In this document: piece after piece, positions 1 through 64,000 of the stretch | Numbering within the stretch: the first letter of the stretch is position 1 | Layout of the letters: the number at the start of each line of letters is the position of its first letter | Origin: Phytoseiulus persimilis | Lineage: Eukaryota > Arthropoda > Arachnida > Mesostigmata > Phytoseiidae | NCBI GenBank assembly: GCA_037576195.1 | Contig: CM075104.1 | Span: forward strand, 5,152,775 to 5,216,774 | Reading direction: 5' to 3' | DNA: 64,000 nucleotides | Notes under the pieces: generated by a model | Told to the model about the DNA's origin: nothing | The model's input: the letters and a program-made list of their open reading frames with translations, nothing else | Databases searched by the model: none | Program-made: the position numbers and the translations under genes

Positions 1-339
1 CCTTTGTGACGCCAATTCTCAACCTCAGCAATCTGCTGTCCGAATGCCCGGCGCACCAGTTCTCCGAATCGAGGGGTAGATCTTTCGTAGATCGGTTCAT
101 GAATGAAACTTCTTTTTCATTTGAGTTGCTTGTTTGGTTGTCGTGACTCCTACTCCCTTTTGAGGCTCTGGTCATTACAAACGAATCCAGGAACCTTCCA
201 AGAAGGTCCATCGAAGTGTGGGTGCTCTGCAAGCACCTTCGGATGCATTGAGTTCTTGTTTGTGCACGTCCTGTACATGTTATACAGACATGGTAGGGCC
301 CAATAGTCCATGCCAATGATAGACTCATGGTGATCTGAA
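1..339. other. No recognisable gene
   Basis: I see no convincing coding region, RNA gene or repeat here. The DNA leads directly into the copia remnant that begins near 340 and may be further decayed flank of that element, but no domain can be read. Confidence 0.4.
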
Positions 340-714
340 TCTTCGAATCAATCAATACTGCCTCGGTTCTAGACGTCTCTGTAGGGAAGCCCAATTATTT
401 GGACCTCCACAAAAGAAGCGGAAACCTCGCTTTCCTCCATGGAATAAAAGTTCGTGGCATCTACAGAATGCATCAAATTCGCGCTCTGGCTTCGCAACCT
501 TCTGGGAGAATTGGGTATCCCAGAAAAGCCGATCATCCAGATAGATCAGATAATCGGATTTCATTACATTCGAAAGCTCTGCTCGAATCAAGAAAAGCAG
601 ATCGAGCAGGTTGGACACGCCAGCCAAAGAGCGGACTACATGACCAAGCCCTGTGTGAAATCAGTATTTCTCAATCAGAGAGAACTGTCAGGACTTGAGA
701 GATGGCGGCAGTAA
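340..714 (+). mobile_element. Ty1/copia-type LTR retrotransposon remnant (RNase H region)
   Basis: This is a short, broken fossil of a copia-family retrotransposon. The readable part matches the RNase H end of copia polyproteins: a stretch like PIIWTSTKEAETSLSS, then STECIKFALWLRNLLGELG, then an ADYMTKP-like segment that corresponds to the usual 'ADILTKPL' close of the domain. No LTRs, integrase or reverse transcriptase are visible in the window, so only the 3' part of the pol gene is represented. It carries several breaks and looks old. The family assignment rests on this motif order. Confidence 0.6.
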
Positions 715-1206
715 TACGGCAGGAACTCGTAGCACTTACAATACTCATAACCCCCCCTGATCAATATCTTAGCTAGTCTGACTGCGACGCCAGATGCACA
801 ACACGAAACTCACAATGTATGTCAATCAAGTTAGATTCTGGTAGATCCTCATCTCCCTGCACACCGTGCGAACTTCACTCCACTGAACATGCTCGCTGCA
901 TCAAAGAGTCTTCTCCAACGTCAGCAGGACTCAGACTGTGGCCCGATTATCGCAATCGAACTCTGCCACCAAAGCCAACTGTTAAGCCATGTCCACCAAT
1001 TCCACAAACACCGAACTGCAATTTCTAGAACTACCTACCCGCCATTCAAGGAGTAGTGTCACTCAGTACGCTTTCGGGAATTGTGATGCTCAAACTGCTA
1101 AGGGTCAGAGCTCGCTTGTCTTACGAGCCAGTGGACACTTCCATAGTAGACCATCTGAACATGCCGCATAGAGCGACCGTCCAAAGCATGAGATACATAA
1201 GAACAG
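715..1206. other. Intergenic, nothing recognised
   Basis: Only short ORFs without domain character occur here. No tandem repeat or RNA gene was noticed. Confidence 0.4.
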
Positions 1207-1212
1207 TTTATT
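1207..1212 (-). promoter_or_regulatory. Poly(A) signal AATAAA
   Basis: The complement strand reads AATAAA about 20 nt past the stop codon of the cysteine-rich ORF at 1233-1883. The spacing is right for a poly(A) signal and supports that ORF as the last exon of a transcribed gene. Confidence 0.55.
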
Positions 1213-1232
1213 AACAAGGAGGAATAACAAAA

Positions 1233-1883
1233 TCACAGCCGAAGTTGAACCAGCTTGTGAAGCCGTTCTCCGTGAGGCCGGAAATCCACATTGTTGAGAA
1301 CATGGGTGCGGATCCTCTTCACCTCTTCCACGACGTCCCGGTTGACCACCAGGTCTTCCAGGCGACCCCGGTATTCAGGGGTCCGCGCCTCCCACTCGGC
1401 GACGATCAATGAGGCAGGAGTGCGACGTTCCCGATCGCCGAAAGTATCGCGGATAAGACTGTTGAACTCGTCGAATCCGCGCCTGGGCGCAGGAGGAGGG
1501 CGCTCTGACTGAAGCTGGAGCCTGACCCGCTCCACGGCCGAGTTGACGCTGCTCGGCATCTGCAAGAAATTGAGGAACCGCAGTCCCTCGAAATCTGCTG
1601 AGTGCTGGTGCTCACACCAGCAGTCCGCGATCGAACAATGGCAGATGCGCGGCAGCGACTTACACAGCGCCATGTCGCAATCCAGACTTTCGACATCGGC
1701 CCAGGTCACCGTCTCTTTGGTCGAAGGAGACGGCCCCTTGTAGCCACAGCAGGGGCAAGCACCGGGCCGGATTGCAGACATCACGATGGGAGTTGGCGTG
1801 TGGGATGTGAGGCCGGAACACACGAGGAGTGTTGTGAACTCCGAAACGTCGGAAACATCTTTTAAAGCAATGACCCGGACCAA
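1233..1883 (-). CDS. Cysteine-rich protein of unknown function (probably terminal exon)
   Basis: I do not recognise this protein. The open frame gives about 216 residues. It has a compact Cys/His-rich middle: CPCCGYKG, then CDMALC, then CHCSIADCWCEHQH. This looks like one or two zinc-binding units. The remainder is charged and helix-prone, with an ERRTPASLIVAEW segment and a VVEEVKRIRTHVLNN segment. The first in-frame ATG is at 1781 (MSAIRPGACPCC). The open frame continues upstream of it without an obvious ATG, so the 5' end may be an exon boundary. AATAAA follows the stop by 20 nt. It could be a host gene's last exon or an accessory ORF of a nearby transposon; its neighbours are all mobile elements, which makes the second option real. 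Confidence 0.45.
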   Translation of the reverse strand: MVRVIALKDVSDVSEFTTLLVCSGLTSHTPTPIVMSAIRPGACPCCGYKGPSPSTKETVTWADVESLDCDMALCKSLPRICHCSIADCWCEHQHSADFEGLRFLNFLQMPSSVNSAVERVRLQLQSERPPPAPRRGFDEFNSLIRDTFGDRERRTPASLIVAEWEARTPEYRGRLEDLVVNRDVVEEVKRIRTHVLNNVDFRPHGERLHKLVQLRL

Positions 1884-2896
1884 AAGCGCGAGGGGAAGAA
1901 TGCGAGAGGGGGAAAGCTACGAAACAGGAATAGCTTGACCCCACATGCTCACTAAAAGAATGTTGGACGAAGAAATCAATGGCTAACAAGCTACTCGAAA
2001 CCCACTTAGAAATCCGAATAGCTGAATCGCTCCAAAGCCCGAAAATAGCTGCAGCATCATCCGAACGTCGGATAGCATCTCAACCTCGAGCACACAAACG
2101 AGAAAATCGAGAGCACTCGTCCCACTCGGGAATCTTACACACGTTGTCGCGCAGAGATCTTTACACCTCGGTGAGCGCCAAGATTCGAAGACGACGAACA
2201 CTGTCGATCCAGATTCGCATTCTCAATGACGCACAGCGGTCGGGATTGTCGGAAAATCATAACTTTTGAACGGCTGGACCGATTTTCCCGAATTTTCGCG
2301 AGCAAATTCTGAGTCCAGAGGAGCAACTTTTGAGCATATAACCAACTTCCAAACTCTCTCCAAAGGAGGCAAAATCTAAGAAAAAAATGGAAAATTCACG
2401 ATTCCGGCCAAACGACTGGATTGATCTGAAATCGGCGAGAAGGGTCTGAAAGCTGGTGCGATTCCGCATTTTTTTCCATGAGGAAAATTTTCAACGGGCC
2501 CTTCGTAAGGGAGGTTTAGACCGATTTTTAAAAATGCCCATAACTCCTCGAAAAATGCACTTTTTTCATCGGATAAAAAACGGAGGATGCGCGCAATTTC
2601 TCGGGCTAGCTGATGCCGTCGATAAACCGATTACTTTTTCTCGGCAAATCGCTGTTATAACCTAATTTTGGTGAAAAAACGCATTTTTTTTAGTTTTTCC
2701 TCCAAAATGGTCCACCCTTCAAAGCACCCAGGCTCGCACGCGGCTCTGAGGGGTGCGTCTGGTATCCCCGCACGTCATCCAGTTTACAAAGTTGGCGCCA
2801 AACCGTTGTGGTTTTCAAAAATTTCGATATATGCCCTCAAGTGCCCTATTTTCGTCGAAATCGACCAAACGGTCAGTTTGACCACGAGTCTAAAAT
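1884..2896. other. Gene-free stretch with A/T-run-rich, transposon-like sequence
   Basis: From about 2240 the sequence is full of short A and T runs and contains two related phrases: 'gaccgattttcccgaa' near 2279 and 'gaccgatttttaaaaat' near 2519. Each is linked to a 'cataact' motif. This texture is typical of subterminal DNA of DNA transposons. No coding region is supported. It lies directly outside the left inverted repeat of the RAG1-like element. Confidence 0.35.
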
Positions 2897-3006
2897 CCGT
2901 GGAATCGATTTTATTGAGTTATAACACCAGCCTGAGATCGGATTCGAGCCAACAGTTTCAAATTTGCCGCTTCCCACCGTTTTGGGATCCACGCGGCGCC
3001 AATATA
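2897..3006 (+). repeat. Left inverted repeat of the RAG1-like element
   Basis: It pairs with 4893-5012 on the opposite strand. The arms differ at scattered positions and by a small indel near the outer end, where the right arm has an extra copy of 'ccgtgg'-containing sequence. Confidence 0.65.
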
Positions 3007-3031
3007 GGCAATAGCTTCCATAGGAAGTACA

Positions 3032-4834
3032 TCACTCGACACTCAGAAGTTTCCTCACATCATCCAGGATGTCAAGATCACTCAAGGGGAGATCCTTCCG
3101 GTAACTGTTCACGAGGGGATCCGCATGAACCATCAGCCTTTGCATCACATCGCGATTCACGCTCTCACGGACGTCCTTGAACGAGAAATTTTCTCGGAAG
3201 TTCTTGAAGAGCTTGTTCAATGCTTCCTGAGCTTCTTCACTGAGAGCACCTATGGGTTGGGTGCTATTCTCCACGATTGCCTGGCCGTGAATCAGAACCT
3301 TGTGCACTGTCACAGGCATGTAATACTACGGATAGCGCGTAACGAAAATATTCGCTGTGACGTGGCAGGACTCGCCGAACGCCGCACCGTTCAACTGGTG
3401 GCGAGAGTTGATTGCTTCCAAGATGATGTGGAGCCCATAGACCAACTCTGGGTCTAAGCCGGTTATCATAGCCGTCAAACCATGATTTCTGAAGAACTTG
3501 CGCGCCGTGTTGCCGTCATTGCTGGTGCCTCCGCCCGGTCGAACAACGGAAACAATCAGACCCAGTTCTTTCCTGAACTCATCCTGAATTTCCCGCAAGC
3601 GCTTGGTCCGTTGCGCGTTGCGCTGCATTCTTCTTTTCGCAACGCCATTTTCTGAAGTCCTGGTTACATGCGATATTGACAAGGCACTCCATGAAATTTA
3701 TTCTTGCGTGGAGTGGTGAGATACCGAATCCTAGAGCTTGCGGGTCGCATATTCTCGTGCGAACTTGCGCTGAATCGTTCATATCCTTCGGCGACGCTGC
3801 ACATATGAGGCACGCTTGTGATGCTTTGTTATTCAGTATAGCATTGGCGACCTTGCCATCTATCATCGGGCAGATCGAAGTGTGCTTGACGTAAAACTGC
3901 CTCGCTCCTAGAGTGATATCTGATGCTCGGGGACCGTTGATTTCGCTCTCTGTCCGAGAAATTTCACTTCTGATCAAGTCCGCTGACTCCTTGGCGAAGG
4001 TGAACCTTAAAGGCCGGCACAGTCTCAGCGAAGACGGTTTTGGATTTTTCCAAACGATCGCTCCTGTTGTATCGTCCCTCAGTTCAAGAGGTACCACTGA
4101 AGTCGCGAATAAGCTGGCGTCAGAGAAGGATGGATCTGAGAATCTCTGTCTGTACTGGCTTTGTCCAGATGCGCCATCGCAACCCCACTTCGATGTAAGA
4201 ATCAGTTTAGGTGACATTGCGGATATCTCATCTGATGTTGCCGACATCAGCAAGCGGCCTACGGTGTGATTCAACAACTCCTGCAGTCCCACTCTGGCGC
4301 CCAGCTCGCCGATTAGAATCCCTTCTGGATAACATTCTTTTTTGGCCTCCAGAACCTGGTCGTAGCTCGGGTACATTCTGTTTCCAAAAGCCAATGCAGC
4401 GATTCGATGTTGGATGTAGGATTGCTTGGAAGACTTTGTGTCGATGAGGAGAGTCAACGCCGCAGTAGGGCTCATTTTCTGTTCCTTGAACTCCGGTGAA
4501 ACATCATATGCAGCGCGGATCAGGGAATCTGGATACATCTGCCTGAGTTCCTCCGCTTTTACTTTCTGTTGAGTTCTACTACACTCTTCAAACACTTTCG
4601 TCGGACGCCCCCTGGGCTTTCCTAAGACTACAGTCGGAACTGCACTCGTGGAAGCTGCCTTGGATGGACTTCTTTCATGATGAGTTCGAGATCGTGCTCT
4701 TTCGAAACGATGATCTTCATCAGATCTCGATTGGTGATCAAAAGTTGGAAGGTTCTCCTCTTGTAGGAAGTAGTTGAGCAGCGAACAACGTTAGAGATTG
4801 GCAGTTGGAGGCAGTCAGGTTCCGTCACTATCAC
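3032..4834 (-). pseudogene. RAG1/Transib-family transposase, broken
   Basis: This is a DDE transposase of the family that gave rise to vertebrate RAG1. Motifs in order: an AT-hook-like KPRGRPTK; WGCDGASGQ, matching RAG1 CDGMGD with the first catalytic Asp; NPKPSSLRLCRPLRFTFAKES, matching KPNSELCCKPLCLMLADES; ACLICAAS, matching the CxxC zinc pair; SPLHARINFMECL, where RAG1 has ALHCDIGN; DGNTARKFF, matching GNFARKLM; VHKVLIHG, matching the HKTLAH zinc histidines with identical spacing; and SEEAQEALNKLF, matching SEGNESGNKLF with the catalytic Glu. The second catalytic Asp is therefore not at its RAG1 position. The frame changes near 3640, and a TAG at about 3326 replaces what reads as Trp in RYPWYYMPV. 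The N-terminal 4628-4834 segment is in another frame. The copy is not functional. Confidence 0.72.
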
Positions 4835-4892
4835 TCGGTGCCTCTCTGTAGTTCACTGAGCCCGCATTGGACAACCGCGTGGGTGCTGTTGT

Positions 4893-5012
4893 TTACATTG
4901 GCGCCGCGTGGATCCCAAAATGGTGGGGAGAAGTTGAAACTTCTGGCTCGAATCCGATCTCATGCTAGTGTTATGGCTCGATAAAATCGATTCCATTCCC
5001 ACGGATCCACGG
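4893..5012 (-). repeat. Right inverted repeat of the RAG1-like element
   Basis: It pairs with 2897-3006. Its outer end abuts the DDE transposase fossil at 5013. Confidence 0.65.
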
Positions 5013-5950
5013 AGACCGGCTTCCCGTGGTACGCCGTGTAACGATCGGCATCTTCTTGCGATCTCACGGAAGCTGCTCCCTCTTGCCTTTCATCGCGGGC
5101 ATCAATAAGTTGAAGCCCAGCTCGCGCATGTGTGTCACAGCATCCCGGGAGCCGCGATCGACAATTAGCACATCATATCGCTTCAGTAGAGCTAGGAGAT
5201 TCTGATCCTGTGAAACTTGCTTGACGATTGTGGCGTCGTTTCCTCTTCCAGAAAACGGTCCAGCAAAATCGACAATGAGTCCATTAGTTGAACGTATGGT
5301 GAATGGCCTGCACTAAGGCTGTTTCTTCATTCCTGAGTAAGCCCGTCGCTGGTAGGCGTTGTGTTACTGCTCTTCTGGTGACGGATGCAAGTCCCATCTA
5401 GAACGAGGGCAAGTTGATCCTCAAATCCTCACCGAGCGCCAGAAGCCGCTTCGCAGCCATTGTAGTGTTTTCGAGCAATGTTTGACGATTGAGGGATGGA
5501 GGACCGAAGTGATTCAGGTCGTTGCGCTCAAACGCCTCCATCACACTCGTGAAGGAACGCGAGACGAATCGAGCGCTCCCTAGGTCGAGCATGCTCGCAA
5601 TGACATCGTAGGAGTTTCCCGTCCTTAGTTTGTTCAGGAAAATGAAGAGAGCTTGATTCACGTTCCGGAATCTGCTAGTTCTGAGCGTATCCAGGCAACG
5701 CATTAATTCAAGGAAGTTATCACGGCAGAAACCAGTGAGATTCCCGCACTGGATTTCCGAGAGATCTAAACATCCTATCCGTTCGTACAACGTCGTGCCC
5801 GGATTGCATCGGAATAGTTGATTCAATTCTTGGAGGGTAATCCATGTATATTGAGAAAAGATGGGATGTCTTCGATGTTCTCAATTCTGTGTGCGAAGCA
5901 TATCCGGCCACCGTCCAGCATATAGATGTTAGCTTCGTTTAAGACTATGC
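5013..5950 (-). pseudogene. Decayed DDE (IS5/PIF-like) transposase copy
   Basis: This is a broken relative of the intact transposase at 8241-10232. Reading on the minus strand it begins with a segment like FAHRIENIEDIPSFLNI, matching CEAHRIINID of the intact copy. It continues through TTLYERIGCLDLSEIQCGNL, NVNQALFIFLNKLRTG and FGPPSLNRQTLL. Then comes a DQLALVLDGT-like segment with RHQKS, matching VLDGTYIRHQKS and the first catalytic Asp. Stops and frame changes interrupt the rest. The reading ends at the inverted repeat of the RAG1-like element, and the C-terminal half with the SWIM finger is not found beyond that element. The two copies are clearly diverged, so the family has been active more than once. 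Confidence 0.7.
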
Positions 5951-6394
5951 ATCGTTCGCTGACGTTCATGAGACAAAGCCCGCTTGTTCATGAGCACACG
6001 ATGCACCGTCGGTGAGTGAACGATGGCCATGGATTCCTGAAATTTCGATTCCCCCGCCCTCGCCGATGGATGCATTTGCTTACAGCCGTTCCCCCCGGGC
6101 GGTCAGCTATGTACAGGTTTTCGCGCCTGACATGTATCATGTATGCACATTCTGAGTTGCGACTTCATCACTAGAGAGCTCAGGGTTCGAAAAAATCGGG
6201 GGGTCGTCCGAAAAAAAAAATAAGCCAGAGAAGAAAGCGCCCATTTTTTTCAGTTTTTTTGCGAATCCTCCGAATCACCGTCCGATTCAGCTTAACTCCA
6301 AAGTGCGCTCCCGACACTATCTATTTCCGTATCGGTCTCGAATTCATTGATTTCGAAGGTATGCGTCCGTCTTCGATCCAAACGGCTCTCTCCT
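5951..6394. other. Gene-free, A/T-run-rich
   Basis: This stretch contains poly-A and poly-T runs near 6210-6260 and no supported ORF. It resembles in texture the stretch at 2240-2880, and both may be subterminal transposon DNA. Confidence 0.3.
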
Positions 6395-7090
6395 TCAGCT
6401 TTTCAAAAATCCTATCTGGGAGCCGAGATATGAGCCTTTGAAAGAACTCAAGTGCCATAGCTGCAAGCCACTCATCGGATCGGTTCCGTAATCGAAGACT
6501 CTAGTAAGCCGCCGATTAACACTTCGCAAGCAGCCGTCGAGCAACGGCTCGCAAGATCGGAAGTTTTCAGCGTTCAACCCATGAAGGTAGCGCTCCAGTA
6601 TGGGGAACATGAGAAGAGTTGGGAGCAGCGTCCCGGAGACGGCTGTCGTTCTTCCTCGAAGCTTTCCTACCGCGGTGCTGATGGGCGCGGCGCTCAGAAC
6701 GTATTCCTCGTGGTAAGAAGTATCATGCTCTGTGAGGAACGCCCCGATGGGCAGTTGCTCTTCCAACGCGTTGTAGTGCTGCCTGAGCGCGATCAGCGCC
6801 GTCGCATGGTCATGCGGACTGTTTTATCTCGCTGCCACAGGTCACGGTAAGCATTTCCCTGTGACCCTTCCGATGATTTCCGCTGTCCTGCGGCGCCTAG
6901 GAAGGTTACACAGGACATTACATCCCGCCAGCGCTCAGCTGTTTCGAAGCGTTCATTTAGGAGAATCTTTGTGGACCAAAATTTGTTGGAAGGATTTCGT
7001 CCATATTTGTTAGGGATTTTGTATTCGTCGGAAAAAAACTGGATATCGAATCTAACAGTCAGCGAGAGCCAACGCAGCGTCTCTTCTACG
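6395..7090 (-). pseudogene. hAT-type transposase fossil, C-terminal piece
   Basis: The minus-strand frame from about 6793 down to 6395 reads ALRQHYNALEEQLPIGAFL, then HEEYVLSAAPISTAVGKLRG, then SGTLLPTLLMFPILERYL and CEPLLDGCLRSVNRRL. This is the typical hAT (ZBED-related) order: an 'EEYxxVMxPxAxALDxLQG' block, a 'GxLLPTL' block, then 'LLDGLxxRF'. The stretch between 6800 and 7090 is less clearly hAT. The piece ends at the left arm of the foldback-like element. Its N-terminal counterpart lies at 11877-12430 in the same orientation, so the transposase appears to have been split by that insertion. Frame changes are present and the copy is dead. Confidence 0.55.
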
Positions 7091-8090
7091 AAAGGGTCTG
7101 GGCGGTTTCTGTCCATGGTGACGGATTTCGCTGAAAATTGCACTGAAGCATCCCTGCGTAGAGTGGAGCTACCACAGCAAGTTTCAACCTCCGGCGATCC
7201 TCCGTTCGCTTTAAACAATGAAGTTAAGTCTTGAAAAAAAAAACTTAAAATCGTTATATCTCGAGAACTACTGGGGCTACCGCGCCGATCGACAACTTTT
7301 TGGAATGCTCTCGCCAAGGGCCATCTTCTGGCGTTATAGGATCTAAGATAGGTCGATTGCTTCCATGATTTTGTTAATCGAAGTGTCACTTCCTGGCGAG
7401 TGGCCACTCTGGTAAGTACCTAAAAATATAGTCCTAGGACCCCCCTACATGCTGGGGAAATATCAGCGAGTTCGGAGTGTTCCTTCCCTATTGATTTGAT
7501 AAAAGTAGTATGTCGATCAGATCAGGGTTTTGCCATGTCGCCTCGAAGCGTCACCGAAGCTGCCTGGAGCTCGCTGTTCTACGTTGTTTCGAAGTGAGGG
7601 ACCTTTGCACGCCTCGGAGACGAGAAGAAAATACACTGTTTCTTGCGTAGAAAATACTTACCATGAGCTATAGGCGTTATGGTCAGGTCGAGCTCAGAAT
7701 CACCTCCATAGACCCCTAAAAGTATGGTCAGGTCGACCTAGGAATCACCTCCATAGAACCTCAAAAGTAAGGTCAGGTCGACCTAGGAATCACCTCCATA
7801 GACCCTCAAAAGTATGGTCAAGTCGACCCAGGAATCACCTCCATAGACCCTCAAAACTATGGTCAGGTCGACCCGGGAATCATCTCCATAGACCCCCAAA
7901 AGTATGGTCAGGTCGACCCGGGAATCACCTCCATAGACCCTCAAAAGTATGGTCAGGTCGACCCGGGAATCACCTCCATAGACCCTCAAAAGTATGGTCA
8001 GGCTGACCTGAGAATCACCTCCATAGACCCTCAAAAGTATGGTCAAGTCGACCCAGGAATCACCTCCATAGACCCTCAAAAGTAGGTACA
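7091..8090 (+). repeat. Left inverted arm of the foldback-like element
   Basis: It pairs with 10866-11873. The outer ~590 bp are non-repetitive. The inner part (7681-8085) is a 45-bp tandem array. Any ORF reading through this arm, such as the one across 7090-7234, recurs in mirror image in the other arm and is not independent coding evidence. Confidence 0.85.
7681..8085. repeat. 45-bp minisatellite, nine units (left arm)
   Basis: Units start at 7681 and then every 45 bp, with the core ggtcaggtcgacc followed by ggaatcacctccatagacc. Because 45 is divisible by 3, a repeat reading frame (LLRVYGGDSRVDLTI) stays open on the minus strand; it is a by-product of the array. Unit variants, for example the ggtcaggctgacc unit near 7996, occur in the same order as in the right arm. 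Confidence 0.9.
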
Positions 8091-8204
8091 CTCAGTTGAC
8101 GAAAAGACCTTCTAAGAACCTCTCTAATGAATGCCATGCACCAGCCCTCGAACCCTGTTCGGAGCACCACAAGACTATACTGCCATCGTGAATCGAATCA
8201 TTGT

Positions 8205-8210
8205 TTTATT
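8205..8210 (-). promoter_or_regulatory. Poly(A) signal of the DDE/SWIM transposase
   Basis: AATAAA on the minus strand lies about 30 nt past the transposase stop codon, inside the element's unique centre. Confidence 0.65.
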
Positions 8211-8240
8211 TTCCTGCATGCTGATTCTTGAACACGCTCT

Positions 8241-10232
8241 TCAATCGTCGGCTTCATCTTCTTGTGACTCTTGATCATCTTCAGCCATGAATATTCCCAC
8301 CAAGTCGGCTGCAGGCCGACGCAGGGTCGGTAAATACCTAGCGTGAGACAAGTAGTAAATCGCTGCGGCTACATGGGCACAGCATCCGACAGTTCGACTC
8401 CCATTAGGACATTCGCACCAATGAGCTCTGATCCCTTCGATTCTGTTCAGACCAGATTCGTACTGTACGAAAAGCCGGTACGTTTTCCGACTGACGTGAC
8501 GGGACCTGATGTCCACGCGAACGATGCTGGGCTCGGCCTTCACAAAGCGCATCGAAACGTTGTTCTCGACGTCCAGAGTTTCCGCCAGGTAGGAAGAGGC
8601 AAGTTTCATCTGATACGGCCCCGATGCGAGGGTGACCAGTTCGCGCTCCGTCAACCTTGGGAAATCGGTGAGGTCTGCTGCTGATATCCTCTCGAGTGTT
8701 GTCGGTCTTTGCAGCCATCTCATGTGTTCGACCCGCTCTCCGAGCTCATTCGGCACTTCCTGTCGCGCATCCATGCGGTCGAGGATCTCCATTTCTGAGT
8801 CACCGAGGCCCCAAGATAGCCCACCGAATCGGTTCTCCAAGTATCCGACGATCTTGCAGAGGGTAGGGACTCTGTAGAGCAGTTTGTTGTCCACAACATG
8901 ATGCAGCAGTTTGTAGCGCTGGGCAACGCGACCGTGGACAGCTTCTACGACCCAACGAACCTTGGTGATTCTTCGAGAGAGGTTCGCTTCTGCGCAAGGG
9001 ATCTGCTCCCTATTTCCCTTCATTGCCGGCATGTATACTTGGAAACCCTTGTCTCTCATGTACTGCACAGAGTCTCTGAATCCGCGGTCCACCACCAGAG
9101 CATCATTTGGTCTCAAGAGCGACAGGAGAGTCTGATCTTCCAAGACCTTCTTCACGATAGAAGCGTCGTTTTCCGTTCCGAAGAAAGGTCCAGCGAAATC
9201 TACGATGTATCCGTTGGTAGTACAGATAGTGAACGGCTTGCATAGGTGGCACTTTTTCTGACCGGAGTAGGACAGTCGCTGAAAAGCGTTATTTGTGCTC
9301 TTCTGATGTCGGATGTAGGTGCCGTCGAGCACGAGTGCAACTTGGTCCTCAGACAAGCGGAGAAGCCGTCTTGCTGTGCTCGTTGTCGCGGTCAGCAGGA
9401 TTTCGCGTGTCAATGATTGCGGCCCGAAAAATCCCAAGACGTCACGTTTGAAGGCCTCCGCTACGCTGGCGAACGCCGTGGATACAAGCTTGGGATTTTT
9501 CAACTCCAGGAGACTCGCAATAAAACGCTGAGAACTCCCAGATCGGAGTTTCATCAAAAACATGAAGAGGGCTTGGGCAGCATTGAGCGCTCTGGAACTC
9601 CGCAAGGTCGGTAGCGAATCGATGATTAGGGTAAACTGCTCGCGCGAAAATCCAACCAGGTTCCCCAGACAGACGTTGGAAACTTGGAGACTCCCAACTC
9701 TTGCGAATAGAGTCTGAGGGGGGTCACGAAGTAACTCTCTTAACTCGGTAACATCGAGCTCTGCGTGATCTTCTACGCTCGACAGGTCGTTTTTCGGGTC
9801 GATATTGATTATTCTATGAGCCTCGCAGGTGCGACATCCTTTTGGGATGAAGATGTTGTCCGTTTTGAATACCTTGTGACGGTCTACGAAGTTGATGATG
9901 CGAAGACCCTGGGTGGACTTACACACTAAGCACCGCCCGGTATGTGCTGACGTCCTCGGAACCTCGTAGACAAAGGTTTCGCGTTCTGGATCCACTGTGA
10001 AGTCTTCATCTTCTCGATCCGAATCTGTTGTGGATTCTGCCTCAGTGGAAGCTGCGGACTGCGAGTTTTGGCGAAAGTACCGGCAGGTCCCGCACAGCAT
10101 CTCGTTGACGGCGACCGCCTTCCCGAAGTGCAAGAGGCAACGATCGATATCAGCTTGAGTGCTCACTCTCTTCGGGCGACCTTTGACGCGACTCATCCAT
10201 CTCTTGCATACTGCACACTTCGTTTGAGGCAT
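8241..10232 (-). CDS. DDE transposase with C-terminal SWIM zinc finger
   Basis: This is a 663-residue intact transposase and would cut and join the ends of the surrounding element. The start is the ATG at 10232 (MPQTKCAVCKRW); the frame continues upstream only to a GTG. Domains in order: a Cys-rich N terminus (CAVC at 6-9, CGTC at 47-50); an acidic linker; a second Cys pair set (CLVC at 101-104, CRTC at 133-136); a helical region; then a DDE_4-type catalytic core. Catalytic candidates are Asp303 in LVLDGTYI, Asp382 in LVVDRGFRD and Glu430 in RWVVEAVHGR. That arrangement is typical of IS5/PIF-Harbinger/ISL2EU-like enzymes. A SWIM motif follows: Cys606-x-Cys608, then Cys618-x-His620, in WCECPNGSRTVGCCAH. 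The tail is acidic. No stops or frameshifts are seen. A SWIM finger is better known from Mutator-like transposases, so this combination is notable. A TATA-like box and an AATAAA flank the gene. Confidence 0.85.
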   Translation of the reverse strand: MPQTKCAVCKRWMSRVKGRPKRVSTQADIDRCLLHFGKAVAVNEMLCGTCRYFRQNSQSAASTEAESTTDSDREDEDFTVDPERETFVYEVPRTSAHTGRCLVCKSTQGLRIINFVDRHKVFKTDNIFIPKGCRTCEAHRIINIDPKNDLSSVEDHAELDVTELRELLRDPPQTLFARVGSLQVSNVCLGNLVGFSREQFTLIIDSLPTLRSSRALNAAQALFMFLMKLRSGSSQRFIASLLELKNPKLVSTAFASVAEAFKRDVLGFFGPQSLTREILLTATTSTARRLLRLSEDQVALVLDGTYIRHQKSTNNAFQRLSYSGQKKCHLCKPFTICTTNGYIVDFAGPFFGTENDASIVKKVLEDQTLLSLLRPNDALVVDRGFRDSVQYMRDKGFQVYMPAMKGNREQIPCAEANLSRRITKVRWVVEAVHGRVAQRYKLLHHVVDNKLLYRVPTLCKIVGYLENRFGGLSWGLGDSEMEILDRMDARQEVPNELGERVEHMRWLQRPTTLERISAADLTDFPRLTERELVTLASGPYQMKLASSYLAETLDVENNVSMRFVKAEPSIVRVDIRSRHVSRKTYRLFVQYESGLNRIEGIRAHWCECPNGSRTVGCCAHVAAAIYYLSHARYLPTLRRPAADLVGIFMAEDDQESQEDEADD

Positions 10233-10427
10233 GACGATAACCCTCTTACCAAGCAGGCGCACAGTAAAAAACACGCCGTGTAAACTCGCTGGGCCAAGTC
10301 TCGGCACACTTCTAAAGTCGGTTCGCAGGCACAGGGAGCAAGCGCTGCTTACTCACGAGCACTGAAGGGCAAAGTTACGACTCCAAACGTGCACGATGGA
10401 GCAGTGGAGTGTTCTGAGCATATAGAG

Positions 10428-10436
10428 TATATATAT
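10428..10436 (-). promoter_or_regulatory. TATA-like box upstream of the transposase
   Basis: A tatatatat run lies about 200 bp upstream of the transposase ATG within the element's unique centre. It is a plausible core promoter, but the distance and low complexity leave doubt. Confidence 0.35.
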
Positions 10437-10865
10437 GGAAAGCTACCGCGTCATCGGGGTGGGGTACCCCCAGCTCTCACTCTCTAAATCCTCTTCTGCA
10501 CTCGGGGTTCAATATCTATTGCATACATCTCCGAGTCCGGCTCTGTTTTTTCAGTCGGCACGTTCCCACGGAGTCGGTATGGGGTTCTTTGAGCTAAAGC
10601 TGTTGCTGAACATGAAGAATTCCGCATTCAGGCATCTCTGTCGCATCTGGAATCCGTTTCACTGGACCGCCGTCGGCTAAACATGTGCTGCTTACGAAGA
10701 CGCGCCGGAGAACGACTCCAAGACGGCATTTCATGATTCGAAGCTCTCATGAGACACATGTGGTTTTCTGTGCGAGTCTGTAGGCGCGGTGAGGCATGGG
10801 GAGCTTTTGATGTGCTAGCATTCTCGCTCACTCATGAAACGAAAGCTCGAGAAGCAACTGGGCTT

Positions 10866-11873
10866 TGGTCGACCTGACCATACTTTTGGGGGTCTATGGA
10901 GGTGATTCCTGGGTCGACTTGACCATACTTTTGAGGGTCTATGGAGGTGATTCTCAGGTCAGCCTGACCATACTTTTGAGGGTCTATGGAGGTGATTCCC
11001 GGGTCGACCTGACCATACTTTTGGGGGTCTATGGAGGTGATTCCCGGGTTGACCTGACCATACTTTTGGGGGTCTATGGAGATGATTCCCGGGTCGACCT
11101 GACCATAGTTTTGAGGGTCTATGGAGGTGATTCCTGGGTCGACTTGACCATACTTTTGAGGGTCTATGGAGGTGATTCCTAGGTCGACCTGACCTTACTT
11201 TTGAGGTTCTATGGAGGTGATTCCTAGGTCGACCTGACCACACTTTTAGGGGTCTATGGAGGTGATTCTGAGCTCGACCTGACCATAACGCCTATAGCTC
11301 ATGGTAAGTATTTTCTACGCAAGAAACAGTGTATTTTCTTCTCGTCTCCGAGGCGTGCCAAGGTCCCTCACTTCGAAACAACGTAGAACAGCGAGCTCCA
11401 GGCAGCTTCGGTGACGCTTCGAGGCGACATAGCAAAACCCTGATCTGATCGACATACTACTTTTATCAAATCAATAGGGAAGGAACACTCCGATCTCGCT
11501 GATATTTCCCCAGCATGTAGGGGGGTCCTAGGACTATATTTTTAGGTACTTACCAGAGTGGCCACTCGCCAGGAAGTGACACTTTGATTAACAAAATCAT
11601 GGAAGCAATCGACCTATCTTAGATCCTATAACGCCAGAAGATGGCCCTTGGCGAGAGCATTCCAAAAAGTTGTCGATCGGCGCGGTAGCCCCAGTAGTTC
11701 TCGAGATATAACGATTTTAAGTTTTTTTTTCAAGACTTAACTTCATTGTTTAAAGCGAACGGAGGATCGCCGGAGGCTGAAACTTGCTGTGGTAGCTCCA
11801 CTCTACGCAGGGATGCTTCAGTGCAATTTTCAGCGAAATCCGTCACCATGGACAGAAACCGCCCAGACCCTTT
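10866..11873 (-). repeat. Right inverted arm of the foldback-like element
   Basis: It is the mirror of 7091-8090. Differences noticed by eye are few single bases, for example near 11433, 11492 and 11778. It starts inward with a partial extra unit at about 10866-10880. Confidence 0.85.
10881..11287. repeat. 45-bp minisatellite, nine units (right arm)
   Basis: This is the reverse complement of the left-arm array. The order of unit variants is the same counted from the outer end. The frame is open on the plus strand for the same reason as in the left arm and is not a gene. Confidence 0.9.
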
Positions 11874-11876
11874 GTT

Positions 11877-12430
11877 GATTATCTGTGACCGTCGACAGGA
11901 TTTTCCTTGAGGGAGCCCAAGCTGTGGATGCACTCAATAAACCACCTCAGCGATCCTGCCGTTGGAGTGGCTTCCGGGGAAACATCGACACGCTAGGGCG
12001 GCGGGCACCCTGTTGTAGTCGGCGTCCAGCCAGTGGACGGTCATGCCGCGAAAATTTCGAGTACCAACAGACCAGACATCCGCTGTCGTGGCCACCCACT
12101 TCGGCCGTTGCAGCCCTGCACGTAGCTCGTTCACTTACTGGTTGAACGTTGAGCTGATTCGGCGTCCGAGGGTTCGACGACTCGGCAGCTTTTCAATCCC
12201 TGACGCTCGGGATTGAAAAATTTGAATATCGCTCTGAATGACTCCTGGTCTACGGTTTGCATCGAAACCATGGATTTTACGACGATGTTCACAACCGTGT
12301 TCTCAAATACCACTTGCTGTGGGAGACTGGGAGAATGTGAAATCGTCCATTCCCATGATGTACTCTCAAGCGAATTGCATTCGGGTGACGTCCATGGATC
12401 GAGAAAGCGGAGATTCGACAGATAGCTTAT
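11877..12430 (-). pseudogene. hAT-type transposase fossil, N-terminal/middle piece
   Basis: Reading on the minus strand: VVNIVVKSMVSMQTVDQESFRAIF matches the hAT 'FIxxGMxPLxTVExxxF' block. Then RPKWVATTADVWSVGTRNF and FRGMTVHWLDADYNR match 'ATTDxWTSxxxxxFxGxTxHWID'. AALACRCFPGSHSNGRIAEV, LGLPQGKILST and VTDN at 11878-11889 follow, and are the 'KILxTVTDNGxN' block. The frame is broken by stops and a frame change after IAEVVY. The reading stops at the foldback-like arm, four bases beyond VTDN. The corresponding C-terminal piece is at 6395-7090. Confidence 0.65.
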
Positions 12431-12539
12431 CGGCTGCATGTGTAGTGTCCCATTGGTATCGATTGAGTTCTATGATGTATGATCTCAGAGTCGCTTGTCA
12501 GTTCTATGGGAGTTGCGATCGTGAATGCGAACCAATTTG

Positions 12540-13055
12540 CTCCGAATTCTCAAAACTGCGAGTCTGCCATCATCTTCAGAAGAGCGTGGACAATGAAGTG
12601 GGTATCCATCGTTTCCTTCCATTGTTTCGGCATTAAGATTTCGTGAGAAACTTCCGTGGTTGTTTCCATCCTCCATGCACGGAGCATCATTGTTCTCTGC
12701 ACAGCAAGGACCATGAATCATGTTATTGGTGACTGCTTCGAACAAACCCGGATCGATGTCTACATCTGGGATTTCAGCCGGGACTATTCCGTCGCTTTTG
12801 TCAGGTGTGATTTTGTTCATAAACCCGACCCAAAAATTTATGCGCATGCGGCAAATCTCGTCTCTGCAACTCGATGAAATACATCGAACGACGCGTTTCT
12901 CCGAGAACAAGATCTTTGACGATGTATTCCATCAGAGATTTCGATATCCACACGAACACTTGAGCAACGATGTCAGGGCAATCAGAAAAATATTGTCCAA
13001 GCAACACCAGCCGGTTAATCTCGGTTCAAGTCGGGTGCGATGGACCCCGAGGTGC
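12540..13055 (-). pseudogene. Helitron Rep fragment
   Basis: The minus strand shows the Helitron replication-initiator signature: INRLVLLGQYFSDCPDIVAQ (Helitron 'LxxGQxxxDRPDLVARVF'), then YFIELQRRDLPHAH (Helitron 'EFQKRGLPHAH', containing the HUH metal-binding pair), then IVPAEIPD, NNMIHGPC and AETMEGNDGYP. These are in the family order but in two frames, with a TGA at the position of the conserved Trp upstream of INRLVL. No Y2 tyrosine or helicase region is visible, so it is a truncated, dead fragment. It lies just upstream of the hAT fossil in the same orientation. Confidence 0.75.
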
Positions 13056-14604
13056 TGCCTCTGCGCAGCAGCCTACCGCACCATTGTCCAGAGTCGCTCA
13101 CGGTCACATGTGCAAACCCGCAATCAAACCAGTCATATTCTTTCCTTAGTCACACCGGAAATCCGCTCATTGGTGCAGAACCTCCCATCACAGAGCAAAT
13201 GACCTCGACTTGATCCCTCAAGACAGCTTGTACCTCAGCTATCGCCTCTGCCTCTCGACGAAGACGGGTCCTCGCCTCGTTGATGCTTAGCCAGAGTATA
13301 ACTTCCTCCCGAACTCTGACTTCCACGTCGAGTACCTGAATTCAACTTCTATTCCGCGTCTAACCAAACATTCCGATGAACCTCTGCACTCCTGGTCTCT
13401 AGAATTCCGCATTCTGAATGATTCTGACCACTCAAAGCCAGAAAGAGTACCCTCTTTCCATTGAGTTTGCCTCGCGTGGTTTCCCGAACCCACACACAAC
13501 AAATATACCCCAATAGTTGTAGATAAGCTACCGAGGGCCTCTCCCCATGCCAGGTATCGTTAGGGGGTTCGCTGACGTGGTGTGGAATCGTATGATCACG
13601 AGCCAGGATTTCCGCAGGAACCGCTTGCATCTCCGTAGCGATGCTGCTCTTTTTACGCATCGGGTTCACCAATGATCCTCAAACCCTTATAACCGCTCGA
13701 CACTAATGCCACAAACGCACGTAACAAGTAGGGGACAATATACTTGCGGCACCTCCTGTTCGAGCAAGATATCATGTATCACATGGTGGTTTCGAAGAGT
13801 TGTGCATGGCGTGTTTAGCTGCTCGTCAGGATATAGGAGGGATTCGAAGCTTTTCCACGGGCTGTAGAAGGACCTTCCGTCTGGGGAATGAATGTTTCAT
13901 CTCACTGTATTGCATCGTGCTAGCCGATGTCACTTTTCTGCGTTCTAGCAGACCGCCACAGTTCGACAAGAACCCACTGAACGCCCCGTTCCCCGGTATC
14001 TCTACAAGTCGGGAACATGCCGAGGCATCACTTGCACATCCGAAGAGGGGCACCTGTTTTATTCAGTCGCTGCAAGTTGCTCCTGATTCCAGAGCTCTTC
14101 AATGCGCGCGGATCGAATGTTCCTGAAGCCAAGGGAGTACACTCAGCAGGCCAATCGTCATGCCCAAAACGCGACGCGCCAAGACCTCAGTAAAATTGTT
14201 TGGACCCCCCCCCTTTACCCCTCTCCCTTCGTCTTGGTTGGCCTGAGGGGCCGCGACTTCCTCCGGCTTCGCTTCGTTCGCAAAGCCACGAGGCCCCAAA
14301 CGGCCGCAGCGCACATGGTCATTTGATCATGCCCTCGGCAGCTGAGGACAGCAATCCTCTATTCTCCGCTGAGCACGCCCCACATCGTACCAGTTCATCG
14401 AATTCGCGTTTGAAGTGGAAAAAATCATTCTATGCTCTTCTCTGAAGCTTCCGCGGAACGGAAGCACGAGAGTAGGAGTAGGGTATCCTTTGGAAGGAAC
14501 GGGGAGCAGTACAAGTGAATATTATAATTTCTCATTCATATGCCCCATACAAGAGGTGTTCGTATTCAGTGTGTCGGAGATCCTCGAGTAGAAACGATAG
14601 AATT
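13056..14604. other. Intergenic, nothing recognised
   Basis: No ORF here shows a domain. The first few hundred bases may be decayed N-terminal Helitron sequence, but I could not align motifs. A run of C residues occurs near 14207. Confidence 0.35.
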
Positions 14605-15020
14605 TCTATGAAATCAACATCGATGATATCAACCTCTATTATATCAGTTATCGTTTGTATCGAACTCCATTGTATCAGTTTTCGATTGTATCAACCTTCA
14701 TTATAACAGTTTTCAATTGTACCAACCTCTATTATATCAGTTTCGATCGCATCAATCCCAAATATATCAGTATTCGATTATATCGACTTGGAATGTATCA
14801 GTTTTCAATTTCATCAACTTCAATCATATCAGTTCCCGATTCTATCAACCCCGAGGATGTCAGTTTTCGATTGTATCAACCTCAATTATCTCATTCTTCG
14901 ATTGTATCAACCTCAATCGTATCAGTTTCGGATTATATCAACCTCAACAATATCAGTTTCCGATTGTATCAACCTGCATTCTATCTACTCTCGACTCGAT
15001 CAATGTTAGAGGCTAACAAC
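14605..15020 (+). repeat. 31-bp minisatellite, about 13 units
   Basis: The unit resembles 'tatcagttttcgattg' followed by 'tatcaacctcaat'. The 'tcaacc' anchor recurs at 14629, 14660, 14691, 14722, 14752, 14783, 14814, 14845, 14876, 14907, 14938, 14969 and 15000, which is a 31-bp period with one 30-bp step. Units are diverged at several positions. The plus strand lacks stops in all three frames over most of the array because the unit has no stop in any phase. There are no unique spacers, so it is not CRISPR-like. Confidence 0.9.
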
Positions 15021-15302
15021 CTCGATTGTTTTTAGCTGAAGTTCAACCCCAATGATATCGGGCTCGCTAAAATTCGTTTTTTTTTTACTTCTGAAAGTCA
15101 GCTTCGATAATGCTCTGTTTTGGGATGATCTCGAGGAGCCGGCTCCACTTAGGATGCACGAAACGGCACTCATTGAGGTAGGTTGAGGAGCGCAGACATT
15201 AACATATACACATAAGGTGACAGGATACAGCGGCGACTCATCAAAAACGGCGAGGGTTCAGAATATGGAGGGATTCCAAGAAAGCATTGGGTTTTGATAT
15301 CT
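15021..15302. other. Intergenic
   Basis: Short stretch with a T run at about 15079. Nothing else recognised. Confidence 0.4.
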
Positions 15303-16447
15303 TCACGCTTTCGGAGCTGTCTTCTTTTTGTCCATAGACCTTGAGTGAGCCCTCACGCAATGTCCTTCGAAGAGTCCGCTGAGGGCTAGGATGCGGAGCA
15401 ATGAACGTTTATTGAAGTTTTGAGCTCTTCCACCAATAGCTGGTCCGATTCTCGACGAAGTGATCGCTTCAGAGGGTTGAAATTCGTGAGCAGAGTAGCA
15501 CGGGGCCTGGCCTATAGAGTCGGGCAAATGCTGTGATTCATTTATGAATTTCGGAGTCTTCGGCGTGTCAACGGTGCGTTCTCTTCCTTCGCAGGGACGG
15601 TCTCCCTCATGGGGACTTGTCGGAACTTTCGAAGACTGAATCATCTGCCGAAAAATGTCGCTCGCTGTCAGGAGATCAGTCGGGATGCTTGTGCCTCGCA
15701 AGAGTGCGGCAATGTCCGGCTGCAAGGCTTGCGGAGGGGGTTCCACTGCGGGATCTGTCAGACACCGATACATGAGTCTGGAGGTACGGATGACATTCAC
15801 ATTTGTGTCCTCTCTTTTGTTTCAAACGGAAAGCGCGGAACTTTCTTTGGCGAGTTCTCGCGCTCCTCCGTGAGGAAACCGATCGGAACCGAATTAGAGG
15901 CGGACCACCTGCGCCGATCCCTCATGATCCTGTGTTCGGTGGGACTCACGTCATACCACGAGTAGTTATTCACCAGGACAACTTCCGTAGACTTGCTATA
16001 CCCTCCGGATTCGTCAGCGTCGGTTTCGGATTCTGACGAGAGGTTTTGCAGAATCGCCCGATCAGGCAACAAACAGTCGATCAGGATCTTGTCGAGGCAG
16101 GTGATGGTGGAAGTGGCGACTGAGTGTTCGAAAAACTGCGGCGCCATATTGCCGCCGTTGGAGTTTTCGACACCCCGTCGAGATGATTTCATTTTAGGCG
16201 CGAGCTGAGCCCTGGTAGGATGGTAGATTCTTCGTCTGTCGACGGAGTTTGCTTCTGGAGTGGTAATCCGTGCGTCAGATGGAGGCGATATCGTGAAGGA
16301 GTTGAAGGAGCCGAAAGAATGGTTTTCCTCGATACCAGGCGGGGGATGTGCTCCATTCTTCCTTTTCATTGAGATCGAGTGGCAGACGTGGCTCGCCTGA
16401 GATGATTTGGTATCAGTCGAAGTGTTGGCGATTCCGCTATCCATCAT
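15303..16447 (-). CDS. Unknown Ser/Thr-rich protein in two overlapping frames
   Basis: I do not recognise it. The first frame starts at tandem ATGs (16447, 16444; MMDSGIANTSTDTK) and runs 216 residues to a stop at 15797. It is Ser/Pro-rich, with an acidic patch SSESETDADE and a basic RDRRRW. A second frame continues from about 15800 to 15303 (165 residues) with a coherent hydrophobic segment (LQPDIAALLRGTSIP, LTASDIFRQMIQ) and a basic C-terminal SMDKKKTAPKA. The two frames overlap by a few bases, so no intron fits between them. Either the gene has a frameshift near 15800 or only one frame is real. No poly(A) signal is obvious. It could also be part of an unrecognised mobile element. Confidence 0.35.
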
Positions 16448-19400
16448 CGTTAGTATCAGTCTGTGTGTTACTCCGCAGCTTTGGAGTTTTAACGAAGCTT
16501 ACAATATGATATTCTAGTCCAGTGGAGCTGTACAGTATTGCTTATGAGACTCTTCGAGCGGGAAGGGATGAGAACCTTCGTCTTCTCGATCTCCTCTACG
16601 GCCAGGAAACTTTCAAAGCGGTGTCCAGCTCATTTCCACAATCAGCTCCGACCCAAGCTTTGAGAATCTCTATGCATGAAATCGTAATCAGACAACTTCG
16701 GAAAGTGTCACATCTCAGTTCACGTTAGGAAGCGTCGCATGAACCATCAGCTACGGGAAGTAGGGAGTCCACTTCCCTTCCCGATTCCACTTCAGAAATA
16801 AACAGGTGCATACTCTGCTTCCAGGATCCGCATTTCGATGAATTATGTAAATCTCGGGGCTCGTTTCATTTGGTGCATATGAATGGCTGATAAAAAGGCT
16901 GCCATTGATAGTTGACGGATACGATGAATGGGGATGTATTGATTGGTTTCATGATAAACTGTATTTTCGCACTGATTTTCTAATTTCCGCGTCAACAGTC
17001 AATAACGCCGCCGTCGGAGCCTAGCAGCCATGGCTTCTAGCAGTGCTCGTCCCATTTCCTGCGGCCGGAACCCCAGACATGCCAAAAAATGGCCATGCAT
17101 TCCGACTCCTAACCATCGGTGAACGTCTCTCGACGCTTCCGACCAAAATCTCCGGTATGAATTTCTTCCACCTAAAACGCGGCTTCGATGTACTGGTCGG
17201 CGCATCAGATTCCTAAGAGGTTGTGTGAGGCCCGTCACACTCCGATCTTGTTGGAGCGCGCTCCCCCGTTTACGGGCTTGGCTGGCGAAAAATCGACTTC
17301 CCCGTCTATTTCCGCCATTTTCGATTGGTTCAAATTCTCGTGCATTAAAGTCTGGCGAAACAGTTTTCCACACTGAGGATTAGAATCGGCAATGGATGTG
17401 CTCATTCTAGCGGTTGGGAAGCCTCGGAATAGAATCGTATAACGGTCCATTTGAAACTGAAACCTGTCGAATGGAGAATACATTGAACTCGTGGTCGAGG
17501 CTGAGGTTGAGGCCGCATGAAGTCGTTCAAGCGACGCCCAACAAGAATGGGGTCTGAGATCTTCATCCTTCATCAGCTAACGACAGCGCAGTATGCTTGT
17601 GACCACCTCACAATGATTCAAGTTGACGGCGAAGATGAGAAAAGTGATTTCCTTCACCAAGGAAAATATGGATGACACGGGGAACACCATGTGGTCTGCC
17701 GTAGAGACTCATCGAATATCGCTAGAAGTTACCCGTGTTTTCCATAATAAGGAATATCAGGTCTGGTTGAGTTACGGAAGCTGACGTTGGAAACCAGTTC
17801 TCTCAAGGAATCTCAATGTCCCGCTTCTCTCGTGACTCGCACTCTATGTCTGATTCTGAAGACTAGCTGTTTCGCCCCATTCTCCGCAGTGTGTGCCAGA
17901 ATCGTCTTAGTGCGGGTTGCCCGAGGTGCGATCGCTCTTCCCGAATCGTATGCAAAGGCTCAGCTTACGGCAGGCCGTCGCTATCAACTTGACGTGCCCT
18001 CGAGCAGATGAGCAGAAGATCACTAAGCTCAGTGATACTCTTGTTATGGCAGTAGCGCGAGAAAGTGCTGATACTGTACAATTTGCCGTCTACATCGCGA
18101 AAAACATTCAGCTGTACGAAATGCGGAACGGCTATGAGATCTGTCCGAAAGCGGCTGCAACCTTCACGCGGAAAAAAACTTAGCGGGCTCCGCGTCGACG
18201 GCGTGAGGTACACCACCCCGGACTTTCGCCTGGATGCCAGCATAACATAGCTCCAGGCGATCGTCGTCGGTCAAGGCCGCACCAAGAGCCTCCACGATTC
18301 CCGCCCTGCCGGTCGCCTCGGCGCGTGCTCTTTCTGCATCGTCGCTGCGCTCCCTGGCGCGCCACTGTTAGAACACGCTCGCTGCCACGCCTGCTCTCGC
18401 CTGTTATTTGGCCACCACCAATTGGTATCCATCGATGGTCTGTTGCATGTTACGCCTGGCTTCCTCCCGGACTCCGGCATAGATGTTTGCGAGCCCATGC
18501 AAACGGGCAGCTCATGTCTGCAAACGTTTTTGATCGTCGCGAGTACCGTTCGCCTCTGAGGCTTCCTTGCGAGCTCATCCAAGCGCCCCACCGATTCGTC
18601 GAGTCCTGGGTCGACTCCCGCAAACGAGTGTACCCGCAGCAGATACTTCGACTACCTTCCGCTGCTTCCGGAGTCAACTGATCGCCCACCCTTCCCAGAG
18701 CCGCGCTCCTGTTCATTCCTTCCACCGGAGCGCCCACAACTGAGGAGCGATCCTCCCCTTTAACTACGTACGACTCCGCCATCGATGCATGATCCGATGA
18801 CTGAGAACGCGCTGTAAAAGAACAGCAAACTAGAAATAGCAAACTGACCTGATCGTTCCGAACGAACACTGCTCAAAGCGAGCTCACTGTAACACATTTA
18901 ACTTTTCTCCCAGAACACACTTTGTGCAGACCCGTCGGCCGATTCTGACCATCTAGGTGTTCGACAAGCATTTCGGGGGCACACACTGGAACGCACTTCG
19001 AGTTCAACCACCAAGGAAGGCCGGAACAACACGTTCCTCTCCCGTGAAGATTCAAAGCGGACGAGCATCGGTGAACTGAAACAGCTGATGAATCAGCAGA
19101 GTCGATCAGAATTCGGAAGTCGAAATTTTCGGGCATGGGCACAAGCGAACTGCTCGAAACCAAAACCAGCAATACTCGCGCGGCGGACCGTTCAGGCTAT
19201 TTTATACACACCGAGGAACCTCCGACTCCGCCCATAATTCCACTCTCTCATGCTGAAGGAGCGCCCCCTTGCATTCTTCGACCGTTCTGCGAACAAACCA
19301 CGATCGGATTCCGACTTTTGGCCGATCGTCGCCCTCCGCGGCGCAGAGTTCGGGGACTGTTGCCGACGTCATCCAATTCCTCGAAAACCGGCGTGCAGGG

Positions 19401-20159
19401 GCATAGTTCGGCGGAGTGCCGCTCGGGACAAAAGTCGGAGATTCCGACGATGCCGCCACCCCCCTGACCCTCAAGCGATGCAGAAAGCTCTTGTGCGTGA
19501 CCACGTGCAGCCGATTATGAGGGAAAGATGCCACAATTTTGGTACGGAGTGTTGAGAGTATATCATCTCATTTCCATCGTGGTTTCGGACTCCATGATGT
19601 ACCTCAGAGTCCAAATCTCCGAGCTTTGGAGGTCGGGAATCCAAGTATGACTAGTTGCTTGTCGATGCTACAACACAACTAGTTCTCTTTGGAGAGGATC
19701 GTGAGATTCGAAAAACGCAACTGACTCGAACTTGAGCATAGATTGGACTCCATAATCTTGAATATCGGAGGACTCTTCTCACAGAGAGCAGAGGTCATCG
19801 CCACCGTCGCGGGAATTCGCAAGCAAATTACCTTGTTCGCTACACTATACATCGAGCCAGTAGCTCTTCATGAGCTGCAGAAGCTCAAGCGAACTCCTCT
19901 CCGCAAGAACATCCCCTCCTCGGGTTGAACAGCTCCCAAGTTTCTGAAGCCGCTCTCGCTCAACTTTGAAACCTCCTCGATTGATGTCGAAATCGTCGGA
20001 TTCGATCATGTGTAAGATTAAGTGTGTGAGCTCCTATGCAGATTCACCCTCCGCACCAATGGAGCCAACGAAAGATTCGACGACGCTGATATGGGATCCA
20101 TCGATCTCCACGTAGCGCACAATCCGGCAATTACGCCATGCGACACGTGTGCATTGCTT
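16448..20159. other. Long stretch without a recognised gene
   Basis: Several ORFs of 60-140 codons occur on both strands but none carries a domain I know. On the minus strand around 18190-18500 one frame reads REEARRNMQQTIDGYQLVVA and later IVEALGAALTDDDRLELCYA, interrupted by stops. It looks like decayed coding sequence of unknown origin. No repeats or RNA genes noticed. Confidence 0.35.
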
Positions 20160-20968
20160 TGAACGACGATGCGAAAAGAAAAAAACCCTGAACCAGATGC
20201 ACGCCCAGATACTCTGGAGCTCTAGCAAATTTGAGCTATCGAGAACATTTTGGAAAGCAGTGGCTGTTGCCAAACTAACTTATGCTAATTGAGTCACGAT
20301 GGCCGATAATGATACTGGACATGCTGAAAGCGCAAATCATCGAAACAGAAACCCTGTGCACGGGCGGACCAGCACAAAGTCAAGTTCAGATGCGACACCT
20401 CGGAATGGAACATGATGAGACTAGAAGAGCACTCCTCGGCATCCACAATCGTCTGCTGAACGAGGAGATCAAAGCCACACAGCACAACGACTGGGTGAAC
20501 GGGATGGCTAGTAAGTCTTCATTAGAATCGTATCGAACGCACAAGGAGTCGAGAACAACAGCCGTTCACATATACGACAATAGTGGGGGGTCAGGCCTCC
20601 TGGCACTTGACAGAGCTGCAGGTCTTCCTACGAAGAAGTATTGGTCCCGTTTCTCCACCAACCCGGAACCGACATGCAACCGATGTGGCATCAGCGCGGG
20701 AACATCAGGTTATGTGAGATTACTCTGTAACGATGCACACCACACGACGGATGACCTCCTAACAAGCCTGGGACTGAACAGGGAGATGAATCGATTTGCC
20801 GTGGAAGCAACAAAACGACTCCTAGAGAAATGGGAGCGTGAAAACATAGGATCCGCTGAGCTTGCTCGCGCCTGGAGTGGAAGGCTGATGTGCATATATA
20901 TTATGTTATATATACACACAGATCCAACTAAAACCATGAAACCAAAAGAACATTCGGCTTATATTTGA
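20160..20968 (+). mobile_element. LINE (non-LTR retrotransposon) 3' end
   Basis: The plus strand reads LSRTFWKAVAVAKLTYAN, like the post-RT region of LINE ORF2 (VWKxVAVPxLTYxNAV). After an in-frame TGA at about 20287 the frame from 20282 continues for 228 residues: WVNGMASKSSLESYRTHKES, then IYDNSGGSGLLALDRAAGL, then a terminal Cys/His unit CNRCGISAGTSGYVRLLC with a following HH, and EATKRLLEKW near the end. This is the usual C-terminal layout of arthropod LINEs. The reverse transcriptase core and endonuclease are not present upstream, so it is a 5'-truncated copy, which is normal for LINEs. I see no clear poly(A) tail. The clade cannot be fixed from this part. Confidence 0.6.
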
Positions 20969-23900
20969 GCGGAATATTACAACAGTATCGCCACCTCCCT
21001 TCTCATCTTCTATAGATCGCAGGCCTTCTGGAATCTTCCAAGAGGGAGGAAGGATTCAGCGCCCCGGTGGTTGGTGAACAGGTGGGGATTCAGAGCGCTC
21101 ATGTGGTTACCGACATCGGAGCACAGGCCGAAGCTACTTAGGGTGAACTCTGTTTTCGGAGAGTTTTCTCTGTAGTCTCAGGGTAATCACGCTCAGAACA
21201 TCACGAATATTAATTCCTCTAGAACCATCTAGCCTCCATCAATGCGATGGATCCGCCGTATGCTGGCGAGTCGAGCTTTTGGAGTCTGTTTTCGATCCGG
21301 TCAGATTCAACCCTCGCTAAGTCGCAGCGATTCATTCAAGCGGTTTTACATCTGATTCCTCGAGCTCTGGGTAGCCTCAATGATCATTCAACGAATTCTT
21401 GAATTCTTTAGGTCCTCGAAAGATATATAGAGCGCTTCTGCATAACTGAACATTCAAATTAAGTTGCTGAGCGAAGCATCGTCGATTGAATCTATTGCAG
21501 GGAACGACCCGAGAACAGTGGTCCTCCCCCCACAATTGTCCTGAGCAACCTCAACGTGCGAGCCGTCGTGGACCACCGGAACTTCCTTCTCGTTTCTCGG
21601 AGCTACCGATGAATGCCGTAGGCCCCTGCGGGCCAATTTGAATCACTGCTCTCACCGGTAGGGGTTCCCGGAGAACAAGATTCCGACAGAGCAGGTTTCC
21701 GAGACGTTAATCCCGGATGCACGTCTGCTGCAGCCGTAGAGTCCATGGCCTGTTTTCAGCTGTTATTGAGGCGAGGTAATCAACTACCATACCATGGAAT
21801 CGAAGCTCCATTATTGGAGCAACCGCTATCGACACCAGACTTGCCGGCTCTGCGCTGGATACATTACACGAGGCAAGCCCTCAGGAGGTCCGTAAGAAGA
21901 ATGGACACACATGTCCGATAGCGGTTGGTAGTCTCAGAGGCTTGGATGGAGAGGTCGCCATTCGCAAGCATAACGGCGCGATACTTGACTTGGTAACCAC
22001 TCATCAATTTGCCTTCGGAGTCGAGAGCGGTTGCGAGGCGGCCGTGTTCGCTGCATCCAGCCTCCTCGGAGTTATCGGAGGCTCCGGAAAGGTTCTGTTC
22101 AGGCGCCGGCACTTTCAACACCATTCCAAGTGACCTCATCCTCACTTCTGCTCACAGGAATTTCTCTGGGTTTCACCCGATTACCCACCAGGCAAACAGG
22201 CTTCCCACCGAGCTGTTTTGGGACGAACAAATCATGCTATCCAGCAAGAGACTTCAAGCCGTCCTTCCCTCTTCTCTATCGCTCTGAACCAGCCCTCGAC
22301 TCAGTGTTGGCTGACATTCAGAGAGTGGAAAAATGTTCCTCTGCGTCTAGTATGGGACTTGACGATGCCAAATGCGAGCTCAGCGGCCTGTCTGATTCGG
22401 ACAGCACTCACAGCGAGCCGACGTTACAATCAGAGCATGCTACCTGATCCCGTTCGGCTTTTAACTAGAGACGAGCTGGAGCTCTTCGGCGCTCCGTTGA
22501 ACGGATCGATGATTCATCGATTGCCGAAAAACGGATCCATGCATATATCAAGCGTATCCATCATTCACGGATTTTTCATCGATGGTAAGCGCTTCGGAAG
22601 CTCCCTCCAATTCTCGTCTCCTGCAGGGAGCTTTGCAGCAGATCATCGGTCCCCTGCTCATTGATCTCATCCATTTTATCCCGACTTCAGATCTGCTAGT
22701 AGGTGGACAGTCGCAGACCACGTATAGTCACCGATTTCTTGCGAATAGACCCCTGTGCTCTGTTGAGCTTATTCGCCATATTCAACTCGATGTCGGAATA
22801 GGTTCTCCGTTTGACTTCCCGAATACACTGGCATTTCCGAGCACTTATTTCGCGGAAGCGCGTCAATCGTAGTATTCAATGCTGATGTGCAGGTTCTGGT
22901 CCTGAATCATCTCTCAGATGTCCTGAGAGGCATTCCGGTTATCAGAGCTCTCAAGTGCTGAAATACTGGTTCGGAATCCGTTGAAAAAACCTTTATCGGA
23001 CTGGATTCATCGCGAGAATGAATCCGACAAGATTCTCCGCAATAACGACACGATCCAGCTCCAGTTCCCTGCCTGTAGCGACAATTAGTTGTAGCCATTT
23101 GAGGGTAGAGTTAGACGCACAAGCGAAGTCAGCCCAACACAGGGAGGAGGCAGAGCGGGAAAAAGGAGAGAGTCTGAAAGGTAGGGATGAAAGAAGGAAC
23201 TCCAGGACCTTGTCGACTGGAGATGCGACCACCGTGTACGCGATTCTGCTGGCGAAAGCTTGTCCGCAGCTGACGAATTCGCGGCGCAGCCGCAAAGGGC
23301 GCTCCAACGGAAGGTTATTTGAATGCTGATGAAGGGAGAAAAGTAAGGAAACAATTGATCCAGCATTGGGAGTGGTGGCTATTCGTATGGCTTGTGTGGA
23401 GCTTGCAATTAATAATCTCAGCTTCGATGTTTCCCGATTCACTGAAGGCACATTTCCTCTGAGCGTGGACGATCGCCCTCTGACTCCAAGCTTTTCGGAA
23501 CGAGCTTTCCTGAGATGGGAGTCAGTACTGCAGTCGAACTGAAGGCCAAGGATGACCGTCGTGACATGCTTGAGAGCTACATTCGCCTATCCCGCGTACT
23601 CGATGCGGGTCGTGACACAGTAACCGTTCGCCGACCAGCACGACCCGAGCTTGCTGGGGAAATGCGAGGAAGGTGAATATTGAATGCCATCTTTCCCTGG
23701 TCAGGATGATCCTCAATGTGGTCGCATGACATGACGTGGTCGATGTCACTCAATACTATGATTTCTCCCTGCGATAGAATCGTTGTGTCCTACAGGGTTG
23801 GCCACCGCTGCTCTAGGCTGCCGGTGCTGGAGGCACATCCGGCTCCGTTGCTAATGCGGTGCAGTCGTTCGGCTCCTTTCAGGCTGCGCTGACATGAAGC

Positions 23901-26900
23901 CGGAATCTTCCGTCAGTGAGTAGACCAGAAGCTCCGGATGTATTTACGGACAATTTTGAATTCCGACCTGGCAGCTGACCTCCCTTGGATCCTTTCCTCA
24001 AATATTTGTGCCTATTCAAGTCTCTGGCTACGAGATACACCATTGCCAACGTAGCAGCACGAATGGACTCTCAAATGGCGTTTTGAACTCGAAAATCCCA
24101 AGCCCGCTGGATTCCTGTCCCGGATGAAGTCTCACAGCCTGAAAGTGTCAAAAAAGCGTCCTGAGTTGGCCCAAAGCGTCGTCAATGACAGCTCAACGCT
24201 GATCTCGCCCTTTGGAATATCGTGATCTCACAAGAGATCTAAACGAAGACCACGGTTATCTCCTCCGCATATGGGAATGCTGTTAACGATGGACGCTGTG
24301 TCCTGTGTACGATGCTCCCTCCCCGAAGGCGCGAGCGACAAGACTCCCGATAGGAGGTTAAGCCTGATGTCTCCCGCTCGCTCCGAATAGCGCATGACAT
24401 CTCTTTTCTTCGCAGTTCGCTTCTTTCCCTCACATCTCAATTCGACTTGTATGGAACGAGAGAAGCTCTTAACTTGCTTGAAGCTCGATCACTCTCTAAG
24501 AATAGCGCTAAAAACTGACGAAATCGCGATGACATCGCCGGAAAGTTTGAACCTCCGTGGCTCAGATATCAGAAAATATCGCCTCGCCGCCACAGCAGAG
24601 TGAGCCCAAGCTCTTAGTTTTGAATCGACCACTCGATGAAAGACTCGCGGAGGGAGCTTCCTTCCTATACCATTCGAAGTAGTCGGCAGGAATTAAGATC
24701 GTTTCGTGTCGACAAAGCTCCTCTTCGACCCTGCCAAACGCAAGGTTGGCGGGCAGCCAGGATCACCCTTTGGTTGGGAAGCATTATCCCAGTTCGACTC
24801 GCAACACGAGCGCAGAGAGCGAAGCGATCATCCAGTGAGTCTCATTCCGATACTCGCAGTTATCGCTGAAAATCTAACTTTCTTCGTTTGCTTCGGTGAA
24901 TTCGTTGTCAGATAATGGAGGAGCGCACTTCCGATTCTGTGAGAGCCCCTTCCTTTCCCCAGATGTGGGAAGTGACCGTTGGAGGCATGGCACGCCGCAT
25001 CGTAGCAGTCCAGTATGCATGAGATGTACTGTCATTGTTGGTCGGATTGATGAGCATCACTCACAAGTGTGCGTAGCTAACCTATTCATCGTCCAGGTTG
25101 TGCAAGAAAAGAGAGCTCAGTTGATTATGCGACCCGCTAGCTGCAGCTAACACAGCTTTCAAAAAGGGAGAAACATCAAACCCTCGGTTTGTGAGGCTCG
25201 CTTATAGCCATGATTCTCCCATTTGTCAGTTTTCAACACTCTTGATCTTCATTGAGTAGTTTGTGAAATTGCCTGGCTCTGGAGGTATGAAGAGTCTGCT
25301 CGGCCGTGATAATCGCTTTTGTCTCTTCACTCTGCTCGAGACGAAGCTTTCCCGCGGAGGTCGTGCAGGTGTAGCACAAGTCAATCCAAAAGTTGACGAA
25401 CGCAAGATCATATTCGGAAAAGGGGATCCAATGAAACGTTCGCAGTCGACTCCGGAGTTTCGATGCTCTCCGAGAAACAAAGAATGCATCTTCACACTGC
25501 TCAACGAGCTCACCAGATGTTTCCGATGGGAGTCCTTCCAGGACGAAAACTCTTTTACATCACGTATCTTACTACGTAGATGAATCCGTTGGCGCCCACA
25601 CAGAGCGTGCAGCGCACCCGGATAGCATTCCGGTCCTTGGAAGTTCTGTCTGTGGAATTGCTACGCGGATGTCGAGGTCGAGAGGCAGAAGTTGGATCAT
25701 AACAGGCTCCGAAAGCTCGATTACTCGATGTGCCATACGAAAGTTTCAACCCACAGTTCTGACGCCGCAGTTGCGGGCGGCCCTTGGCTTGCGATCCTGA
25801 TTTTGCGGGCTTTTGCGAACCCCAGTCGAATCGAGAGTTCCGATTCAGTTTCTGCTGAAAACATATTGGAGAAGGATGCTGAGGAGACTCGGAGCGTTGC
25901 AGTGGAACCTGAGAAATCCACCAAAAGGTGGTAGAACCAGGAAGTACTTCATCCCACCAAATGAGCCGATTTCCAAACACCATAATGGTCGGTTCTATCA
26001 CGCCGAAGTTTCCCGAATCATATACCCGGGTAACAATGGGATGGCGAAGGCGAACGTAGATTTCAATAGATCGTCCCGTTGTTCATTTCCAAGCTCGCTG
26101 ATCGTGAAGCAGTCTGGATCAGGCTCACCGTCCTCCTGCCGATCGTGCGCTCGGGGCTTTCATTGGAGGCCGGTTCCCTCGAAACCAACGAAAATGGACT
26201 AATCGCCGTTCCGAGTCGAGCGCCTCATATGCTCTCCATATTCCGGATGGAAAAAAATTCGAAAATTTACGGAGTTGTCCGAGAAAGTACAAAAAGCAGC
26301 TGGAATGCTCCTGGACGGTTGAGCAATCGAACAGTCTGTGATTCCGCCGGTTGTTGAACGTATCCGATCGAGTTTGAATTTCGGACCGATGGAGAACCTG
26401 ATATCCTAGCTCGGTCTCCACCTCACGTGCAGATTCGCTTCCGAGCGTTCACGTTGCGACGTAACTTCCGTCGCACCACCTCAAGCGAGAGGTGGTTCGT
26501 TGGTGATTGAAACTACGAGCTCAATCTCGAGACGGTTGATCGTATTTGAGGGTCGCACTAATACGCGAGCCCGGAATCGCTGGACTCGGACGGATCGGAT
26601 ACGGGTCGGGATCTCAAAATCTCGGTTTCTGAGCTAGTGATATCCAGAATCGTAATCCACGCAAATACTGAGGCAAGGATCTGGCTTCTCCCGCGCTCTC
26701 GGCAGGAATTGTGGACCCGGATTCGGACTCGCGAGTACGACAAGTCCGGACCGGCGAGTCTGACGTGTCCAAGAAATACGGGCTTGTCGGAAGAACGAGT
26801 TACCGGAGCACGGTTGACGCAGCATTCCAATGGCTCGGAAGTCTAGGCAACGGAAACCTGCGCGAGGTCCAGGAGCCCATCGTCAAGAAAATAAGCGTCG

Positions 26901-28472
26901 CTGCTCTTAGCAGCTCGATCGCTAAACCTGCTCTGGAAATAGATTTTGGCTATGATGTCACTCCCGAGCAATGAGCGCCGAAAATCCAGCTTTTGGGGAC
27001 CACGGTCCTCGGGGAATGCTTCCGCTAAGTATCTTGGTATCATCAGATATCGCGAATCTCTACTTACGCCTAACAATGCGCCTGTGTTCCTATGATTGAC
27101 CACAAATGCTTCATAAGAACACGAACATAACTGTATTGAGGGATTCCATAGCTCTGAAAGATGGTGTCAACCGGTTCCGTCCTCTAGCGAATGACTCCGA
27201 AAATCTCCGTGAGATTGATGAGTGAGCTTGATGGGTGCGTCTTGTACGAGGCTCTCGCGATTCCCTTCGGAGCTCAGCTGGATATACCATTCGTTTCACA
27301 ACTTGTTCGACAACTCACAACTGACCGTCGAATATACTTTCCGAACACAAGTTACCAAGAATATAACCTGCACACAAGTGCACGTCATGATTCAATCGAG
27401 CCGAAACATCCTGCTGAAATTCTCCTCCAAAGACTGCTCTTTCCGCACATGGGCCTTGATTGCTTCGAAACTCACTCCGACCAGTTTCCCCACGACGTTG
27501 AACCACTGTCCAATATGATCCGCCTGAAACAACGACTTCGTCAGAACATTACAGGAGTTTCGGAGCGTTTATGCCGGCTCTGGCTGGAAACCACCCCCGG
27601 AAATGAGGTCGGAAGATCTCTGTAGTGCATTCTTGAAACTTTTGGAAAGGAAATCAACTCCCGAAAATCTTATGGGAGCGAGACCCTTCAGGGGAGCGAT
27701 CGCCCTCCCTCGATTTTTCTCAGGGCGACACACCAGGTGCCCCCCCTTGATAGCGACTTTTTCTTATCTTCTCTCTGAAACCATGACTCGGCCGAACCGG
27801 ATTCCTAGGAATCAGTGAAGCACTAGGAAGCTAGAAGGAAGAGCTCCATATTCCTCCTCTCTCACTCGCAACTCAGCTCGATACTACCACAGTTAAGTCG
27901 AATCAGAGTGGACTGCACAGTCGATTCAAAAGGAACCAAAGCGATAACTTGATATCGAAAGCTGAGTTCGGCGGCGAGCGTCTTATCCTGTGATTCACGT
28001 TCGTAGAGAAAAACAGGAATGAAGAAACTCAACATGGGCGTTGGAGGCTGCCCTCGGTGACAAGTCATCGATCTCTCTCCGTTGCAATCCACTGCACCGT
28101 CCTCTGCGATCAGTATGTTACCGACGTCAGGACGGGAATCATTGAGTTGAAACTCCGGGCGTATTATCACCCTGGTATGGTGGGACTCTCGGCGAGATTA
28201 GAACTTTCAAACTCAATTTCGTCACGGTCTGAAAGACCCTCTAAGTTCCATTACAGAGAAAACATCGAGCGTTAACCTTAGCTCGATAAAACTCTGCCAC
28301 CATTGAGCCGATCGGGAGCCGTCAGCTGTAGCTCTTCGCTTAATTTTCTAAAATCGGAACCCAATTTTCCGAGTTATGACTTCCGGATGCAAGGGAGGAA
28401 AAGTCGCAACTTCCTTCGAGAATCCACGGCCGCCCCCTCCTGGGGTCACTCCTTGATCCGCCACTAACCCAC
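20969..28472. other. Long stretch without a recognised gene
   Basis: About 7.5 kb with many short ORFs on both strands and no domain I can name. A few frames are coherent for about 90 residues, for example 26079-26357 plus (FISKLADREAVWIRLTVLL) and 27191-27625 plus, but there is no family match, splice pattern or poly(A) signal to support them. The lower part could contain downstream exons of the MADF gene at 28473-28739. Confidence 0.3.
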
Positions 28473-28739
28473 CTTGACTCGCATTCCGATGAGGTATGAT
28501 GCAATGATTTTCCGCAGGACGAACTTGTAGCGTGCCACCGATTTCACCCAGTAGCCCAACGCGCTTCCACCAGGGATTCCGAAAAAAGCTCCGATTTCTT
28601 CCCATCGAGCGCTTTTGACTTCAATAGCTCCGAACAGCGCATTCTTAGAATCGTACAAGTAAGGAGACTTCTCCACGTAGAAAACCAGCGCCGCTACATT
28701 CAATTTCTTCACGGGCGGTTTCCCGTCAGGCTGCGTCAT
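28473..28739 (-). CDS. MADF-domain protein, first coding exon (partial)
   Basis: The ATG at 28739 opens an 89-codon exon. It contains a MADF/Myb-SANT-like DNA-binding module: VAALVFYVEKSPYLYDSKNA, then ARWEEIGAFFGIPG, then ALGYWVKSVARYKFVLRKI. This fits the MADF pattern of 'LIxxVxxxPxLWD', 'WxxIAxxLG' and 'xxWxxLRxxYxR'. MADF proteins bind DNA as transcription regulators or derive from transposase-associated ORFs. The exon ends at GTCAAG followed by GTGGGT, a good donor at 28472 in phase 0. I could not place the next exon. The gene is divergent from CACYBP with 475 bp between the start codons. The split Trp of classical MADF (LWD) is Tyr here (LYD). Confidence 0.55.
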
Positions 28740-29214
28740 AATCTGTCATGGAATTCGTGGACTCGGAGTTCTCGTCGAGTCTGACAGCTGGGGAACGTTC
28801 TTTCCTCGAGTTTGTTTACCCTATCCAAATTTGAATACTGCCGCCGCTCCGGGCTGTGGATCCCGCCGTGTGACAAGTGGAGTCTTCTTATCTTTTCACC
28901 TGGCGTTTCAAATCCGAAATGCAAATCAGGAATGTTTGGATTGGGAACAGTCATAGGAGCGACGCAGGAGGGAATCCGTCCTAATTTTCCCCGATTCGGA
29001 CCGACTTTCGCGATCTTGATGTCATAGCGATGAAGCCCTCCAGCGCTCGCCACCGGCGAACGATTCCTCCGTGAAGGAATCGTTCTCACTGGGATCCTCT
29101 CCCCCAACGCAGGACTCTCTTACTAGAAAATTCTACCGAAAAGTGTGCGCGCTTTGGAAACGTTCTCTCGTCTGAATCCGGGATTGTTGAATCAAACGCC
29201 TGGAAAACTTCAAT
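28740..29214. promoter_or_regulatory. Divergent promoter region between the MADF gene and CACYBP
   Basis: 475 bp separate the two outward-facing start codons, so promoter and 5' UTR elements of both genes must lie here or nearby. I see no clear TATA box. An 11-bp perfect inverted repeat lies at 29058-29085. One long open frame on the minus strand through this region has no domain and is probably chance. Confidence 0.4.
29058..29085. repeat. Perfect 11-bp inverted repeat with 6-nt loop
   Basis: The arms gaacgattcct (29058-29068) and aggaatcgttc (29075-29085) flank a ccgtga loop. It lies in the divergent promoter region about 130 bp upstream of the CACYBP ATG. It could be a dimer-binding site or a hairpin in a 5' UTR; the sequence does not say which. 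Confidence 0.6.
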
Positions 29215-30421
29215 ATGCCAACAAGAGTTGAAGAGGTGAGTCCTCCAGCATTGTCTGAACGCTCGGAACCTAAATTGTGGAACGTCAGAGGCACTTCCGC
29301 TAAATCAGTAGTGCTCGACCGCTTTTTTTTTGGAAGACTCGGAAATCATTATGCACTTCCCTCCTCTCGTGAGCTGTGGCTGCCGTTTGATATGTGTCGC
29401 CGAGTTGCCCTGCATTGAACTCACTATTTGAACTTCATTCTCCGTAAAATTGGATTCCGGCTCTCTATCAAGCTCCGACCGGCTAACGTGTCACAACATT
29501 GTTCCATACCTAACTTGAAGAGAGAATCTGATTCCAGCTTAAGTCGGACATCGATGAGCTTCGTAAGTTGATGGAAGTAGCCTCGCGCGTGAAAGTCAAA
29601 GATGTCCTCAGCATCGAGTTGCGCAAGATGGAGACAACTCTGGTCTTGTTGAAGGAAACTGCGGAGCACCAGTCCGGTTCAACCGCGGTGAGCAAATCAT
29701 CGAACATCGCGAAACAGATCCCCACTGAGAAGATAAGGAACTATGGTGAGTTCAGAGTGCCTGCGAGTGTGGTCGCTGAGAATTCCAACCAAGTCTTGCT
29801 TCCGATCGCCATACGCTCTTTCGAGCAACGATGGAGATTATTTGGAAGTGAGCAATCTGACGGCTAGGGCGGTAGAACAGCTCGACGCCTGAGCATTGTA
29901 CTGAACAATATCTCATTCTGAAATTGCCGAAAATGACTCAGGAATGCTTCTATCTCCTAGCGTGGGACCAATCGGATAAATTCGTCAAGTTCTACCTAAC
30001 TGTTCCTGGGGTTCACCATCTCGACGCAAACCTGATCTCGCTCACAAGCACCGAAACGAGTGTCTCGCTCACTGTCTCGGCGCCCGAAAAAGTCAGCACT
30101 TTCAACATCGACAAACTCCTCAACACCGTCATCCCCGAGGAATCGTATCACAAAGTCAAACCGGATAGTGTTATTATTTTCTTGAAGAAGAAACAAGCCG
30201 ACAAATGGCCCTTCATCACCAAGACTGAGAAGGAAATCAAAGAAGGCCGCGACGCCAAGTTCACTCCGGATGACAAGTCGACTGATCCATCAGAGGGACT
30301 CATGGGCATGATGAAAAAGCTCTACCAAGACGGTGACGATGAGATGAAGAGGACGATCGCGAAAGCTTGGACGCAAAGCCGGTCCGATGGATCGTCTTCA
30401 CTCTCTCCGGATTTCCTCTGA
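29215..30421 (+). CDS. CACYBP: Calcyclin-binding protein / Siah-interacting protein
   Basis: Adaptor that links Siah-type E3 ligase activity to SCF-dependent degradation and binds S100 proteins in animals. Three exons: 29215-29235, 29538-29745 and 29961-30421, with introns of 302 and 215 bp and GT-AG borders, in phases 0 and 1. The product is 229 residues; human CACYBP is 228. Exon 1 encodes only MPTRVEE. Exon 2 gives the helical N-terminal dimerisation region (LKSDIDELRKLMEVASR). Exon 3 starts inside NYAWDQSDKFVKFYLTV, the start of the CS domain (about residues 75-165). It ends with the SGS domain: STDPSEGLMGMMKKLYQDG, then DEMKRTIAKAWTQSR, nearly identical to the vertebrate motif. The very short first exon was chosen because its donor GTGAGT and the fit to the conserved N terminus are both good. 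AATAAA at 30622. Confidence 0.95.
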
Positions 30422-30621
30422 ACAATCGGCACTCCCTGTGGTCTGCTCGAGTATTTATGTACACAGGGTTTGGGTCCCTCGCAAGAAATCACGACGCGCT
30501 CTGAATTGGTTGGTGTAAGTCTCGAAAGCGACTCTATATGTATCCGTGGCGCGGGTCGTGAGAGAGTTTCGGATAGCTACCTTCTGGGAAAATCAGACGC
30601 CAGGGAATCGAGCGCTTACTG

Positions 30622-30627
30622 AATAAA
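30622..30627 (+). promoter_or_regulatory. Poly(A) signal of CACYBP
   Basis: AATAAA lies 200 nt past the CACYBP stop. The opposing SURF6 signal is only 41 nt further on, so both transcripts should end in the same short interval. Confidence 0.7.
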
Positions 30628-30668
30628 AGCATGCCCGGTCTTGTTGAAAGAAAAAGAACGATTCCGTC

Positions 30669-30674
30669 TTTATT
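30669..30674 (-). promoter_or_regulatory. Poly(A) signal of SURF6
   Basis: Minus-strand AATAAA lies 56 nt past the SURF6 stop codon. It faces the CACYBP signal at 30622. Confidence 0.7.
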
Positions 30675-30730
30675 TACAGTCCACACAAGTGTACATGTTG
30701 ACAACGCGAACTCCTAACCGTACGCAACAA

Positions 30731-32329
30731 TCAGAATCCGGGTACGTTCAGAACCCGTCCTTTCTTCGACAACTTCCTCAACTTATTGCCCACTTTCTGT
30801 TCGCGTCGGGCTTGTAAGTTCGCCTTGCGTTTAGCTTGACGTTCATCTTGCTGTTTCTTCACCGTGTCCTGGCGAGCTGCCCATTTCTTCTTCGACCTCT
30901 CTTTGAGTTTCTCTCTTTTCTTGATGGACTTCCTCAGCATTTCCGCGTCATTCTTCTTCTTGATTCCTTTTGACCTATCGATAGCATCCAGCCATGCCGC
31001 TTTCTCTTCTATTTCAGTTGCTTTGCTTGGGTCCGACTCCTGCAAAGATTCACAGGTCATAGCATAGTACAATTCCAAGAGATAATTGAATATGTGGGAG
31101 CGACTCAATTCGAGCTTCCTTCTACTTTTGCGCTCTTGATTACTCTCCTTCGAACCGGACAACCGCGGCGTTTACCTTCAGTTCCTCGAGCTTCTTCTGC
31201 TTCGCTTCGACGAACTCGAGCTGCTTCTTGTAACCCTTGAGCCCCTTGACGTTGGTCATCTTCTTGAGCGCCTTGTTGTTGGCTATCGGTGTGTCTGGGG
31301 CGCCGTTGTTGCTGAAATCGAACTTGCTGAAGACCATCTTGCCCTCAGAATTGAAAACGGCCTTCGGATTGCCACTCGGAGCGGGCGTGGTTTGGTCAAC
31401 CTCCATGCTCTCTTCGGTTCTCGACTTTCCATCTGTGAACATAACCCAGCTCAGTGATTTTGATTTGGACCTCCCGGTAATTGAGAACTCCTTCGCGAAG
31501 ATGATCAGATCGCTCACTTTTAACTTGATTCCCTGTTCCCCGCTTATTTTTCTGCTGGCGCAGTTTCTCGATTTCCCGACGGGCTCGGATCTGTTCCAGA
31601 TCGCGCCCGGACTTCATTTTTTCAATCTTCTGTCGCAAGCTCTGCTGGAGTGCTTCGATCGAGGACGCTTTGTCCAACGCCGGCGAGTGTAGCGTACCCT
31701 GTTTACTCACTGCAAAACATTAAAGCCTACAGTAATTCTCCACACATGGATCTAGCCTTGAATATGCTGAAACGGCTCGCTGCCTAAGAGCTTGAATGGA
31801 TTTCCTCACTCACGCAAGGTCAGTCTGTCTTTCTTGATCTTCTTGTTCTGTTTTTGACGAATCCCTTTTTCTTCCGCATCTACTTCTTCGAGGATTCGCA
31901 AAACGCTCTTGTTGATGGCGGGATTCAACTTTGCGAATTTGTGCTTCCCAGCTTGACCAAGTTTGCCGAACCGTTGACTTCCTCCTGTAGCAATCAACGA
32001 TGGGATGATTTGAGATAAGTTGAGTGAATTGAGATTCTCACGCAGTTCATGTCAGCTCGGAAACAGCTGCGATGTATTCATGTTCTTACTGTCGCTGTGG
32101 GAAGACCCTCCCAAATTAGAGAACAGCCACCAAAAAGTTGACTACAAGGACGTAACTCACCAAGTGCACTCTCTGTTGTTTCCAAGATCTTCTCGCGAAT
32201 CTCCTTGACAGTGTCTTGGTCGAAATAGAATTTTGCAGGGATCGTGTTGACCAAGGAACAGAAAAACGCATCATCGCTTCGAATCCGTTCGAGGGCACTG
32301 CCTTCCGGCGTTGTCTCGATAGGAGCCAT
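30731..32329 (-). CDS. SURF6: Surfeit locus protein 6 (ribosome biogenesis factor)
   Basis: Nucleolar RNA-binding protein (yeast Rrp14) needed for ribosomal subunit assembly. Five exons on the minus strand: 32161-32329, 31814-31984, 31518-31709, 31176-31432 and 30731-31039, with introns of 176, 104, 85 and 136 bp and GT-AG borders, in phases 1,1,1,0. The product is 365 residues; human SURF6 is 361. It starts at ATG 32329 (MAPIETTPEGSALERIR). Exon 3 carries SIEALQQSLRQKIEKMK, matching the RLHEKI-type helix. Exon 4 carries GKMVFSKFDFS (vertebrate GLIFNKVEVS) and VKGLKGYKKQLEFVEAKQ. Exon 5 carries the SURF6 domain: EEKAAWLDAIDRSKGIKKKN, KSIKKREKLKERSKKKW and VKKQQDERQAKRKANLQ. The basic coiled-coil character is as expected for a nucleolar protein. 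It is convergent with CACYBP and divergent from Ro60. Confidence 0.94.
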
Positions 32330-33863
32330 TCCTAATTTCGGGGCAGGACGGACACTCTGACACAGCGGAGTGTACTTCAGATTGGAAAAGGACTAGTGCA
32401 TGAAATTCGACATTCCACCAGAGACCACGTTTCTCGTGCGTGTATTGAACAGTCGATCGGGGGAGAGGAGCTCGACGGAGCGCCCTGGGCGCGCAGACAG
32501 CAGCACGTGGCCTTCTGCAGAAAATGTAAACAAGCAGATAACTACCAAAACTCGGATCTCTCAGCGACACCGGGATTGAAACGCTCTGAATTGCTAGAAA
32601 TATCTCCGATCCCAAGATTTCACATCGGGTTTGACGAAAAAAATGTATTTGAGCACTTTCGCTGCAGATGAAGCAAAATCGCCTTAGATGCGGGGACGCC
32701 TCCATTTTGAAGAGATTATTTACAAACAGCGTTGAGCCAGATCGCTGGTGGTGCTGCTGCCACTACGACTGTGGAAGCTGCGCATCGGACACCTCACACT
32801 TCCTCAGGTCGACTAAGTCACCTCGGTACGTTCTTGTGTTATGAATCCTGAGCTGGAGGGTGTATCAGCTGCGTGAGTCGTGTGGAAGCGCCCTCGGACT
32901 CCGTAACTCAATTTTCCCCAGCAGTCTTGTCTTTAAAACGATTCTCGCAGCTACTGAGGTCTTGAAGTACGAACAGCTGATCTCTACTCTGAAGTGACGG
33001 CTACCGTCGTCGATTTTTCATCGACGTTCCGAGAGAAGATGACAATAAAAAACATGAAAATTGCGATTTCGCAAGCGATGGATTCTTTTTCCTGACAATC
33101 TAATTCCGTTGGACGACTTCTGAAGGCCAGTCATCCGCCACTCCATATGGATATATGCGTGGTTCCAAGTGAGCTCAGTCGCTCTCAAATGAATGCCTCA
33201 AACTCAAGATACCCGTCAGAGCTGCCAGGTAGTTCTCTCCGGGATGAAAATCCAGCTAGACGTAGTGGGAACGATTTTTGCTGATGGTTCCCGACGTGTC
33301 TGAGCGTATCGCGCTCGCTGAAGGTTTCGTGTACCTTTTCCGCCGCCGACTCCGGAGTGAATGTTCACCCAGACGATGAACGATATTTCCCCATCTTTCG
33401 TTGCTGTCCATGAGTGAGGCTTTTCTCCGATTGAGCGGAGCATCAAAAATTGGAGTGTGTGCTCACAATAAATCGGTGGCTGTTTCTGCGGGGGAGTACT
33501 TGAATTTCCCCCATGATATTCGGTTCAGAACTTTGCAAGGAGCATGAAATCCTTCGCCTTCGAATTTCCGCGACGACTTAGCACCCTGGTTCGTAATGAG
33601 CTCTGTGTGGAAACTGTGCCAACTTTTCCCTCTCTCTCCCAATCCTGATCACCGCACTGGGAACTTGACTCATCTCAGATCGGAGCTGATTGCTCAGAGC
33701 TCGAGGCGGTCGGAAAGTGATCCCGTGCGGTGTGAAGTGCAGCGTTCCGAGAGTCTTGAATTTGAATCCACACTGAATTTCAAGAGTGAAATCTATCGAG
33801 AAAGCTAGCGGACATCACGGACTGTTTGGCACTGGAACCGGTGAAGATTCCTCATTGCAGGAG
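32330..33863. other. Divergent intergenic region between SURF6 and Ro60
   Basis: About 1.5 kb holding the promoters and any non-coding first exon of the two outward-facing genes. No long ORF has domain character. The Ro60 start codon lies just after a good acceptor (cattgcag at 33853-33860), so an untranslated first exon of Ro60 probably lies here. Confidence 0.5.
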
Positions 33864-36716
33864 ATGTCAGCCGCATCTCCAGGAGAGGACATTACGTGGA
33901 AGAGGCTCCAACGGTTCCTCTTCATGGGGAGTGAGAGCAATCGTTATCTCCGGACCAAGGGTCATCCTTGCATCGACAACGCGTTCACTATCAAAGAGCT
34001 CATCCACCGAGGCCGTGGTCTCGATGTTGTTGTTCTAATTCTGCGATACGCCACAGAACGAATCTCAATCTGTCCAGAGGCGCTAGCGTTCTCCCTGGCC
34101 GTCTGTGCCCAATCAACAGACCTCGTGAGTAATTTCAAGCCCAGATTTTGAGAACAGAACGATGAATCCACATCGGACGCAGCGCATCTTTCTAGACCTG
34201 TGGGGCCTGACATCCAAGTCTCTCAAAGAATGAGTCCGCTGCCTCCGATCGCAGTCTCCGAGACTTCATCGATTCCAGGGTACTAAAAGCGCTGCGTACG
34301 GCGCTCTGAAACAAGTGTGCAATAATTCTGCGAGTCTCTTCGCTTTTACGAAGTACATGGAAGACACCCAACGTCCGTTGACCACGGGTTGGGGTCGAGC
34401 ACATCGCTCGTCAGTCAAGAAATGGTATTTGAGTCATAACACCCGGGAATTGGCTGAACTGGTCACCAAAACGGTCTCTCGATACAGATGGTCTCACCGC
34501 GACGTACTTAGATTGGCTCACGTGAAACCACCTTCATTAGGTGAGTTCCAGTTCAACGATTGAGTTCTTCAGTCATTCTGAGCTCCGGGGGCTCGTTAGT
34601 TTTTTTTTTGTCGTTTCTATTTCTCGAATTTCTATCGTGAAATCGACATGGGACGGTTTGAAACCCGAACCCGAAGAATGTTGCATGGAACCGAGACCTG
34701 ATGGCGCTCGGAACAGGAGGTACTAACCTAACCCTTGTCGTTGCAGGAGTTTCGTGCGTATTTCGATACGTTTCCAGAGGATTCTACGAGGCCAAGGAAA
34801 AATACGGCGCTTGTGACGATCTGGACGTCAAAGAGGCTTTGACGTATCTTCAAGCTGTCCACGATTTAAAACAAGCGCCATCAGCAGCGCAAGCGGCGAA
34901 AATTATGAAGAGTTATCCCTTGGCCGTAAGTCTACCAACTCCAGTGTTTGGGCAATCATAATTTTCGAACTTTGGGATTCCTGTATGATCGATTGAAAGT
35001 GCCGTAAGCGGATGGGGACTTTTGAAGGGTCCATGAAGAGCTGCGAGAATTCGGAGTTATTCAGTTTTTGTCGTTCCAGGTGGAGCATATACCAACACAA
35101 TACCTGCATGCGCGAGATGTGTGGTTGGCGTGCATTTCGCGGGCACCTATAGAAACGATCTTAGAATGGCTCCCTCATCTTGCTCATAACAACCTCCTCA
35201 GACCAAGCTTAGGTTTACTGCGACTGATTATGCAAAGGTTTGTGGGTATTCTTCAATATTTGTCGGTAACAGTTTTCTGAAGTTCCGAAGAATCGAAACC
35301 GATTCACTCGTTCTAGCAGCTTCATAAGCCGATTCATTTGGTCCGCATCAAAATGCGAAGCAGAAAATAATGTAGCATGGGAACATGTCATCTGGTCCTA
35401 TGTCTCTTCGAGAAACGCTTCGATTTCATGTCCTTCATAACCTCGACACGGCCGAACCCCATCTGAGGAACTTCGGCCGTGGGAGCAACCCAGGGCTCCA
35501 TCGAGTCGCCGAGTTGAGCGTGGATTTTTCTCCTCTGACGTGCATGACGAGAGCTCGCTTTCAGGATAAGTAGCGATGTCGTTATGACAAACTGCCCGTG
35601 GGACCCTTGTGCCACCTATGTCCTCATGAGGACCATATGTTCAACTTCGATACACGTGACCCTTCCGCCAACACCGGAAGTGCCACCAACGGCGCGGCAG
35701 CTCCAGGAAATTTTGTTCAATCTCCACATGGCATCTTTCAAGGTGAGAACCGAAAATACCAAGCGAAGTTGGGAGGAGATCCCTAATGTATGAGGGGTCA
35801 GGGTGGTCAGCCTGCATTCCGCGGGCACCTATTGGAACGATCTTGGAATGGCTCCCTTCACGGTTTACGATGGGTTTGGGATTTTTCAGCGCATGCGACC
35901 CACACATAAGAACTATCTGATAGTGACCGACGTGGGTAATGGAATGTGGCATAGTGGTTCGGCTGCCCATCCGGTCACAGCAATTGAAGCGTCGATCTTG
36001 CTGGCCATGTCATTGTGTCGGCAAGAGGGACTCGTCGGAGGCAGAGTACAGGCTCTGGCTTTCAGTCGAACCGGTCTACACGATCTCGGAATAAATAAGA
36101 AAATGACGATGGCCGATCTCCTTGAGCGATGCGAGGAAGTCGATCCAGGCACAGCTAGTCTTTGTTTACCTCTCAGGTAACGTGGAAATGTCCTCTTAAT
36201 CCTCTGGCAAGTTCCCCTCTGCCCCGATTCTATCGGTGTTGGGGTTGAAAAACCGCGGGTTTCCTTCCGGATCGAGCTGAAACACTAAGATGAGAATTTT
36301 CTCCCTTTGCGTGACAGATGGGCTTCTCAACGGAACAACGAATTCGATGTCGTGATAGTGTGCACTGATCGACAATGCAATACGGTTGATACTGTACATC
36401 CTGCTGAGGCTCTCAAGGACTATCGTCGGATTTGTAATGTTCCTGATGCCAAGTGAGTGTTCGCCCAGATTCGAAGCATTTCGTCGAACGAATTTCTTTC
36501 AATCGAGCTGGAATCGCCTCCATACGTCAGCGTCGGGTTAACTCGATTCCACCGAGCAAATCCTAACTCTTGATCCTCCACAGATACGTAACGTGTGCGT
36601 GGTTCTCGAAAGGTTTCGCCGTCGCGCCACCAGATGAATCGGGAATGCTAGATGTATGCTGTTTCGATGAGAGCATTATCAAGATCATTGTCAACTTCGC
36701 TCTCGACAACATCTAG
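33864..36716 (+). CDS. RO60: Ro60 / TROVE-domain RNA-binding protein
   Basis: Ring-shaped binder of Y RNAs and misfolded small RNAs. Eight coding exons: 33864-34124, 34279-34540, 34747-34925, 35080-35237, 35565-35742, 35890-36176, 36318-36452 and 36584-36716. All borders are GT-AG, phases are consistent throughout, and introns are 131-327 bp. The product is 530 residues; human RO60 is 538. The TROVE part (about 8-345) shows KRLQRFLFMGSESNRYL, CPEALAFSLAVCAQ, RYRWSHRDVLRLAHVKPPS and EWLPHLAHNN. The vWA part (about 350-530) ends with APPDESGMLDVCCFDESII, matching human DPDDRGMLDMCGFD. The MIDAS site DVSAS of human Ro60 is DVGNG here (Asp360, Gly362, Gly364), so metal binding is probably lost; the later VIVCTD Asp is kept. 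Exon 5 is the least certain in sequence match, but its phases fit exactly. Intron 5 (35743-35889) holds a decayed partial copy of exon 4. Confidence 0.93.
35803..35860 (+). repeat. Decayed partial duplicate of Ro60 exon 4 inside an intron
   Basis: The intron between 35743 and 35889 contains a ~58-bp copy of 35121-35178, the middle of the exon ending at 35237. Both share cgcgggcacctat, gaacgatctt or aaacgatctt, and gaatggctccct, with roughly 85% identity by eye. It lacks splice borders of its own and is not coding. Confidence 0.75.
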
Positions 36717-39700
36717 ACCTAGATGAATAATGTTGTTCGTTTTGTGATGGCCCACACAGAAATCGAGGTCAATCATCACTTCCTAAGGAAAAGACTGCGC
36801 TATACTTCTGAGACTGAGAAGGAATCGCTCCGAATGACCCCTATTTTAAGCCTTTATCCTGACTATCAGTCTGAAATGTTGGTGCCTATGTGGTTACGGG
36901 AGCAGCGAAGACGACGCTGAGCTCGACAGACTCAACTTTTTATGAAATTCTGTGTTGGAGCCTCACTGCGTCGATTTTGGTTGGTTTCGGAGACCGATGC
37001 CGTTCACTGTTGTACCCACCACTCCCGTGGATATATTTTCGAAACTCTGATCATTATAGATGAGCGATCACGGTGGAGCTGTACGTTGGGAATGTGTGTG
37101 GATTTTGTAGAATAACATCGCACCCGGACCCCATTAGGCCATCCTGAACAAATCTCGCGTCTAATTGGCTCTGTCGTCTGTACATTTGAATCAGCGGTTC
37201 TTTTGACCACGTGTTAAGCCTTGGGGATTCGAAGCGGATCCTTCACAGTTGAGCTTTGTTACATCTCCGCAACCTCCGAGTTGTAAAGACCACTCCAGAT
37301 AGGCTGCTGGAGATTGATTCCTAGGTACCTGACCAGCACGACGTGCATGGATACATCATCGGAGATACTTCGCTCTTTCCGGTGGCCCCCGCTAGTTGTT
37401 CTCGAACTCGGTCGTTCCATCTCGTCGTGGAGATATGCAGGCACGGCCGGCCACTATCATCTCCGAGCAAGCGTGATTTCCAAGATACCATTCGGTCCAT
37501 TCTTGTCTTCGTGACCGGCGTCGCGAACCTGCCCGTGGAAATCGGAGATTCTCCGGAGAAACCAATGTGATACCGATCGACGTTGATTTGGCTAGTGATA
37601 GTCTCGAGAAACCGATGAGGATGAGTCGGACATCTGCCATTGGGCGACTGCGTCCGTCGAGTAGGCTCGATGGTTAGCCCGGAATAGGTTTGTGGAGATC
37701 CCGCCGGGTCCTGGAGACTGTATTTCGAGCTAGACTCGATGGAATATTGTATGTCTTTCTGTTCATAGCTTCTAGAGATAGCTTACGTTTAAGTGTTTCT
37801 GCACACAAAAGAGGTCATACGTTTGACAGAATCTCGAGACCCTCGCAGACGCAGACGAAACCACGGAGCTTCAGAGTGCGGATTGAATGTTGTGGATCTG
37901 GGAGGCTCGAATTTGCGAATCTCCGAACGTTCATTTCTCCAACGACACTGAACCAGTTGTTTGCGCCCAGCTTGGGAAACCGTTTGCCCTGAAATTCTCC
38001 GCTGATTCGATTGAGTCGAAACCTTTCCGGTTCCCAAGCATTTGATCGCGATGAGATTGGAAACAGGGCTGCTCTCACGCGAATTCGAGAATTATTCGTG
38101 GAGAATGAAGGGCTAGGATATTCGCTCCTCAAGAGGAACCTTCACTCGCATCTGCACTCTTCCAGCTCCCGGTCGATTTTTTTGGGGCCCCAACAGCGAT
38201 AGATGAGCTTCGCGTCTCTACATCACGTACAATAAGATAAACTGAGAACCAGGAGTTCGAAGGGAATCGAGATTGCATCGGTGCACATGTTCTATACTGG
38301 TTGATCTGACTCACGTCCGGTTGAACTTCTATGCACACTGCTTCAGTTCACTGCTGTGCGCCTGCTTGAGCTGTGAAAACTGTGAAGTGAGAGCTGAGCT
38401 CGTTGAGTTATGCGGGGAGAAACTCTTGTTCCTCCTCAAAAATACTTGTTTCGAAGAAAATAACCCTGCCATCTGCCGAGACTACCACTGAGTTGACAAA
38501 TCGATCAGCGTGATGTCTGAGTTGAGTTTTTCGGAATGAGGACATTCTGTTGAACAAATATTTAAAATAAAGAGAAAGAATCCCGAAATGCATTCGGAGT
38601 TGCCTCGTCCATTGTGGTCGCGTGCACGACAAACATCGATGCACCGTAGACTCGAGTTAAAACGGCCCAGAACTCGTTTCGGTTCCCGCCAGGGTGACGC
38701 TATACTGCAACGCTGGGATTCCGAGGAGGGATGTGGCTCGCTTCGCCGTAATGGTCGAACTGAAGCTTATGTGTCCCGCTCATCGCACCAAGGAGGAGAA
38801 TCAAGCGTCAAGGTAGTTGGAGCGTGACCGGCTGAAGCGACGAGCGAACAGAAGGTATTAGTGGTTAATACCGCAATCCAGGAATGGACGAGAGCCCTCG
38901 CTCGCCCGCACGGCCGCTAGCTTGCAGGGTGATGTTGGTGGTGATGGTAGGAGTGGTCGCGTGAAATTGCGTGGAAAGACTTTCTCTTGCGACTCGGTTA
39001 ATTGCACAGTACGCCAACTACGGCATTCGTTAGGCAGTTGCTCCGGCTGGCCCTGGGATGGTAATGACTTCGACGATCCTTTTCCGCCTGCGTGCCTGCT
39101 TGCCTGCTTTCCTGGCCGGACGTTCTGTCCGAACTATTCCCGTTTCCACTGCTCACAGATACCTGGAACCCTGGAACGAAATCTTTGGATCATCCGCGGC
39201 CGTTCACTCCAGCGCTTTCCGCAGGAGCCCAAATGACGAACCATCCCATATTTCGGCGTAGAATCATCGCTGCATCATCTTGAGACATGGACCTTTCATA
39301 TTGCGGTGGTTACCTTTGCAAAATTCTGTCCATCAGCGAACCGCATATTTCCTCAGAGATCGTATCCGATCGTCGTGGGAGTGAATATCAGTTCAAGCGC
39401 GTTCAGGATGCAGGGACCAACCATTCTCCCACATTATTGGTGGTTTCCAGAGCGTAGGCCTTCAACTCGTGAACCTTTAGCTGGAAGAGAAGCGCCAGTC
39501 ACGTTCTGAGGTTCTGGAGGTCTTCAAGAGTTTGCTGGTCCCTCGGGCTGTGATCTCGTGCCCTACTTCTTGGCCCTATATCTTCCCTGCAACCAAAGCG
39601 TAGAGCACAGCCTGTTTACCCTTCGTGGTCTCTACTTGCAGGGCTCCCATGATGGATTCGGCAGCGAGTACATTCCGGCGGGGCTGGGAACGGATCGTTT

Positions 39701-42284
39701 CGATTTTTAGACTGTCCTCGGTGCTCGAGCTGAGTTCGGAACGGACTTTCGTCCCTTCCGAGAGTGGCGCTGCTCTCGATTCTTGAGCTGGTAATAAACT
39801 GGAGATGCCACAGCAAGGGAGAAATCCTGTCTTGGCTCATCGGAATCATCATATCATTGTAAGTTTAGCGCTCATTCAAGCGAATGAGATAAGGATTCTA
39901 CCTCAACGACCACCGCAAGAACAACATGACTGATGTCAGACGACATGGGACAGGTTGGAAGTAGGATCGGTCCTCGTATCGTTAACAACTCGAACTCTCT
40001 GATATCAATACGCGAGAATATCAGATTGTCCGAGGAATGATGTAGTGGCTGTATTTCCGTCTGGTCGGGACTGTAGAGCCAGAACCTGTGAACGAGCGGA
40101 TTCGGATAGAAGACAGGTCCCTCGTAACGTTGGCTGCCAGTGCTCGCGGCTCCTGTCAATAATGTGACGAGCAGCAGCCGAGAATGTGGTCTGTGGGTCT
40201 TTCTTATTCGTCAACGTCAAGGGAAACAGCTCCTGATCAAACATCATTCGAGTGGATCCAAAAGGTCAAGCGTCCCGAAAATTTGTCATGCGGTTGCAGG
40301 CCATATTGATAGATCTTCTAGAAATCAGAAGGAGTTCTGCAGGTCGGACTCGTCCGAGGGCTTGCTTATCTCATCGTTCTCACGAATGAATCTCACCGTT
40401 CTTCGAGAAATGACCGGAGAGAGCGAATTATCGCTGCGCGACAGGAACATCTGGTACTCGCAAAAACAGGAGGATTCCGCCACGAGATCCGATCCATATG
40501 ATACGGAATGATGTATGCCTTTTTTTTCACCAATCTCTATCGACTTGAGCTGTGCGGGAAGGATACACGAGTCATGATTTGAAACGGTCACTTATTCACG
40601 TCCCCACGCGTCCTCCCCACAGGTAGACCCGACTTCTCAATCGACGAAATCCGAGTGCCTCACCGATCTCTGGGTGGACATCAAGAGAACTCACTCCTGG
40701 TATCTTGAATGACACGACAGCCGTTCCGAGGTGAACATTCCCCTCGTCCGGAGAACGGAAATCGCAATATGAGACGACGACCGTCTGGTGGTTGTTTCAA
40801 TAGTGCTGGGGTTCTTTTTCCCCTTCCGCCCTCCCTTCGTCGGCGTTGAAATTCGCAGGGAGTAGCTCCTGCTTTTACCCATCGCTGGCGCGGAGTTTGG
40901 GAGCAACTGTGTTTTTTCCGTTGCTTCGTGAGCTCGTTCCACTCTGGGAGGGAAGGGGCGGAGTGACCCCGGTGAGCGGGAGAGATGAACTCGAACCCCT
41001 ACAGCGGAGCTCTCTGTCGGAGGAAAATTGTGTCCATCCGAAGGAAAGCATTCGTTGGGAGCATCCAGAGAACAGCAATCAGGGAATGGACGCTCTCCAT
41101 GAATGGGTCCCGAGTGGAGTTCTCAACCTTCGATTTTTCCTCCACCAGGGCGGCCAGACGTAAGTATACCCGAAAACAATACTCTTCATTATTCGATGAT
41201 CGGAATAGATTGATTCGCGGAACCTCCCGGAGCAAAGTCGTGACGAAAACCTTAACTTACCGACTAGGCATTCCGCACTCCAAGGTCGCATGCGTTGGGA
41301 TCTCAGTTCGAACTCTTTTCATTCAGCGTCAAACAAGTGTGAGGGTTACTGGAGTTTCGGAATCCACACGATTCGGTCTTTGAGGATGATTCTACGCTCT
41401 GCCACACCGTCAGTGAGTTCCTAGCACCCAGATTTTGCTGAAGTGGGGAAGCATAGAAAATGAACGGACGTGAGGTATGATTACCCCAGACTGGCGCGTT
41501 CGAAAAATCATGTCTTGGGACCTGGGAGCGTTCTAGTAACGGACTCTGGATTATCGATCACCGTGCAGAGCTCCATGAAATGATGACGGCTCTATATTCA
41601 ATGATATTATTGATCGCGGAACTCGAAACGGTCCCAATTCCGATGATTTCGAATTTGGCGATCATTGTGAGCGAATGAATTTCTCTAACGCGCGAGTTCA
41701 GGGTAGGGATGTAGGCACGATGACATCGACTTGCCGAAAGGACCCCCTTCTGAGGCAGTAGTTCCCAAACTTTCTAGGCTCGGAACTCACTAGACTATCC
41801 CTCAGACACTCGGGTTTCGTCTATATTTGAGCTCCACCTTCTTTCCGGATGTTTCAACGAAAACACGGGATTGGAAACCAGCAAGGATGAGAATTCATCC
41901 GTAAAAATTTCCATCCATGACGACTTCCAGCTAGGATGACCATGCGATAGGTGAGTTTCCCGCCGGCCGGGCTCGATCGCGAAATCGAAGTTTACCCACA
42001 TTTCGGTCAGTTCGAGTCGTAGAGAGTTTGGGAGCTGTCATCGGCCCCTTTGATCGATTAGACGGCTCCTCATCCGGGGAGCGGAATAGCGCGGTAGAGC
42101 AGGGATCCTCCACCGAATCATCGAAACACCGGGAAGAGGGACCCGAAGACTGGAGTTTTTGAACGAATCCGTGCACAAGACTCAGCAACACAGAGTACGC
42201 ATGTGAGTGCCGCGTCCAAGGGCCATTGCGCGACGGTGCGACTCACGTTGTCCGATGAACTGAGGGCGCCCATAGCATGATCCT
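36717..42284. other. No recognised gene
   Basis: There is no clear Ro60 poly(A) signal directly after the stop. On the minus strand at about 39990-40130 one frame is coherent (RYEGPVFYPNPLVHRFWLYS, then FSRIDIREFELLTI) and could be an exon of an unknown gene, but I cannot match it or place neighbouring exons. The rest shows only short ORFs. Confidence 0.3.
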
Positions 42285-42296
42285 CCCCCCCCCCCC
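42285..42296 (+). repeat. C homopolymer, 12 bases
   Basis: Uninterrupted run of C. Simple repeat, probably length-variable. Confidence 0.9.
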
Positions 42297-45200
42297 TTCC
42301 CCAACTAACCTAATGGGCGAATCACCGGGCAGTGGGGAACACTAATCGCCGAAAAAGTGTGACCCGCTCCTGGCTCAGTTTGAAGCGGCCCATAATTAAG
42401 TCAAACGAGCAATATATATGCTTATGAGGGCTTAAAAACGATTCCTCGAAAAAAATACAATTTTTCTGGCTTTGAGCGTACCATGAGAACGGACTGAGCT
42501 TCAACATTCGACGCCGAATCGCACCAGCAACGCTGTGCGTAATTGACGCGATTGAGCTACACGGAACTCCCGAACTTCTAATGCCTTGATGGAAGATTGC
42601 TCACGAGCTGAGCCCGTCTGCTGCAGCGTCAAGGTGGAGGGACATGTCGCCGAATCCTCGCAAGAAAAACTGCTGGTCCTTGCGTGATGACATTTTTCTC
42701 TGAGTTGCATAATATTCTGGGATGGAAGATGAGGTCACCATCCGGCTGTCTAAACGTCTCCCGTGACATGAAATTCCATGATTACAACGCGGTCGCGGAG
42801 AAATGACTCATTGCACGAGTGCACTGTCGAAACTCTGTGTCTCAACCGTTTGGCCAGTCACTGACGCTCCGCTCGAGTATGGGATCAGACCTCTGGTCAC
42901 AAGGGTTTAAGCTAGAAACGTCACAGTGCCTGCAATCCTAGAGAGGCTCATGAAACTTAGGAAGATCTCGTCTCTGACGGAGTCTCCCACAGGCGGGTGG
43001 CTTCCCGAGATGCAAAGCATTGAGCGTTGGAGCCCGAGACTTGTTCATGTTCATCCGGAACCCATAAGCCAAGCAGAGGTCCCGGCACAGCGCGAACTGT
43101 GCATGTAATCTCACCACGCACGTCATCTGAGCCGGATCGTCTCTAGATGTGCCGCTATTCGACAGCTCGATCGCATCAGGCCATGTTCCCCAGTTGTGTA
43201 CTCACTCGTCGAGCCACTCATAGCTATGGATCGAACATCTTGATGGAACTCTGATTCAGCTAATTTGTTTGCTGAACGCATTAGCCTTGCTTATGAAAGA
43301 CAGGGTTCTTGGGTGATCTCATCCAGCGGAAGAGCTCTTCCTCCTGCTGGTGAACATTCGCAGTCGGGAAGTTTCAATGAAAGTTGAAGAGAATTCGGAT
43401 ACTTGTTCCTGGGGACGGAGTCGATAATCGGTTCCTTATCGATGAAATTGATTGCTCAGAGATATACTTCCGAGCTGATCTCCTAATCCCCGCAGCGCTG
43501 GCAGTTCGGCACGCCCTCGAACTGGCTAAGGGTGTCGTTTTCGTCTGCCTCCATATGGGCGAGTGTCACCCGCACTCGGCCATAGGAACACCGGGAATTT
43601 CGCCGCCGTATATACCGGCGCGGACATTTCGACGCGATGAGCTCCAAGATGAAAGACCCATGGGCGGCGTACGCACTGAGCGGATACCTTCCTGAAATTC
43701 TCATGGTACTCCAAGGACTGCGGTGGTATTCTCCCGTGGTCGTTCACACACGGTTGCCGCACATGGGACATTCGCCCTGTTGTACCCAGAAACATCTGAC
43801 CCGGTATGAAGATCGCAGAACTGGACGATGTCTCACAATGATTCGATTGAATATTCCATTTTGATTGGAGGGAACCCCTGCAAGCTTAGGATTGTCGGCT
43901 CCGGTCGGGAGCGTGGGGGGTCGTGCGAAGCAACGTCTACCGCCCCAATCTAAACGCGGCGCTCCATCCAGGGATGACTTAACGGATTGCCGGGCGCATG
44001 AAGGCTTGATTCCAATGTCATGGAGCGGTGTGATCAGGGTGGTTCATCGAGATGTTGACCCTATTCAGCCAGGACATGGGTAGTCCGAGAGGATGCGAAA
44101 TCATGCAACAGGCGTGCCTCACGATGTGCGCAGAAAGAGTCAGAGCTCGAACGGCCCCGACCGTGCGCCGCAGACGACGTTTTTCGAGCTCACTTTCACC
44201 GATTCAATCATATACTGAAAATCCAATGAATTCGGTGCGAGTGGGAACGTATGGAAAACTCAGACGAAGCGGCTTTTTCTGTCCGACTATCAGTGGAAGA
44301 TGACGAGAACTCAGGCTTTGCTGCGGGTCAAATTCACATTCCCCGACTCTGCAAGGCGAGGAGGCAGTGCCTCTGCCAGAATTTCGTTCTCGGAGACCAC
44401 TCTATCGTTCCTCGCACTCAGCTTGGCTTCCTAGGCGTGCAGCTCGCGGCGTCGTCTCACAACACCCACCCTGCTCGAGTTTTCCTCCGAATAATTTCCC
44501 CGTCTTAGCGATGCGCGTTTCGCGAAAAGCGGAAGGAATCGCATCCTGAGCAGCATCAATGAGCTGGCACGACCCAAGCAATGATGCGCCTTACGTCAGG
44601 GACCCAGTCTGGAACAAACTCTGAAACGATGCTAGCATGTTATTTGTTCTACGATAACTACTGAGATATCATTCACAGAGATCTCCGAAGAGCGGGGAGG
44701 AGTATACCCAAAAGAGCTTCTCTCAGCTGTGCAGTCCCTCGGATTACCAGTTGGGCACCCCCGGAGGACTTCATTGCACCATGACATTTGAGGACCCGCG
44801 AATCCTGGTTCGCTGCCGACCAGTGCCCGCTCCTTGAGTGACACTTGGTGGACCGAGGGGAATCGAAACAATCAACGAGCCCGTGCCGGTTTCTCAAACC
44901 TGTGAGGCGGCATCCAACTTGGAGTCCAACTGGTGAGTTCAATTCCCCGATGCAATAGAGAGAAAGAAATCATATCGAGAATGCAGACCATGTTCAGCGG
45001 TAGCTCTTTTCCTGACCATCCTTCGCCCGAATCTCAGCTTGTCCAACACGGAGCAGTTTGCTGGACATGACTAGCTCCTAATCATCGTCGGCAGCATGGA
45101 GCTCGACGAGGAGTATCATCGCGACTAATGTTTCCCCGAGGGCACTCGTCGTCGCCGCAATCCATCCTGTTTGAAGTGAGATTGCAAACACCGAGCTCGC

Positions 45201-48200
45201 GGGTGCACTCGCCCATCTGGAAATGTTACTCCGATGAAGGAGCACTGATACAGTCGAATCAGAAACATAAGCTGGGCGTGATGTCCCAACCAAGTTTCGG
45301 AGTCGGAGACTTGTAGAATCATTTCGTCGAGCAATATGTCGAGCACGAATTATCGATATAGATGAGTGAGTGAATGGAAAACGAGGACCACAGGAATGGC
45401 AGAATACCTCTCATCTTTCTCGAAACATCCGACCATCCCATTGGAATCCTCATGGGATACGAGACAATTGAAATCCTGGGTAGATGAGCTAGCCAGAGAT
45501 TTTTTTCGCAAGACGAGGGACGAAGGAGTTACCTCCGAGGAGTTTACGTGGTTCGGCATGAACTTGGAGGGAGTCAGGATCTTTACGAACCGCGAGGAAA
45601 TTCATGGCTCAGCTCTTCCTGATCGTTTCAACGAGTTCCACCATGAAATTCACTTGACCAGCCAGAGTTTCATCCGGAGCTCGGTTCCAGAACTTTCGTC
45701 GCCTCTGAACCAAATGTGAATCCAGCGTCCGCGGAAGCGTCGGCCCAGAAGAGTTTCCTGAGCTTTCACTGAGCACGAGTACAATACGAGTCCCATTGAA
45801 GTGATCACGGACGCGATTGGAATGGAATAGCGGAGGCAGATCGCTCGAGCATCATCATTCAAGGAAATCATTGATCAGTATTTTGAGAGATTCTCCTTTC
45901 TCGAGGGTTCTCGGGATGGGCCCTTTCAAGTTCTGCTATGATCGATGGCTCACGTGAATAACCTCGCTCCGCTGAGCGCAACCACAGCCTGCGCGGGCCA
46001 CGGGCCTGAATTTGAAGGTTCTTCCCGAGTGCCCGAAAAGTCGCGACCGTTACACGTTGGGCCGTATAATTCTTCCTGTTGGATCTGAGACCGTTCAGCT
46101 AATGCCAGCAAGGATCTAGGCTCGGAGGGCGGAAACCAGCTCTTTCAACCCTCCACGACCACGGATTATATCGCTTGGAAATCTGCTCCGAACGATCTTT
46201 TCTCTCATCTATTTGTTTCAGCGAGCCATCCGCGAGGGGTCTCTTTGAATAATGTTCTTCGAGCTGCACATAAAACCCACCTAAAGTGTGATGAGTTGAA
46301 TTCACCCGGGGAATCTCGCTCATGGCGAAGCGTGGTAATGGAATCAGCAACTGGGGCCTTGAAGTGAATCCTCTACGTATTCGAATCAGATCATGGATCC
46401 GCACCACTCAGCTCCTGTGGACGGAAATTCCTGCGAACTCGTCGAAAGATCCGGATTCCATGTGTTCGACGCAAGGAGCTCGGATCGGGATGTTCCCCCC
46501 GGGTGGTCTGAGCGAACTCAAAAAGTGCAGACATGGAGGTGTGTGTAGTTGCCGGCCGAAATGGCGAATTCTGTTGTTTATAGATAGTGCCCTGTCGGGA
46601 GTCTCCAGTGGGTTGGAAGCATACACATACCGTCTCCCGCTGTCGGCCCGGTAGTGTTTTTCCCCGAGTTTATTCTGCTCCGGGCTGACTGTGTGGTTGC
46701 TCGAGTGACTCAGTGACTGACGATGGTATCCCTTGAACACACTCCTCTCTCCCTCCCTCCCGGACGCGCACACTGACAGAGAACGGAGTCGAAAACGGGA
46801 TCTCATTGGAACAAGGTGAGTGAAGGGGCTTCCCGTTCCTCAGTTTGGATGCAGGTCGTCGCTTCCTGCAGAGTATCCTGCTGTAGAGTCCTGAGAGATT
46901 TGAAGGGAACACCGCTGCAGCGACGGCGGCGGTGGCGGGAAGCAAACTAAGAGCTCGTTCAGCATTGAACTCATTAACCAATTTGTTCAAGGTCGCCCCC
47001 CCCTCAACGAATCGAGCGAGGCCTCAACGGAAACGGGAGCTATCGACCGGACAATCAGAGTTCAATGTCGGAGTACGATCAGACTTCAGGTTGGAGAGGT
47101 TTCCCATGCCGGGACAGAGTTTGTCGATTCTTGGATGAGTCAAGCTCACGTATGGACGGAATGAATTCTCATCCCTCCCAGTTCTCTGGGACCGATGCCT
47201 TTGGTCATTGATTTTAAGATGAGAGACTGCACAGGCTGGGGTGTGGAAGTCTCTCAGAGCTGTATCTGCTTTCACGTTGTTCTAAATATTCAAATGATAT
47301 TCGAATCACAGGTCAGCCTGATAGACGGTCGCATCATGGCGAACGGTGATTCACTCCATGTCATGAATTGAATCTCAGGTCGACGATGCCTCGAATCGAG
47401 CCTTTGGGTCGTTTTACTGGTTTTGTCCCGTTCCTCAGAGGTGCGATTTTCCTGGATCCTCAATCTTGCTGTCGTCCTCCGTCAGGTTCTCGAGATTTCA
47501 GGGCATTCCAGACCTGCGTTTGGCGGAGCCTCGCTGGAGAGTCAGTGTAGCAGATTGGCCGCTAATCCTACATCCACCAACGAATGAGAGGGCTTTTTTT
47601 CGCGAGCGATCGTCGATGAATGCCATCGGCGTCTCCGCCCCGTTTCCAAATTGATTTTCCCCCACACATGAGCCCGAAGATTGTACCCGCGAACCAATAT
47701 ATTTCTGATCGGCATATTTTGGGCTCGTGGAAACGCTTTGTCGGGAAGTAAGTTCTTCATGCCTCGCTCCAAGCGTCGTCCCCAAGTTTTCGGATCCTTC
47801 GAGTGTCCCATGATCATTTGAATTCGAGGTTTGAGATGAGCTCGGAATTCGTTGTCGCCGCCTCTGGATCATGAGAGAGAAATCGGGAACAGTTCGTCAG
47901 AACAGCTCACATCGCTTCCAGCCCGTATCAAACTCAAACCAGAGGACATTAGGACACGCAAGCAGGCGGAAAAGCATCAAGGACCCAGCAGAGGCGGAAA
48001 TGACGACGGCAGCAACGGCGTCGAAGACCGACCCTCGAAGTCAGTTCAACAAGTACGTACGGTGCCCTTTCCTGGAGCGCGAGGACAGTCTGAAGACCCT
48101 TTCCGAAGGAGCACATGCGATTCCCTCGGATCCACCGGACATAAACATTCAGCCGGTTGTCTCAGCGCGGGAGAGTGCTGTGACTTCGATTCGGCCAACA

Positions 48201-51200
48201 ACCCAACGGGTACAAAAAGAGAGTTGATTTTCCTCGTCGTCAAATCCTCGGCTATCGTTCGGTTTTCCTCGTATCATCTCATTCTTGGCTGTTCCTGTGC
48301 CTGTGTTCCTCGCGGTCGCCGTGTCACGCCGGTGACTCTCAGCTTGTTCGAACAGCTCTCGTGCATGACAAAGTGATAGTTCTCTCTACATTTGAGAAGT
48401 AAACTCATCAGAAGAACGCTGGATTACGCGCTGGAGGATTCCGTCATCGCTCGAAAAGCTATGAACCGTTGAGGTGAATGGGGGTGCAGCGCGTTGTGAT
48501 GAGTTAAAAGGGATAGACTCGCTCGTGTTTTTCTCTTGGTTTCTCCATCGAGTTTTGAGCCTCAGTGAATCGATAGGTCGAGCGGAAGCCGTCCGTCTCC
48601 GCCAGCGAGAACAACAACATAAATATCTTCCATTGGTGAGTTCCAGCGTCATATTTTTTTCTGGCGACATTGACAGAGTCGTCTCGGGACGGATTTACAG
48701 CACCTGTTCAAGCACCATCAATTGAACTCGATCGTGATTCTCCGCCGTCAGTTCTGAGCGTGACTTCGATTGGGTTCCGTCACGACCAACAAGCTGTCAC
48801 GCGGCTTGTGCTCGAAAATTTCTTATTTTTGGTTCTCCTGAACCGAAGCTGAGCTGAACCTCAGCGTTGCTCAACCCTTCCGCCGGTGGACGATGTGTTC
48901 TTCTCTGTGGACTTCGCCGCCGAGCCTCTGTCCGATATCTGATGTAGAGCGATGTCAACTCAGAGCAGGAATAATCTACCGTCGAGAGTGCTGATCGACA
49001 GGATGATTCGTCGTCACCCCTTTCGTTGTTGTTGCATCGCGTTCAACGGATTTGATTGTCCGTTCCGCCGTTTTGTGCGTTGGTTTCTCTCGGCGAGAAC
49101 GAAGCGAGCGGACCAGAATTTCTGGCGCCTCAAAGACGCTGTTCGCTGCGTTTCTGTCTCGAAGCAGCCCAGAGCGTTGCTATTTGCGGCCGCTGCTCAA
49201 AGAAGAAGAGGCAGCTGCGGCAACCGTAGCGCTTACAGCTCCGTCGGAGTAGCCCTCCGTCTGTGCGTCCGTTTGCCACATCCACTGTGAAGCGACTTCA
49301 AGAGTCGTTCGGTAGCTATTCAGACACCGACTTACGAATAGAGCAAACAAAACGCGTTAGCCCGTCCTCGAGCCAACTGACAAACACAGGCTCACGCGTC
49401 CGGCTGCCGATACCTTTTGCGGAAGAAGCTTGATGCGCTCGCTCCATGGTATCGGTTCATGGCTGGTCCTTTCGTCTCGGTAGTCCTGGTGTCTGTTGCG
49501 AAAACATTGAGAAGGGAAAAACAAGGTCAAGTCAATTCGAGAAACGTCCTTAGCCTAAGCTTCACGACCTGGAGGGTCATGAGCTGATGGGTGAGCGATG
49601 CTCCGATTGTGGTTCGGGAACCGATTGAGCAAAGCGATCAACCTGGGTCTTAATGAGGAAATCGTGAGAAATCGTAACTACGCGCTGTGGGCAGCATCCG
49701 AGTATCCTGTTGCCTCGAGCAAACAAGCCTGGGACGCGAGCATTTGAGCTCTTCCCCATGAATTTCCGCACCGTTCTTATCGTCATCAAGTAGACCATGA
49801 TGGGAAACTTGGGAGACGGGAACGATGGGAGAACGTCGTAGGGAAACTCACAGGAGGAGTCAAAGAAGACGGAACGCTCAAGAGCAGTAAAACCCGTACT
49901 CTGATCTCATTGCGTACATTAGTTTTGATTTATTGAGCTTTGAACTCTTCTGCTGCCCGCGCTGGAACAGAATGCTCGGCGTTCGCAGTCTCTCGGTCGC
50001 CTCTCTCCATCCGCCAGCTTCATTCGGGGAAAAAAGTGGCAAAACAAAACAATGCCCGCAACCGCGATAGCGTGAGAGAGAGCGTGGAATGCCAGGGTCC
50101 AGCACCGAGAGGAAGGAGCATCGCCTTCCGCAGGCACCAGCACACGATTGCATTGCCCGTGACCTTGGATTGCTTCCGCTGAATCGTTTCCAAACTTATT
50201 TTCCAATCGATCCTACTTGGCGAGGCAGCAGGGTGAAACGCGAGTCTAACCAGAACTCCCCTCAGCGAACAATCCTGTTCTCCAACTCTTGCGGCCGTCC
50301 AGTTCCCTCTCAGGATTCTATTTGGCTTTTATTCCCACCTGAGGATCCCTCCATCGATATATCTCGCTTCGGCAGCCGAGCAGACTCTCGGGTCAAGATC
50401 ATCCACAGAGCGAGTCTCAATAGAGGTCCCTCAAACGATTCCAATAAATCGTGACCCTCGTGCGACAGGACTCTCCGAGAAGCGATACATAAGCTCCGAT
50501 CCTTATCTCGGGTAGATGGATAGAGAGAAGGGGACGAAGGGGATGAACATAAGGGAGATCGTCATCGGACCATTCTACGAGATTGCCCAGTCTCGGTGGG
50601 CCGTGGAAACCGTCGCAAGGCTCGGCCGATTTGCTAGAGGCTAGAGGCAGGCAAGATTTCGTCCGGAATTAGGGGGGCCGAGACGAGCCCAAAGCAACGA
50701 AGACCAAAATTCATTAATTTGCTATCTTGTCACGGAGGTTGCTCCTGTCGGAGAAGGGAGTGGGAACGGCAGGGAGAGGAAAAAACTTCGATCAGGAAAA
50801 ACAGCCCCTGAGACGTGGGAAATTATCTCCGTGATAGATTGTTCCCAGCAGCGATCACAACCTTCACCACCTAGAGCAGAATCCCCCATTGAATAGCTTA
50901 CAACAGCCACGTGACGGCTTCTGGCCCTGGTGGGGCTCAGCAGGCTGTAGGAGGCCGAAGATTGAATCCTCCTACACGAGCCGCTAACTCGCCAAAGGAG
51001 TGGGGAAAACTCGAGCTCGAAGTCACGTATGATAGTCACCGAGAAGCAACAGCACCGCGTCACAGCGAGCATCGATGCAGAGTTCGAGAGCTCTCACCTA
51101 GAAGGAGCTTGCATCCGATCGTCGAGGAGTCGCTCACCATTGCTCCACGTGCTCAACGCAACGGTTTGATGCAACAATTGTGGGGACGGCCGATCAGGAG

Positions 51201-53319
51201 GGGGACGGAGGACACAGGGTTTTGAACGTGAACTCTCACGGGCTCTTCAGAGGAGACCTACGACCGAATCGGCGGAAAGGCCACAAAGTTTGGCGTAAAG
51301 AGGGACCAGAAGGTAGAAGGGGCACAAAGGGGGAAACTTGGACGGAGCAGAGGAAACACACGAAGGCGGGAAGAAGAATTTAGCGGTGCGTTGTTTATGA
51401 GCGACTAACTGTCCGCGATTTACGGTTACGAGTTGCCGGACGGGCAGGCAACCCGGGTGGCTGCCGACGGGCGAGCAATCGGAAGAGTTTTCCTTTTGAT
51501 GGCGCTCAGGGTTCTATTCCCTGTGTTCTCCTCTTCCTCTTTGGAGCTGCAATAAAACGGCTGATCTGACCTCCACCAGGAAGGAAGATGCGAGGAGAAT
51601 AGGCGGGAAGAGGGAGAGGAGGAATTTCGAAGGAACGTCGGTTCTGGCGAGCTCTGCTCGGCTTGAGTCGTAAGAAGCTGAAATTCTGAGCTCTTTTGAT
51701 CGTTCTTTCCGACTAGGTCCGAGCCGAGGTTTGGGACGAGTGCACTATTTCTGTTTTCCGAGGGCACGTCATTCGGAGAGTGTTCCTGGAGAGATCACCG
51801 CCCTCAGTTTGAATAGCTGTAGAAGGGCTTAGTCTTAAGTGTCGGGCAGGTCGTGGATCGAAGTGGCGTTATACCCTCCAGGACTGAAATGGATATGATT
51901 CGATGGTGTAGGAGGCGAGTTACTCCGAGTCTCCCCAGCCCCATTGCACGGAGATCCCAACCCAAGGGGCGACACTGTTACTCTCGCAACTTCTCGAAGT
52001 TCATCGAGAGGGAACCCGGAGACTGTTTCTGCCGATTCCCGAGATGCCGCCGGCGTTGCTGTCTTCGATTCGCCCAGTCCGTCCATGCGTTCCGTCCATG
52101 CGTCTTCGAGCGCATATGGTGTGGCATGAGTCTTCATCAAGGAGGAGGAGGAGGAATATGCACAGGGCGTCTCTCACGGCTACTCCGCCGTCCGAGCAGC
52201 CAAGGTCGTTTCATTATCCAGATGAGAACCGTCTATCCAAGACCGGTCCGTTCCATTCACATTGTGGAGCAGTGATTTTTTACTCATGGGTCCTATCTAC
52301 GGGTACTATCTCCCTCCCGCTTCCTGTGACTCCAACCCAGCCTCGTCGTCGTCGCCTTGGTCCTCCGAGCTGGACGCGTCAGCGACTGTGTGGTCGTGTC
52401 CGTCATTTGTCAAATGCCCGTTAGTTTTTCCGCTCGTCCGGTCGCCTGTTGGCTGGATCTTTTGCCGTCAATGCTGTTGAAAATTCGGCTCGAATCAGAT
52501 TTCCTCACGTATTCAGCGCTTCTGTTCCAGAAGCACGTTTTCGAAAGCGTCCGTCTGGTCGGATTTTCCTCCTACGGTTCGTCAGCCTGTTTGGCCAGTC
52601 GAGCGACCGATCGAGCGAGCGGCTACGATTCACAGTGAAGCCGGCTAGGCAAGAAACCGAGCTAGCTCGCGATTGTTGTGAGTTCGTCCTCTCGATGGTT
52701 TTGCTCAACGACCGATTCCGGCATCCACAGCGAGGACAGACGTGAATTATCGATGTGCCCGACTGGCTGACCGATTGACAAGAGCGGGGATGAGTCGTGA
52801 CAATGGATTTAGAGCTCCTTGTTGAGGAAACATCGGAACGATGTCGGGCTTACATATCTCGGAAATCGGAATCTCGAAAACTCCATCATGAGAAAGTTCG
52901 TCAAGCAACCCGAACTTCATGGGTCTGCGGTTGTAAGCCGGTTGATGAACTTTACTATTCCCGCACTAATTGCGAGAGAGCAAGCGACGCGGAAAACAAT
53001 CATGCCTGGATCGAGGGAGTGAGGGGACGCGGTGACTCAGTCGTTGAGTCGAGAGAAACTTCAAGGGATGGCTATGCGCGTTCTCAACCCCGGATAAGCC
53101 TCTTATGCCAGAGGCGGGCAAGCTCTGCACCAGACACCGGTCACCTTTTCCAGGAAACAAGTGATACAGTTCGAACCCGCCTCCCGATGACCGATCGTCA
53201 ATCAATGCACGCGTGAACATGCTGTGGCGGCGTGCCTTTTCGGGCACATGACTCGTACCCCTTTGAGCCAACGGTACATCAGTGAAGCTGGGGATACAGC
53301 GGACACGTTTGGGAACTGC
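42297..53319. other. No recognised gene
   Basis: About 11 kb with ORFs of 60-170 codons on both strands and no domain I can name. The longest is 47852-48376 plus, which is rich in Ser and charged residues and has no conserved look. There is no convincing exon series with donors and acceptors, and no tRNA or rRNA noticed. It may be intron or 5' flank of a gene outside the window. Confidence 0.3.
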
Positions 53320-53333
53320 GGGGGGGGGGGGGG
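53320..53333 (+). repeat. G homopolymer, 14 bases
   Basis: Uninterrupted G run. It could form a quadruplex-like structure as DNA or RNA. Confidence 0.9.
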
Positions 53334-54162
53334 AGAATAGGAGCAAACCATCACTTGAGAATCAGCGTTCTGTCGAAAAAATCGGGTTGCACGCTCCCGA
53401 GTTTTGGATTTCTTCCTCCCCAGCCGCTGTAGAGCTGTCGGCCCTCGGTCGGTCGACAGCACGGTGCGAGCTTCTTCGAACAGCTATCCATCCGTTCCAA
53501 GAATGCCGAAGAAGAGAACGAAAAATGGATTAAGCGCCGACATCGACCGAACGGCTCCTCAAAGTCAGTCGATACAGGAAGCCATAAGAGCCTCCGTCAT
53601 TGTCGACGTCGAGTTCCCCGATATCCGCGCCGTCAAGATTATTAATTGCAGTCCTAAAAAAGATAGGAACGGTAGCACGCCCTTTCTGTGCAGGTCTTCG
53701 TTCACGTTGGAACTCTGCATGGCCCGCACGGCTGTCTCCGGCCAACTTTCCGAATCTGATTGAGTTTTTTCTTGTGACAGTTGACGTCATGAAATCAGGT
53801 TCCTTGTGAAGGCTCGGGACCCGTTAGAAGAATGTTACAAGCGCCAATGCGCCTCAAGCCCCTCTCGAACGGAGATGTCACGTCCCCGTTCACCTTCTGG
53901 CTCCGATCAAGTTCTCCAGAGAGCGTGTTCACGTCGTCCCTGGAACGGTTTTCCGAGCTTGGGACATCGATAAGCTTCGAAGGTTCAATTCCGAAAGTTC
54001 TGAATCAGCTCGCAGCGCTTTGAAAATTCGACCTCGGTCGTGGCCACGGCCCAGAAGAGTTCAGCTCTTGCTTCCCCGACGCTGGAGAGGTATCTCTACG
54101 AAGTTGCACGACGGGGGGACACAACAAGGTGATAGATTCCGATTGAACAACGAGGCTCGCAC

Positions 54163-54194
54163 TTCAGCGACGAATCGACGCTCTCGTCGCTGAA
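54163..54194. repeat. Perfect 11-bp inverted repeat with 10-nt loop
   Basis: The arms ttcagcgacga (54163-54173) and tcgtcgctgaa (54184-54194) flank a 10-base spacer. There is no T run after it and no nearby gene, so neither a terminator nor a promoter role can be assigned. Confidence 0.7.
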
Positions 54195-56555
54195 CGAACC
54201 GTCCCCGTACGAAAATATACCCAAATAAGTTAATGATTCCGTTGGAAATCGACTTACAGAGAGTTTTCCGCAAAATAAGTGAGAAATCGATTTGAGCCGG
54301 GATCAACGGGAATTCCTAAGATTTGTGGATGATTCCGTGCCGAGATCGCTCCTGCGGTCGACCTTGACTGGGTCTTTGTAGGGTCGTAGCGGGGCTTAGG
54401 CGGGGTCAAACGCTTTCTCCCCGCACCCGTTCTTCGCCGCTCTGCCCGTCCCTCACCTTAATCACTGGCCTTTGTGCTCCGCTCCGAGGAGAGACGATAG
54501 TTGTCTCCATTCCGACGTTTGGTTCTATTATTAGGAGCCCTTTTATTTTGTCGTTTTTCGTTATCATCTCCACCGATTGCCCTCGATTCTCCACCCTAAC
54601 GGAGTCGAAGTCGTTCAGCGCCTCAACCGTCAGCCCAGCTTCGAGCTCCAGGACAACAGTGGGCGTGATTTTTCAATCTATCGATTCATGGCATGGTCTA
54701 CATGGCTGCCAGCATCCATGTAGACTCGCAAACAGCCGTGTTGAGACGTCACGGGACCGCGCGGCACGCTTCACCAAACACATTTTGCTCCCCGTCATTG
54801 CCGGAAGATACAGATGCGGATGGCCCGCGATGCGAGCATAGACTCTTAGGGATCCGTCGCGCCGGTTTCTTTTTATCTCACCACTTTCTCTCCGAAAAAA
54901 AAAACCCTGACCTCAACAGATGAACACGAGAGCTCGTACGGGAAGGTTGTTCGGGAGTGGGCTGAGGGAGATCCAGCCGCGAATCGGAAACGAAGACTTA
55001 CGCCGCGCGGTCTGTGGCGTTGCCGCTTGCGAGTAAGGTTCCTCGCTTACCACAAGGTATTGACAACCGGATTGATGGCGACCGTAGCTGCAGGTCGCTT
55101 CGGTCCCGTTCAGCTCAATTGCAGAGATCCGGCTGCGAGCCATTGAAGTCTTGGAGGACCATAAATTAGTAATTTACTTCCCTCGAGCCCGTGTCGACCT
55201 GAATCGGGAATGCGACTCCGAACCAGCGATTTGCGTCCCACTCCAGCTGCGTTGAGAGCAGAAAACAAACCGAAAAAGACCCGCAATCATCAGACCCGGC
55301 CCAAAGCAGAAGCAGTAAGGCAACTCAGCATCCCGTAGTCGGACGAGATTGACCAGGTATCGAGCCTGGCGCCCTGAACGTCTCTATGTATTGGAGCTCA
55401 CTAGGCGGCTCGTGCTGGTCGCCGCGTAGGGCAGCGTGAATGACGAGCAACCATCCCGAAATGTCTACGAGGCTCTTCTTGTTGTGGCGTGATCTCCGCC
55501 TCAGATCGTACCACCTCGAGGTATCCATGATGCAGGCATTTTTTAGGTTCTCGTGTTTGTTCAATTAGGGCTTGTAATGTTTGTGCGTGCGAAGCCGCAC
55601 GGGCTCGGACATAAATATATCTACACATGTCCTTATCGTCGCTTGTCATTCGGGCTGAAGAGAACGTCACAGATTCATCGGACCCAGCCTTCGCTGTCGA
55701 GTTCTACATCGTCTCGGAAACTCAGTTAGGAACGGCAAACTGTCGCCATCACACTCTACGGGAATGGTTCGTTTCCAGAACGCGCTCCGCATCGTGACGC
55801 ATCATTCTCACGACTAAGAACTGATCGAGAAAAACTTCGAAACGAGAGCTTCTGGAAGAGTTCTCTTCACAGGATCCAGAAGTTCCAGGAGTCTAGATGT
55901 TTCAGAAACGACAACTGAACAGACCGAAGGGCGGGGCTTGCTTCTCGGTCAGAGTCGTAACCATCATCTCCGGGCTGGTTGCTGTGGCTCTGACAGGTCA
56001 TCGAACGCCGGAGCACTAGATATCGAAAAAGGCTCAAACGGTAAGACGTCGTTGTCGAAAATGACTTCGAGAGACACAAGCCCGGTCGCGGGAACGACAC
56101 GATTCTGTTGCGGCGGCGAGCATTCTCATTCCGCTTGAAACATTCAAACGCGTTGGTGCAATCAGGTTGCTGCTGGGACCGAGCAACCCGAACGATCGAG
56201 TGGAGCCGGGGGCACCAGGAGATTTTGTGGAGGAGATCAAGGACGGATTTGGGAGAGATCGAGTTGCGAGACGAGTACGGGGTGGAAGTTTCTGGTGGTT
56301 ACGATGACGGTCAGCGGGAAACACTGGTGGTGGCAGCGACGGAAGCGGTGGGGAACGTCGTTGGGACGAGCTGGCCGAAGAAACGAGCTAGCGACCGAGC
56401 GGGAATGAAGACGAGGGAACGAGGAGTGAGAAGCGATTTCCTGAAGTCACGTCTCTCGCATCGGTCGAACACGCTCATTTGTGATTCACTCAGTCATTCG
56501 ACCTTTCCCTTGTTCCCTACTTCCCTCTCCTTCATAGTCTGGACAAAGACCCAGC

Positions 56556-56651
56556 AATCCATCCATCCATTCATTCATCGCAGACGCGACCTGTATTATG
56601 TCCGAGTGAATTCATGAACGAACCGACGAACGAACGAACGGACGAATGAAT
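56556..56651. repeat. Paired tetranucleotide tracts
   Basis: A tract of ATCC/ATTC repeats (56556-56580) is followed 35 bp later by a GAAC/GAAT repeat tract (about 56616-56651). The ATTC and GAAT portions are complementary and could pair. Confidence 0.75.
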
Positions 56652-58689
56652 GTTGGAACGTCATTGCTTACTGCAAAATGGCTCCTTTTTCTTCCCGGGT
56701 TCTTCTCCTCCTTCTGCTCCGTCTTCCAAGTCATCACGACTTGGAGACATCAAGAACGAATGTCGTCAAAAGGGGAGAAGCGATTTTTTTGGTCATTTGG
56801 AGTTCGTCGCCTTTATCTTTCCGGGCTTCCGAGTCCCTTCGGAAGATGGAAAGAGAAACAGCAGCGGACCGCACAGCACAGGAGGAAGATTTCGCTGAGG
56901 AGCATCCGCGGCGAAACAGAAAGCATAAAGTTGGAAGCTGAGGTTATTCGCTGGAGCGGACAATGATGGGGACGGAACTTTCTTCCAGTCTCCAAACGCG
57001 CAACCAGCGCAGGATGAAGAATAATAATCATGATAATCTCTCCATTGTTCCGACGAGGTGTCTTTCCAACAACCAAGAGCTTGCTCAATTACCTCCGTGC
57101 TGTTATACCGGAGGATCCGATTATCACGGTCGGCGCAGAACGAGCAAATCAGCTTCAGAGCGAAGAAAACTTATGTTCGCGGCCGGGTGCCGATGTTGAA
57201 GACGGAAAATTGGCGGCCGATGAAGTCGCCGGCGATGAGATGCGATGAATCAAGAGGGCGCCCGCAGAAAAACTTCAAGGTGTTCCGTTACGCAGCGCAT
57301 CGATGAGTGCTCATTATAGAAAAGCTTCCAATGAGGAATTCGCGCAAGCCCGCCGACCCGTCAGGGTGAGTGGCAGGGAGGTGAAAAGCGAAGAGGCAAC
57401 AAGACGTGGCGATGATGGTGCGGCAAAATTTTCGACGTCAATGGTAAAGGCGTAGTCACTCACCAGAAGTCGTCAGCGGCGGCTGGGGTCAAGAGCGACA
57501 CGAGTTTTCTGCTGCCAGGAACCAGAAGACTAGTGAGCGGCCGGAGTGAGCGTTCAATCTCTCGTTGAGCTCATCTTCGAAAATATCAGAAGAGGAACTC
57601 ACATCGTTGCCCTTTTTGGCAAATAGGCAAGTGGGCTCGCTGGTTGGTTGCACGACAGGATCACGTGATCTTCTCTACGATTTGCCGCATGTTTGCTTTT
57701 GCATCACGCTTTGTCACTCGGTATTTCGCTATCTCACCCATCCTCCAGATGCGCCCGATGCCCTCTTCCCGAAAATGGGGGTCTGCTCCGGAACGGATCA
57801 CGCTCCAGGGGGCTCTACATACGGAGCTCATCAGGTTCCCGCCGTTGTACTTGCCGCCCCTTTTCTCGGAAGCTCCTCAATCATTGAATGCACTCCGCTG
57901 CGCGAAGATTCGAGAACAGCATGCGTCACTCATCTAGCTCATCACGTGCAGAATATCACAATACATCAACATCGAGGATCAGGAGGTGCAGTCAGCTGTT
58001 TTTCTCTACAGCGCTCGTTGGAGGAAACTCAACTACACAGGAGGGATTTGTGACTCAATTCGCCTGTGCTCAGGATGTCCAACCGGGAACTGTGATCGCG
58101 GGCGGACGTGAAGGAGAATTCGCTTTTGTTGAGATTATATCGGTGCTCATCGGTACTCCCCGGGAGATATGCTGAGCTGTAAGGATTACTTACTCGAGTC
58201 TCTCGAGAGCGGGGACGATGTATCCACAGAAAACTGACGGAACCCTCCCCCACGATCTTGCCTCGATTCTTCACGTTGCCATTCGTGGCAGCTTCTGTTG
58301 TATCAGCTGCAGGGTGAAATCCACAAATTGCACTCGGATTCAGCCATATCCGCTACTCACAAGCTCGCCTACACGGCACGCTGAAGAGCATGAGAGCCTA
58401 CAGCGCTTTTTGAGCGTATGGAAATGGGGCTCTGGCTCTACTCACCGCGCAAGTGTCCGGATGAAGAGACAGTATCTGCGAGCGGGAACTGAGTGCATGC
58501 ATCGAGGAAGGATGGCAGTCTCAAGGAACTCCATCCATGCATACATGAAGGAATGCCGCCATTGGCTCGAGCAGCTCCTGCACGTTGCAATCTGCAAAAA
58601 AATACACCCAGCCCTGGCAAGATGCATAGTTCGGGAATCAGCGGAAGGATTATGGAAACTTGTTTAGCCTGCTCGCTCCATTACGGCGA

Positions 58690-58735
58690 GTAGTGGTTGT
58701 TGTCGTCGTTGGCGCCGTAGTTTTCGTTGTTGTCG
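58690..58735. repeat. Imperfect GTT/GTC trinucleotide tract
   Basis: Repeats of gttgttgtcgtcgtt and ttcgttgttgtcg type. On the minus strand they translate to a Thr run, which is low-complexity and not gene evidence. Confidence 0.6.
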
Positions 58736-61247
58736 AAAGTGGGACAAAGTCCTCAGCCCGCTCTCGCTGGCAACATCCCATATGCGAGGGAGAAACCCGA
58801 AATTCAATTTGTTGGGCTTTGACCTGTAAAAGCACTTGAAGCTTTCGGGACGTATATGGCTGAGTTGATAGATTGATGGACAGCCCTATGCAAACCAGAG
58901 ACGACACGGGTACGCATATCGCGTAGTCGATGAAGCAATATTGGGGACGAAATCATGTTTGAGAATTTCGGATCATCTGTAGGTTCTGGGGGGAGGGAGG
59001 GAGGAAGTCCTCGATGAGCTAGACGGGAGCTTGGAAAAATATTTGGGAACAGTGTGATACGCAGCGAGAATCGGAAAACTCTCATACTTCGCAGAGGTTG
59101 AGGGAAAGGTTGCCGAAGTCAAGAAGACTCCGATGCGGTTATCTCGACCTTCTGCGGAACTCGCCACGGCAGACGCAACGTTGCACGGCGATAACGAGAA
59201 TGAGAAGGTTCGTTCGCAATCCAAGAGCAAACGCTTTTCGAAATCTCGATCCGTTCGGGAACATCGATCGACGAAGATCTGTCGATTTCTCGAATGACAT
59301 AAGACGCGAGATGGCCCATCCCGCTGCCGCTCCGGCGGATGATGCCGATAGTGATGACGGCAGTGACAGCGATGAAGGCGGCACCGACGAGTTCGATTGG
59401 GAGAAAAATACCACAACGATTACCGCCGCTGAAAACATTTGGCTGTCTGACTCGTCCGGGCGCCATGCCCCACAGATTTGAGAATACATTTTCTGGGCAC
59501 AAAATTGAAGCGTACGTGTACATCCCGATCCATGGGACCCATGAAAAACGCTTAGCTGAGAGACCTTCTGGAGATATACAGATGTAAGCGATCCTTGGTC
59601 GCACCAACTGAGCCGTGTGGACGTTCCTATGACCGAAATGGGGATCGCACAACGAGAGCCTTGCATTCAATGAGAATGCGGATGGTTTTTTCATGACACA
59701 TCGTCTCCATGCAAAATTAGCATCATTGTGATGCTCCCCGTTTTGAGACGCCATCACGATGATCTTCGCACGGGGTTGGTGCAGTTCGTAGCAGAGAACC
59801 GTTTTTGATTCAACGCAGGAACGCATATGAACGAGCCTATGACGGAAAATCGGCTGGGTCCCCTCCGGGAGAGAACCGGTCCTCGGTTCGATCACCGAGA
59901 ACGTTTAACTCCTCGGTAGATTTTCCGTTCCTCTCGCAAATGACCTACTGAAAGACACTCGGCACTCCTGTGCTCAAACTTGTGGACCGAGCCGGCATTC
60001 GGTTTCCTCCCGCAGTTTCCGGCGGAAGCACGCTTGATTGTACACGACCTTTCCATATTTGCTTACCTCCGGTGGGGATTTCCTTCGTCTTCCCGCCACC
60101 ATGGCTCACTGTGGATAGCCGACCTCAAACTTCTGGAAAACGCACGCGTGGCTCCCTATGTTCTCGCTCGAGTTCGACTTTGAAGGTCTTCACCGACCGG
60201 CTGCGATGCTATGAGCTAAATTTTTTATGAGAAGACTGGGTTCAAGTGCGGAGCCACCCAGTGTTAGGAAGCGGATCTTCGGTCGACGAATAACATTTCC
60301 GGAACTAATTGTTCCACAGTCGGAGCGCGACGCGCTCCCCCTTATGATCCTAGTTGAGATCGGAGACAGAGATTCGAAACGGCTTCGGACGCATCCGGGT
60401 TAGTTTGAACAGTAGTTGATTAATACTGCACGCGAATTTGAATATGGACTTGCGAGGCAAGGAACAAGAGAGCAGTGGATTAGTGTTGCAAATTTCGAGA
60501 GCACACAGAGCAATTAGGAGCAAAGTCACAGGTTCTGTTCGGAGCTGATCCAGAACCTCGAGAAGCTCGAGTAACTTCGGTGGATTGAGACTCTCGAATA
60601 ATCAGTCTGAGTATCGACGTCTTCTCCAAGGACATTGCTCACTCGAGCTCATTGTATCAAAAGGGTCGTCCCGAATATTGTTCAGATTGATAATACATGG
60701 TGTGGCCAGCACAATCTGTTGCAGTAAGATGACGCACCGATCGAACTCGTCACATGAGTTCCATGTCGGTATGAATGATATTTGAGAGCGGAAAACCCTG
60801 AATCAACACAGTTGGCGCATCGATATGCTGGAAAAACGCGTGAAAGCAAACTCTGAAGTCTCGTGGGCTCGTTTGAGGAGAAGGCGATATGCGAATAAAC
60901 TCAGGGCAGGTGGCGATTTCACTAAAGGTTCTGTCATTCCATACTCGACCCTAATGGGAGCTCGAGCACATTCAGCTCGGAATTTTTCGATCAGTAGAAT
61001 TGATGTCCCCGTTTTGAGAGGAACTGACGCGTTCGAAAACTCTGCACGAGCCCTACGCTTTGTATTCCCTGCATTGGTCATTATGACAAGTGCTTTATTG
61101 GAACAAATGACAGGGGAAGAGCTCTACGGATATCGGATCCGTGAGAGAAACCGCTCTTCCCCTGTAATTTGTTCAGATATAGATAGATATATCCAAACGG
61201 AAAAGGTTCATGAACACGAGGCTGATGAAAAAGCCGCCCTGGACTTT

Positions 61248-61263
61248 CCCCCCCCCCCCCCCC
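61248..61263 (+). repeat. C homopolymer, 16 bases
   Basis: Longest homopolymer in the window. Likely length-variable and a possible assembly error point. Confidence 0.9.
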
Positions 61264-64000
61264 GTAAACCTCTTTGATCCTTTCTTCGCCGGCCTTGGTC
61301 GCCCACCTTGAATTTCACCCAGTGCATTGGGATGTCGAAGTGGTTGTCCCTCTGTTGGGAGTCGTATCATACCTTGTCCGGCTCGAAGTGATTGCGAGGG
61401 ATCACAGCTTCGCGGATCACACAGCCCCATATGAAAGTCGACCAGCAGTTAGGATGAACCCAATGGGCGGCGTGAGCTCCTGGATATTTGGGACCTCGAA
61501 ACTCAGTTGCGAGCGAATGACTGAGTCGGAAAGTGTCCGATACGAGCTCGGAAAGCCATGGATCAGACTCAATGGGTAGCACTCCCGACGAGGATTGGCC
61601 ATTGGGCGAGGGCCAGCAGGGAACGCTCCAGACGAACATAGAGGAAACTGCGCTGGCGGTACCGAGTAACGATCTCGATTGTGATCGAACCGAGATTGTT
61701 AATTTTATCGCTAAGTATCGCTTCACGCCACGACAGACAATTCTTAACGAAACTGAACGTGAGAGCCGCAGCGCTGCCATCCTCATATTCGATCCGAAAG
61801 GGACATTACGAGGGAGACGGGGAGCAGCGCGGGAGCGAGTGAAGACGGTGACCGGGAGATGTTCGAGAAGAGGTTGAGCAGCCAAGAGAGGGTCGTGGAA
61901 TGAGATTGGGGGAAAGCAATTTCAACCTACGTCGTGGAACATTAGGAGATAGAGGAACGGGAAGCGGGTGAGCGCAGGACGCGAAAGCGGTTACGAGGAG
62001 GGGAGGAATCAGTTCAGAGCTGAGCGTTACGCGCGACTGCCATACACACACCTCCAAGCCGCCGAAGCTCATTAAAAGTCGTTGAATCGCGGCTAATTAT
62101 TTATGCCCTAGCGGTAGAAATTACGATTCTTCTTGACTTCTTGGAATCGTCGTGGATTTGCTCGAAGGGGCGAGGCCCTGTTTCCTGTCACATTGTTGTC
62201 GGGTCAACATCGAGGGGATAACTACCTCATGATATTCCTCCTCACTCAGAATCACGATCGATACTCGGCGAATCGAACAATGGACGACCGCCGTTGGGGG
62301 CGAGATGAGTCTCGATGCACGAAAAAAACGAGGAAACTTCCATGTTTGTCGGGGTTTTATGTAATCGAGCAAGTCCGTCACGCGACCTCCGCCCACGAGC
62401 CGGATCTGCCAGCTCGCTACCAGGCTTAGAGAACAAAGGATCCAACCCGGGGCAGGGCTTGTTCTAACTCATGGAGTCGGTCTAAAGTCTTTTAGTCATT
62501 CCTGATTTATGGCCGCGCGATCTCTTTGACTTCTTGGCACAACCGAACGGCAGTAGACCACCGAGCCGGGAGGCACAAAATGAGTGAGTAAGTGAGTGCG
62601 CGTTGTCTCGACTTCCCAGCCAGCGATCTGAGTGAGCGATGCAAGACACCGAGAAATAGGACGCAGTCGTTGCGCAGCGCAAGCGGGCGACCATCCGAAC
62701 GGCCGCCCGCTCAGCGCGGAGAGGAAAGAGGTCTGTCATTTTTCAAAGCGGAGTCGTTTGTCGTCTGGATCCGAAACTTACAGACAAACTACCCGCGCAG
62801 TCGGACAGGCTGGGGTTGATTGCCCATGAGTTCAGCAGGGCGCCCTGGGGTCGATACACCAACGATCCGAGGTGATCATTGGCTTCGATTCAGGATAGTT
62901 ATCCAGGGAGTCCCGTTTTGAATTCTCGGACGGGGTTCACGGTACCTGGAGCGGCTCGAGCCGCAAGGCAGTTCGGTATAGGTGCTTGGGCCAGCTTCCC
63001 CGACTCGCGGAAGAAAAGTTTTTTCCGCCTCTGCCGAGTCGCTGTGAAATTGCAACAAATGTCGCCGGGAAGAGATTCCACGGACTCGGCTCGACATAAC
63101 CGTAATTCGTAGTTGAAGCCGGCTCGGGTTCACGATAGGGATACGAGCAGCCGGACAGGATGAGTGAGAGGTCCAGAGAACTTACGAGGAGGAGGAATGA
63201 TGTCGACCACACGACATACCAAAGAGGGCCAGTGCACATAAAACGTTGTTAACGTCCTAGTTCAACGAGTGAGGTACGAGACGATGACGGCGGGCGAAAA
63301 TTTCAGACGCAGTATCACACGCCGCGAGAGGGGCCCCATGAACCTACGCCGAGATCAAACACGAAATCCGAGCCGACCATTTTGCGAACACTTCAGCAAC
63401 TCGGACCGCAATTCGGTGCTTCCCTTCTGCCATGTTTGAACTCGCGAGAGAATCTTAATAACTCCCAGGGGCTCATCTGGACAGAAACGAAGGTTCTGCT
63501 GCGGGATTTTCAATGACCACGTTTTCCCTTCTGGATGTGCATCGACCGACTACCATGACGCGAGTTGCGACGCGGAATGACGGGAAATGAAGCCGAGGGA
63601 GACGAACTGTTCTTACTGGAGTACCTTGTGTATTATCCGCTCTTGTTTGCTTTGTTATCAATCGAATGCTTGCGGGCGGTGGAACGATCCCATTGAGGAG
63701 CAGCGAGGTCCGAAGGGAGGCGCGGGAGCTAACTGGAAGAACGAGTAAGGGAATCGGTGATGCGTGACGCGACCTCCGCATCTCGAGTTGTTTCAGTCAC
63801 TGCTCCGAACGCTGCATCTGTTGTTGGCTGGCAAGCCGAGCGGGCTTCGTCGAAGATACCGCGGCCTTCAGAGATTCAAACGGATTGAACACGAACTTGG
63901 AGTGAACGGAAGGAACGAGCTCAGCGCGGCGCTCGGGTTCGACCATGGCGGGAGGCGAGCTCAGACCCGGCCTTCGCGGCCTTCGCGGCAGCAGGTCTGC
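61264..64000. other. No recognised gene
   Basis: On the minus strand a frame at about 61370-61500 ends with HFEPDK followed by GTATGA, a good splice donor, and could be an exon. I do not recognise the peptide and cannot find partner exons. The remainder up to the window end shows only short ORFs. Confidence 0.25.

Follow-up and report, generated by a model that had tools for sequence, protein, structure and literature searches.

The element at 7091-11873 of the window, by which we mean the whole analysed stretch of 64,000 nucleotides of Phytoseiulus persimilis DNA at 5152775-5216774 of contig CM075104.1, combines long repetitive arms with a transposase of the DDE_4 type, and it raises the question of which group of DNA transposons such a combination belongs to. 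Repetitive foldback arms are familiar from Mutator-related elements. They have also been described for the P-related element Galileo (PMC3688188, in the part of that paper drawn on here). The preliminary description saw at this locus a whole-looking, foldback-shaped element with a SWIM finger and a DDE_4 enzyme related to PIF and ISL2EU, and in these respects it agrees with our analysis. We conclude, with a probability of about 90%, that the element is a probably autonomous Spy-type cut-and-paste DNA transposon of the PHIS superfamily with a foldback architecture.

The features of the element are collected in Table 1. The span first assigned to it does contain the element; its outermost AAA and TTT are target DNA, and the element proper covers 7094-11870 (4777 bp). 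The two inverted arms of about 1 kb, built partly of 45-bp tandem units, are present as described. Aligned over 994 positions, AAA included, they are 99.0% identical (984 identities, 9 mismatches, and 1 gap), and the arm length of this copy is 991 bp. The repeats at 7235-8084 and 10881-11730 are 99% complementary, and the outer ones at 7091-7249 and 11715-11873 are 97% complementary. The insertion is flanked by ...CTTCTACG on the left and GTTGATTATC... on the right.

Table 1. Parts of the foldback element and its target site, in window positions
Feature	Positions	Strand	Basis
Left half of AAATTT target site, AAA, host DNA	7091..7093	.	other copies' unoccupied sites and end comparison
Left arm (long terminal inverted repeat), tip GGGTCTGGGCGG	7094..8084	+	arm alignment
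Left-arm 45-bp tandem array, 9.0 units	7678..8084	+	
Transposase gene, 663 aa, no intron needed	8241..10232	-	
Right-arm 45-bp tandem array, 9.4 units	10867..11287	-	
Right arm (long terminal inverted repeat), ending CCGCCCAGACCC	10867..11870	-	arm alignment
Right half of AAATTT target site, TTT, host DNA	11871..11873	.	other copies' unoccupied sites and end comparison

The transposase gene between the arms is intact and conserved. It is the single uninterrupted gene that had been reported, open from its first ATG without an internal stop; three other open reading frames of at least 100 aa between the arms (103-115 aa) all lie inside it. The protein matches the Pfam models DDE_Tnp_4 (E = 8.8e-18, residues 301-461) and SWIM finger (E = 1.8e-4, above the curated cut-off, residues 588-627), and the catalytic triad D303, D382, and E430 and the SWIM motif C606-x-C608...C618-x-H620 are found at the positions claimed for them. 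In addition, the N-terminal part contains two CxxC pairs, at residues 6-9/47-50 and 101-104/133-136. No aligned DDE_4-family row that extends to a triad motif has lost it. The SWIM motif is present in 13 of the 16 aligned rows, the window protein included, the other three being fragments that end before its position. Thus the SWIM finger, noted earlier as common in Mutator-like transposases, is no tie to Mutator elements. Neither a Mutator-type model nor a P-type transposase or THAP model is among the seven Pfam matches up to E = 1. In NCBIfam only IS5/IS4 models were matched, far under their cut-offs, and no relative was found among solved structures, where a ribosomal protein (E = 0.93) was the sole match up to E = 1. 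The AlphaFold model is poor (mean pLDDT 44.5), and its fold adds nothing firm. Between the window transposase and that of locus L010, dN/dS is 0.19 at a near-saturated dS of about 1.0, which makes it probable that the gene evolved under purifying selection between these two lineages.

The preliminary description predicted many copies with common outer ends, and would not have stood had the arms occurred at one locus only. The genome (181 Mb in 127 contigs) was searched with the first 910 bases of the arm, the best 40 of 1031 candidates being scored, so all locus counts are lower bounds. At least 95 arm matches were obtained, 66 of which were clustered after array-only rows and one 28-base row inside locus L039 had been left out. 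They form at least 36 loci, at least 24 of them with arms in both orientations. Many of the related copies are small hairpins without a transposase gene, and at no fewer than 15 loci the arms abut without a spacer. At least 14 of these loci share one junction, between arm positions 579 and 653; hence their descent from a single palindromic progenitor is most likely. An internally deleted copy, L039, lies on another chromosome than the window copy. Between its left arm and the right arm of the window copy there are 1006 matched positions, 1 mismatch, and 2 gaps; its own right arm agrees at 399 of 401 positions, and some 100 bases of filler separate the two arms. The near-identity of its arms to those of the window copy, together with the deletion, suggests recent movement and interrupted gap repair.

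The copies stand in different flanks and have constant ends, AAA/GGGTCTGG...CCAGACCC/TTT. Tip matches were retained only if they start no more than 12 bases from the tip; 34 of the resulting 35 have their start at the first or second base of AAAGGGTCTGGGCGG..., and the odd one is L040, which has a small insertion near its tip. Target duplication was assessed in 14 paired copies of the window element's family, namely 13 of the 24 both-orientation loci and L052, which is a single arm in the locus clustering and was paired from tip matches. None of the 14 has a direct repeat of 2 bp or more beside its ends, and no flanking TWA or AT repeat and no 8-10 bp duplication was found in them; their longest shared strings within 40 bases of the ends are 4-7 bp and do not adjoin the ends. 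Four more of the 24 loci, with tips read later, stand outside this count. Three of them have an eroded end, and the one with readable ends is not duplicated. The remaining seven, with a truncated arm or with sequence not fetched, were outside the test. The constant target duplication that had been anticipated is therefore not borne out by any of the paired copies. Instead, when six copies of a related family, called B below, are counted with the 14, the element is preceded by AAA in 18 of the 20 copies and followed by TTT in 17, all departures being one-base changes.

The window element has several relatives in the same genome, where a protein search with its transposase gave 78 matches. Family B (L012-L016, L018, and L019), with transposases 54-62% identical to that of the window over the aligned parts, has the ends AAA/GGGTCTCGG...CCGAGACCC/TTT, that is, the same GGGTCT tip and the same target. 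Its terminal inverted repeats (TIRs) are about 362-367 bp in L012, L014, and L018 and more diverged or shorter in L013, L019, and L016. None of its seven printed loci shows a duplication by eye, and no 45-bp array is present in the fetched stretches. Two copies on different chromosomes and in different flanks, L014 and L015, share 99.84% identity over 3.1 kb, and so family B has moved recently; dN/dS within it ranges from 0.43 to 1.24 (NG86), with few changes involved. Closer to the window element is a second element, L010/L040, whose transposase is 69% identical and whose homologous arms bear the same tip (its ends are AAAGGGTCTGG...CCAGACCCTTT). Its arrays are larger, with 30.0 and 40.2 units, and the right arm is apparently interrupted. 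The longest inverted repeats of L017 and L021 have different termini (GCCGGCC and GCCCCACC), and these repeats may not be the outer ends. A decayed remnant of a family B Spy element is also found in the window itself at 5004-6442, about 650 bp from the main element, with 75-95% protein identity to L012 in pieces and about 69% DNA identity to the L012 TIR.

The nature of the target is indicated by unoccupied sites. The flanks of 20 insertions were joined by AAATTT and searched in the genome with the best 40 candidates per search. Among the matches listed, unoccupied paralogous repeats were found for five insertions (L039 and L055 of the window family; L018, L013, and L016 of family B), and no unoccupied copy for the other 15, the window copy included. 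From 84 rows, 16 were fetched, mostly high-scoring, and each flank was aligned separately; in four cases one flank alignment ended 1-2 bases before the site and was extended without gaps. All 16 unoccupied paralogues have six bases between the flanks: AAATTT in eight, AAAATT in four, all belonging to L039, and AAATTC, AGATTT, CAATTT, and AAACTT in one each. The use of AAATTT in the query and the choice of mostly top-scoring rows may favour AAATTT-like sites slightly, yet cannot make the flanks collinear. On this comparison of sequences AAA and TTT are target bases, and insertion between them duplicates nothing and loses nothing.

Leaving no target duplication makes Spy unusual among eukaryotic cut-and-paste elements; its founding paper reportedly dates from 2014. 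In the portions of the literature cited here, Spy elements have an AAATTT target without duplication (PMC4482050), one ORF (PMC11304231), and a DDE domain akin to those of PIF and ISL2EU (PMC4482050, PMC11304231), and intact copies measure 1165-5910 bp with TIRs of 5-691 bp (PMC11304231). The window element agrees with this group in its insertion between the AAA and TTT of AAATTT with no duplication, in its single ORF with a DDE_4-type domain and triad related to IS5/PIF/ISL2EU, and in its length. Since insertion of this kind is the published Spy hallmark, we place the element with Spy in the PHIS superfamily rather than with Mutator-type Foldback, PIF/Harbinger, or ISL2EU elements. It differs from the described Spy elements in the length of its arms, 991 bp against TIRs of 5-691 bp, a size range and not a group definition, in the 45-bp arrays and the many palindromic foldback derivatives of its family, and in the SWIM finger, the word SWIM being absent from the main text of PMC11304231 and PMC4482050. 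Neither a foldback Spy nor a Spy transposase with SWIM was found described in the consulted portions of these two papers or in literature searches, which is not proof of absence. As Spy is already described and the target site places the element there, the enzyme lineage is probably not undescribed, contrary to what had been proposed.

Other origins of such an element are conceivable. FB/NOF and other Mutator-related Foldback elements are generally known to have the foldback shape and long arms with internal tandem units, and the SWIM finger could be added to this likeness; FB/NOF, however, has a Mutator-type transposase and 9-bp duplications. Neither is found in the window element, whose catalytic domain is DDE_Tnp_4, whose seven Pfam matches include no Mutator-type model, and whose family lacks 8-10 bp duplications, so that a Mutator-type Foldback can hardly be credited. 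Decay of the target duplication in a PIF/Harbinger or ISL2EU element is a very unlikely explanation, too. These groups share the DDE_Tnp_4 domain; moreover, in the cited portion of PMC4482050, ISL2EU is likewise given a preference for an A/AT/T target, and TIRs of up to 1042 bp are recorded for PIF/Harbinger, so that long arms as such have a precedent in the PHIS superfamily. However, near-identical copies with undecayed ends (the window copy and L039; L014 and L015) lack a duplication, and the unoccupied sites consist of six bases, AAA-like then TTT-like, none of which is duplicated when the site is filled. According to the same portion of that paper, PIF/Harbinger and ISL2EU differ from our element in TWA or AT duplications and mostly a second ORF (PMC4482050); neither repeat flanks the element, and neither a second Myb/SANT ORF nor a second YqaJ ORF is among its ORFs of at least 100 aa.

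There is also little likelihood that the transposase gene was captured by an unrelated element or satellite to which the arms belong, the other case that could have undone the preliminary description. Diverged one-direction 45-bp arrays without a visible partner arm, such as those of 54.6 and 46.5 copies at L042, speak for such an origin. Yet the arms that enclose the 69%-identical transposase of L010/L040 are homologous and have the same tip, a 53%-identical transposase in L024/L029 stands between inverted 45-bp arrays, and family B has the GGGTCT tip and the target without the arrays: ends, target, and transposase travel together. It is still less probable that the 45-bp units encode a 15-residue peptide repeat, which would explain their stable period. 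Of 136 distinct units, 121 can be read through in one forward frame, but the other 15 contain stops, and variation, judged by eye from the column table, extends over all three codon positions with no concentration at the third. A coding role of the unit is unsupported, and codon constraint was not seen.

Arrays of 45-bp units occur at seven of the eight fetched loci of the clade with 69-77% identical transposases, the exception being L022, and arrays of this period also accompany some relatives at 48-53% (L021, L024/L029, L033/L037), with unit consensuses down to 58% identical to that of the window in the nine compared, all from arrays of period 45. A 45-bp unit is also repeated 2.3 times in the flank of L030, a locus next to L020, and L020 groups with family B. 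In a tree of array-bearing and array-less relatives from the window's own genome only, two changes are needed for the array label; with weakly supported deep nodes (74/81) and more than half of the sequence missing in 6 of 14 rows, the tree would allow one origin or two. The best-kept core of the unit is ATGgtCAGat.G.tc.cGgAATCAC, and kept columns of the unit tend to cluster, with mild significance (p = 0.015, column permutation). An end motif inside the unit is not significant in 15 tip-unit pairs on both strands, its best score being reached by 39 of 1000 shuffles, and the string AGGGTCT common to tip and unit is no more than shuffles give. The units of the left arm are 90.7% alike among themselves, whereas the arms are 99.0% alike in register; the arms were therefore probably copied from one another as wholes, for example by arm-to-arm conversion.

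A possible course of transposition can be outlined on the analogy of Galileo, a foldback-like element of the P superfamily, which has similar long arms with internal tandem repeats but a transposase of the P type. Galileo would work in a like manner without being the same element. Its transposase carries a THAP domain, which attaches at several places in the arms (PMC3688188, cited portion). By analogy, the 45-bp arrays may act as multivalent binding platforms for the transposase. The window protein would recognise and move the GGGTCT-containing ends, inserting the element where a flush (zero-stagger) cut has separated AAA from TTT, and no target bases would then be duplicated. Interrupted gap repair and arm-to-arm pairing could then yield internally deleted and palindromic derivatives, which the transposase might move in trans. 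We tentatively suggest, as a possibility short of an even chance, that the element represents a Spy sub-lineage in which arm arrays of fixed 45-bp period serve as multivalent docking platforms for a zinc-finger/SWIM transposase and spill out as 45-bp satellites and palindromic mobile hairpins. If so, a foldback architecture with repeat-built arms would have arisen independently once more, on a flush-joining enzyme. Foldback arms on a Spy enzyme indicate that transposases of unrelated kinds have come to carry them, and suggest that the arms have a function in common. Moreover, several related families are found in this genome, and their open transposase genes, near-identical copies, and legible unoccupied sites make the role of long arms for a flush-joining transposase directly testable.

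Diverged 45-bp arrays running in one direction were also observed at L042 (4-2451 and 4413-6501, 54.6 and 46.5 copies) and L047 (625-2357, 38.5 copies), where they adjoin or surround arm copies; they may be satellites seeded by transposon arms, or may reflect a repeat-rich neighbourhood. Further 45-bp arrays lie in the flanks of L046, L054, L055, and L056. An 87-bp tandem unit containing GGTTAGGTTAGGTT, which resembles the arthropod telomere repeat TTAGG, lies near two transposon copies on different chromosomes (L039 1821-1984; L020 2611-2912). In the window, a 31/62-bp tandem array is present at 14627-14975 (11.3 and 5.6 copies), and a 403-codon open frame at 3579-4790 on the minus strand, with no Pfam match up to E = 0.1, bears by eye a possible resemblance to a Transib/RAG1-like transposase. 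Finally, a CS-domain exon at 29876-30421 on the plus strand, with an SGS match just under the cut-off, perhaps belongs to a calcyclin-binding-protein-like host gene, and a SURF6-like exon of a host gene is located at 31140-31613 on the minus strand.
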